Source: a virus. Taken from it: a stretch of DNA of 37,688 bases. Below the pieces are notes generated by a model, which worked only from the letters and a program-made list of their open reading frames with translations, searched no databases and was not told the DNA's origin. Made by a program: the position numbers and the translations under genes. Where the stretch lies: IMG/VR virus record IMGVR_UViG_3300027467_000055, positions 1-37,688 of that record; one strand, given 5' to 3'. Of this stretch, positions 1 to 37,688 are shown in pieces (the stretch's first letter is position 1; every line of letters begins with the position of its first letter).

Positions 1-899
1 CGGGCTTCTTCACCGAGAACATCCTCGACCGGTATTGGTTCGCGTTCTCCAACGGACGGCGCAACACCGGGTACTTCTACGAGGCCGTGGACGGGAACAA
101 ACGCGACTTCTGGGAGTCCGAGAAGATCGACGCCCGCACCGTCGAGGGCACCGACAAGTCGATCTACCAGCAGATCATCGAGGAGTACGGCGAGGACTCC
201 GACGAGGCCCGGGTCGAGGTCTATGGGGATTTCCCTAAGTCCGGCCAAGACCAGTTCATCGCACCCCACCTCGTCGATGACGCCATGAAGCGCGACCAGT
301 GGAAAGACATGACCGCGCCCGTGATCATCGGGGTGGACCCGGCCCGGGGCGGCATGGACTCCACCGTGATCGCCGTGCGCCGGGGGCGTGACATCGTGGC
401 GATCAAGCGGTTCCGGGGTGACGACACCATGACCACGGTCGGGCACGTCATCGACGCCATCGAGGAGTACCGCCCTGCCCTGACCGTCATCGACGAGGGT
501 GGCCTTGGCTACGGCATCCTTGACAGATTGACCGAGCAGAAGTACAAAGTGCGCGGGGTGAACTTCGGCTGGAAGGCCAAGAACCCGATCATGTGGGGCA
601 ACAAACGCGCCGAGATTTGGGGAGCCATGCGTGACTGGCTCAAGTCGGCCAGTTTGCCGCAGGACAGGCTTCTCAAGGCTGATCTGATCGGCCCGATGAA
701 GAAGCCCAACTCGGCAGGCACCATATTCTTGGAGGGCAAGAAGGAAATGAAAGCCCGTGGACTGGCCTCACCAGATGCTGCTGACGCCATCGCCGTGACT
801 TTCGCTTTCCCTGTTGCACATCGGGAGTACAATGAACGAACGGTCCAGCGGCGCAACGCGCAAAATGGGCCACTTGCAACATCTTGGATGGGGGCGTGA
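1..899 (+). CDS. terL: Terminase large subunit, C-terminal part (nuclease domain)
   Basis: This is the 3' part of the gene that begins at 37038; merging the 8-base overlap of the window ends restores one frame (513 aa). The large terminase cuts concatemeric DNA and pumps it into the prohead through the portal. This part holds the RNase H-like nuclease. The first acidic motif is IIGVDPARGG (Asp coded near 336, residue 327 of the joined protein), the second is TVIDEGG (Asp near 492), the third is SPDAADA (Asp near 774). These are the three metal-binding carboxylates expected of the family. The frame is open from base 3; the first internal GTG at 87 is not the real start. The stop TGA overlaps the next ATG by one base, so the genes are probably translationally coupled. 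Confidence 0.95.
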   Translation, partial: GFFTENILDRYWFAFSNGRRNTGYFYEAVDGNKRDFWESEKIDARTVEGTDKSIYQQIIEEYGEDSDEARVEVYGDFPKSGQDQFIAPHLVDDAMKRDQWKDMTAPVIIGVDPARGGMDSTVIAVRRGRDIVAIKRFRGDDTMTTVGHVIDAIEEYRPALTVIDEGGLGYGILDRLTEQKYKVRGVNFGWKAKNPIMWGNKRAEIWGAMRDWLKSASLPQDRLLKADLIGPMKKPNSAGTIFLEGKKEMKARGLASPDAADAIAVTFAFPVAHREYNERTVQRRNAQNGPLATSWMGA

Positions 900-1162
900 T
901 GGCAACGAAGAAAAGTGTCTCTCTGAGCGTCAAGAAGGGCGAAAAGCTGCCCGTCTCCAAGGGCGCTGGCCTGACTGAGAAGGGCCGCGCCAAGTACAAC
1001 CGGGAAACCGGCTCCAACCTCAAAGCCCCCGCACCCAACCCAAAGACCAAGGCAGACGCAGGCCGCAAAGCCAGCTTCTGTGCCCGCATGGAAGGGGTCG
1101 TCAAAAACGCCAAAGGCCCCGCCGAGCGGGCCAAGGCATCCCTCAAACGCTGGAAGTGCTGA
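899..1162 (+). CDS. Small basic phage protein, DUF6321-like
   Basis: An 87-residue, Lys-rich protein. Its central and C-terminal parts (KGAGLTEKGRAKYN, KAPAPNPKTK, SFCARMEGVV, ASLKRWKC) match, from memory, the small phage family DUF6321, often found near terminase or structural genes. No catalytic residues are evident. The basic charge would suit nucleic acid or virion association, but the function is unknown. I chose ATG 899, which overlaps the terminase stop by one base; an upstream GTG at 884 would add five residues (MDGGV) and lies inside the terminase gene. Confidence 0.8.
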   Translation: MATKKSVSLSVKKGEKLPVSKGAGLTEKGRAKYNRETGSNLKAPAPNPKTKADAGRKASFCARMEGVVKNAKGPAERAKASLKRWKC

Positions 1163-1164
1163 TC

Positions 1165-1494
1165 ATGGCAACCAAACCCGGACTCTACGCAAACATTGCA
1201 GCCAAGCGCGAACGCATCAAGGCCGGTTCCGGCGAGAAGATGCGCAAGCCCGGTAGCCCCGGTGCGCCCACCAACAAGGCGTTCAAGGAATCGGCCAAAA
1301 CGGCCAAAAAAACCCGCAAGGAGCAAGTGATGCCACTCGTCAAATCCACCTCGAAAAACGCCTTCCGCAAGAACATCAAGGCTGAAATTGCCAGCGGAAA
1401 GCCGGTCAAACAGGCCGTTGCCATCGCGTACAGCGTCAAGCGGGAAGCCGCCAAAAAGTCGCCCTCAAAAGCCCCGATGAAGTCCAAAAAATGA
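1165..1494 (+). CDS. Small Lys-rich phage protein with a possible internal start
   Basis: A 109-residue strongly basic protein. The N-terminal half (YANIAAKRERIKAG, GEKMRKPGSPGAPT) and the C-terminal half (MPLVKSTSKNAFRKNIKAEI, then KPVKQAVAIAYSVKRE) resemble two short phage protein types that I recall as occurring separately. The second half starts at an in-frame ATG (1330) preceded by AAGGAG (1318-1323) with a 6-base spacer, so a shorter 54-residue product is plausible. I chose ATG 1165 over GTG 1156, which would overlap the preceding gene. The 3' end overlaps the next gene as ATGA. Function unknown; DNA or virion binding is a guess from charge. Confidence 0.75.
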   Translation: MATKPGLYANIAAKRERIKAGSGEKMRKPGSPGAPTNKAFKESAKTAKKTRKEQVMPLVKSTSKNAFRKNIKAEIASGKPVKQAVAIAYSVKREAAKKSPSKAPMKSKK

Positions 1495-1739
1495 GACTGC
1501 AAGCCACCCAAGACTGCCTGATCGTTCGTCCCGACATGGAGAAGCACGACCTTTTCGTCCTCTTGCGACAGAAACAAACGGGCACCGGTGTGGTCATTTC
1601 CGCTGGCCCGGACGCCAAAGACGTGAAAGTGGGCGACCGGGTGCTGTTTGGAGATTCCATTGGTCAAGACCTGACGTGGGAAGGCGAAGACTTGCTGGTG
1701 ATGCGTGAATCTCACACCCTCGGGGTCTTTGACGCATGA
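1491..1739 (+). CDS. GroES-like co-chaperonin (Cpn10 family)
   Basis: An 82-residue protein that aligns by eye with GroES along its whole length. The N-terminal strand MRLQATQDCLIVRPD corresponds to MNIRPLHDRVIVKR. The core GTGVVISAGP, VKVGDRVLFGD and GEDLLVMRES matches the GroES blocks G(E/T)VLAVG, VKVGDIVIF and EEVLIMSES. GroES is about 97 aa, so this copy is short. The segment at the mobile loop is KHDLFVLLRQKQ, where the hydrophobic FVL could replace the GroEL-contacting IVL tripeptide. Phage co-chaperonins such as T4 gp31 reprogram host GroEL to fold the coat protein, which fits its place among the virion genes. It starts as ATGA inside the preceding stop and ends the same way. Confidence 0.85.
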   Translation: MRLQATQDCLIVRPDMEKHDLFVLLRQKQTGTGVVISAGPDAKDVKVGDRVLFGDSIGQDLTWEGEDLLVMRESHTLGVFDA

Positions 1740-2287
1740 TCGTCGTCAGCCGTGCTCATGCGATCAGTCAAGGACTGCCGCGATACTTTACGGGCAAACC
1801 CTGTAAGGAAGGGCACGTTGCTGAAAGATTTGTCGCCAATTACACATGCTGTGTTTGTGCAGACAGTGCGTTCAAAAAATGGTATTCGGACCATTCCGAC
1901 ACGCACTTGCGCAGAGTAAACGATTGGCGCAATCGAAACTTTCAGACGGTAAACCGCAGTCGTCAAAAATGGGCTTCTGACAACCCTGACAAAGTGCGCA
2001 ATGCGTCAAAAAACTGGAAACGCGCCAACCCCGCAAAAGTTGCACAACACGCCAGCAGCCGCCGTGCATCACAAGACACCAGAATGCCGAGTTGGCTTAC
2101 GGCCGCCGATCACTTAGAATTCGACTCGGTGTACAAGTACTGCGCAGGTCTGCGGGCCGCTGGCTTGGACTACCACGTTGACCACATTGTCCCTTTGCGG
2201 GGAAAATCTGTATCTGGGCTGCACGTTCCATGGAATTTGCAGGTGATACCTGCTGTTGAGAACATGAGCAAAGGAAACCGATTCTAA
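1736..2287 (+). CDS. Free-standing HNH endonuclease
   Basis: A 183-residue protein with the HNH core at its C-terminus: YHVDHIVPLRGKSVSGLHVP followed by WNLQVIPAVENMSKGNRF. The HIVPL His, the central Asn (WNL) and the late N of the SKGN motif form the beta-beta-alpha metal site. The N-terminus has a treble-clef-like Cys pattern (KPCKEGH, then CCVC), common in this homing-type group. Such enzymes nick or cut DNA and often spread as selfish genes. It sits between the co-chaperonin and the portal without breaking either, overlaps both neighbours by a few bases, and is more AT-rich than the portal, all consistent with later insertion. A packaging-associated HNH role is the alternative. Confidence 0.9.
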   Translation: MIVVSRAHAISQGLPRYFTGKPCKEGHVAERFVANYTCCVCADSAFKKWYSDHSDTHLRRVNDWRNRNFQTVNRSRQKWASDNPDKVRNASKNWKRANPAKVAQHASSRRASQDTRMPSWLTAADHLEFDSVYKYCAGLRAAGLDYHVDHIVPLRGKSVSGLHVPWNLQVIPAVENMSKGNRF

Positions 2288-4467
2288 TGAAAGACACCAC
2301 CGGAATCGTGGCCGCAGCGAATGTGGCAAAAAACGGCCCGTACCCGTCAAAAGGCGGTTCCGAGGACATCCTGACTGTCGCCCGTTCACGCATGACGATG
2401 GCGATCTCGGCCTTCTCCGAAACACGCGAGAGTGAACTCGACGACCTGCGGTTCTACGCAGGCTCCCCGGACAACCAGTGGCAGTGGCCCGCTGACGTGC
2501 TTCAAACCCGTGGCGCGGTCCAAGGTCAGACCATCAACGCCCGCCCCTGCCTGACCATCAACAAGCTGCCCCAGCACGTCAAGCAGATCACCAACGAGCA
2601 GCGGATGAACCGCCCCGGCATCAAGGTGATTCCGGCCGACGACAAGGGTGATGTCGAGGTGGCCGATGTCTACAACGGCGTGATCCGTCACATCGAGTAC
2701 ATCTCTGACGCTGACGTGGCCTACGACACCGCCTGCGAGAACCAAGTCTCCTACGGCGAAGGCTATATCCGCATCCTGACCGAATACTGCGACGAAGACA
2801 CGTTTGATCAGGACATCAAGATCGGGCGCATCCGCAACAGCTTCTCGGTCTACATGGACCCCCTGATTCAAGACCCAACCGGCTCTGACGCCCGTTGGTG
2901 CTTCATCACGGAAGACCTGACCAAAGCCGAGTACGAGCGTTTGTACCCCAACGCCGCGCCGATCAACACCCTGATGTCGCTGGGCGTGGGCGACCAGTCC
3001 ATCAGCCAGTGGATCAGCGAGAACACGGTCCGCATTGCCGAGTATTTCTACATCGAGTACGAGAAGGCCACGTTGAACCTGTACCCCGGCAACGTGACCG
3101 CTTTTGACGGCACCCCCGAGGACAAGTCGCTGCGCATGATGTTCGGCAAGCCCCTGCGCCAGCGCCCTTCGGACCGCAAGAAGGTCAAGTGGTGCAAGAT
3201 CAACGGCTACGAAATCCTTGAAGAACGCGACTGGGCTGGCTCTCACATTCCCGTGGTGCGCGTGGTCGGCAACGAGTTCGAGGTGGATGGCCGGGTCTAC
3301 GTGAGTGGTCTGGTGCGCAACGCTAAAGACGCGCAGCGCATGTACAACTACTGGGTCAGCCAAGAAGCCGAGATGCTGGCGCTGGCACCCAAAGCCCCGT
3401 TCATCGGCTACGGCGGTCAGTTCGAGGGCTACGAGCAGCAGTGGAAGACGGCCAACACCCAGAACTGGCCGTATCTGGAGGTCAATCCAGACGTTACAGA
3501 CGGTCAAGGCGCTGTCCTGCCACTACCCCAGCGGGCACAGCCTCCGATGGCCTCCAGCGGCCTGCTGCAAGCCAAGGCGGGCGCTTCTGAAGACATCAAG
3601 TCGGCCACCGGCCAGTACAACGCCTCGCTGGGCATGTCCAGCAACGAGCGTTCTGGCAAGGCCATCCTTGCGCGTCAGCGTGAGGGCGACGTAGGAACCT
3701 ATCACTATGTGGATAATCTGGCCCGCGCTATTCGCCATGTAGGTCGTCAGTTGGTGGACCTGATCCCCAAGATTTACGACACCGAGCGGATCGCCCGCAT
3801 CATTGGCGAAGACGGCGAACCATCGACCGTCAAGATGAACCCGATGCAAGAGGAACCGGTCAAGAAGATCGTGAACCAAGAAGGCATCGTCATCGACAAA
3901 ATCTACAACCCGTCTGTCGGCAAGTACGATGTGCGCGTCATCACCGGTCCCGGCTACGCTACCAAGCGTCAGGAGGCTCTGGAGTCGATGGCCCAACTGT
4001 TGCAGGGCAACCCGCAGCTTTGGAGCGTGGCTGGCGACCTGTTTGTCAAGAACATGGACTGGCCCGGTGCTCAAGACCTCGCCAAGCGGTTCCAGAAGAC
4101 TCTGGACCCCAAGGTGCTGGCCGACGAGGACAACCCGGCTCTGGTCGCTGCCAATCAGCAGATGCAAGCGATGCAGGCCGAGATGCAGAACATGTTCGAC
4201 ATGCTGCAAAACGTCCAGAAGTCGATGGAGGAGCGCGAACTCGCCATCAAGGAGTACGAGGCCGAGGTCAAGGCGTATCAGGCCGAAACACAGCGTATCA
4301 GCGCCGTGCAGGCCAGCATGACCCCCGAGCAGATTCAGGACATCGTGATGGGCACCATCGCGGCCGCTGTGGACACCGGCGATCTGGTTGCTGGTGCGCC
4401 CGAGATGCGTGAAGTACCGGAGATGGGCGAGATGCCCGAGCAAGGAGAAATGAATGAAATGCGCTGA
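2287..4467 (+). CDS. Portal protein, P22 gp1-like
   Basis: A 726-residue protein of the length and organisation of the P22 portal. N-terminal and core blocks such as NARPCLTINKLPQHVKQITN, EQRMNRPGIKVIPADD, NQVSYGEGYIRI and FSVYMDPLIQDPTGSDARW are typical of the P22-portal family. The last 120 residues are Gln/Glu/Met-rich and helical (ANQQMQAMQAEMQNMFDMLQ), like the long alpha-helical barrel of P22. The dodecameric ring forms the unique head vertex, receives DNA from the terminase and later binds the gp4-type tail adaptor. The start ATG overlaps the TAA of the HNH gene. The 3' end overlaps the next gene by 14 bases. Confidence 0.95.
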   Translation: MKDTTGIVAAANVAKNGPYPSKGGSEDILTVARSRMTMAISAFSETRESELDDLRFYAGSPDNQWQWPADVLQTRGAVQGQTINARPCLTINKLPQHVKQITNEQRMNRPGIKVIPADDKGDVEVADVYNGVIRHIEYISDADVAYDTACENQVSYGEGYIRILTEYCDEDTFDQDIKIGRIRNSFSVYMDPLIQDPTGSDARWCFITEDLTKAEYERLYPNAAPINTLMSLGVGDQSISQWISENTVRIAEYFYIEYEKATLNLYPGNVTAFDGTPEDKSLRMMFGKPLRQRPSDRKKVKWCKINGYEILEERDWAGSHIPVVRVVGNEFEVDGRVYVSGLVRNAKDAQRMYNYWVSQEAEMLALAPKAPFIGYGGQFEGYEQQWKTANTQNWPYLEVNPDVTDGQGAVLPLPQRAQPPMASSGLLQAKAGASEDIKSATGQYNASLGMSSNERSGKAILARQREGDVGTYHYVDNLARAIRHVGRQLVDLIPKIYDTERIARIIGEDGEPSTVKMNPMQEEPVKKIVNQEGIVIDKIYNPSVGKYDVRVITGPGYATKRQEALESMAQLLQGNPQLWSVAGDLFVKNMDWPGAQDLAKRFQKTLDPKVLADEDNPALVAANQQMQAMQAEMQNMFDMLQNVQKSMEERELAIKEYEAEVKAYQAETQRISAVQASMTPEQIQDIVMGTIAAAVDTGDLVAGAPEMREVPEMGEMPEQGEMNEMR

Positions 4468-4816
4468 TTTCGTGGGCACGTTGTTTCTGGCACGGGATGT
4501 CGCGCATTCCGTGCATCTGAACACCCGCAGCTTTGCCAAACACTCGGCCCTCAACGAGTTCTACGACGAGATCGTGGAGTTGGCCGACAAGTTCGCCGAG
4601 GCGTATCAGGGCCGTCACGGTCTGATCGGCCCCATCAGCCTGATGTCGGCCAAAAAGACCACCAACATCGTCGAGTTCCTTGAGGATTCGATGGCTGACA
4701 TCGAGAAGATGCGGTTCGAGGTCTGTGAGAAAACAGACACCCCGATCCAGAACATCATTGACGAAATCGTGGGCCTTTACCTGTCCACCCTGTACAAGCT
4801 AAAATTCCTCGCATAA
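4454..4816 (+). CDS. Conserved phage protein, DUF5856-like
   Basis: A 120-residue, mostly alpha-helical protein. The opening CADFVGTLFLARDVAHSVHL followed by ALNEFYDEIVELADKFAEAY matches my memory of DUF5856, a family of phage proteins of unknown role often beside portal genes. His and Glu spacing (HSVHL, HSALNEFYDEI) recalls ferritin-like helical bundles, but no metal site can be shown. The start at 4454 has AGGAG six bases upstream, within the end of the portal gene, so translation is probably coupled. It is most likely a virion or assembly-associated protein, but that rests on position alone. Confidence 0.8.
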   Translation: MKCADFVGTLFLARDVAHSVHLNTRSFAKHSALNEFYDEIVELADKFAEAYQGRHGLIGPISLMSAKKTTNIVEFLEDSMADIEKMRFEVCEKTDTPIQNIIDEIVGLYLSTLYKLKFLA

Positions 4817-4825
4817 GGAGCCAAC

Positions 4826-5128
4826 ATGGAACTCTTGAACCCTCTGTCCAAAGCGGACTTCCCCGCCCAGTCTGTCTCGTACACGGGCACTGCTGGCTCC
4901 ACGACCGGCTGGAACGCTGGTCCCGAAGGCGTGATGGTCTGGTCTGATCAGCCCTGCTACGTTGAAGTGGGTACCGGCGCTGTGGCAACGACTGCCAGCA
5001 CCCCGATCCCGGCCTACACCCCGATCCCGTTCAAAGTGCCAATCGGCACGTCTGCCATCTGGCGTGTGAGCGCGATTCAACTGTCCGCAGGCGGCACGGT
5101 TTACGCCAAGCCGATCAACACGAAATGA
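4826..5128 (+). CDS. Putative minor structural protein
   Basis: A 100-residue protein rich in Thr, Gly, Ala and Pro with alternating hydrophobic residues, suggesting an all-beta fold (for example VSYTGTAGSTTGWN, VMVWSDQPCYVEVGTGAVAT). I do not recognise a named family. Position after the portal and before the fibre genes, and the beta-rich composition, suggest a head decoration or tail-surface protein. The start ATG has a strong AAGGAG seven bases upstream (from 4814), and the stop overlaps the next start as ATGA. Confidence 0.75.
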   Translation: MELLNPLSKADFPAQSVSYTGTAGSTTGWNAGPEGVMVWSDQPCYVEVGTGAVATTASTPIPAYTPIPFKVPIGTSAIWRVSAIQLSAGGTVYAKPINTK

Positions 5129-5283
5129 GTTTCCTTGCCGCCCGCAACGCAGTCGCTATCGGCATCGGTGGCATTGTTTCGCTCTTTGGTGGCCGCGCTT
5201 CTGAGGTGGCTCAAAGCAATCTTCTCTGCGAAAACGGAGACAATCTCGTCCAAGAAGACGGTGGCCTGATCCTTTTGGAGTGA
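5125..5283 (+). CDS. 52-residue phage protein with hydrophobic N-terminus
   Basis: A short ORF of 52 aa beginning at ATG 5125, which overlaps the preceding TGA (ATGA). The first half is hydrophobic and Gly-rich (AVAIGIGGIVSLFGG) and could insert in a membrane or pack in a virion. The second half, LLCENGDNLVQEDGGLILLE, has the acidic beta-hairpin repeat pattern often seen in tiny phage proteins next to tail genes. It fills the space between two structural genes exactly and ends four bases before the next start, which supports it as real. Function unknown. Confidence 0.65.
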   Translation: MSFLAARNAVAIGIGGIVSLFGGRASEVAQSNLLCENGDNLVQEDGGLILLE

Positions 5284-5287
5284 CACA

Positions 5288-5791
5288 ATGCCTGCGGTAT
5301 CTCTTTCAATTTTTGGCGGTGTTGGTGCCCAGTTTTTTGACAACAACGGCGTCATTCTGTCTGGCGGCAAGATTTACACTTACGAAGCCGGTACGACTAC
5401 GCCACTGGCTACATACACTTCAAGCACTGGTAACACAGCGCACACGAATCCGATTGTGCTGGATGCAGCAGGCCGGGTACCCGCTGGCGGTGAAATTTGG
5501 AACGCTCTGCGGCTATATAAGTTTGTTCTCAAGACAAGCACGGACGTAACAATTGCCACGTATGACAACGTAGGCAGCAGTTTCAACGCAACTGCAATTA
5601 TTGCCAATTTCAACGGTAATGGCAGCACTGTTGCGTTTACATTGGCGAGCGCACCCGCAGGTGAAAATGCAACCAATGTGTATATCAATGGGGTTTACCA
5701 GCAAAAGAACACATACAGCATTGCTGGCGCAATTGTCACATTTTCAGAAGCACCTCCGGCCAATTCGTCAATCGAGGTCAATTACGTTTAA
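5288..5791 (+). CDS. Tail fibre/tailspike N-terminal virion-binding-type protein
   Basis: A 167-residue protein built from two modules that usually lie at the N-terminus of podoviral tail fibres or spikes. Residues 10-80 (FGGVGAQFFDNNGVILSGGK, YTYEAGTTTPLATYTSSTGN, IVLDAAGRVPAGGEIW) form the common head- or tail-attachment module. Residues 100-167 (NGNGSTVAFTLASAP, NVYINGVYQQKNTYSI) are a small beta domain frequent in fibres. Here they stand alone with no receptor-binding part, so the product may be an adaptor onto which the following fibre proteins dock. It belongs to an AT-richer stretch (about 5.1-8.0 kb). Confidence 0.8.
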   Translation: MPAVSLSIFGGVGAQFFDNNGVILSGGKIYTYEAGTTTPLATYTSSTGNTAHTNPIVLDAAGRVPAGGEIWNALRLYKFVLKTSTDVTIATYDNVGSSFNATAIIANFNGNGSTVAFTLASAPAGENATNVYINGVYQQKNTYSIAGAIVTFSEAPPANSSIEVNYV

Positions 5792-5800
5792 GGATCAATC

Positions 5801-6334
5801 ATGGCAGACTTGAAGATTTCCCAACTGTCTTCGGCTACGGCACTTGCTGGATCTGAAGTTGTACCTGTTGTCCAAGGTGGTTCAACCAAAAAAGCAACGA
5901 TTGACCAAATCCTCGCTCCTGCGAATGGTAAGGGTATTAACTTTGCCGCTGCGGGCGGTGACACGTTGACGATTTATGATGAAGGGACTTGGACGCCAAA
6001 CGATGCAAGTGGTGCAGGGTTGACCTTTGCGGCAGCGGCAGGATTTTATGTGCGTGTTGGTAGTTTGGTGGTTGCCACCTGCCACATCATTTACCCCAGC
6101 ACCGCAAATGCAAACGCATGTGCGATCGGCGGACTTCCTTTTCCTTGTATTGCAACTCCACCTGCATCCATGTTCAGCGCACCCGTCTCTGTGACAACGT
6201 ATGCTGTTCCGATTACAGGTGTCGTGGGGTCAAGTAGTTCGACTGTTTCGCTGCTGACATTTGGTGCTACCAGTGTGGCAAACGCAAATTTGAGTGGTCA
6301 AATTGTTCGATTCACAGCAATTTATCGCGCATAA
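5801..6334 (+). CDS. Tail fibre-like structural protein
   Basis: A 177-residue protein. The N-terminus MADLKISQLSSATALAGSEV followed by VPVVQGGSTKKATIDQILAP is a short module often found at the start of phage fibres and spikes. The rest (YDEGTWTPNDASGAG, FYVRVGSLVVATCHIIYP) resembles the beta domain with EGTWTP and Y(V/T)KVG signatures found at fibre tips. It is probably a short fibre that uses the neighbouring attachment module. The start follows AAGGATCAATC, a good ribosome-binding site. AT-richer than the capsid genes, like the rest of the module. Confidence 0.75.
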   Translation: MADLKISQLSSATALAGSEVVPVVQGGSTKKATIDQILAPANGKGINFAAAGGDTLTIYDEGTWTPNDASGAGLTFAAAAGFYVRVGSLVVATCHIIYPSTANANACAIGGLPFPCIATPPASMFSAPVSVTTYAVPITGVVGSSSSTVSLLTFGATSVANANLSGQIVRFTAIYRA

Positions 6335-6343
6335 GGTGACAAC

Positions 6344-8008
6344 ATGAGCCTTACAAAAGTCACTTACTCGATGATTGATGCGGCGGTAGTTAACGTAAAT
6401 GACTACGGCGCTGACCCAACTGGTGTGAATGATAGTTCTGCTGCTTTTCAAGCTGCGTTTGACGCACTGAAATCACTTGGTGGCGGCGTCTTGGTCATGC
6501 AGGGTGATGGTAACTACACTGTCAGCACTGGGTTTGGGACTGATAGCAACAACGTCACGGATTTCGCTGATAACACGATCATTGACGGCCAAGGTGCCAC
6601 AATCACCGTCAACGCGACAAGCTGGCCGACAGGGAATTCTGCCGTCATTACACTTGAAGGCAACAATGTTGAAGTCAGGAACATCAACTTCCAGTCTACG
6701 GTCGTGTTTGATCAATACAACACTGACCCACTCACATACCGCACTCGCACAATCATTGGTGTCGTGATCGGCGGCAAAGCTGCGTCGTATTTTGCAATAC
6801 CCGACAACCTCGCGTACTACAAGAAAAATGCTGTTGTCGACCACTGCACGTTCAACAATATTCACAGTCCAATTATTGCAACGGCCAGTTCATTTGTTAA
6901 AGTCACAAACAACTATATTTATTCATATAACACGACAGCAATTGTCGGATGGAACTGTCCAGAAGATTTGGAAGTTGCATTTAACCAAGTAAAACTTGGT
7001 GCAGATGACTGCATATCTGTAGGTATGCTTAAAGCATCTTTGTCAGCATGGACAACTGCCGGAAACGAAGCTGGAAATTGCCGTATTCATGACAATTATT
7101 TAGGATACACCAGAGCACGCTGCATTGGGTTTGGTGGCTATTCAAATGTGATTGTCAGCAATAATCAATGTGAAAAAACATTGCTCTCAGGTATAGCCAT
7201 TCACGGAGACCCGAATCTTTACGCAACTGGATCGCAATACAACCGCAACATCATCATCCATAACAACACGATCCGCGATGCCGGTCGTTTTTACGACACC
7301 ACATCGGCTGTGGTGTATTGGCGCGGCCCTGTAACTCAAGAAAACAACGCAATCGGGACATTTGGGTACAGCGGCACTCGCGGTGTCAGTGTTTTGCCGC
7401 GAGAGATCACCATCTCCAACAACTACATTCAAAACCCAAGCGGTGCTGCGTTCTATCTTTATATGCTCGACGGCATTCGGTTGTTCGGCAACACTGCGAC
7501 ACCGGGAACTTTGAATCAAGGGTCTGGTAACGTCAACACCTCTGGTTCTGTGTTCACAACCATCAGCGTCACTGGTGTGGTGATTGAGAACAACTATTCG
7601 TATCCGAGCCAAGGTGTGAATTGGCTCTACACGTACACAATCAGCAGCCTCGATTTGACGGCTGGCAACATGAACATCAGGTTCAACTACGCACTGGACG
7701 TAGAGACGTTCGACCCGACCAACGAAACGCCAGCTGGTGGGTTAATCGCCTACACATGCTTGGACAAAAACAACAAGATTGGTTCTGGTCTTCAGCAGCC
7801 GACGCACTTCTACCAGCAATTACACCAAGCTGGTGCTGATCGCTTGATGATGTGGCTGTCCGTTCAAGGTGCTACCAACGGTTTTTCGGTGAAATGGGAT
7901 CACGCAAAGCTAAAAACTATTGTGAATATGGCCGATCTACCAACAAGCGCAACAGGGCTGGTTGCTGGTGACTTGTGGAATAACGGCGGCACCCTTCGCA
8001 TCGTTTAA
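6344..8008 (+). CDS. Tailspike with pectate-lyase-type beta-helix
   Basis: A 554-residue protein starting with an N-terminal lead and then DYGADPTGVNDSSAAFQAAF, the hallmark of the Pectate_lyase_3 / right-handed beta-helix fold. Asn-rich rungs follow (NNVEVRNINFQS, SNNQCEKTLLSGIAIHGD, HNNTIRDAGRFYD, ISNNYIQNPSGAAFYLYM). Podoviral spikes with this fold bind and usually cleave or deacetylate surface polysaccharide, so this is the probable host-range determinant. There is no dedicated head-binding domain; the preceding genes may supply it. GC content falls to about 40% in the middle (two 60-base lines near 6841-6960 count 40% and 37%), well below the capsid genes, suggesting acquisition from elsewhere. 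Catalytic residues cannot be assigned from sequence alone. Confidence 0.88.
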   Translation: MSLTKVTYSMIDAAVVNVNDYGADPTGVNDSSAAFQAAFDALKSLGGGVLVMQGDGNYTVSTGFGTDSNNVTDFADNTIIDGQGATITVNATSWPTGNSAVITLEGNNVEVRNINFQSTVVFDQYNTDPLTYRTRTIIGVVIGGKAASYFAIPDNLAYYKKNAVVDHCTFNNIHSPIIATASSFVKVTNNYIYSYNTTAIVGWNCPEDLEVAFNQVKLGADDCISVGMLKASLSAWTTAGNEAGNCRIHDNYLGYTRARCIGFGGYSNVIVSNNQCEKTLLSGIAIHGDPNLYATGSQYNRNIIIHNNTIRDAGRFYDTTSAVVYWRGPVTQENNAIGTFGYSGTRGVSVLPREITISNNYIQNPSGAAFYLYMLDGIRLFGNTATPGTLNQGSGNVNTSGSVFTTISVTGVVIENNYSYPSQGVNWLYTYTISSLDLTAGNMNIRFNYALDVETFDPTNETPAGGLIAYTCLDKNNKIGSGLQQPTHFYQQLHQAGADRLMMWLSVQGATNGFSVKWDHAKLKTIVNMADLPTSATGLVAGDLWNNGGTLRIV

Positions 8009-8010
8009 TC

Positions 8011-8040
8011 TTGACATCGCGCCTTCTGAGCGCATAATCT
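8011..8040 (+). promoter_or_regulatory. Strong sigma-70-type promoter for head genes
   Basis: TTGACA (8011-8016) matches the -35 consensus exactly. TAATCT follows after 18 bases (8035-8040), or CATAAT after 16 bases (8033-8038, five of six). It lies in the 66-base gap between the tailspike stop and the scaffold gene, so scaffold and coat can be transcribed independently of the upstream operon. Confidence 0.7.
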
Positions 8041-8074
8041 CAGAACTGTACCGGCCCAGTAGACCGGGGTTCCT

Positions 8075-8884
8075 ATGGAACATGCAATGACTGATGAAGT
8101 CCAAAACCTAGCGGAAGCAGACTCCGCGCCAGCCCCCGAGGTGACGGCCACCACGGATCAGGCACAAAACGCGCCGGAAGTCGCTGATCAAGGCGGCGAG
8201 ACAGCAGAGGAGAAAAAATTCACTCAAGCTGAACTCGATGCGATGATTGGCAAACGCCTCGCAAGAGAGCAACGTAAGTGGGAACGTGAGCAGCAAGCCA
8301 AGCAAGCAGAAATGCAAGCACGGCAGTCGGTGCCAGCGGAACTCCCGCCAGCGGACCAGTTTGAGTCCCCTGAAGCCTATGCGGAAGCACTGGCCGTCAG
8401 GAAGGCCGAAGAACTGATCGCGCAGCGAGAACTCCAAAAGCAACGCGCCCAAGTTGAAGACGCCTACGCAGAGCGTGAGGAAGAAGCCCGTGGCAAGTAC
8501 GACGACTTCGAGCAAGTCGCCTACAACCCCCAGCTTCGAGTCACCGATGTGATGGCCGAGACAATCAAGGCGTCCGACATCGGACCTGATTTGGCCTACT
8601 GGCTGGGCAGCAATCCGAAAGAAGCTGATCGCATCTCGCGTCTGTCGCCGCTCCTGCAAGCGCGTGAGATTGGGAAGATCGAGGCCAAACTGGCATCCGA
8701 GCCTCCCCAGAAGAAAACAACGTCTGCGCCCGAACCGATTCGCCCGGTGAGTGCCCGCGCTGTGAACCCCGGTGTCACTGACACCACCGATCCTCGGTCT
8801 GTCCAGACCATGAACGCATCGGAGTGGATTGCAGCCGAGCGTCAGCGGCAAATCGCCAAAGCACAGGCACTCCGCAACCGTTAA
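8075..8884 (+). CDS. Scaffolding protein
   Basis: A 269-residue, highly charged helical protein directly upstream of the coat gene, the usual place for a podoviral scaffold. Acidic N-terminus, a long coiled-coil-like middle (KKFTQAELDAMIGKRLAREQ, then KWEREQQAKQAEMQARQS), then a basic C-terminal tail (EWIAAERQRQIAKAQALRNR), the part that contacts coat protein in P22 scaffold. The family evolves fast, so the call rests on composition and position. The start is uncertain: ATG 8075 has no clear Shine-Dalgarno; ATG 8087 has GGA eight bases upstream. It is served by the promoter at 8011. Confidence 0.85.
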   Translation: MEHAMTDEVQNLAEADSAPAPEVTATTDQAQNAPEVADQGGETAEEKKFTQAELDAMIGKRLAREQRKWEREQQAKQAEMQARQSVPAELPPADQFESPEAYAEALAVRKAEELIAQRELQKQRAQVEDAYAEREEEARGKYDDFEQVAYNPQLRVTDVMAETIKASDIGPDLAYWLGSNPKEADRISRLSPLLQAREIGKIEAKLASEPPQKKTTSAPEPIRPVSARAVNPGVTDTTDPRSVQTMNASEWIAAERQRQIAKAQALRNR

Positions 8885-8900
8885 TTAGGACATTTCAATC

Positions 8901-10109
8901 ATGGCAAACAGCCTTCTTACCATTGACATGATCACGCGCAAATCTCTGGAAATTCTGGAGAACAACCTCGTGATCACCCGCAACGTGAACCGCCAGTACG
9001 ACGACAGCTTCGCTGTTGAAGGTGCCAAGATCGGTTCTACCCTGCGTATCCGTCTGCCCGACCGCGCTCTGGTGACTGACGGTGCCGCCCTGCAAGCTCA
9101 GGACGACAACGAACAGTACACCACCCTGACTGTGGCCTCGCAGAAGCACGTTGGCATCAACTTCACCTCTGCCGAACTGACCATGCAGTTGGACGACTTC
9201 GCAGAGCGTGTTCTGAAGCCTCGTATCAGCCAGTTGGCCTCCACCGTGGACGCTGACGTTGCCAACGCATTCAAACTGATCGGTAACTCTGTCGGCACCC
9301 CCGGCTCGGCCCCCAGCACCGCTCTGGTGATGCTGCAAGCCCAGCAGAAGCTGAACGAGAACGCCGCCACGATGGCTCCTCGCTTCCTGACCGTGAACCC
9401 CGCCGCCAACGCTGCTCTGGTGAACGGCCTGTCTGGCTTCTTCAACCCCCAAGACGTGATCTCCCGCCAGTTCAAGAACGGCATGATGGGCGAGCAGGTT
9501 CTGGGCTATGACGAAGTGAACATGAGCCAGTCCATCAAGTCGTTCACCGTGGGCACCCGTACCGCTACCGGCGGCACGACCTCCGCTGCTGTGACGACCG
9601 AAGGCGCTACCACCATCTCCATCACTGGTGCTGGCAACGGCGCTACCGTGAAGGCTGGTGACGTGTTCACCGTGGACGGCTGCTTCGCTGCCAACCCCCA
9701 GACCCGCGAGTCCACCGGTTCGCTGTTCCAGTTCGTCGCTCTGGCTGACGTGACCCTGAACGGCTCTGGCGCTGGCGACATCACCGTTGCCCCGATGTAC
9801 TCCGGCAGCAACGCTCTGGCGACTGTCGTGAGCCTGCCGGGTAACAGCAAGGCCGTGACTTTCACCGGCGCTTCCGGTCAGACCTACGCTCAGAACCTGG
9901 CCTACCACCGTGACGCCATCGCGTTCGCCACCGCTGACCTGCTGCTGCCGCAAGGCGTGGACATGGCTAGCCGTGCCGTTCACAATGGCATCAGCCTGCG
10001 CGTTGTGCGCCAGTACGACATCAACAACGACCGGATGCCCTGCCGTGTTGACGTTCTGTACGGCTACAACACGATCCGTCCGCAGATGGCCTGCCGCATG
10101 TGGGGCTAA
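8901..10109 (+). CDS. Major coat protein, P22 gp5-like
   Basis: A 402-residue protein of the P22 coat family (HK97 fold). N-terminal arm NSLLTIDMITRKSLEILENN, then GSTLRIRLPDRALVTDG and VGINFTSAELTMQLDDFAER, which is characteristic. Residues about 225-335 are Thr/Gly-rich and beta-like (SITGAGNGATVKAGDVFTVD, AGDITVAPMYSG), corresponding to the inserted I-domain. The C-terminus (NGISLRVVRQYDINNDRMPC, YGYNTIRPQMACRMWG) is also typical. It forms the icosahedral shell. Codon use is strongly biased to C/G-ending codons, as expected for the most highly expressed gene. A UUCG-loop terminator follows. Confidence 0.96.
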   Translation: MANSLLTIDMITRKSLEILENNLVITRNVNRQYDDSFAVEGAKIGSTLRIRLPDRALVTDGAALQAQDDNEQYTTLTVASQKHVGINFTSAELTMQLDDFAERVLKPRISQLASTVDADVANAFKLIGNSVGTPGSAPSTALVMLQAQQKLNENAATMAPRFLTVNPAANAALVNGLSGFFNPQDVISRQFKNGMMGEQVLGYDEVNMSQSIKSFTVGTRTATGGTTSAAVTTEGATTISITGAGNGATVKAGDVFTVDGCFAANPQTRESTGSLFQFVALADVTLNGSGAGDITVAPMYSGSNALATVVSLPGNSKAVTFTGASGQTYAQNLAYHRDAIAFATADLLLPQGVDMASRAVHNGISLRVVRQYDINNDRMPCRVDVLYGYNTIRPQMACRMWG

Positions 10110-10117
10110 TCTGAACC

Positions 10118-10141
10118 GAGGGGCTTCGGCCCCTCTTTTCT
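10118..10141 (+). terminator. Rho-independent terminator after coat gene
   Basis: A 7-bp perfect stem GAGGGGC / GCCCCTC closes the stable tetraloop TTCG and is followed by TTTTCT. It lies 8 bases after the coat stop codon. It probably ends or attenuates the scaffold-coat transcript. Confidence 0.88.
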
Positions 10142-10167
10142 GAACTTCATTCTCAAAGGAAATTATC

Positions 10168-10581
10168 ATGGCTCTCCCTAATGGTGGTGGTGGTTATCAA
10201 ATCGGCGATGGCAACATCAATGAAACCGACTTCTTCGTTACCCCGGTGCCCGCAACGGCAACCGTGACTGCAACCCTGACGCCCGCGCAAGTGCTCAACG
10301 GCACTTTGCTCGGTTCGCCGGGTTCGTCTGCGGCCAGCTACACGCTGCCCACGGTTACCGATCTGGAAAACACCCTGCTCAATGCAGACAAGCCCGGCAT
10401 CACGTTTGACTTCTCCGTGGTCAACGTGGACGGTTCCGGCTCCGGCGTTATCACGCTGGTCGCTGGCACTGGCTGGACTCTGGTCGGTCTGATGACCGTT
10501 GCAGCTACCGCTGGTACTGCCCAACTGTTCCGCGCCCGTAAGACCGGCAGCGGCGCTTGGACCCTGTATCGTCGCGGTTAA
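10168..10581 (+). CDS. Putative head decoration or accessory structural protein
   Basis: A 137-residue beta-rich protein: Gly-rich N-terminus (ALPNGGGGYQIGDGN), then Thr/Val-rich strands (ATVTATLTPAQVL, SGVITLVAGTGWTLVGLMTV). I recognise no named family with certainty, but proteins of this size and composition following a coat gene are commonly capsid stabilisers or decoration proteins. It has a good ribosome-binding site (AAAGGA upstream of 10168). It is isolated between two hairpins, at 10118 and 10598, so its transcript level may be set separately from the coat gene. Confidence 0.75.
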   Translation: MALPNGGGGYQIGDGNINETDFFVTPVPATATVTATLTPAQVLNGTLLGSPGSSAASYTLPTVTDLENTLLNADKPGITFDFSVVNVDGSGSGVITLVAGTGWTLVGLMTVAATAGTAQLFRARKTGSGAWTLYRRG

Positions 10582-10597
10582 TTGCTGATCGGCAAAC

Positions 10598-10621
10598 GAA
10601 ACGGGGCTTCGGCCCCGTTTC
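10598..10621 (+). terminator. UUCG-loop hairpin, probable terminator
   Basis: A 10-bp perfect stem GAAACGGGGC / GCCCCGTTTC with a TTCG loop, 17 bases after the preceding stop. The T-run is inside the 3' arm rather than after it, so termination may be partial, or the hairpin may act as a 3' stabiliser. It has the same GGGGC-TTCG-GCCCC core as the hairpin at 10118. Confidence 0.7.
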
Positions 10622-10636
10622 CACATGGAGATTCAC

Positions 10637-10885
10637 ATGAACGTAGTTCTCGTACACCCCATCCACGGTGCCAAAGTTGCCATCAACGAATTGGAGATGG
10701 AACAGGATGTCAAAAACGGTTGGACCGAGTACAATCCTGACACGCCCGTCGAGGTGGCACCCGAGCCGGTAACTGAAGCGCCCAAGCGCAAGTACACCCG
10801 CAAAGTGACCGAACAACCCATCGAACAGCCCAACGAAGTCCCCTCGTTTCTGACTTCGGCAAGCGACGAATCCGAAGGAAAATGA
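10637..10885 (+). CDS. Small conserved phage protein, unknown function
   Basis: An 82-residue protein: a compact N-terminus (NVVLVHPIHGAKVAINELEM, then KNGWTEYNPD) followed by a Pro/Glu/Lys-rich disordered tail. ATG 10637 is preferred because GGAG lies six bases upstream; the in-frame ATG at 10625 overlaps that site. I recall similar short proteins between coat and tail-adaptor genes of related podoviruses, but no function. It ends two bases before the next start. Confidence 0.7.
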   Translation: MNVVLVHPIHGAKVAINELEMEQDVKNGWTEYNPDTPVEVAPEPVTEAPKRKYTRKVTEQPIEQPNEVPSFLTSASDESEGK

Positions 10886-10886
10886 C

Positions 10887-11600
10887 ATGGCTACGTACAC
10901 CGCAGGCGATCAGATCAATCGGGCATTGCGCCTACTTGGTGTACTAGCTGAAGGCGAAACTCCCTCGGCTGCGACCAGCCAAGACGCCCTCGTGGCGATG
11001 AACCAGATGATCGACTCGTGGAACACCGAGCGACTGTCGGTCTTCGCCACCCAAGATCAAATTTTCAACTGGCCTTCCGGCGAGATCAAGCGAACCCTCG
11101 GCCCGTCTGGTGACTTCGTGGGCAACCGCCCCGTGCTGCTCGATGACGCCACGTACTACCGCGCCCCCAGCGGCGTGTCGTACGGTATCAAGTTCATCAA
11201 CCAAGACCAGTACAACGGCATCGCGGTCAAGACGGCCACGTCTACCTTCCCGCAGGTGATCTTCGTCAACGAGACGTTCCCCAACGTCGAGATGTACATT
11301 TACCCCAAGCCGACCCAGACGCTTGAGTGGCACTTCATCTCGGTTGAAGAACTGTCGCAGCCTGCCACGCTGGCAACCGAGTTGCACTTCCCGCCCGGGT
11401 ACATGCGGGCCTTCACCTACAACTTGGCGATGGAAATCGCCCCCGAGTTCGGTGTTGAGCCGTCACCGCAGGTCCAGCGCATCGCCATGACCAGCAAGCG
11501 CAACCTCAAGCGGATCAACAATCCGAACGACATCATGAGCCTGCCCTACGGCATCGTGGCGAACAAGCAACGGTTCAACATCTACGCTGGTAACTTCTGA
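10887..11600 (+). CDS. Tail accessory factor, P22 gp4-like (portal adaptor)
   Basis: A 237-residue protein. The N-terminus GDQINRALRLLGVLAEGETP and the helical block SQDALVAMNQMIDSWNTERL are characteristic of the gp4 family, which forms a dodecameric ring under the portal and closes the packaged head. Later blocks PNVEMYIYPKPTQTLEWHFI and LHFPPGYMRAFTYNLAMEIA also fit. P22 gp4 is 166 aa, so this is the longer version found in other podoviruses. No peptidoglycan-hydrolase motif is obvious. The stop overlaps the next start by one base. Confidence 0.88.
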   Translation: MATYTAGDQINRALRLLGVLAEGETPSAATSQDALVAMNQMIDSWNTERLSVFATQDQIFNWPSGEIKRTLGPSGDFVGNRPVLLDDATYYRAPSGVSYGIKFINQDQYNGIAVKTATSTFPQVIFVNETFPNVEMYIYPKPTQTLEWHFISVEELSQPATLATELHFPPGYMRAFTYNLAMEIAPEFGVEPSPQVQRIAMTSKRNLKRINNPNDIMSLPYGIVANKQRFNIYAGNF

Positions 11601-13033
11601 TGAAGACGCCCATTCTCGGCTCTACCTACGTGGCCCGCAGCGTCAACGCTGCGGATGCCCGCATGGTCAACTTGTTCCCCGAGATCATTCCCGAGGGTGG
11701 CAAGGAGCCTGCGTTTCTGAACCGCGCCCCCGGTCTCAAGTTCAAACTGACCGTTGGTTCTGGGCCGATTCGTGGCCTGTGGCAGTACGGCGGCAACATG
11801 TACGTGGTCAGCCGCGACAAGCTGTACAAGGTGGACTCCGGTTACACCGTGACCACCATCGGCACGGTCGCAGGCGTCGATGGTCCGGTCAGCATGGCTG
11901 ACAACGGCATCCAGTTGTTCGTGGCCTGCAACGGCCCCAGCTACATCTACAACGCCCAGACCAACGTCTTCCAGCAGATCACGGACAGCGACTTCCCGGG
12001 TGCTGTGACCGTGGGTTATCTGGACGGCTACTTCGTGTTCAACGAACCAAACAGCCAAAAAATCTGGGTGACCGCGCTGCTGGACGGTACAAGTGTTGAT
12101 CCCCTCGACTTTGCCTCGGCCGAAGGTTCCCCGGACGGCGTGGTCGGCATCATCGTGGACCACCGCGAGGTGTGGGTCTACGGCACCAACTCGGTCGAGG
12201 TCTGGTACAACAGCGGCAACGCTGACTTCCCCCTTTCCCGCATCCAAGGCGCGTTCAACGAACTCGGCTGCGTGGCGGCGTACTCGATTGCCAAAATGGA
12301 CAATGGTCTGTTCTGGCTCGGTCAGGACGCTCGGGGTCAGGGCATCGTCTACCGGGCCAACGGCTACACGGGTCAGCGCATCTCGACCCACGCAATCGAG
12401 TGGCAAATCCAGCAGTACGGCAATCTGTCGGACGCCATCGGGTACACCTACCAGCAGGACGGCCACAGCTTCTACGTGCTGATTTTCCCCAGCGCCAACG
12501 CCACATGGGTCTACGATGTGGCGACTCAGGCGTGGCACGAGCGGGCCGGGTTCGCCAACGGCGAGTTCACCCGCCACCGCAGCAACTGCCAAGTGTTCTT
12601 CAACAGCGAAGTTTTGGTGGGCGACTACCAGAACGGCAACATCTACGCCTTTGACCTTGACGACTTCTCGGACAACGGCAGCATCCAGAAGTGGCTGCGG
12701 TCGTGGAGGGCGTTGCCCACCGGTCAAAACAATCTCAAGCGCACCGCACAGCACAGCCTCCAACTCGATCTGGAGACTGGCGTGGGCCTAAACCTCGGCC
12801 AAGGCAGCGACCCGCAGGTCATGCTGCGTTGGAGCGATGACGGCGGTCATACATGGTCCAGCGAACACTGGGTCAGCATCGGCAAGATCGGTGAGTTCTA
12901 CCGCCGCGCCATCTGGCGGCGTCTGGGCATGACCATGAAGATTCGTGACCGGGTGTACGAGGTGTCGGGCACCGACCCTGTGAAGATCGCCGTCATGGGT
13001 GCAGAACTGCTCGTGAGTCCGACGAATGCCTAA
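11600..13033 (+). CDS. Tail accessory / DNA-stabilisation protein, P22 gp10-like
   Basis: A 477-residue protein, the length of P22 gp10 (472 aa). The start SYVARS-like motif (LGSTYVARSVNAADARMVNL), the RAPGLK segment, and beta-propeller-like blocks (GGNMYVVSRDKLYKVDSGYT, REVWVYGTNSVEVWYNSGNA, ATWVYDVATQAWHERAGFAN) are typical of the phage stabilisation family. The hexamer binds beneath gp4 and holds the tail needle and spikes. It follows the gp4-like gene with a one-base overlap, the P22 order. The 3' end overlaps the next gene by eight bases. Confidence 0.92.
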   Translation: MKTPILGSTYVARSVNAADARMVNLFPEIIPEGGKEPAFLNRAPGLKFKLTVGSGPIRGLWQYGGNMYVVSRDKLYKVDSGYTVTTIGTVAGVDGPVSMADNGIQLFVACNGPSYIYNAQTNVFQQITDSDFPGAVTVGYLDGYFVFNEPNSQKIWVTALLDGTSVDPLDFASAEGSPDGVVGIIVDHREVWVYGTNSVEVWYNSGNADFPLSRIQGAFNELGCVAAYSIAKMDNGLFWLGQDARGQGIVYRANGYTGQRISTHAIEWQIQQYGNLSDAIGYTYQQDGHSFYVLIFPSANATWVYDVATQAWHERAGFANGEFTRHRSNCQVFFNSEVLVGDYQNGNIYAFDLDDFSDNGSIQKWLRSWRALPTGQNNLKRTAQHSLQLDLETGVGLNLGQGSDPQVMLRWSDDGGHTWSSEHWVSIGKIGEFYRRAIWRRLGMTMKIRDRVYEVSGTDPVKIAVMGAELLVSPTNA

Positions 13034-14339
13034 TCCGTTGAACGTACCAATCACGCCGCCACGGGTCGCATTTATCGACCCGCGCACTGGCACGGTTTCG
13101 CGTGAGTGGTACATGTTCTTCCTGTCGCTGTTCCAAACAGCGGGCGGCAGCACGGTGTCGCTCGATGACGTGCAAAAAGGCCCGCCGATGCTCACGGTTG
13201 ACGAGATCAACGCCATCGTGGACAAGGCCAGCGAAAACCTGCGCCCATCGACCGAAAGCACCATCGAGCAGATCGCGGAACTGCGCAAGCAGATCGAGGC
13301 GCTTGAGGTGCAGGTGCGGCCCGAATTGGGCACCATGAGCCAGCTTCAGCAGGACAACGTGCCGTGGTTGCAGTTTGACACGACCCCATCGGGAATGCCT
13401 ACGGGGGCGAACGCCCACGGCACCCTGTACTGGGACGATGCAGACGGTATCAAGACGCTCAACCTCGTCATGGAAGACAGCGGCGGCGTTGTCCAGCAGA
13501 TCGGTGAAGAAACCTATTACCGCATCAAAGCTGACGCAGCCATCACCAATGGTCAGGTCGTCATGTTCACTGGCACCGTGGGCGCGTCTGGTGCGCTCAA
13601 AGGTGCCCCAGCCACCGGGCTGACAGCCACCCAGAACGAGTACATCATGGGTGTCGCCACCCAAGACATCGCCAACAACGGCTGGGGCTACGTGACGTGG
13701 TTTGGTCTGGTGCGCGGCATCAACACCACGGGCGGCGCAGAGGCTTGGGTTGATGGTCAAATTCTGTATTACAACCCGGCTGTACCCGGGGGTCTGACCA
13801 AAAACGTACCCACAGCGCCCAACCCCAAGGTTATCGTGGCCTCGGTAATCAATGCTGCATCCAATGGGTCATTGTTCGTGCGTCCCACGTTTGGCTCGGC
13901 CTTGGGTGCTACGGACAGCAACGTCGAGATCAGCGGGCTTGCCAATGGCGACCTGCTTCAATACGACTCGGTGCAGCAGCGGTGGGAGAATGTGCCCGCA
14001 TCGTCCGTGGTGGCTGGAACTGCCACGGCACCGGCAACCAAGACCACCAACTTCACGGTGGCTGCTGGTGAAAAGTGGCTGATCAACAACAAGTCGGGGT
14101 CATCCTGTACGGTGACGCTGCCCAGCGCCAGCACCAACACTGGCCGCGAATTGCACTTCCAAAACTACCAAGCCCAGACCCTTGTGTCAGCTTCGAGTAA
14201 TGTGGTGCCGCTGGCCGGTGGGTCTGCGACCACCGCCATCCTCGAAGCCGTGGCCGGAGCCAACGCTACCCTCGTGTCCGATGGGACGAACTGGGTGATG
14301 ACGCAGTACGATTCCAACAACGCACTGCAACTCGAATAA
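13026..14339 (+). CDS. Tail protein (needle or fibre-like)
   Basis: A 437-residue protein beginning NVPITPPRVAFIDPRTGTVS followed by REWYMFFLSLF, a short module recurrent at the N-terminus of podoviral tail proteins. A coiled coil follows near residues 75-105 (ESTIEQIAELRKQIEALEVQ), then beta-rich domains (HGTLYWDDADGIKTLNLVME, TFGSALGATDSNVEISGLAN, KWLINNKSGSSCTVTLPSAS). Coiled coil plus trimeric-type beta segments suit a tail needle or fibre, and the position after gp10 is where P22 encodes its needle gp26. The exact role is inference. Confidence 0.75.
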   Translation: MPNPLNVPITPPRVAFIDPRTGTVSREWYMFFLSLFQTAGGSTVSLDDVQKGPPMLTVDEINAIVDKASENLRPSTESTIEQIAELRKQIEALEVQVRPELGTMSQLQQDNVPWLQFDTTPSGMPTGANAHGTLYWDDADGIKTLNLVMEDSGGVVQQIGEETYYRIKADAAITNGQVVMFTGTVGASGALKGAPATGLTATQNEYIMGVATQDIANNGWGYVTWFGLVRGINTTGGAEAWVDGQILYYNPAVPGGLTKNVPTAPNPKVIVASVINAASNGSLFVRPTFGSALGATDSNVEISGLANGDLLQYDSVQQRWENVPASSVVAGTATAPATKTTNFTVAAGEKWLINNKSGSSCTVTLPSASTNTGRELHFQNYQAQTLVSASSNVVPLAGGSATTAILEAVAGANATLVSDGTNWVMTQYDSNNALQLE

Positions 14340-14350
14340 GGAGAAACCCT

Positions 14351-14689
14351 ATGGCAGTCACTGTCAAAAACCTCGTCCCCGGCAAGACCGTCGAAAACGT
14401 GCAGACCACGCAGTACACGGCCACCAACGTGACGACCATCATCGACAAGTTCACCGCGACCAATTACAGCGGCACCGCCGCCACGATCTCGGTGAACCTC
14501 GTCACGGTCGCCGGGTCCGCTGGCAACCAGAACTTGATCACCAAGACCAAGACGCTCCAGCCGTCCGAGGTCTACACGTTCCCGGAACTGGTGGGTCAGG
14601 TTTTGAATCCTGGCGACTTCATCTCGACGCTGGCCGGGACCGCCAGCGCCATCAACATGCGCGTCAGTGGGCGTGAGGTGACCCAGTGA
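14351..14689 (+). CDS. Small structural protein, unknown
   Basis: A 112-residue Thr/Val-rich protein predicted by eye to be all beta (VTVKNLVPGKTVENVQTTQY, TAATISVNLVTVAGS, MRVSGREVTQ). I do not recognise a family. Its place between a tail protein and the ejection genes suggests a minor virion component. AAGGAG lies eight bases upstream of the start. The stop overlaps the GTG start of the next gene. Confidence 0.7.
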   Translation: MAVTVKNLVPGKTVENVQTTQYTATNVTTIIDKFTATNYSGTAATISVNLVTVAGSAGNQNLITKTKTLQPSEVYTFPELVGQVLNPGDFISTLAGTASAINMRVSGREVTQ

Positions 14690-15153
14690 AAATAACCTAC
14701 GGTAAGGGGTTCGAGGTTGCGCCGCCGCAGATGATGCGGCAGAAGGTGGAAACCTTGCAGCAGGAGTTGTCCAAGCTGCCGCAATACGAACCCCAGACCA
14801 AACACTATTTCCACGGCGGGATGTACTGCCGGGAAGTGTTTCGTCATGCCGGGGTGTTGGTGGTCGGCGCAGTCCACAAAAAAGAACACTTTTACCTCAT
14901 CGTGTCGGGAACCGTTGCGATCACGGACGGTGAGGGGAATGTGCAAGAGGTCACCGGGCCTCACTTGTTTCAAAGTAAACCCGGGACAAAGCGGGCAGTC
15001 TATGCAGTAACGGACGCGCTTTGCATGACATTCCACGCCATCGAGGCGACATCTGTCGAGGAAGCCGAGGCCGAATTGGTTGAGGTAGAACCCGATTCGA
15101 TGTACAGTCTCGGTAATCAGGTCAAACACAAAGAAATCGAGGTGCAGCCATGA
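14686..15153 (+). CDS. Cupin-fold protein
   Basis: A 155-residue protein with a GTG start that overlaps the previous TGA (GTGA). The core YCREVFRHAGVLVVGAVHKK, then EHFYLIVSGTVAITDGEGNV and LFQSKPGTKRAVYAVTDALC follows the two-motif layout of a single-domain cupin: a His-x3-His-Phe segment, GxVxITD, then PG-x-KR. Some metal-binding His positions are present (H in VHKKEHF), but the second-motif His is replaced by Lys/Arg, so enzymatic activity is doubtful. It may be a structural use of the fold. It sits within the tail/ejection genes and overlaps the next start by four bases. Confidence 0.75.
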   Translation: MKITYGKGFEVAPPQMMRQKVETLQQELSKLPQYEPQTKHYFHGGMYCREVFRHAGVLVVGAVHKKEHFYLIVSGTVAITDGEGNVQEVTGPHLFQSKPGTKRAVYAVTDALCMTFHAIEATSVEEAEAELVEVEPDSMYSLGNQVKHKEIEVQP

Positions 15154-15872
15154 CTTTTTGGGTTGCTGGTGCCGTTGTCGGCAGTTCTCTTATCGGGGCA
15201 AGCGCATCACGCAGCGCAGCCGGAACTCAGGCTGCTGCTGCTGATCGCGCCGCCGAGGGTCAGGAACGCATGTTTGAACGGCAGGTTGAACTGTCCGAAC
15301 CGTGGCGCAAAGCCGGGGAACAGGCGCTCAATAAACTGATTCCGTTGACCGATTACCAGACTTTCGGTATGCCGCAGTTTCAGGCTGATCCGGGTTATGG
15401 GTTCCGCATGTCCGAAGGCATGAAGGCGCTGGAGCGGTCGGCTGCGGCCCGTGGTGGACTGCTCTCGGGTGCCACGCTCAAAGGCATCCAGCGATTCGGT
15501 CAAGACCTTGGTTCGCAGGAGTATCAAAATGCTTTCAATCGGTATCAGGCCGAACGCGCTGCACGTCTTGGACCTCTGCAATCCCTCGCAGGGGTTGGTC
15601 AAACGACTGCGCAGCAGATTGGTGAAGCTGGCATGCGCACTGCGGCCAACATCGGCGAAACTCAAATGAGTGGTGCTGCTGCCCGGGCTTCTGGATATGT
15701 GGGTGGTGCAAACGCACTCACTCAAGGTCTGGGCACCTATCTGAATTATTCGCAGGGGCAGAACATGCTCAATGCGTTACGTTCCCCAACGGCTGCTGCG
15801 TCAACAGGGTACACACCGACCACGGATTATTCGTTCAGCCCGGATTATTCGTTGGGTGGCGGTCGTCTGTAA
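15150..15872 (+). CDS. DNA ejection protein (small)
   Basis: A 240-residue Ala/Gly/Gln-rich protein. A hydrophobic N-terminal segment (VAGAVVGSSLIGASAS) is followed by helical, amphipathic sequence. The block DPGYGFRMSEGMKALERSAA followed by RGGLLSGATLKGIQRFGQDL is a signature I recall from podoviral ejection or DNA-transfer proteins. Such proteins are packed in the virion and injected to build a channel across the periplasm, like P22 gp7. It is first of three ejection-type genes in a row, matching the P22 gp7-gp20-gp16 arrangement. Confidence 0.82.
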   Translation: MTFWVAGAVVGSSLIGASASRSAAGTQAAAADRAAEGQERMFERQVELSEPWRKAGEQALNKLIPLTDYQTFGMPQFQADPGYGFRMSEGMKALERSAAARGGLLSGATLKGIQRFGQDLGSQEYQNAFNRYQAERAARLGPLQSLAGVGQTTAQQIGEAGMRTAANIGETQMSGAAARASGYVGGANALTQGLGTYLNYSQGQNMLNALRSPTAAASTGYTPTTDYSFSPDYSLGGGRL

Positions 15873-15881
15873 GGAGTTCAC

Positions 15882-17261
15882 ATGCCCATCAACCCCGCAA
15901 TCGCAATGGGAGTTCGAGGGATCGAACTCCAAGACCCACTGGCTCAGTACGGTCGTGTGGCCGCGATCCAGAGTGCCCAAAACCAAAATCAGTTGGCTCA
16001 ATACCAACTGGGCGCTGCTCAACGCGCCGAGGCCAAAGACATCGCCCGCACCAACGCTCTTGCGCAAGCAGGAAGCGACGACACGGCCATCGCCAACGCG
16101 CTGCTGAAAGCTGGTGACCTCAAAGGTTATTCTGACTTTGTGAAAACGCGCCGCGAAACGATGAAGGCCGACACCGAACTGGTGGACGCCAAACTGAAGC
16201 AGTCGCGCTCGTTCCTCGACACCATCGACCCGATGGACCCCAATGCGCCCCAGCAGTATTTGGCATGGCATCAGGCCAATCACGCTGATCCAGTGCTTGG
16301 TCCCGTGCTGAAGTCCCGGGGTATCACTGCCGAGCAGTCTCTTGGACGCATCAATGATGCCATTGCCAAAGGTCCGCAGGCTTTTGCTCAACTGATCGCA
16401 CAGTCGAAGCTGGGTACTGAGAAGTTCATGGAACTGAACAAACCCACGACGCAGGTCATCGACCAAAGCGGCCAGCGCCAAGTGATCCAGTTGCCGGGTC
16501 TGGGCGGTGCGCCAACCACCGTGGGCACCTACGCCGATGTACCACTGCCTGCCGCTGTCGAGGCTCAAAAGTCTCGGATTGCCAAGGCTGGTGCCACCAA
16601 CGTCAACGTCAGTACCGAGAAGAAGTACGGTGAGCGTTTCGGTGGCCTGATCGCTGATCAAGATGCTGCCAAGTTGGCCGCTGCCGAGAAGGCACCGGAA
16701 GCTGCGGCAACTGCGGATCGCGTCATGGACCTGATCTCGACCGGTAAGGTTATCACCGGCACTGGTGCAAATGCCCGGTTGCAGATCGCCAAGGCGCTTA
16801 ATCTGGCCGGTGGTACCGACTCGGAGAAGATCAAGAACACCGAGGTGCTGGTGTCCTCGCTGGCCGAGACAACGCTGGGTGCCATCAAGTCGTCCAACCT
16901 CGGCGCAGGCCAAGGCTTCACCAACGCCGACCGAGACTTCTTGGAAAAGGCAAAAGCTGGTCAACTCAGCTACGACGCCAAGTCGCTGTCCGAACTGGCC
17001 CGTCTGTCGCGCCTCGCGGCCGAAAAGAGCGCAGAGTCGTGGAACTCTCGGGTCAAGCAAATTCCCGCTGCTGCCCTCGAAGGTACTGGCATCACCACCG
17101 AACCCATCGTGGTACCCAAGCGCCAACCAGGTGCTGGTGCAAGCACGGCCAACATTCCCGCTGCTGCGATTCAGGCGCTGCGGGCTGGTCAGGGTACTGC
17201 TGAGCAGTTTGATGCGGTCTTCGGTGCCGGTGCAGCGGCCAAAGTCCTCAAGGGGAAGTAA
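15882..17261 (+). CDS. Internal virion / DNA ejection protein
   Basis: A 459-residue protein dominated by Ala, Gln, Lys and Leu, predicted largely helical (AIQSAQNQNQLAQYQLGAAQ, DTAIANALLKAGDLKGYSDF). The middle has a Pro/Gly-rich linker (QLPGLGGAPTTVGTYADVPL), then more helix. Length and place match P22 gp20 (471 aa). No catalytic motif is seen. GGAG (15873-15876) lies upstream of the start, and the next gene begins immediately after the stop with no gap. Confidence 0.8.
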   Translation: MPINPAIAMGVRGIELQDPLAQYGRVAAIQSAQNQNQLAQYQLGAAQRAEAKDIARTNALAQAGSDDTAIANALLKAGDLKGYSDFVKTRRETMKADTELVDAKLKQSRSFLDTIDPMDPNAPQQYLAWHQANHADPVLGPVLKSRGITAEQSLGRINDAIAKGPQAFAQLIAQSKLGTEKFMELNKPTTQVIDQSGQRQVIQLPGLGGAPTTVGTYADVPLPAAVEAQKSRIAKAGATNVNVSTEKKYGERFGGLIADQDAAKLAAAEKAPEAAATADRVMDLISTGKVITGTGANARLQIAKALNLAGGTDSEKIKNTEVLVSSLAETTLGAIKSSNLGAGQGFTNADRDFLEKAKAGQLSYDAKSLSELARLSRLAAEKSAESWNSRVKQIPAAALEGTGITTEPIVVPKRQPGAGASTANIPAAAIQALRAGQGTAEQFDAVFGAGAAAKVLKGK

Positions 17262-19202
17262 ATGGCAGAGAACCCGTTTGCCCAGTTTGCCGCTCAACCG
17301 CAGGCACCTGCTGCCAATCCGTTTGAGCAGTTCGCTCCTGCTGCTTCCACCGGCGGTGTCCCCGGCCCGCGCCGCAGCTATTCGCTGACTGAGGTGCCTG
17401 TGGAGGCCGTCAAGAACGTGCCCGAGAGTGCGGGCCGCTTCGTCGGTGGTGTCTTGCAAGCTGTGACCAGCCCGGTCCAAACCCTCACCGGCATCCTCGA
17501 TGCTGGTGCTGGGGCGCTGCGCAACGCGCTGCCAAAGGGTGTGGTCAACTTCATCGACCAATTCGACACCAACCCGGAAGCCACGCAGCGGGCGGTCCAG
17601 ACAGCCAACGCCATTGGGGGCATGTACAAGGACCGCTACGGCAGCTACGAAGGGATCAAGCGCACGTTTGCCGAAGACCCCGTGGGTGCTGCTGCGGACC
17701 TGTCCACGCTGCTCAGTGGTGGCGGTGCTGCCGCGACCAAGCTGGGTGCCACGCAGACTGGCGCTGCGCTGTCCAAGGCCGGTACAGCCATCAACCCGAT
17801 GCGCCCCATCGCACCGGTCATCGAGGCTCCGTTCAAGCTGGCCGCGAAGGGCGCGGGTGCGGTCTACAACGCCCTCGACCCGAAGTCGGCAGCGTACCTG
17901 ACGGCCGTGGAAGGACGTGGCCCCGAGGTGCTCAACGCCCTGCGCCAGCCGTCCGAGATCGTCCCGGGCAGCTTGCCCACGGCCGCTGAAGCTGCTGCAC
18001 CTGTGGGAGCCACCCGGTTCTCGGCAATGGGTGCATCTGCCGCCAAAACGGCCCCGACCCCGTTCTATGAGCGGGCCGAGGCTCAGAAGGCCGCGCAGCT
18101 TGCCGCTGTGCAGCAGGTCGGCAAAACCCCTGCTGAACTCAAAGCTGCCGAAGCAACACGCAAGGCCACGGCCAAGCAGTTGTATGGCATCTCCGACAAT
18201 GCGATGGTGGCAGCGGATGACACGTTCGCCTCGCTGCTGAACCGCCCCTCGATGGACAAGGTGCTGGCCCGCGCCAGCGATCTGGCTGCGGAAAAGGGTC
18301 AGCCTTTCCAAATTGGTCAGAACCGTCCTGCGCAGGTGGTGCCATCCAGCATTGTCGATGAGGCAGGTCGTCCGCTGGGTCAGACCGTGATCCCGGGCGA
18401 AGTTGCCAAGTACCCGGGCAGCAGCCTCCACGCCATGAAGATGGCCTTCGATGACCTGATCAAAGACCCGGCCACGTTTGGCATCGGCTCGGCCGAAGCC
18501 AAGGCCATCGGTCGCACCCGCGCCCAGTTCCTTGAGTGGGCCGAGAGCAAAGCCCCGTCATACAAGACCGCCCGGGAAACCTTTGCCGCGCAGAGCAAGC
18601 CGATCAACCAGATGGAAGTCGGCCAGTTCCTTGAGGGCAAACTCAAGCCCGCGCTGGGTGAGGAAACCGCTCGTCTGCGGGCCGCAGGGTTCGCTGGGGC
18701 ATTGGAGAACGCCCCGGGTACCATCAAGCGGGCCACCGGTGAATCGCGGTTCCAGAGCCTGTCTGAAGTGCTCACGCCCGAGCAGGTCAAGATTGTCGAG
18801 GATGTCCGCGCCGATCTGGCCCGCGCCCGTCAAGCAGAGGCGCAGGCCGCTGCCGCCCGGGGTGCTGGTCCTGACGTGAACCTGATGGGCACCGAGGTCA
18901 TGGGCAGCGTCCGCGCTCCCAACTTCATCAACAACGTGACCACGGTCGCCAACGATCTGCTGCGCCGGATGCAAGGCAAGCTCGATCAAAAGTTGGCAAT
19001 CGAACTGGCTGCTGAGATGCTGGACCCGGCCGCAGCAGCCAAGGCGCTGGAAAAGGCGATGGCCCGCCAAGCCAAAGGCGAGAAGCTGGCTGACCCCTTC
19101 AAGAAAACCGGCAAGGCTGCATCCAAGGTCTTGCGCACCCCTGCCGCCGTGAACATGCTTGCTCCGGCCGCTGAAGTTCAAAACTCGCTTGTTACGGAGT
19201 AA
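17262..19202 (+). CDS. Large internal virion / DNA ejection protein
   Basis: A 646-residue Ala-rich protein. The N-terminus repeats an NPF-x-QF motif (ENPFAQFAAQ, ANPFEQFAPA), a pattern I recall at the start of many podoviral internal proteins. Further on are Gly/Ala-rich hydrophobic stretches (GGVLQAVTSPVQTLTGILDA, AADLSTLLSGGGAAATKLGA) that could become membrane-active on injection, and long helices. Length and place match P22 gp16 (609 aa). No lytic transglycosylase motif is visible. The ATG immediately follows the preceding TAA. Confidence 0.8.
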   Translation: MAENPFAQFAAQPQAPAANPFEQFAPAASTGGVPGPRRSYSLTEVPVEAVKNVPESAGRFVGGVLQAVTSPVQTLTGILDAGAGALRNALPKGVVNFIDQFDTNPEATQRAVQTANAIGGMYKDRYGSYEGIKRTFAEDPVGAAADLSTLLSGGGAAATKLGATQTGAALSKAGTAINPMRPIAPVIEAPFKLAAKGAGAVYNALDPKSAAYLTAVEGRGPEVLNALRQPSEIVPGSLPTAAEAAAPVGATRFSAMGASAAKTAPTPFYERAEAQKAAQLAAVQQVGKTPAELKAAEATRKATAKQLYGISDNAMVAADDTFASLLNRPSMDKVLARASDLAAEKGQPFQIGQNRPAQVVPSSIVDEAGRPLGQTVIPGEVAKYPGSSLHAMKMAFDDLIKDPATFGIGSAEAKAIGRTRAQFLEWAESKAPSYKTARETFAAQSKPINQMEVGQFLEGKLKPALGEETARLRAAGFAGALENAPGTIKRATGESRFQSLSEVLTPEQVKIVEDVRADLARARQAEAQAAAARGAGPDVNLMGTEVMGSVRAPNFINNVTTVANDLLRRMQGKLDQKLAIELAAEMLDPAAAAKALEKAMARQAKGEKLADPFKKTGKAASKVLRTPAAVNMLAPAAEVQNSLVTE

Positions 19203-19208
19203 AGACAG

Positions 19209-19424
19209 ATGGCGTTCGACGAAACGAACTTCGACCCAGTGAAATACGGCGTCCTGTGGGAACGGGTGCAGGTGATGGACAAGAAGATGGACAAGATGGA
19301 AGCCCAGATTGACCAGCTTCTTGAACTCGCCAACAAGTCCAAAGGCGGGTTCTGGATGGGCATGACCATCGCATCGGGTGTTGGTGGCATCATCGGCTGG
19401 ATCACAAGTCACTGGAAGCCCTGA
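19209..19424 (+). CDS. Small membrane protein, holin/XhlA-like candidate
   Basis: A 71-residue protein: charged, heptad-like N-terminal half (VLWERVQVMDKKMDKMEAQI), then a single C-terminal transmembrane segment (WMGMTIASGVGGIIGWITSH) containing GVGG. A soluble coiled coil followed by one membrane helix near the C-terminus is the layout of XhlA-type lysis helpers and some holins. It lies directly before the endolysin gene, which supports a lysis role. Calling it the holin itself is inference, because a second candidate follows the endolysin. Confidence 0.7.
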   Translation: MAFDETNFDPVKYGVLWERVQVMDKKMDKMEAQIDQLLELANKSKGGFWMGMTIASGVGGIIGWITSHWKP

Positions 19425-19425
19425 C

Positions 19426-19821
19426 ATGTACACCCTTGGCGTTCGATCAAAAGCACGGCTCAAGGGCGTACACCCCGATCTGGTCAAAGTCGTCGAGCGG
19501 GCCATCAACATCACCACGGTGGACTTCACCGTGCTCGAAGGCGTCCGCGATCCACTGCGCCAGAAGAAGCTGGTGGAGGCCGGGGCCAGTCAGACCATGA
19601 ACTCGCGCCACATCCCCGGAGCCGATGGGTTCGCCAAAGCGGTGGACCTCGGGGCTTGGGTGGATGATCAGGTGGACTGGTCATGGCCCCTGTACGCCAA
19701 GATCGCCGCAGCCATGAAGGAAGCGGCCAAGCAGGTCGGTGTGCCAATCGAGTGGGGTGGTGACTGGAAAACCTTCCGCGATGGGCCGCATTTCCAACTG
19801 CCCAAGAAGGAGTACCCATGA
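19426..19821 (+). CDS. Endolysin, M15-type L-alanyl-D-glutamate (VanY-like) peptidase
   Basis: A 131-residue peptidase of the M15 family, like T5 endolysin (137 aa). Zinc ligands are visible as SRH (H62), AVDLG (D74) and GPHFQL (H122), with WGGDW and the Asp before GPH as expected for the active site. It cleaves the peptide stems of peptidoglycan at the end of infection. Compared with the common SRHLTGHAVDL there is a small insertion (SRHIPGADGFAKAVDL). No signal peptide, so it needs a holin. ATG 19426 lies one base after the preceding stop; a longer frame from 19378 is not needed. Confidence 0.95.
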   Translation: MYTLGVRSKARLKGVHPDLVKVVERAINITTVDFTVLEGVRDPLRQKKLVEAGASQTMNSRHIPGADGFAKAVDLGAWVDDQVDWSWPLYAKIAAAMKEAAKQVGVPIEWGGDWKTFRDGPHFQLPKKEYP

Positions 19822-20189
19822 TGGACCCGTTGACCATCCTCGCCGCGCTCGGCCCGCTGGCCGTTGATCTGGGCAAATCCTTGATCGGTCGGTTCATCCA
19901 GACCGACACCTACAAGCCGGTGAACGTGGACGAGTACGTCAAGATGCGCCAGCTTGATCTGGACATGTTCAAGGCGATGAATGATGCGGGTGGTACCAAC
20001 CCCTCATACCCGTGGGTCGAGGCTGCTGTGCGCCTGATGCGACCCGCTGTCGCCATGATTGTGCTGGGCACATGGGCGTACCTGAAGCTGAACAACTTGG
20101 ACAGCGACTCGGTGGACAACTTCGCCGCTGCCGTGGGCTTCTACCTGTTCGGTGACCGTACCCTGTTCTACGCCCGCAAGGCCAAGTAA
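19818..20189 (+). CDS. Holin candidate, three-transmembrane type
   Basis: A 123-residue protein with hydrophobic segments near residues 5-23 (LTILAALGPLAVDLGKSLIG), 72-90 (RPAVAMIVLGTWAYLKLNNL) and 100-118 (NFAAAVGFYLFGDRTLFYAR). The middle block PSYPWVEAAVRLMRPAVAMI and the ending YLFGDRTLFYARKAK recall the three-TM holin family first defined in gene transfer agents. It overlaps the endolysin stop as ATGA and shares an AAGGAG site upstream. It is the last rightward late gene; its 3' end overlaps the 3' end of the leftward neighbour by 22 bases. Confidence 0.78.
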   Translation: MMDPLTILAALGPLAVDLGKSLIGRFIQTDTYKPVNVDEYVKMRQLDLDMFKAMNDAGGTNPSYPWVEAAVRLMRPAVAMIVLGTWAYLKLNNLDSDSVDNFAAAVGFYLFGDRTLFYARKAK

Positions 20190-20380
20190 ATCAGCGGCAC
20201 CCAGACCAGCCAGCCAAGGATCGCCAGCAACATCCACTTTGCCAGTGCCTTAAGTTGCCGGTTGATGTACGGCACAAACACTGGTTGCGGGTGCTTGGGG
20301 TATCGCTGACCCACTTTGGCAACGCGCACTGGGCAATCGCGCCCTTGGTTGCAGTTCCCATATTCATCGCAACAGTTCAT
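20168..20380 (-). CDS. Small Cys-rich membrane protein
   Basis: A 70-residue protein. The N-terminus has four Cys in MNCCDEYGNCNQGRDC, which could bind metal. The C-terminal third is a transmembrane helix (WMLLAILGWLVWVPLIYLAL). I recall similar N-termini in small proteins of proteobacterial phages, without a known role. It is the last gene of the leftward replication operon and starts as ATGA within the stop of the upstream gene. It converges with the holin gene, sharing 22 bases on opposite strands. Confidence 0.7.
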   Translation of the reverse strand: MNCCDEYGNCNQGRDCPVRVAKVGQRYPKHPQPVFVPYINRQLKALAKWMLLAILGWLVWVPLIYLALRA

Positions 20381-20874
20381 AGCGGCACTCCTTCGAGTTT
20401 GGGCAACACGGTCATTTTCTTGTTGGCAAACTGGATGCGGGCAAACTCCAGCGCCCGCTCCATGTCCTTGATCGTGATCACGTCCATCTGGGCGTCATGC
20501 AGTTCCATGAGGGTCTGAAGCGCCTTGATCTGCTCGGCCGTGGGCACGAACCGCTTGGTGGTGACTGCCCGGTGGACAATTTGCAACAAAGCCTCGCGTC
20601 CGTCAATCGCCACGTCCTTGTACTCGGCACCGAACCCAAGCTGGTACAGCGCCTCCACGATGTTGGACATGGCGATCAGGGTGTCCATGTCACCCTTGAC
20701 CGCTGACCCGCGCATCAGCGCCACCATCGCCTCGCTGTTCTTGATCTTGAGGTCCAGCAGGTAGCTTTCATGCTTGGCGACAGGCTTGAGGCTTTCCATG
20801 ACGTAGCCAATCGTATCGAGTCGGACACCCTTGGGTCGGTACTTGCTGCGTTTCCTCACGACAACGACCTCCAT
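20377..20874 (-). CDS. Phage protein of unknown function
   Basis: A 165-residue, mainly helical protein with a basic N-terminus (VVVVRKRSKYRPKGVRLDTI). No motif is recognised. It lies in a tightly overlapping leftward operon, downstream of micro-genes and upstream of a small membrane protein, and carries C/G-ending codons like its neighbours, which supports it as a real gene. Early-expressed host-interaction or replication-accessory roles are possible but cannot be told from sequence. Confidence 0.75.
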   Translation of the reverse strand: MEVVVVRKRSKYRPKGVRLDTIGYVMESLKPVAKHESYLLDLKIKNSEAMVALMRGSAVKGDMDTLIAMSNIVEALYQLGFGAEYKDVAIDGREALLQIVHRAVTTKRFVPTAEQIKALQTLMELHDAQMDVITIKDMERALEFARIQFANKKMTVLPKLEGVPL

Positions 20875-21008
20875 TTGCTCTTGGGTTCGTTGGCCCGCTC
20901 CACGTAGAAGTGGATCAGGAAGTTGAAAATCTGGACGTAGGTCATGTCGATGCCTGTGTCGCGTTTGATGCGCTCACGGATCAGGTCGATGTCCTTGGTC
21001 ACAGGCAC
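20856..21008 (-). CDS. 50-residue phage protein
   Basis: A short ORF of 50 aa (MPVTKDIDLIRERIKRDTGI, then TYVQIFNFLIHFYVERANEP) with a GTG start at 21008; a second GTG at 21002 would give 48 aa. Helical, amphipathic, and protein-like in composition. It fills the gap between the 20377-20874 gene, whose start it overlaps by 19 bases, and the micro-gene upstream. No family recognised and no strong Shine-Dalgarno, so the start is uncertain. Confidence 0.5.
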   Translation of the reverse strand: MPVTKDIDLIRERIKRDTGIDMTYVQIFNFLIHFYVERANEPKSKWRSLS

Positions 21009-21033
21009 CAGATGCGCTTGGTCTTCGGGTCAA

Positions 21034-21144
21034 TCAAAACGGTGCCTCCGGTATCTGTTGGCGCTGCTGGCGCTGGTACTCGCGCTCCTGCTGTGGGGTC
21101 CACGGGACAGGCCCGCCCGGGGGAGGGAAGGGCCATGTGTTCAC
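21034..21144 (-). CDS. 36-residue Pro/Gln-rich micro-protein
   Basis: A GTG-started ORF of 36 aa: NTWPFPPPGGPVPWTPQQER then a Gln/Arg-rich end. GAGGAG lies five bases upstream of the GTG, and the start overlaps the preceding stop (GTGA). Pro-rich tiny proteins of this form are frequent in phage early operons; function unknown. The overlapping reading frames here give less protein-like sequences. Confidence 0.55.
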   Translation of the reverse strand: MNTWPFPPPGGPVPWTPQQEREYQRQQRQQIPEAPF

Positions 21145-21350
21145 GATTGCTCCTCGGTGGCTTTGTGCAGATAAACCGTCAGGCGCTTGATCTTGGCCTC
21201 GTAATACTTGCACATCGAGTCGGCGTATTCACGGCTGCTCTGAGCATCCAACAGTCTGCGCTTGGACTCCTCCAGTTCCCGCAGTGCGATGGCTTCGGCA
21301 CTCGGGGTGGTGTAAATGTTCTTCACCCAGTCATACAGTTCACGGATCAC
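21141..21350 (-). CDS. Small coiled-coil protein
   Basis: A 69-residue helical, charged protein (IALRELEESKRRLLDAQSSR, then EYADSMCKYYEAKIKRLTVY) likely to form a coiled coil. GTG start at 21350 with AGGAG five bases upstream. It is preceded by a 36-base gap holding a palindrome, one of the few gaps in this operon. No family assigned; probably a structural or regulatory partner of another protein. Confidence 0.68.
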   Translation of the reverse strand: MIRELYDWVKNIYTTPSAEAIALRELEESKRRLLDAQSSREYADSMCKYYEAKIKRLTVYLHKATEEQS

Positions 21351-21371
21351 GATTACTCCTTTGGTGGTTGA

Positions 21372-21394
21372 TGTGACACAAGTGTATCACACTT
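21372..21394. repeat. Overlapping palindromes in operon gap
   Basis: Bases 21372-21391 form an imperfect 20-bp palindrome beginning TGTGACACA and ending in TATCACA (16 of 20 positions symmetric). Bases 21380-21394 (AAGTGT, ATC, ACACTT) form a second, perfect 6-bp-arm palindrome. They span the stop codon of the MazG-like gene. Could be an operator or an RNA processing/attenuation hairpin; there is no T-run. Confidence 0.45.
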
Positions 21395-21692
21395 CTTTGA
21401 CGAACACACCTTCTTTTGTGAGGTAGCCTTTGCGGTCCTTGATCTCGTTGTAGGCACCCTTGAGGCAGTCCACCAGATTGATGTCCAGCACCGCGCACAC
21501 CATGATCAGCGTGACCACGATGTCACCCACAGCGTCCTTGGTTTCCTCGATGTTCTTCTTATTGATGGCAGCAAGCAACTCGGTTGTTTCTTCGAGGGTC
21601 TTGATGGCCTGCGACATTGCGGTGGCGTTCTGCACGATGCCACGGGCCTCGCCCCATTGCACCACTTTCATCTCGACTTCTGCGTAACTCAT
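21387..21692 (-). CDS. MazG-like nucleotide pyrophosphohydrolase
   Basis: A 101-residue all-alpha protein. Helix 1 carries KTLEETTELLAAINKKN, the E-x-x-E-type metal-binding helix; helix 2 carries EETKDAVGDIVVTLIMVCAV, the E-x-x-D motif. Together they form the Mg-binding site of MazG-type NTP-PPases. Single-domain phage versions hydrolyse (d)NTPs or affect ppGpp-linked starvation signalling. ATG 21692 (MSYAEVE) is preferred since AGGAG lies seven bases upstream; ATG 21698 is too close to it. It follows the helicase gene by two bases. Confidence 0.85.
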   Translation of the reverse strand: MSYAEVEMKVVQWGEARGIVQNATAMSQAIKTLEETTELLAAINKKNIEETKDAVGDIVVTLIMVCAVLDINLVDCLKGAYNEIKDRKGYLTKEGVFVKEV

Positions 21693-21694
21693 GC

Positions 21695-23101
21695 TCATAC
21701 TCCTTTGGATTGACGATACTGTTTGACTGCGTTGCGCAGTCCTGCTTGTGTTGTGGCCTTCTCGTCGAGGGCCAGTGCTTGCGCTTGATCCAGCGTGTTC
21801 TGCATCAGGATGCGGTGGCACATGACCGGGGCACCCTGACCCTGACGGCGCACCCGGGCGTTGAACTGCTCGTACAGGTCCAGCGACCAGTTGAGGCCAT
21901 ACCACACGAGAATGTGACCGTTCTTCTGAAGGCCGTCGATGCCGTGACCCATGCTGGCCGGGTGGCCGATCATCAAAGAACAATCACCAGTCTTCCACCG
22001 GTGCATCGCGTTGGTCAAAGACGCCTCGCTCTTGCACTCGGTCAGGTTGATCGGCCGCAACGCCTTGAACCGCTCCATGATCCGCTCGGCGTCAGACCGG
22101 TAGGCGTAGGCGCACAAGATCGGTGAGCCTTGCGCCTCGTCGATGATGTCCTCCAGCGCGTCCAGCTTCATGTCATGCACCGGCTCCCACAGCGGCATCC
22201 CGGCAATCGGGTACATGGCACCGTTGGAGAACTGTAAGCACTTGTTGGTGAGCGCAGCTTGGTTGAACGCCTCGACCTCCTTGCCGCTGTCGAGCACGAG
22301 GAAGAACTCTTTCTCCAGTTTGTCGTACTTGGCCCGCAAATCATCGGGCATCTCGATCTCCACGTTGTTCACGATCAGATCGGGTAGGGGGTTGTAGTCC
22401 TCGGCTGACATCTCCAGCGTGATGTCACCGATCAGCTTCTTGATGGTGTCCTCGGTGTCCTCATACGGCACCTCTTTGTACGGCCCCACCTTGCGGTAGA
22501 ACCGGGTGCGGAAGGTGGTCTTGCTGGTGCCCAGACGCTCACCCCGATCCACCACGAGGAACTGACCGTGGAGGTCTTTGTAGCCGTTGCTGGCCGGGGT
22601 GCCGGTGAGGCCCGTGGTCCAGTCGAACTTGTCCGCGATCTTACGAAACGCCTTGACCCGGTTCGTGCTGGAGTTCTTCATCTTGCTGATCTCGTCCCAG
22701 ATGATCCCGTTGAACGGCATCGGGCGATCCTTCTTGACGAAGTAGGTCTGGAGAGTCTCGGCCAGCCAGCCGAGGTTCTCGTAGTTGATCATGTACACGT
22801 CAGCAGGGCGCAGCAACGCCCGGGTGCGCTGGTCCTTGGTACCCGCCACCATGCTGAACCGCAGGTGTTTGGTGTGCTCCCACTTCGCAGCCTCTTGCCG
22901 CCACACCAGTCGGATGACTCGGATCGGGGCCACGATGATCACGCCGCGCAGGAAGCCGGTGTTGATCAGGTGCGCGAGGCTGGTCAGCGTGATGACGGTT
23001 TTGCCCAGACCCATGTCCAACCACAGCATCGAGTTGGCATGGGTGCATTGGAAGTTGACCGCCTTCTTCTGGTAGTCGTGGAGCAGGTCAGGTGTCAGCA
23101 T
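21695..23101 (-). CDS. SNF2-type DEAD-like helicase
   Basis: A 468-residue superfamily 2 helicase. Motif I is MGLGKT (residues 30-35), Ia APIRVI, motif II is DEIS (136-139) instead of DEAH, motif III is TGTPASN, motif V lies near MGHGIDGLQ, and motif VI is QFNARVRRQGQ. This set is that of the SNF2-like phage helicases that accompany VRR-NUC nucleases. It is an ATP-driven DNA translocase, probably acting in replication or recombination. The gene lies in the leftward replication operon between a 56-residue ORF and MazG. Confidence 0.93.
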   Translation of the reverse strand: MLTPDLLHDYQKKAVNFQCTHANSMLWLDMGLGKTVITLTSLAHLINTGFLRGVIIVAPIRVIRLVWRQEAAKWEHTKHLRFSMVAGTKDQRTRALLRPADVYMINYENLGWLAETLQTYFVKKDRPMPFNGIIWDEISKMKNSSTNRVKAFRKIADKFDWTTGLTGTPASNGYKDLHGQFLVVDRGERLGTSKTTFRTRFYRKVGPYKEVPYEDTEDTIKKLIGDITLEMSAEDYNPLPDLIVNNVEIEMPDDLRAKYDKLEKEFFLVLDSGKEVEAFNQAALTNKCLQFSNGAMYPIAGMPLWEPVHDMKLDALEDIIDEAQGSPILCAYAYRSDAERIMERFKALRPINLTECKSEASLTNAMHRWKTGDCSLMIGHPASMGHGIDGLQKNGHILVWYGLNWSLDLYEQFNARVRRQGQGAPVMCHRILMQNTLDQAQALALDEKATTQAGLRNAVKQYRQSKGV

Positions 23102-23258
23102 ACATCACCGGAATAGTCGTGCGAATTTCTACACCACCGTGTTCAAAACAAAGAGTGTTGCCAGAGATGCGAACACGAATGAGGTGTTTTTCACCCCAAC
23201 TCAATCCAAACCACGCAACAGCGTTTTTGAAATTTTCATAAAAAGTTTCAGCGTCCAT
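23088..23258 (-). CDS. 56-residue phage protein
   Basis: A short ORF of 56 aa (DAETFYENFKNAVAWFGLSW, then EKHLIRVRISGNTLCFEHGG) starting one base after the VRR-NUC stop and overlapping the helicase start by 14 bases. A helix followed by beta strands is plausible. More AT-rich than its neighbours, with T/A-ending codons, so it may have been acquired separately. No family recognised. Confidence 0.6.
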   Translation of the reverse strand: MDAETFYENFKNAVAWFGLSWGEKHLIRVRISGNTLCFEHGGVEIRTTIPVMYADT

Positions 23259-23259
23259 G

Positions 23260-23544
23260 TCAGCATCCCATCACCATTACGTCGATCATCAGCTTACCCT
23301 CGTCCACGTTGTCAATCACGAACACGTTGACCATTTGCTGGCGCAGCCTGTCATGCTCACGGTACTGTGCTGGTGTGGGCACTTGACCCTTGCGCTTGAA
23401 CTCGCAGAACCACATGCGGCCATCGGGTCCAATGAACAGTCGATCAGGTACAGCGGCGCGGTTGGGGCTGGTGAACTTGTAGGCCAGCACACCTTTGCTC
23501 TTAGCGTAGTCGCAGACCTTGGCTTCAATCTGTTTTTCCAGCAT
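23260..23544 (-). CDS. VRR-NUC domain nuclease
   Basis: A 94-residue stand-alone VRR-NUC (PD-(D/E)XK superfamily). N-terminal acidic helix (MLEKQIEAKVCDYAKSKG), then AVPDRLF with catalytic Asp34, then CEFKRKGQ with Glu48 and Lys50, and QYREHDRLRQQMVNVFVID. Phage versions are structure-specific endonucleases, possibly Holliday junction resolvases, and usually sit beside an SNF2-type helicase, as here. The gene overlaps the DUF3310 gene upstream by 20 bases. Confidence 0.93.
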   Translation of the reverse strand: MLEKQIEAKVCDYAKSKGVLAYKFTSPNRAAVPDRLFIGPDGRMWFCEFKRKGQVPTPAQYREHDRLRQQMVNVFVIDNVDEGKLMIDVMVMGC

Positions 23545-23827
23545 TGCACTCTCCGTCCAGTTTGCGGTTCTCCAACTCGATCAGCAACTCGATGTAGTGC
23601 TTTGCTTTTTCCAAATCAGCGATGCCGTTCTTCTTGCGCCAGCGGCTGATGTACTTGATCACATTGCCCTCAAAATACCCCAGCGCGTTGGCATGGATGT
23701 ACTCGACGGGTTGAATCGGCAGGTCTTTGTAATGGTTACCGGCCACTTGTTTGCTCAGTGCTGTCATTCTGTTCCACTCCTCAAGTTCTTCAATGGTTAC
23801 CTCAGTTGTCATGCCAAGCCCAGACAT
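23525..23827 (-). CDS. DUF3310 protein
   Basis: A 100-residue protein whose C-terminal half is DUF3310: AGNHYKDLPIQPVEYIHANA, NVIKYISRWRKKNG, DLEKAKHYIELLIELE. The family is common in phages; some members were annotated as nucleotide kinases, without proof. The start at 23827 is favoured by GGAG five bases upstream, although ATG 23812 overlaps the polymerase stop as ATGA. The N-terminal 20 residues are acidic and variable. Confidence 0.88.
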   Translation of the reverse strand: MSGLGMTTEVTIEELEEWNRMTALSKQVAGNHYKDLPIQPVEYIHANALGYFEGNVIKYISRWRKKNGIADLEKAKHYIELLIELENRKLDGECNAGKTD

Positions 23828-25683
23828 AGCTTCTCCACTTCTCTGACGTAGTAATCAAAATCCACCGGCAGTTTTCCGGCGTCCTTGATGTCGTTGCAAG
23901 GCTGGACACCCCAGCCCGACTCGACACCGATCTTGCGCCACTCGGTCTTGCCCTTGAGCGGCGGCATCCACTTGAACAGACGGCCACCGCCTTCAGCGAT
24001 GTAGTAGCGCGTGATGTTCTGCAACTGCTGGGGCTGCTGACCGTCCCACTCGATTGCCAGATAGCTGCTGCGGGGCACCTTGGTGCGCAGCATGAAGTCC
24101 ATGATCTCGGGCCACTGCTGCACGGTCTGCCGGATCGGCGCACCCTCGACCAATACCTTCTCGGCCACTTTGGCGACCACCAGACCACCGGCGTTCTGGT
24201 GCCAGCCCATCTTGTACTCGTAGGCACCTTTGCGCTTGACAGTGGGGTCACCGGGTTTGACAAACGCCGGATCGAACACGCCGATGTAGTTGTTGACATC
24301 GCGGATCATCATGGCCTTGTAGATGGCTTCCTCAAGGTTCAGGCCAGTGCGCTCCTGCCACGCCATGCGGGCCAGATCGACGAGCACCTTGTGGGTGCGC
24401 GGCACCCGAACGGTCAGACCGTCCGTGTTCACTTGGATCAGGCGAAGCCCGGGGATCGTCATCAACCCCTCGGCCAGCAGGCACAGCAGCAGTTGTCCGT
24501 TGAGCGTGATGCTCATGGTGAACAGCGGGTCGTAGAAGACAGAGAACTGGTTGTTGCTGTCGCCGTAGACGCCGTTGAGCGCCAGTTTCAGCATGGCGCT
24601 TTCAGCGGACTTCTTGGGGTATGACTTGCGCTGCTCGAACAGGTACTTGTAGATGGCGACGAAATCCTTGCCTAGATGTGCAGGATGAAAGCCGTTACAG
24701 ATAGCCAGATTTGGATAGTAAGAAGTGACATCAAGGTCCACAATGACTTGTTCGTCATTGGACTCGATGATCTCAGACTCGACGCTTCCATGAATACCGC
24801 CAAGACCAAACACGAAAGTAAAGCCATTGATGCAAGCAGTAAGGTCATTGAAAACTCCTTTCGTTTCAGTGATTGATTGCTGCTTGAGCCACTCCATGAC
24901 CCGGGTGAACTCGGGCTGCTCGAACCTGATCCACGGCAGGATAGCATCCTTGAGGTGGATCACCGGGCGCTTGGTCTGCCGGGGTGTGCGGCCCTTGTCG
25001 CCGTAGTCGTAGCAGGCGACACCGGCTTCCTCCAGCTTCATGACGAAGTAGTCCTTGCCGATCTTGGTGTCGTTGTGGTTCATGAAGTCCCGGGCGTACT
25101 TGCGCGTCAGTTCCTCACGGAAGTGCAGCATGTCGAGGCTCTTGTGATAGAACGCCTTGGTCTGCGCCACATCGTGCTGGTTGTACTTCTTGAGCACTTC
25201 GATCTGCTCACGAGTCAACGTGGTGCCCACTTTGAACGGTAAGTCCTCGATGCTGTCGGAGCGCATGTTGAACTCCAGCACCTTGAGGCTGGTGGCCCGG
25301 GCCTTGTTGTCGAAGTGGTGAATCTTGAACAGGTCGATCTGGGTGACGAACTGATCGGACGGCTTGACGAGGTGCATCCATCGGTCACCATCTTCATCCT
25401 GCGATCCGATGATCGCCATCGCCTTCTGGTACAGCGTGGCAGCGTCAGCCTTGCCCATGCGGATCAGCGTGTGCAGGACCGGGTAGTCGAACCCGAGGTT
25501 GTTGAAGCCCACCATGCGGGCGTTGGTTTCCTTCAGGAACTGGAGGAACGCGATGATCTCGCGGGAGTCGTTGCGCCAGTCGCTGATCTCAAACATCCAG
25601 CGCAGCGGGGCGTCCGCATGCTCCACCGCCAACGTGAAGACGTTGGGGTAGGTTTCGATGTCGAACACATAGTCGTTACTCAT
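23809..25683 (-). CDS. Family B DNA polymerase with 3'-5' exonuclease
   Basis: A compact 624-residue polymerase. Exonuclease motifs: FDIETYP (Asp8, Glu10), FNNLGFDYPVL (Asp66), YNQHDVAQT (Asp171). Polymerase motifs: A, DLDVTSYYPNL (catalytic Asp318); B, KLALNGVYGD (Lys366, Asn370, Tyr373, Gly374); C, VNTDGLTV, where the usual DTDS reads NTDG (Asp421 kept). It would copy the phage genome with proofreading. The segment coding residues about 262-342, including motif A, is about 45% GC against 53-60% on either side. No good Shine-Dalgarno is seen at ATG 25683. Family B at this place replaces the family A enzyme of many similar cassettes. Confidence 0.93.
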   Translation of the reverse strand: MSNDYVFDIETYPNVFTLAVEHADAPLRWMFEISDWRNDSREIIAFLQFLKETNARMVGFNNLGFDYPVLHTLIRMGKADAATLYQKAMAIIGSQDEDGDRWMHLVKPSDQFVTQIDLFKIHHFDNKARATSLKVLEFNMRSDSIEDLPFKVGTTLTREQIEVLKKYNQHDVAQTKAFYHKSLDMLHFREELTRKYARDFMNHNDTKIGKDYFVMKLEEAGVACYDYGDKGRTPRQTKRPVIHLKDAILPWIRFEQPEFTRVMEWLKQQSITETKGVFNDLTACINGFTFVFGLGGIHGSVESEIIESNDEQVIVDLDVTSYYPNLAICNGFHPAHLGKDFVAIYKYLFEQRKSYPKKSAESAMLKLALNGVYGDSNNQFSVFYDPLFTMSITLNGQLLLCLLAEGLMTIPGLRLIQVNTDGLTVRVPRTHKVLVDLARMAWQERTGLNLEEAIYKAMMIRDVNNYIGVFDPAFVKPGDPTVKRKGAYEYKMGWHQNAGGLVVAKVAEKVLVEGAPIRQTVQQWPEIMDFMLRTKVPRSSYLAIEWDGQQPQQLQNITRYYIAEGGGRLFKWMPPLKGKTEWRKIGVESGWGVQPCNDIKDAGKLPVDFDYYVREVEKLCLGLA

Positions 25684-25792
25684 TACTGTTACCGGGTAGG
25701 TGGGAGTGGCTGATCTGACGACCCAGATTGTCGGCGTTGCGCTTGCAATAAGCTGCCATGTAGCAGCCAGTCCCGATTCGTTTACTGACCCA

Positions 25793-26512
25793 TCATGAAG
25801 GGCGGCAGGCCTGCCACAGCGGCAGCAGTGACACCCATAGGGTTAGCAGCGGGAGCCATTTGACCAACGGTGCAGCAGGCATTCCCGGCATCGCTGTTGA
25901 TGCGAAGCCCGGGGCGGCAGCGGGAGCACCAGCCACAGCGCCGAACAGGTTCGATGCGTCCACGGCACCCTCGCCGAACGGGGTGTCATCGCCAGCGAAC
26001 TGCACGGCAATCAGGTCGCAGCGGATGCCACGGCCGTGCTTGTTCTCTTGCAGCCACGGCTTGACGGCAGCGTTGACACGGCAACCACCATACATCTTGC
26101 GGGCAAGCTGCTGGTAGGCCATCGTGTTGGCGGGGTCGATGGGTGATCCATCGCCTTGGATCATCTGCGGCTGCGAGTCACGGCCAGCGGTGATGAACAC
26201 ATGACCGGCGTAGCCATCGTAGGGCTGAAAGGTCTTCTTGTTGACCTTCTCCTCACCACGGCCAAAGCAGCGCAGCTTGCGGTCGGCTTGGATCATGCCC
26301 ATGACGGTCTGGGCGTGTTCTTTCCACTTCTCCAGTGCCATCGCGCCGTACTTCTGCATGAACTGCTGGAAGCCAGCGTGGTCCTGCGGCATGATGAACT
26401 CGCAGTTGTACGAGATGCGCTCTTTGCCGGTCTGCTCGTTGACCTGACGCTGAGGTTCAGCGAGGTGGGGGAAAGACAGACGGACGTTCGAGAGGAAAAT
26501 GATTTCAGACAT
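25793..26512 (-). CDS. DUF2815 ssDNA-binding-type protein, frameshifted C-terminus
   Basis: A 239-residue reading frame. Residues 1-205 are a DUF2815 protein, related to phage single-strand binding proteins (IFLSNVRLSFPHLAEPQRQV, NCEFIMPQDHAGFQQFMQKY, KVNKKTFQPYDGYAGHVFIT, IRCDLIAVQFAGDDTPFGEG). The last 25 residues as written (LVKWLPLLTLWVSLLPLWQA...) do not fit. In the neighbouring frame the same DNA reads VGQMAPAANPMGVTAAAVAG then LPPFMMGQ and a TAA at 25782, a natural-looking Ala/Pro-rich tail with an SSB-like hydrophobic tip. One missing base near 25869-25872 explains this. It binds ssDNA during replication, next to the polymerase and DUF2800 genes. Confidence 0.88.
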   Translation of the reverse strand: MSEIIFLSNVRLSFPHLAEPQRQVNEQTGKERISYNCEFIMPQDHAGFQQFMQKYGAMALEKWKEHAQTVMGMIQADRKLRCFGRGEEKVNKKTFQPYDGYAGHVFITAGRDSQPQMIQGDGSPIDPANTMAYQQLARKMYGGCRVNAAVKPWLQENKHGRGIRCDLIAVQFAGDDTPFGEGAVDASNLFGAVAGAPAAAPGFASTAMPGMPAAPLVKWLPLLTLWVSLLPLWQACRPS

Positions 26513-26527
26513 TACAGTTACTCCAGT

Positions 26528-27823
26528 TTAGGAAAGCCACGAGGGCAGGGATTCGGCAGCAGGTGCTGCCTCGACTGCGCTGAACATCGGCGCAGCATTG
26601 GTGATGACAGCAGGACGGCTGTCAGATTCGGGGACCACGGTCAGCTTGCCAGCCAGCTTGGTGACGTACTCCTGCTCCATCCGTTTGAGTTGGCGGTCGG
26701 TCAGGGACACCTTGGTGCCGTCACGCTTCTCCCACGTCAGCTTCTCAGCCTTGGCAGGGGTCACGAGTTTGGTTTCGTAGATCGCAGTCTTGGGGATGCC
26801 CATCTTTTGCAGCTTCTCGGCCATCTCCTCCTCAGGCAACGCCCAAGCGCGGGAGCCACGACCGTGGACCAGCTTGAGGCCGGGGATCGGGGTGCCTGCC
26901 TCTAGACGGCGCAGGGCTTCCTTCTCGACGGCTTCGAGGAGTTGGCGCATGAGGGGTGCGGCCTCCATGATCTGACGAATCTGGGCATCGTCCATCTGGG
27001 CCGGGTCTTTGTCGGCAGACTGCTGCGCGACATCGAGCGTTTCGGTTACGACTGGTTGGAACATGATTCCTACCTCCTTCATTACGTTACCTGCCAGCGC
27101 GGCGCAAGAGCCTTTGGCGCGGCAGAATTTACATTGACTTTCGCCCGGGACAAGCGGTGCATCCGGTGCATCGGTTGCGGCAGCTTGCACGATGATTGTA
27201 CCCATGTTGGTCAGCATGTCACGCACATCACGCTCGAAAGATGTGATGGCCTTCATGCCCTTCAGCGCCAGCTTGGGCTGGATGATGGTCATGATGATCC
27301 GCTTGACCGGGTACTCGACGTTGATGGGCAGCTTGTAGCCTGCCAGCACCCCGTAGGCGTACTGCTCAAGCTGCATGTTGCCCTCGGCGCTCACCACGCC
27401 CATGCCGTCCTTGTAGTCGATCAACTCGATCCAGTCAGGGCCGATGATCTGGCAGTCCACGGTGCCCGACAGGTCATCACGACCCAGCAGGAACTTGGGG
27501 TCCACCCGCTCCTCAGAGATGATCTTGAACATGCCGTTCATGGACCGCTCACGGATGTAGTCGATGGAAATCTTGACCCGGGCAGCGCGGTCAGCGTCAA
27601 CCTTGAACTCACCATCGTCGTCGGCAAAGACTTCACCGACTTGGGTCATCGGGTCGATCAAGCCAGCGTCGATGCAATGTTCCAGCAGCGTGTGGCTGTG
27701 GGTGCCGTCGATGGCGGCAGCACCGCTGCGTTCATCGGGGTACTTGGCCTCCTCACGGATACTGCCGGGGCACAAGGCCCAGCGGTGCCGTTTGGAGGGC
27801 GACAGTTGGGCGTGGGCTGTCAT
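26528..27823 (-). CDS. DUF2800 (RecB/Cas4-like) nuclease
   Basis: A 431-residue protein of the DUF2800 family. N-terminus LSPSKRHRWALCPGSIREEA, then GTHSHTLLEHCI (conserved His), DDLSGTVDCQIIG and ELIDYKDGMGVV, which give the Asp and D-x-K of the PD-(D/E)XK core, then QLEQYAYGVL. A Cys cluster (SQCKFCRAKGSCAAL) with the earlier Cys recalls the iron-sulphur site of Cas4/AddB-like nucleases. It probably processes DNA ends in recombination-dependent replication. ATG 27823 overlaps the upstream stop (ATGA); 13 further residues in the open frame lie inside that gene. The C-terminus is Ala/Pro-rich and ends in SLPSWLS. Confidence 0.9.
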   Translation of the reverse strand: MTAHAQLSPSKRHRWALCPGSIREEAKYPDERSGAAAIDGTHSHTLLEHCIDAGLIDPMTQVGEVFADDDGEFKVDADRAARVKISIDYIRERSMNGMFKIISEERVDPKFLLGRDDLSGTVDCQIIGPDWIELIDYKDGMGVVSAEGNMQLEQYAYGVLAGYKLPINVEYPVKRIIMTIIQPKLALKGMKAITSFERDVRDMLTNMGTIIVQAAATDAPDAPLVPGESQCKFCRAKGSCAALAGNVMKEVGIMFQPVVTETLDVAQQSADKDPAQMDDAQIRQIMEAAPLMRQLLEAVEKEALRRLEAGTPIPGLKLVHGRGSRAWALPEEEMAEKLQKMGIPKTAIYETKLVTPAKAEKLTWEKRDGTKVSLTDRQLKRMEQEYVTKLAGKLTVVPESDSRPAVITNAAPMFSAVEAAPAAESLPSWLS

Positions 27824-28011
27824 CGAACAGCACCCGATTCGTCTGTGCCGAACTTCACCCACTTGTAGGCGGCGCGGCCACAGTTGCGGTCAAGCGTGAC
27901 GTGACCAGTGAAGAACCGGCTACCCGAAACCACTTTGTACTGAGCATCGCGCCAGTTGACGCCACTCTTGCGCAGGCTGGCGCGAATCTGTTTGCACTTT
28001 TTGGCGTTCAT
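27820..28011 (-). CDS. Small basic phage protein
   Basis: A 63-residue basic protein (NAKKCKQIRASLRKSGVNWR, then DAQYKVVSGSRFFTGHVTLD). I recall similar short proteins in replication operons of proteobacterial phages, without function. ATG 28011 is preferred because GGAG lies seven bases upstream; ATG 28023 would add four residues. Both ends overlap neighbours as ATGA, so it is part of a tightly coupled operon. Confidence 0.7.
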   Translation of the reverse strand: MNAKKCKQIRASLRKSGVNWRDAQYKVVSGSRFFTGHVTLDRNCGRAAYKWVKFGTDESGAVR

Positions 28012-28253
28012 GCTTTTCTCCAAACTCGGGCACCCAGTTCAACGCCAGCTTTGTCAACCACGGTGCGCACGAGGAACTTGCGCCCGGTGTCCTTGGTGAC
28101 ACGGCGGGCGTGGTTCGCCAGTGCCGAGGCACCGATGGGCACCATGAACGAGTCGCCTACTTCAAGTTGGCGCAGTTCAGGGTACTTCTCATCGCGAGGC
28201 TTGCCAGCGGCACGAGTGGGCATGGGGATGTTTTTCTCGATCTTGATGGACAT
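28008..28253 (-). CDS. Small conserved phage protein
   Basis: An 81-residue protein with a recurrent phage pattern: KIEKNIPMPTRAAGKPRDEK, then ELRQLEVGDSFMVP and RKFLVRTVVDKAGVELGARV ending in WRKA. The repeated LEVGDSF-V and KF-VRT-....-VWR pattern recurs in many small phage proteins near DNA replication genes; I cannot give a function. ATG 28253 is chosen; a GTG at 28259 overlaps the upstream stop (GTGA) and is an alternative start. Confidence 0.72.
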   Translation of the reverse strand: MSIKIEKNIPMPTRAAGKPRDEKYPELRQLEVGDSFMVPIGASALANHARRVTKDTGRKFLVRTVVDKAGVELGARVWRKA

Positions 28254-28255
28254 GA

Positions 28256-28681
28256 TCACGCTGCCTTCAGTTGCTCAACACCTTGGAACAGAGCGCCGTA
28301 GTGCTCGGGCTTCACGTCGTTGATGTTCTGGTAACCCAGACCAGTCAGGACGGCTTGAATCTGAGCACCTTTTTGCGGACCCATTGCCTTGTAGGCACCC
28401 ATCACGTAGTCGATCAGACCTTTACCATCGGTGAACGGTGCGCCACCAGCAGCCGGTGCAGCCGCAGGAGCGGGAGCCACGAACGCAGGAGGAGCAGGCA
28501 TCGCAGGTGCAGCGACCACAGGAGTCGGGGCGGCAACAGGTGCTGGCGCAGGGGCTGGAGCGGCCACGGGTGCAGCAGCCTGTACAGGTGCAGCAGCAGG
28601 CGCTACATTGGAGGTTTGCAGTTGCGCGGTGAGAGCCTGAACAGCTTGGGTCAATGCTTCAATCTTGGCTTCGAGTGACAT
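28256..28681 (-). CDS. Ala/Pro-rich linker protein
   Basis: A 141-residue protein in three parts: an N-terminal heptad helix (LEAKIEALTQAVQALTAQLQ), a roughly 60-residue low-complexity Ala/Pro/Val linker, and a C-terminal globular part (GKGLIDYVMGAYKAMGPQKG, then AQIQAVLTGLGYQNINDVKP). The shape suggests an oligomerising tether. AAGGAG lies seven bases upstream of the start, inside the end of the upstream gene. Function unknown; I recall similar proteins beside DUF2800/DUF2815 genes. Confidence 0.75.
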   Translation of the reverse strand: MSLEAKIEALTQAVQALTAQLQTSNVAPAAAPVQAAAPVAAPAPAPAPVAAPTPVVAAPAMPAPPAFVAPAPAAAPAAGGAPFTDGKGLIDYVMGAYKAMGPQKGAQIQAVLTGLGYQNINDVKPEHYGALFQGVEQLKAA

Positions 28682-28868
28682 AAAGTTTCTCCTTCGGATT
28701 ACCGGTTACAGGGGGTTGAATGGTGACGCGATCTTCGATGAAGGCGTCAACGAGTTCACGCAAGACCTCGCTCGGTGTCCCGAACTTTCTGGCCTTGGCG
28801 TGAAACTTGGTGCGCGTCTTGTCTGACACTCGGACAGTCAAGTACGCTGATTTGTTGATAGGGATCAT
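28659..28868 (-). CDS. Ribbon-helix-helix-like regulator
   Basis: A 69-residue protein. NKSAYLTVRVSDKTRTKFHA followed by KARKFGTPSEVLRELVDAFI has the layout of Arc/CopG ribbon-helix-helix DNA-binding proteins: a basic beta strand, helix, a G-T-P-S turn, second helix. It is the first gene of the leftward replication operon and lies directly behind a palindrome within two divergent promoters, so it is likely the autoregulator of this switch. The longer open frame to 29033 reads back through promoter and hairpin and is not the start. The 3' end overlaps the next gene by 23 bases. Confidence 0.75.
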   Translation of the reverse strand: MIPINKSAYLTVRVSDKTRTKFHAKARKFGTPSEVLRELVDAFIEDRVTIQPPVTGNPKEKLYVTRSQD

Positions 28869-28894
28869 GGTGGAGACATTTTTTGCTGTCGATG

Positions 28895-28923
28895 TTGAAA
28901 GTGTAGCACGTCTGTGCAACAAT
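28895..28923 (+). promoter_or_regulatory. Rightward promoter for primase gene
   Basis: TTGAAA (28895-28900), a 17-base spacer, then AACAAT (28918-28923). Four or five of six positions match at each box. It would transcribe the leader ORF and primase-polymerase. The spacer contains the palindrome at 28903-28920. Not experimentally shown; read by eye. Confidence 0.5.
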
Positions 28924-28927
28924 ACAA
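28900..28927 (-). promoter_or_regulatory. Leftward promoter for replication operon
   Basis: On the minus strand TTGTAT (28927-28922), a 16-base spacer and TACACT (28905-28900). It would drive the regulator and the long replication operon. It overlaps the rightward promoter almost completely, so RNA polymerase can occupy only one at a time. Confidence 0.5.
28903..28920. promoter_or_regulatory. Probable operator palindrome
   Basis: GTAGCAC and GTGCAAC arms around GTCT: an 18-bp imperfect inverted repeat (six of seven arm positions pair). It lies between the boxes of both overlapping promoters and 34 bases from the start of a ribbon-helix-helix-like gene. Probable target of that protein (inference). 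Confidence 0.5.
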
Positions 28928-28961
28928 CCCATGACACCAAAAATTTTTCAACGGGTCCAAG

Positions 28962-28993
28962 AAAAAACCCCGGGGTCTTGTGAACCCCGGGGT
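28962..28993. terminator. Strong hairpin: leftward terminator or rightward attenuator
   Basis: Two copies of the self-complementary decamer ACCCCGGGGT (28967-28976 and 28984-28993) flank a 7-base loop, giving a 10-bp GC-rich stem. On the minus strand it is followed by a run of Ts (28966-28962), a canonical terminator. On the plus strand it is followed by ACCCTTTAGGAG, that is, by the ribosome-binding site of the leader ORF. Confidence 0.75.
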
Positions 28994-29011
28994 ACCCTTT
29001 AGGAGACTTCC

Positions 29012-29056
29012 GTGAAGAAACTGGCAACTGCAATCACCAGCGAGAAAAGTATATGA
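29012..29056 (+). CDS. 14-residue leader peptide upstream of primase
   Basis: GTG-started ORF coding VKKLATAITSEKSI, with AGGAG (29001-29005) six bases upstream. Its TGA overlaps the ATG of the primase gene (ATGA). The primase start itself has no convincing Shine-Dalgarno, so ribosomes probably reach it by translating this leader. The hairpin at 28967-28993 lies eight bases before the leader's ribosome-binding site. Confidence 0.55.
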   Translation: MKKLATAITSEKSI

Positions 29057-31551
29057 CAGCACCACAGACAGTGCAACCGCATCCTGCATCCATCGACGCC
29101 TACATCAGACACGGCTGGAGCCTTGTCCCGATTCCCGGTGGCACCAAGGGGCCGAGCACCCCGGGCTGGAACCTCAAAGAAAACGCACTCAAGGCTCAAG
29201 GCGATCTGCCTCCGGGCTTCGGCATCGGTCTGGCCCATGCGTACAGCGGCACAATGGCGCTGGACATCGACAACTGGACCATCACCACGAGCCTGCTGGC
29301 CGAGCACGGCATCGACCTGCAAGCCCTCTACGATGCACCCGATGCGGTGATCATCAACTCGGGCAAGCCCGGGCACGGCAAGCTGCTGTACGCCATGCCC
29401 TTCGGCGCTGCGCTGCCAAGCAAAAAGATTCTGCACAGCGGCATCACCGCCTACGAACTGCGCTGCGCCACGGTCAGCGGCCTCACGGTGCAGGACGTGC
29501 TGCCCCCTTCGATCCACCCCGAGACACGCCAGCCCTACCACTGGGCCGGTAAGGGTCACTGGACCCGCTTGCCGGTGATCCCACAGGCGATTCTGGACCT
29601 GTGGAACGGCATGCTGGCGCAGGACAAAGAGCGCACCATCGCCACGGACGGCACGATTGACGCCTCGTGGGAGGAGATCAGGCAGGCGCTGGAGTCGGTT
29701 CCCGCTGACTGCTCCCGCGACGAGTGGGTGTCCATCGGCATGGCCCTGCACTGGGCGGGCACCCAGACCAATCAGCTTGAGCAGGGCCTGCAACTGTGGA
29801 ACGAGTGGTCCTCCACCGCCCAGTTCAAGTACCCCGGTGAGCGGGAAATCCTGACGCAGTGGATGTCGTTCAAGCCGGACAAGGCCACCGCTGTCAAGTT
29901 GGGGACATTGTTTCACATTGCCCGCCAGCACGGATGGAGCCGCCCAATCCCCGATGCGTCCGAGTTGTTCAGCAAGATCGACATCCCGGTCATGGAGCCG
30001 TTGGACGTGATCGACGGGCTGCGCCCCAAGCCACCCGAGATGAACATGGACCTGTGGCCCGCCATCCTGCGCCAGCGATCCACCGAGATCAGCGAAAGCG
30101 TGGGCTGCGACCCTTTGGTCCCTTTGTTCGCTGGGTTGGCCGCTGTCTGCGGGGTGGTTGACGCCCGCATCCGACTCGAACTCATGCCGGGGTTCCGTGT
30201 GCCGCCAGTGCTGTGGCTCATGACTCTCGGTGACCCAGCGGACAAGAAATCCCCCGGCTCCCGGCCCATGCTGTCCCCGCTCAAGAACATCGAGGCCGAG
30301 GACCGGCCCCGGTACAGCAAGGAACTGCTGGACTGGGAGGGCAAGGAAGCGGCCTACGCCAGCGCCAAAAAAGCATTCCTCGAATTCTCAGCCAGCCCCG
30401 AGGCCATGCTGGGCGCAGATCAAGCCCCCAGTGTGCCCGAGATGCCCCCGCAGCCCGTGCCGCTCAAGATCACGGTCAGCGACATCACGAGTCAGAAGCT
30501 GGTGCGCCAAGCGGCCGACCGTCCCCGTGGCCTGCTGTGCCACCTCGACGAGATGAATTCATGGGTGCGCAAGCTGACGGACAAGACCAGCGGCGAGGAT
30601 CGGTCAGCGTGGGTGGTCAGCTACGAGTCAGAACACTACGAGATGGACCGGGTGGGTGCTGGGTCGATCTACTGCGAGAACTTGGCCGTCAGCATCTACG
30701 GCAACATCCAGCCCCAAGTGTTCAGGCAAAACCTGGCCTCTCTCGCAGCGGATGGCCTGTTGCAGCGATTTATACCAGCCGTGCTGCGCGGCAGCAAGAC
30801 CAAGCTGGGCCACCCGATCCCCGAGTACATGACCAGCGCGGCCGCATGGGAGAACACCCTGCGCCTGACCTTCGCGCTGCCGCCCCAGACCTACCACTTA
30901 TCCACAGAAGCATTCACAGCCTTCCGCGAGTTCCAAGCGTGGTACGAGCAGGCCAAGCAGGACGAGCGGGTGCTGGACAGCGGCACCGAGTACATGACGG
31001 CGTTTGGCAAGCTGGAGGGCTTGGCTGGCCGTCTGATCCTGCTGTTCCACATCATCGAGTCGCCGTTCGCCCCGCAGGTGCAGGCTGAGGTTGTCCACAG
31101 GGTCGTGAGCCTGATCCGTGGCTACGTGATCCCGGCCTACCGGTACTCGCTGGGCGAGGTGGGTGGTGCGATCACGAATGACTTCGACCAGTGGGTGATC
31201 GACCATGTGATCCAGATCAGCGGGGACACGCAGATGATCGACCTGCGCACCCTGAAGAAGTCAGCGCGGCGTCAGCTTGAGGGCAAGACCGACTGGCAGA
31301 AGGATCAGGCGGTCATGGACGCTATGCTGGTGCTGGAGCAGGCGGGCTGGGTGGTGCAGGTGGAGAGCGAACTGCACAAGAAGAAGGTCACATGGGCCAT
31401 CAACCCGAGTCTGCCCACCATGTTCAAGGCGTACCGCGAGAAGGTCATCAAGGCCAAGCAGCGCCACGCAGACTACATTTACCGCCACGCCTACGAGAAG
31501 GGCTACGAGCGCAAGCTGGTCAAGGGGTATGACCCTGACACAATGGAATGA
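29053..31551 (+). CDS. Primase-polymerase (AEP) with PriCT and DUF3987 helicase-like domain
   Basis: An 832-residue replication protein. Residues 13-170 are a bifunctional primase/polymerase domain: YIRHGWSLVPIPGGTKGP, the metal-binding MALDIDN (Asp71, Asp73), SGKPGHGKLLYA (His108) and YELRC. Residues about 205-295 form a PriCT-2-like domain (WEEIRQALESVPADCSRDEW, VSIGMALHWAG). Residues about 325-830 form a DUF3987 domain, a helicase-like ATPase; a divergent Walker A may be GDPADKKSP (393-401), and LLCHLDEM (Asp499, Glu500) is Walker B. It likely makes primers and unwinds the fork. It is transcribed opposite to the other replication genes and is probably translated from the upstream leader. 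Confidence 0.9.
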   Translation: MTAPQTVQPHPASIDAYIRHGWSLVPIPGGTKGPSTPGWNLKENALKAQGDLPPGFGIGLAHAYSGTMALDIDNWTITTSLLAEHGIDLQALYDAPDAVIINSGKPGHGKLLYAMPFGAALPSKKILHSGITAYELRCATVSGLTVQDVLPPSIHPETRQPYHWAGKGHWTRLPVIPQAILDLWNGMLAQDKERTIATDGTIDASWEEIRQALESVPADCSRDEWVSIGMALHWAGTQTNQLEQGLQLWNEWSSTAQFKYPGEREILTQWMSFKPDKATAVKLGTLFHIARQHGWSRPIPDASELFSKIDIPVMEPLDVIDGLRPKPPEMNMDLWPAILRQRSTEISESVGCDPLVPLFAGLAAVCGVVDARIRLELMPGFRVPPVLWLMTLGDPADKKSPGSRPMLSPLKNIEAEDRPRYSKELLDWEGKEAAYASAKKAFLEFSASPEAMLGADQAPSVPEMPPQPVPLKITVSDITSQKLVRQAADRPRGLLCHLDEMNSWVRKLTDKTSGEDRSAWVVSYESEHYEMDRVGAGSIYCENLAVSIYGNIQPQVFRQNLASLAADGLLQRFIPAVLRGSKTKLGHPIPEYMTSAAAWENTLRLTFALPPQTYHLSTEAFTAFREFQAWYEQAKQDERVLDSGTEYMTAFGKLEGLAGRLILLFHIIESPFAPQVQAEVVHRVVSLIRGYVIPAYRYSLGEVGGAITNDFDQWVIDHVIQISGDTQMIDLRTLKKSARRQLEGKTDWQKDQAVMDAMLVLEQAGWVVQVESELHKKKVTWAINPSLPTMFKAYREKVIKAKQRHADYIYRHAYEKGYERKLVKGYDPDTME

Positions 31552-31553
31552 AG

Positions 31554-31578
31554 AAGGCCCGGGATCACCGGGCCTTTT
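31554..31578. terminator. Bidirectional terminator between convergent genes
   Basis: A 9-bp stem AAGGCCCGG / CCGGGCCTT with a 5-base loop, followed on the plus strand by TTGC. It lies three bases after the primase stop and three bases before the stop of the leftward neighbour, so it can serve both, better in the rightward sense. Confidence 0.85.
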
Positions 31579-31581
31579 GCT

Positions 31582-32550
31582 TTATGTGTTCTTCTCCCGC
31601 AGCTTGGCTTCGATGGCGCGGGCAAATGTGTGCACATAAGAGCCAGCGACTGCGCATGGCGTTGCAGCTATCTCTGCGATCTGCTCATCCGTCAGCCCCA
31701 CCCACGGCTTGCTTGCTGGTGGGGATGTGTAGAGTGGAGTTTCCACCCAAAGACCGCTGCCACTTTCTGCCCAATCTTTTTTGTGCTGCGTTAGGACTGG
31801 CCCTGAACTATCAGCACTGCATTGATACATCCACGCCACAGGCTCCTGCTCTGGCTGTGCCTTCAGGCGCTCTATTTCCTCGACTCTGATACGGCACAGT
31901 GCGTTGGCCTTTCCAAGAAGGTCATGCATGCGGCGCAGTTCGGCGGCGGCTTCATCACACCAATCAAGGTCGTATTCCATTGCATCAGCCAGCCGCAAGG
32001 CTTCAGGTTTGGCAGGCTTTGGCGAACCAGAAGTTTTTTCTTGGTTCGCCAATGGTTCGCTATACAGCGGGACTTCATACCACGCGCCATGGTCAACAAA
32101 AGACCGCATGTGTTTTTGAAAACTTACCTCATGTGTGCTTTTGTTCTGATACATCCACGCCACAGGCTCCTGCTGCTGTGCTGGCTGTTCGGGCAAAGTC
32201 CCCATCACTGGTGAAGCATCCCAAGCGGCCATGTAGACGGATGACGCCATGCCTGCATAAAGCCGTTCGTCATACCCTTCTTGGGCGCATTCATCCATTG
32301 CTTTGAGCATTTCTGGCGTTGCTTTCCTCGGGACAAGTTTCCAATCAAGTGGCATTGGCCTTGGGATTGCAGGCACGTAACCTCCTCCGGGTGATGCAAA
32401 CCCTTCCTTCTGCTGCTGTGCTGGCTGCTCGGCCAGTGCTTCGCGGATGGCGGCCATAGCTTTGGTTGCTGGGCTTTCTGTTTGGCTAGAGCAATTCAAC
32501 TCCATCGCCTCCAGCGCCAGCTTCAGCGCCTCTGTCTGTTTCGTATTCAT
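31582..32550 (-). CDS. Modular phage protein with repeated PVAWMY units
   Basis: A 322-residue protein built from repeated pieces. Each main unit starts QEPVAWMYQ and ends about 35-40 residues later in (V/T)PLY(S/T) (residues about 127-165 and 235-275). Short Gln-rich linkers (EQPAQQQ) precede units and recur twice. An N-terminal segment (TEALKLALEAMELNCSSQTE) and a middle segment (MEYDLDWCDEAAAELRRMHD) are helical. I recall such PVAW repeats in many small proteobacterial phage proteins, without known function. At the DNA level two copies share an exact 28-base stretch, so the duplication is recent. The start overlaps the upstream stop (ATGA). Confidence 0.75.
   Translation of the reverse strand: MNTKQTEALKLALEAMELNCSSQTESPATKAMAAIREALAEQPAQQQKEGFASPGGGYVPAIPRPMPLDWKLVPRKATPEMLKAMDECAQEGYDERLYAGMASSVYMAAWDASPVMGTLPEQPAQQQEPVAWMYQNKSTHEVSFQKHMRSFVDHGAWYEVPLYSEPLANQEKTSGSPKPAKPEALRLADAMEYDLDWCDEAAAELRRMHDLLGKANALCRIRVEEIERLKAQPEQEPVAWMYQCSADSSGPVLTQHKKDWAESGSGLWVETPLYTSPPASKPWVGLTDEQIAEIAATPCAVAGSYVHTFARAIEAKLREKNT
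31823..31850. repeat. 28-base direct repeat, copy 1
   Basis: Identical to 32147-32174 (begins TGATACATCCACGCCACAGG). Encodes the QEPVAWMYQ core of the repeated unit on the minus strand. Exact identity over 28 bases, including third positions, indicates recent duplication or gene conversion. Confidence 0.9.
32147..32174. repeat. 28-base direct repeat, copy 2
   Basis: Second copy of the repeat at 31823-31850, 324 bases away, a whole number of codons, so the two copies are in the same reading frame. Confidence 0.9.
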
Positions 32551-32777
32551 TGCATCTTCTCCTTGACGATCTCGTTGGGTTCGATGTGCATCATGGAGCC
32601 GAGGTAGACGGCAAACGATGCGCGGGTGTCAGCGACGAAGGGCATGGCGTTGACTCGCTGGATCATCTCCTCGATGGCGCAGTTCCATCCAGAGGCAAAG
32701 ACCCACTTGGCTGCGTCCTGCGGGTGCAGGCCAAGGTCGCCGTAGATGCGTTCGTAGTGATCGGGTGCGGTTCGCAT
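32547..32777 (-). CDS. Small phage protein, unknown
   Basis: A 76-residue protein (RTAPDHYERIYGDLGLHPQD, AAKWVFASGWNCAIEEMIQR). Short helical sequence with the YGDLGL.PQDAA..VF.SGWN pattern, which I do not link to a function. ATG 32777 has GGAG seven bases upstream; the open frame to 32822 runs into tandem repeats and is not needed. The stop overlaps the start of the next gene. Confidence 0.7.
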   Translation of the reverse strand: MRTAPDHYERIYGDLGLHPQDAAKWVFASGWNCAIEEMIQRVNAMPFVADTRASFAVYLGSMMHIEPNEIVKEKMQ

Positions 32778-32792
32778 TTTTACTCCTGTTGA

Positions 32793-32871
32793 TTGGTTCG
32801 ATGCCTTAAAACTTGGGGCCATCGGTTGGTTCGATGCCTTAAAAACTGGTGGCGTTGGCTGGTTGGGAGCC
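32793..32871. repeat. Three tandem repeats of about 33 bases in a 5' leader
   Basis: TTGGTTCGATGCCTTAAAA occurs at 32793 and again at 32826 (33 bases apart). A third, degenerate copy (TTGGGAGCCTTAG) ends near 32876. On the minus strand each unit reads AAGGCATCGAACCA with an AGTT upstream. They fill the gap between the HTH-protein gene and the small gene starting at 32777. Possible operator array or duplicated leader. No clear promoter is seen here. Confidence 0.75.
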
Positions 32872-33219
32872 TTAGTCAGCCTTGGTCTTCGGTCGCCCCC
32901 GGGGCCGCTTGAGGGCGCTGGCGGGCGGGGTCAGGGCCTCGAGCACGGGCGGCGCGAGGGCCTCGAGGGTGCCGAGCACGTCAAGCAACCGCACGGCGGC
33001 GGCACTGGGTGCCCGGGTGCCCGTGGTCCACTTGCGAAGGGTGAACACCGGCACCCCCAGCAACCCGGCGGCGCGGTTTTCGTCAAGCCCCCGGCGGGCC
33101 ACAAAGGCCCCGAGGGTGGCGGCAAAGGCCCCGGCGGGGGTCAGGGTGGCGGCGGGTGCCTCGGGGGCACTGGGGGCCGCATGGGCGGCGGTGGCGAGGG
33201 TATCGGGTGCGGTGTTCAT
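32872..33219 (-). CDS. HTH protein with AT-hook-like tail
   Basis: A 115-residue protein. After an Ala/Pro-rich N-terminus (MNTAPDTLATAAHAAPSAPE) comes a helix-turn-helix: FAATLGAFVARRGLDENRAA, then GLLGVPVFTLRKWTTGTRAP, the layout of XRE/Cro-like domains (the W-x-x-G-x-R-x-P ending is typical). The C-terminus ends LKRPRGRPKTKAD, close to the AT-hook PRGRPK. It is the best candidate DNA-binding regulator of the GC-rich cassette and perhaps of the ACCCA-N-TGGGT palindromes (inference). It lies just after a terminator and starts with the same ATGAACACCGCA codons as the gene at 35473. GAAGGA precedes the ATG. Confidence 0.85.
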   Translation of the reverse strand: MNTAPDTLATAAHAAPSAPEAPAATLTPAGAFAATLGAFVARRGLDENRAAGLLGVPVFTLRKWTTGTRAPSAAAVRLLDVLGTLEALAPPVLEALTPPASALKRPRGRPKTKAD

Positions 33220-33239
33220 GGGTGATCCTTCAGGGGGTG

Positions 33240-33266
33240 AAAAAGCCCCCGGGGTGATCCGGGGGC
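33240..33266 (-). terminator. Leftward terminator inside the GC-rich cassette
   Basis: On the minus strand GCCCCCGG, a 6-base loop (ATCACC) and CCGGGGGC are followed by TTTTT (33244-33240). It lies between the micro-ORF at 33279 and the HTH-protein gene, so the HTH gene is reached only by readthrough or from its own promoter. Confidence 0.88.
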
Positions 33267-33278
33267 GGGGTTGCGGGG

Positions 33279-33371
33279 TCAATCTCGGCCGGTGATCAAG
33301 GCCGCGATCAGTAAAAGCACGGCCCGCACGGCGGCGAAGAAAAGGGATAAAACAATTGAAAAGGTGATCAA
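33279..33371 (-). CDS. Possible 30-residue membrane peptide
   Basis: A TTG codon overlaps the TGA of the preceding gene (TTGA) and opens a frame of 30 aa: ITFSIVLSLFFAAVRAVLLL followed by IAALITGRD. It is almost entirely hydrophobic and would form one transmembrane helix. There is no independent Shine-Dalgarno, so expression would depend on coupling. A second tiny membrane protein lies at the other end of the cassette (35498). Confidence 0.4.
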   Translation of the reverse strand: MITFSIVLSLFFAAVRAVLLLIAALITGRD

Positions 33372-33592
33372 TCGGGGTCCCCCGGGTAAGCCCGCAACCG
33401 GCGGGCCACGTATAAATCGGCCTCGAGCTGATCGCGGGTATTTTTCAGGGATTCAATCTCGGCCACGGCCTCGCCGAGGGCCTTTTGTAGGTCCGCGATG
33501 CGGGCGAAAAGGCGGGCGGTGCCGGTGAACCCCTCGGCGTATGCGAGGGCCTCGGCCTCATGGGCGGGCAGTGTCATTAAATCGAGGGGCAT
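33368..33592 (-). CDS. Small helical protein
   Basis: A 74-residue protein: LMTLPAHEAEALAYAEGFTG, then a coiled-coil-like helix (DLQKALGEAVAEIESLKNTR, DQLEADLYVARRL). ATG 33592 with GAAGGA upstream, which is the last two codons of the preceding gene (LKD, TGA), so the two are translationally linked. No family recognised. GC-rich like the rest of the cassette. Confidence 0.72.
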   Translation of the reverse strand: MPLDLMTLPAHEAEALAYAEGFTGTARLFARIADLQKALGEAVAEIESLKNTRDQLEADLYVARRLRAYPGDPD

Positions 33593-33594
33593 GG

Positions 33595-34275
33595 TCAATC
33601 CTTCAGGGTTGCAATGGGGATCACCCGGCGGGCCTTTGCATCGGCCACCCGGGCACGGGTGCCGTGCGCACGAAAACCGATGATCACCCGGCGGTCAGGG
33701 ATGGCACAAAGGCCGCACGATGCGCACGTTACATCCTCGCGGGTTTGCGCGGGGCACACGATGATGGTGCGCCCCTCGGGGGTGTAGCTTTTCTCGGGGG
33801 TATCCGTGGGCACGATGGCGCACACGGGGCCGTGCTCGGCGAGGGCATCGGCCTCGCCCGCATCATCGGCCGATAGATTCACGGTGAACCCCCAGCGGGT
33901 GGCATGCGCGGCCCATGCGAGGGCCTCGGGGCTTTTCTTGTGGGTGTACGTGAACCCACGGCGGCCGATGTTCGCCCGGACAATCTCACCCAGTGCGGCC
34001 GGGTCCACGGCCTCACCCTCGCCGGGTAAATCCCCGGCCACGTTATGCCGCCACAATTGACCCTCGGGCAGTGCCGCCACGGCCTCGCAAAGGGCCTCAA
34101 GGGTGCCGCCCCTTTGCGGCACCTTATCCCATGCCATGCGGGTGTAAAAATCCTCGGCGTAGCAATCGGCCCGGTAATGGGGGCACGATGGCGGGCACGA
34201 TGCCTGCTCGGTGTAGGTCACCGGAATGGCCCCGGTTTTGCGGTTGCTGGATTCAGGGATGAAATGGTATTTCAT
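33595..34275 (-). CDS. Cys-containing accessory protein, DUF7227-like
   Basis: A 226-residue protein beginning KYHFIPESSNRKTGAIPVTY, then EQASCPPSCPHYRADCYAED. Other blocks: LWRHNVAGDLPGEGEAVDPA, RGFTYTHKKSPEALAWAAHA, FTVNLSADDAGEADALAEHG and CPAQTREDVTCASCGLCAIP. From memory this matches DUF7227, a family found in phages and plasmids of proteobacteria. The N-terminal C-x3-C-x6-C set and the C-terminal C-x2-C-x2-C set suggest metal or Fe-S binding. The layout recalls phage gp88-like proteins. Function unknown. ATG 34275 is favoured; a GTG at 34281 overlaps the upstream stop. Confidence 0.8.
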   Translation of the reverse strand: MKYHFIPESSNRKTGAIPVTYTEQASCPPSCPHYRADCYAEDFYTRMAWDKVPQRGGTLEALCEAVAALPEGQLWRHNVAGDLPGEGEAVDPAALGEIVRANIGRRGFTYTHKKSPEALAWAAHATRWGFTVNLSADDAGEADALAEHGPVCAIVPTDTPEKSYTPEGRTIIVCPAQTREDVTCASCGLCAIPDRRVIIGFRAHGTRARVADAKARRVIPIATLKD

Positions 34276-34277
34276 GA

Positions 34278-34529
34278 TCACTTGTCCCCCAGCATGGATT
34301 TAATCTCGGCCTTGATCCGGCGGGCATCCTCGCCCCGCCACGTGCCCGCGTTTGCGAGGAAATACCGGGCAATCGAGCGGGCATCGTCAAGCCCATATTG
34401 ATCATTCAAGCCCCCGAGGGTGCCCATTGCCTGAAGGTAAGGCACGGCCCCGAAATAGGGTTTTTTCCAGTGGGTGCGGATATCGCGGGCGATGGCGGCG
34501 AGGGTGCGGGGTGCGGTTGCAGTGTTCAC
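34278..34529 (-). CDS. Small phage/plasmid protein
   Basis: An 83-residue protein (TAPRTLAAIARDIRTHWKKP, YFGAVPYLQAMGTLGGLNDQ, YGLDDARSIARYFLANAGTW). This pattern occurs in small accessory proteins of proteobacterial plasmids and phages as far as I recall; role unknown. GTG 34529 follows the shared leader with GAAGGA, and its first codons (GTGAACACTGCA) parallel the ATGAACACCGCA starts of two sibling genes. An in-frame GTG at 34592 is a longer alternative that would translate the leader. Confidence 0.72.
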   Translation of the reverse strand: MNTATAPRTLAAIARDIRTHWKKPYFGAVPYLQAMGTLGGLNDQYGLDDARSIARYFLANAGTWRGEDARRIKAEIKSMLGDK

Positions 34530-34532
34530 GGT

Positions 34533-34556
34533 TGATCCTTCACGGTTACGGGTTAC
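34533..34556. repeat. Initiation-leader repeat, copy 1
   Basis: On the minus strand GTAACCCGTAACCGTGAAGG plus ATCA, 24 bases, identical to 35478-35501. It carries the ribosome-binding site of the gene starting at 34529. Confidence 0.9.
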
Positions 34557-34595
34557 AAAGGTTTCACGGATAAATTGATTGAAAAGGTCCACGGT

Positions 34596-35162
34596 TCACC
34601 CCTTCACAATCTCGGCACGGGTGAACCGGGCGGCGGGTGCCCTGAAGTGGGCACCATCGCAAAGGCGACGCACGTGCCACCCACGGCGGGGACCGGCGGG
34701 GGCGATCAATTCGAAAACATCGCCCGGGGGCGAGAATCGCACCCTTTGCCCGGGTGCCCACTGGGTGCGGGCACGTGCGCGGCGCTCGGCGTGTTTTGCG
34801 CGGCACCGGACCCGCCACCCGGCGGCATTTGAAGTCTCGGGCACGGGTGCGAGGCGGTCCAATTCATCGAGGACGCGCACGGGGCAATCGAAGTAATAGG
34901 GGCCGCAATCCTCGCCGATGTTTTTGTATCCGAATTCACCCCGGCGGCGCTGGGTCAGGATCACTTCGCCGAAGTATTGACGGGCCACCCCCTCGCGGGT
35001 GTTTTCGCGCCACATGATGGCGTAAACCGTGGACCCCCGCTCGGCGATCATGTGAACCCCAAAGGCCCACGGGTTGCGGTCAGTGGGTTTTTGTTCAAAT
35101 TCCCGGGCGATCATTTGAGCACGGGTCAACCCCGGGCAATCGGTGTAAAAGGTCCACCCCAT
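34596..35162 (-). CDS. Accessory protein, DUF6927-like
   Basis: A 188-residue protein starting MGWTFYTDCPGLTRAQMIAR, followed by STVYAIMWRENTREGVARQY and VILTQRRRGEFGYKNIGEDC then GPYYFDCPVRVLDELDRLAP. The MGWTF start and the YK.(I/M).E..GP....CP pattern match my memory of DUF6927, found in phages and mobile elements. The C-terminal 70 residues are Arg-rich (RVRCRAKHAERRARARTQWA) and could bind nucleic acid. Contains a stray copy of the CCCACTGGGTGC word in its coding DNA (near 34758). Function unknown. Confidence 0.75.
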   Translation of the reverse strand: MGWTFYTDCPGLTRAQMIAREFEQKPTDRNPWAFGVHMIAERGSTVYAIMWRENTREGVARQYFGEVILTQRRRGEFGYKNIGEDCGPYYFDCPVRVLDELDRLAPVPETSNAAGWRVRCRAKHAERRARARTQWAPGQRVRFSPPGDVFELIAPAGPRRGWHVRRLCDGAHFRAPAARFTRAEIVKG

Positions 35163-35164
35163 GA

Positions 35165-35473
35165 TCAGGCCCCTTTGCGAGCACTGACCCGCACGGTGTA
35201 GAACGGGGCACCCGTGGAAGTGTGCGCGGTGATCAATTGGTGCGAGGGGTTGAACCGCTCGGCGATGGTTTTCCAGTCGATCAGGGTGCGGCCTTCACTG
35301 TAGACAATGGCGGCGCGGTGCGCGGTGCCGTCAATGGCCTTTTCACCCGAGGCGATCAGTACATCCTTCAGGGCCTTTTCCTCATCGGTCAGGCGGGCAA
35401 TCTCGGCCTTGACTTGCGCGAGGCGGTCCACGGTGGCGGCGATCATGATGCGGGTATCGGTTGCGGTGTTCAT
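35165..35473 (-). CDS. Small coiled-coil accessory protein
   Basis: A 102-residue protein. Residues 1-45 form a helix (IMIAATVDRLAQVKAEIARL, TDEEKALKDVLIASG), then a beta-rich part (AHRAAIVYSEGRTLIDWKTI, HTSTGAPFYTVRVSARKGA). I recall similar proteins on proteobacterial plasmids and phages near DUF7227-like genes; role unknown. ATG 35473 follows leader-repeat copy 2. The 5' end (leader plus about ten codons) is nearly identical to that of the HTH gene at 33219. Confidence 0.75.
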   Translation of the reverse strand: MNTATDTRIMIAATVDRLAQVKAEIARLTDEEKALKDVLIASGEKAIDGTAHRAAIVYSEGRTLIDWKTIAERFNPSHQLITAHTSTGAPFYTVRVSARKGA

Positions 35474-35477
35474 GGTG

Positions 35478-35501
35478 TGATCCTTCACGGTTACGGGTTA
35501 C
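35478..35501. repeat. Initiation-leader repeat, copy 2
   Basis: Exact 24-base copy of 34533-34556. It supplies the Shine-Dalgarno of the gene at 35473 and also contains the TAA stop of the gene at 35498. Confidence 0.9.
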
Positions 35502-35638
35502 AGAGAGAAAAGAAAAACGGTGATCACCCACAAGGCGATCAGGGCGAGGGCGGCACCGGCCCAAATGATCACGGGGTGCGGTTCACACTCGAGGGGTTGC
35601 GGGTACATCTCGATGTAGGTCAAGCGATGGCGGTTCAT
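35498..35638 (-). CDS. 46-residue membrane protein
   Basis: A 46-aa ORF: a polar N-terminus (NRHRLTYIEMYPQPLECEPH) and one C-terminal transmembrane helix (VIIWAGAALALIALWVITVF) ending LFSL. ATG 35638 follows leader-repeat copy 3 with GAAGGA. It is the first gene behind the strong promoter at 35728, so it should be among the earliest and most highly expressed products. Candidate for a membrane-acting host-takeover or superinfection-exclusion peptide; that is inference. Confidence 0.68.
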   Translation of the reverse strand: MNRHRLTYIEMYPQPLECEPHPVIIWAGAALALIALWVITVFLFSL

Positions 35639-35647
35639 GGTGTCTTC

Positions 35648-35669
35648 ATCCTTCACGGTTACGGGTTAC
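35648..35669. repeat. Initiation-leader repeat, copy 3
   Basis: 22 bases identical to the other two copies (GTAACCCGTAACCGTGAAGG plus AT on the minus strand), after which the sequence diverges. It lies just upstream of the 46-residue membrane-protein gene. Confidence 0.9.
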
Positions 35670-35699
35670 GAGGTATCGGTTTTGTCTGACCGATGCGTT

Positions 35700-35728
35700 A
35701 ATGTAACCCACTGGGTGCCCATTGTCAA
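35700..35728 (-). promoter_or_regulatory. Strong leftward promoter with embedded palindrome
   Basis: On the minus strand TTGACA (35728-35723) is a perfect -35, the spacer is exactly 17 bases, and TACATT (35705-35700) is the -10. The spacer contains ACCCAGTGGGT (35716-35706), a perfect palindrome directly abutting the -10. A protein bound there would block RNA polymerase. Confidence 0.75.
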
Positions 35729-35796
35729 CCCCCAGCATGAAAAAAATTGTAGGTGTTTTCCCTGACCCACTGGGTGCCCCTTTGGGGGTTGATCAT

Positions 35797-35820
35797 GGGG
35801 CGGTGACAAATGGCCCTTTT
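35797..35820. repeat. Inverted repeat, left element
   Basis: GGGGCGGTGACAAATGGCCC followed by TTTT. It matches, with small gaps, the reverse complement of 35899-35924. The two flank an AT-richer patch of about 80 bases. Confidence 0.75.
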
Positions 35821-35898
35821 GTCTCAGGGGGTCAGTTTTGAGAAAACCAGAAAATAAGTACCTTTTCAAAAGTCGTTAGAACAAGGCTTCCTGTGCGC

Positions 35899-35924
35899 GA
35901 AAGGGCCGATTGTCACCGCGCCCC
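35899..35924. repeat. Inverted repeat, right element
   Basis: GAAAGGGCCGATTGTCACCG followed by CGCCCC: an imperfect reverse complement of 35797-35820. Confidence 0.75.
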
Positions 35925-35960
35925 CGTGAACCCCTTTTCCTGACCCACTGGGTGCCCGGT

Positions 35961-36000
35961 TGCCCCGGTTTTCCCCCGTTTGCCCCGGTTTTCCCGGCCT
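35961..36000. repeat. 20-base tandem repeat
   Basis: TGCCCCGGTTTTCCC occurs at 35961 and 35981, with a 20-base period. It directly follows palindrome copy 3. Confidence 0.8.
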
Positions 36001-36082
36001 TTTCGGGTGATCCATTGACCCACTGGGGCACAAACCCCCGGTTTTCGGGGTTTCGGGCTGGGGACAACTGAAACGGGGGTTT

Positions 36083-36109
36083 GTCACCGGTGTCACCAGT
36101 GTCACCGGG
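36083..36109. repeat. 9-base triple repeat
   Basis: GTCACCGGT, GTCACCAGT and GTCACCGGG in direct succession. A further GTCACCGGTG lies near 36422 within the small-terminase gene. Confidence 0.8.
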
Positions 36110-36320
36110 TGCCACTGACCCACTGGGTGCGGTGCCTGATCCTGACCCACGGGGTGCCCGGGTGCGGGTGCCATCGCTTCCGGCGGCACCCGGCCGGGGT
36201 GCGCGGTGCCCGGGCGGCGCGGCGGCGCTGGGTTCGAGGGGGCGGGGGAGGGCCGGAGGCGGGTGGGTCGCTGGCAGGGCGGTATCACAAAACCCGTGAA
36301 AATTTTTTCAAAAATCAAAA

Positions 36321-36331
36321 ACCCAATGGGT
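36321..36331. promoter_or_regulatory. Seventh palindrome, upstream of terminase promoter
   Basis: ACCCAATGGGT, with the same arms as the six copies at 35704-36159 but central A. It lies 14 bases upstream of the -35 of the promoter at 36346, a typical position for an activator or a repressor. Confidence 0.55.
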
Positions 36332-36345
36332 CCACTTTCCCCACG

Positions 36346-36375
36346 TTGCACAGACTCAGCAAACCGCTGTACACT
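36346..36375 (+). promoter_or_regulatory. Rightward promoter for terminase operon
   Basis: TTGCAC (36346-36351), an 18-base spacer, TACACT (36370-36375), ten bases before the small-terminase ATG. That short distance implies a nearly leaderless mRNA if correct; an upstream start is possible. The -35 side shares GTTGCACAGAC with the minus strand of the switch at 28909-28919. Confidence 0.5.
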
Positions 36376-36385
36376 CCCACTCACT

Positions 36386-36949
36386 ATGGAACAAGGAAAC
36401 CCTCAGTTCGTAGGCACGGTTGTCACCGGTGAAACCCCACTCCCAAACTGGCTGTCGTGCCCAGACCCCAAGCCCCCACGGCCCACCAAGGCCGCGAGAG
36501 AACTGCTGCACCTCGAATATGAGCAAATCTTCGAGCGTGTCATCGAGGACATCTACCGGGGCCGCTCCCTGCAATCCCTGATCGAAGACGACCCGCGCAT
36601 CATCTCGTATGAGGATTTCCTGCGCTGGGTCAAGCGTGACCCCCAAAGGAACGAGCGGTTCAAGGAAGCGCAGGAGATGCGCACCGAGTTCCTTGCCGGG
36701 GAGATTCTTGAGATTGCCGATGGGGTGGAGGCGATTGACCCGTCATCGAGCGATACCGTCAACCGCGACAAGCTGCGCATCGACACGCGCAAGTGGCTCA
36801 TGAGCGCCCACAATCGCAAGCGGTACGGGGAAACGAAGCAGATTGAGGTGGGCGGGACGATCTCGATCACTGAGGCGTTGGCGCAGGCTCAGGCCCGGGT
36901 GATCGAAGCCGAGGTGGTCGATGTGACCCCGAGATTGGAGAATGACTGA
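36386..36949 (+). CDS. terS: Terminase small subunit
   Basis: A 187-residue protein upstream of the large terminase. Pro-rich N-terminus, then helices LLHLEYEQIFERVIEDIYRG, SLQSLIEDDPRIISYEDFLR, then RWVKRDPQRNERFKEAQEMR and a block TVNRDKLRIDTRKWLMSAHN with RKRYGETKQIEVGG. This is the Sf6/P22-style small-terminase pattern: an HTH-like N-terminal DNA-binding part and an oligomerisation helix. It recognises the packaging site, often within or near its own gene. ATG 36386 is the sensible start; the open frame back to 36206 reads repeats. Confidence 0.9.
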   Translation: MEQGNPQFVGTVVTGETPLPNWLSCPDPKPPRPTKAARELLHLEYEQIFERVIEDIYRGRSLQSLIEDDPRIISYEDFLRWVKRDPQRNERFKEAQEMRTEFLAGEILEIADGVEAIDPSSSDTVNRDKLRIDTRKWLMSAHNRKRYGETKQIEVGGTISITEALAQAQARVIEAEVVDVTPRLEND

Positions 36950-37038
36950 TGTGGTGGTTGTTTTTGTCTATTGTTGCCGTGTGGGCTGTTTGGCCTTTGC
37001 TTTCCCACGATTGGTGGGATGACCCGGAGAGTTTTTGA
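36949..37038 (+). CDS. 29-residue Trp-rich membrane peptide
   Basis: ATG 36949 overlaps the small-terminase stop by one base, and its TGA overlaps the large-terminase ATG by one base. The product has an N-terminal membrane helix (WWLFLSIVAVWAVWPLLS) and an acidic tail (HDWWDDPESF), with six Trp in 29 residues. The exact one-base overlaps on both sides and T-rich codons argue for a real, coupled gene. Function unknown. Confidence 0.62.
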   Translation: MWWLFLSIVAVWAVWPLLSHDWWDDPESF

Positions 37039-37688
37039 TGCAGAAGATGCGCTACTCGCCCGAGGAGGAGCAACTGCTGATGTCGCAGTTGTGGTCCCCG
37101 AGCATCAAGGACGACCCCGAGGCGTTCGTGCTGTTCGCGTTCCCGTGGGGGCAGAAGAACACCCCACTCGAACACTTCAAGGCACCCCGGGCATGGCAGC
37201 GCAGGACGCTGCGGCGCATACGGGACTTCATCAAGGAGAACCGGGGCAAGCTGACCGAGGGTGATCTGATTGATGCGCTGCGCAGGGCTGTCTCGTCCGG
37301 CCGGGGTGTCGGTAAGTCGGCCCTCGTGTCGTGGCTGATCCTGTGGATGCTGACAACCCGGATCGGGTCGTCAGTCATCGTGTCGGCCAACAGCGAGAAC
37401 CAGTTGCGCAAGGTGACGTGGGGTGAACTGACCAAATGGGTCACGATGGCGATCAACGCCCACTGGTGGGAACCCACGGCTACCTCGCTCAACCCCGCAG
37501 CGTGGCTCACCGAGTTGGTCGAGCGTGACCTCAAGAAAGGCACCCGGTACTGGGGTGCCGAAGGGAAACTGTGGAGCGAGGAGAACCCAGACGCCTACGC
37601 CGGTGTTCACAACATGGACGGCATGATGGTGATTTTCGACGAAGCCTCGGGTATCCCGGACAGCATCTGGTCCGTGGCTGCGGGCTTC
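37038..37688 (+). CDS. terL: Terminase large subunit, N-terminal part (ATPase domain)
   Basis: The first 217 codons of the large terminase, ending exactly on a codon at the window end and continuing at base 9 of the window. Walker A is SSGRGVGKSA (Lys93), then WLILWMLTTRIGSSVIVSAN with the NSENQLRKVTWGEL coupling region, and Walker B is MMVIFDEAS (Asp201, Glu202). It powers DNA translocation into the prohead. The start ATG overlaps the stop of the 29-residue ORF by one base. The joined protein is 513 aa, the usual length for the family. Confidence 0.95.
   Translation, partial: MQKMRYSPEEEQLLMSQLWSPSIKDDPEAFVLFAFPWGQKNTPLEHFKAPRAWQRRTLRRIRDFIKENRGKLTEGDLIDALRRAVSSGRGVGKSALVSWLILWMLTTRIGSSVIVSANSENQLRKVTWGELTKWVTMAINAHWWEPTATSLNPAAWLTELVERDLKKGTRYWGAEGKLWSEENPDAYAGVHNMDGMMVIFDEASGIPDSIWSVAAGF
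37681..37688. repeat. 8-base overlap of the two window ends
   Basis: CGGGCTTC equals bases 1-8. Merging the two copies keeps the terminase frame (AAGFFTEN across the join). Keeping both would add 8 bases and break the frame. This is an assembly overlap of a circular map, not a biological terminal repeat. Confidence 0.85.

Follow-up and report, generated by a model that had tools for sequence, protein, structure and literature searches.

In this study, we report an array of short palindromes in the gene-free region between the early and late genes of a virus genome, and consider it likely that these palindromes are the operators of an HTH protein encoded by the phage itself. From comparison of related sequences, this protein would repress the early promoter and would act on the late promoter in a manner dependent on the face of the DNA, probably as an activator.

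The window, by which is meant the whole 37,688-bp virus record that was analysed, has the same 8 bases (CGGGCTTC) at its two ends (positions 1-8 and 37681-37688). Because the ends share these bases and TerL is in frame across the join, the window probably represents a complete circular map. Early genes run leftward from approximately 35690 and late genes rightward from 36386, leaving 700 bp free of genes between them. A primase-polymerase gene (Prim-Pol, PriCT_2 and DUF3987; 29053-31551) lies on the plus strand, opposite to the surrounding early genes.

The exact dyad ACCCANTGGGT was found five times in the window (at 35706, 35765, 35943, 36118 and 36321) and never outside the divergent intergenic region, against an expectation of 0.04 copies per window from whole-window shuffles. 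Two further copies, ACCCACTGGGG and ACCCACGGGGT, differ from it by one mismatch, so that the array comprises five exact and two near copies between 35706 and 36331 (Table 1), with copy-to-copy spacings of 59, 178, 75, 100, 27 and 176 bp. The 16-mer TGACCCACTGGGTGCC, with up to three mismatches allowed, was found six times in the intergenic region (35704, 35763, 35941, 36016, 36116 and 36143) and once elsewhere in the window (13856, minus strand, three mismatches), against 0.8 expected. A preliminary description of this DNA had placed a palindrome array in a single gene-free region and had held that a dyad equally common throughout the genome would speak against its importance; the array was borne out, and the dyad proved to be confined to that region.

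Table 1. Coordinates of the features discussed, as positions in the window
Feature	Position	Strand	Remarks
Candidate ligand, 115-aa HTH protein	32872-33219	minus	early operon; C-terminal RGRPK (AT-hook-like) tail
Early promoter, TTGACA-N17-TACATT	35700-35728	minus	reads into early operon (genes below 35690)
Dyad copy 1	35706-35716		inside 17-nt spacer of early promoter, abutting -10
Dyad copy 2	35765-35775		distance to copy 1, 59 bp
Dyad-free element with terminal inverted repeat GGTGACAA...TTGTCACC	35797-35923		arms 35801-35819 and 35900-35918; conserved
Dyad copy 3	35943-35953		from exact-word count
Dyad copy 4, imperfect, ACCCACTGGGG	36018-36028		from mismatch scan
Dyad copy 5	36118-36128		from exact-word count
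Dyad copy 6, imperfect, ACCCACGGGGT	36145-36155		from mismatch scan
G-rich block GGGGGCGGGGGAGGGCC	36238-36254	plus	conserved in relatives
A/T tract abutting copy 7	36296-36320		conserved in relatives
Dyad copy 7, ACCCAATGGGT	36321-36331		5' of terS promoter; centre approximately -56 from inferred start
terS promoter	36346-36375	plus	-35 TTGCAC 36346-36351, 18-nt spacer, -10 TACACT 36370-36375
terS, Sf6-type terminase small subunit	36386-36949	plus	first late-operon gene; PF20901 (E=4.3e-20), phrog_1482

Relatives of the window were 80 IMG/VR loci found by a TerS search, and the dyad counts take in these loci together with the window. In the 1 kb preceding terS (63 kb in total) there were 320 exact dyads, and in the other 704 kb of the same loci there were 12, all of them at 1.05 to 1.6 kb from terS on its upstream side; these counts represent non-independent events, the relatives being related by descent and some contigs being near-identical. 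Individual relatives carry approximately 4 to 11 dyads, the 322 distinct sites have the consensus ACCC[A/G]N[T/C]GGGT, and many relatives have 58-60 bp between copies 1 and 2. The dyad sites persist in the relatives while their flanks change, and a set of relatives keeping the promoters without the palindromes, which had been named as a second ground for doubt, was not what the comparison revealed. The nearest described genome is that of phage DSL-LC05 (OR003940), a member of the proposed family 'Luchaoviridae' (PMC10611076), which resembles the window in gene order and carries the same array, located in diverged intergenic DNA. The main text of the DSL-LC05 paper makes no mention of palindromes or of a repressor (PMC10611076). 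Within an open library that covers a minority of subscription journals, no published description of the array was found, and a query of paper texts with the exact dyad returned unrelated papers only.

Copy 1 is located in the minus-strand spacer of the early promoter, directly against the -10, which agrees with the earlier placement of one copy within a promoter having a perfect TTGACA and 17-base spacing. The same minus-strand order, TTGACA followed by 5-7 nt, the dyad and then immediately a -10 of the TAnnnT type, was found in 39 of the 62 loci with enough DNA, while no spacer dyad was identified by the strict promoter rule in 23 of the 62; one locus (L029) has GACACT as its -10 instead of TAnnnT. 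The stretch between -35 and -10 is a classic position for a repressor, and it is because of its position between the promoter boxes that copy 1 is predicted to mediate repression. A leader word of the GTAACCCGTAACCGTGAAGGA type was also observed 5' of three early genes (minus strand, 5' ends at 35669, 35501 and 34556), and DSL-LC05 likewise has three copies of it.

At the other end of the array, copy 7 lies just upstream of the terminase promoter, as the preliminary description had also stated. Of 58 distinct upstream regions, 57 have a TAnnnT -10 that stops 9 or 10 nt short of the terS ATG, which would place the terS start approximately 3 nt before the ATG; the mRNA is probably leaderless, and a Shine-Dalgarno-like sequence precedes terS in 7 of the 58 regions. 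The terS -35 boxes are weak across the relatives. Relative to the predicted start, the centre of the terS-proximal dyad falls at -44 to -46, -54 to -56 or -64/-65, and rarely at -87 or -98, giving a phasing vector length of 0.92 at a period of 10.5 bp, a value reached by none of 10,000 random sets. The A/T tract holds its place beside copy 7 while the distance between dyad and promoter shifts by approximately 10 bp. As the dyad moves by whole and never by half helical turns, a contact with polymerase or a DNA loop on one face is indicated, and a regulator indifferent to the face of the helix would not yield such phasing at terS. The positions -45/-55/-65 are compatible with a phi29-type polymerase contact at the late promoter, short of proof.

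The candidate ligand matches Pfam HTH_31 below the cut-off of that family. Its AlphaFold model has a confident XRE-type core (pLDDT >95) and a low-confidence N-terminus, and the structure matches of this model were non-significant (best E 0.06). In a PDB profile search, MqsA was the best match of the HTH profile, at weak significance (E 0.025-0.07). In the helices of the 115-aa protein, residues T60, K63, W64, G67, R69 and P71 are invariant. All 34 loci that were found by TerS and extend more than 4.2 kb on the early side encode the protein, as do all contigs found through the promoter-dyad pattern described below that extend more than 3.6 kb; conversely, loci found via the HTH protein have the array wherever the sequence extends far enough. 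Co-occurrence of this kind inside one phage family partly reflects common descent. Covariation of residue 66 with the A/G beside the dyad centre was considered and rejected: once relatedness was corrected for, the raw correlation (r -0.66) dropped to -0.26, which is non-significant among 61 tests. Two loci, L174 and L175, have an identical HTH core and different base preferences beside the dyad centre.

A course of events that would fit these observations is as follows. The HTH protein would accumulate from the early operon, and its dimer would bind ACCC-[A/G]N[T/C]-GGGT. Bound to copy 1, between the -35 and -10 of a strong early promoter, it would block polymerase and so shut off the early operon, of which its own gene is part. 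Bound to copy 7 in helical register, it would act on polymerase from one DNA face, and the weak, putatively leaderless terS promoter would most likely be activated, leading to transcription of the late packaging and structural genes. Activation is preferred here because of the position and phasing of copy 7 and the weak -35 boxes, and repression by looping could take its place. The middle copies, irregular in number and spacing, may contribute cooperativity, looping or titration that sets the timing of the switch.

The pattern TTGACA-N5/6-ACCCANTGGGT-TAnAnT was found in 85 stretches of viral contigs and in three places among bacterial and archaeal genomes totalling 257 Gb, where approximately one match was expected by chance on our own estimate, so that at least one of the three may be a chance match. 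Four places lie outside the family, namely an integrase-bearing viral contig (L133) and the three genomic loci L237, L238 and L239. In L133, L238 and L239 the pattern is followed within 0.5 kb by an HTH gene whose core, T-x-x-K-W-x-x-G, is that of the candidate ligand; the L133 protein passes the Pfam MqsA model, that of L238 matches it weakly and that of L239 matches HTH_3, with Fic. Locus L237 has a ribbon-helix-helix gene in place of the HTH gene. A search of 500 kb of background, a narrow sample made up of the late halves of family loci and two outgroup phages, yielded no HTH protein of this profile.

Sister phages were also compared. The TerL of MW202483 (L240) is 67% identical, and this phage has neither an HTH protein of this profile nor an ACCC-N3-GGGT dyad; both are likewise absent from MW202898. 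In the corresponding region of MW202483 (28220-28580), the palindrome GTTTA-NN-TAAAC occurs six times, four of these within TGTTTA-NN-TAAACA, and a DnaA-type HTH protein is encoded beside the primase gene, in the slot held by the XRE protein in the family of the window. The word TGTTTACATAAACA is a candidate target of this DnaA-type protein. That a different palindrome occupies this location suggests an exchange of specificity as a unit among such switches, and we tentatively raise, as a rather unlikely possibility, that the region is modular in this lineage, its layout of an operator at the early promoter, an array, a phased late-promoter site and perhaps an embedded origin being kept while regulator and operator are exchanged as a matched pair.

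Between copies 2 and 3, in the relatives as in the window, lies a conserved element of approximately 125 bp with an AT-rich middle. Folded as RNA, the window copy forms a single long hairpin (z -8.3 versus shuffles). The RNA reading was rejected, the relatives being inconsistent (z from +0.5 to about -7); RNAalifold gave no consensus fold and Rfam no credible match for the element. It is more likely a DNA element than an RNA, possibly an origin or some other DNA element. Closer to terS, 22 IMG/VR contig ends fall within 1 kb of the gene, 13 of them at a distance of 85-160 bp on its upstream side and in or beside the G-rich block, a pile-up that may reflect sequencing drop-out or a packaging terminus.

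These features bear on two readings in which the palindromes do not serve transcription. If the dyads were the iterons of a replication initiator, the element bounded by GGTGACAA and TTGTCACC could be the unwinding region, and its strong conservation, freedom from dyads and AT-rich middle between flanking dyads, the clustering of the repeats in a gene-free region and the DnaA-type protein in the HTH slot of the sister phage would all fit. The copies are, however, irregular in number and spacing where iterons should be regular, two of them are locked to promoters, the primase-polymerase gene is located elsewhere, and GC skew, calculated in coarse 1.5-kb steps, makes no sharp turn here. For the iteron alternative offered in the preliminary description, positive support is limited to the conserved element, and we regard this alternative as improbable. 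That the dyads are packaging (pac) sites bound by TerS is suggested by the adjacency of the array to terS and by the G-rich block with its accumulated contig ends; these ends, however, lie in or beside DNA whose G-richness makes it difficult to sequence, the copy in the early-promoter spacer and the phasing would be left unexplained, and the sister phage MW202483 has a different palindrome despite its similar TerL. A pac function is accordingly considered very unlikely.

Two other readings keep a regulatory role for the dyads and differ in the protein or in its action. The HTH protein might be purely a repressor of both the early and the terS promoters, serving immunity or silencing, with copies 1-2 looped to copy 7 and the phasing set by loop geometry. 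Helical phasing is also compatible with DNA looping, the DSL-LC05 homologue of the 115-aa protein is annotated as 'repressor protein C', and relatives of the MqsA and HigA types are repressors. Against this, copy 7, centred at -45 to -65, is well clear of the -35 on its upstream side and leaves the promoter itself uncovered, the weak -35 boxes of terS resemble those of activator-dependent promoters, and no integrase or partition genes are annotated in DSL-LC05, so that a prophage-like silent state (as judged from the integrase) is not evident; this reading is judged possible and rather doubtful. That a host transcription factor binds the dyads is conceivable, phage promoters being in general open to host factors. 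The promoter with its dyad was met only three times in the 257 Gb of bacterial and archaeal genomes, which argues against a widespread host regulon site, and array and HTH gene are jointly absent from the sister phages; a host factor therefore has very little probability. The reading that we favour remains control by the HTH protein of the phage, with early repression and face-dependent, probably activating, late action. Shared-site control of the early and terminase promoters by this HTH/AT-hook protein, as earlier proposed, is well supported by comparison, namely by conservation, promoter placement and HTH co-occurrence, the binding and the activity at each promoter being predicted; the earlier interpretation as a whole is partly supported. 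The HTH protein as ligand is further favoured by its resemblance to MqsA and the matching geometry of the two operators, by the three loci outside the family that pair promoter and dyad with an HTH gene, and by the absence of both HTH protein and dyad from MW202483.

No description of gene control in this phage group was found. The present analysis provides a candidate regulator-operator pair, with exact promoter positions, for an uncultured phage group with many metagenomic members. The 75 HTH cores and 322 distinct sites constitute natural variants for the study of how MqsA-type helices read DNA. Should the modular reading be true, a single intergenic region would couple early shut-off, late activation and replication, with a specificity that can be swapped.

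Among known regulators, MqsA may be of the same HTH type, to judge by a weak sequence similarity to its C-terminal HTH. The E. coli MqsA operator is ACCT(N)3AGGT (PMC4901048, PMC4894380); in its longer form, (T)AACCT-N3-AGGTT(A), it shares with ACCC-N3-GGGT the spacing and the ACC/GGT, whereas the fourth base of the half-site differs. MqsA has a zinc-binding N-terminal domain, whereas the 115-aa protein is devoid of cysteine and lacks an ordered domain at its N-terminus, and no mqsR-like toxin partner was found among the neighbouring early ORFs by family search. Moreover, MqsA is described as a repressor, while the HTH protein of the window is proposed to act also, and probably as an activator, at a late promoter.

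At OR, lambda CI represses PR and activates the divergent PRM from an upstream site. The HTH protein as proposed would be like CI in blocking one promoter and being able to activate its divergent neighbour; it differs in that CI has another operator and controls lysogeny, whereas the control proposed here is from early to late.

By position, with copy 1 in the early promoter spacer and copy 7 upstream of terS, the layout is of the type known from Bacillus phage phi29, in which one early-encoded protein, p4, likewise acts on both early (A2b/A2c) and late (A3) promoters. Four p4 sites lie between A2c and A3 (PMC11476376), and activation and repression through the same p4 residues are the subject of work cited there. 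The operator in the window differs in being an 11-bp dyad present in up to approximately 11 copies, one of them inside the early promoter spacer, and the presumed regulator is a small HTH protein of the XRE/MqsA type, set beside p4 by layout alone. To call the array an undescribed switch, as the preliminary description had done, was therefore too strong, since phi29 p4 already exemplifies a single regulator whose sites separate an early from a late promoter; the novelty appears to lie in the operator, the type of ligand and the phage group in which they occur.
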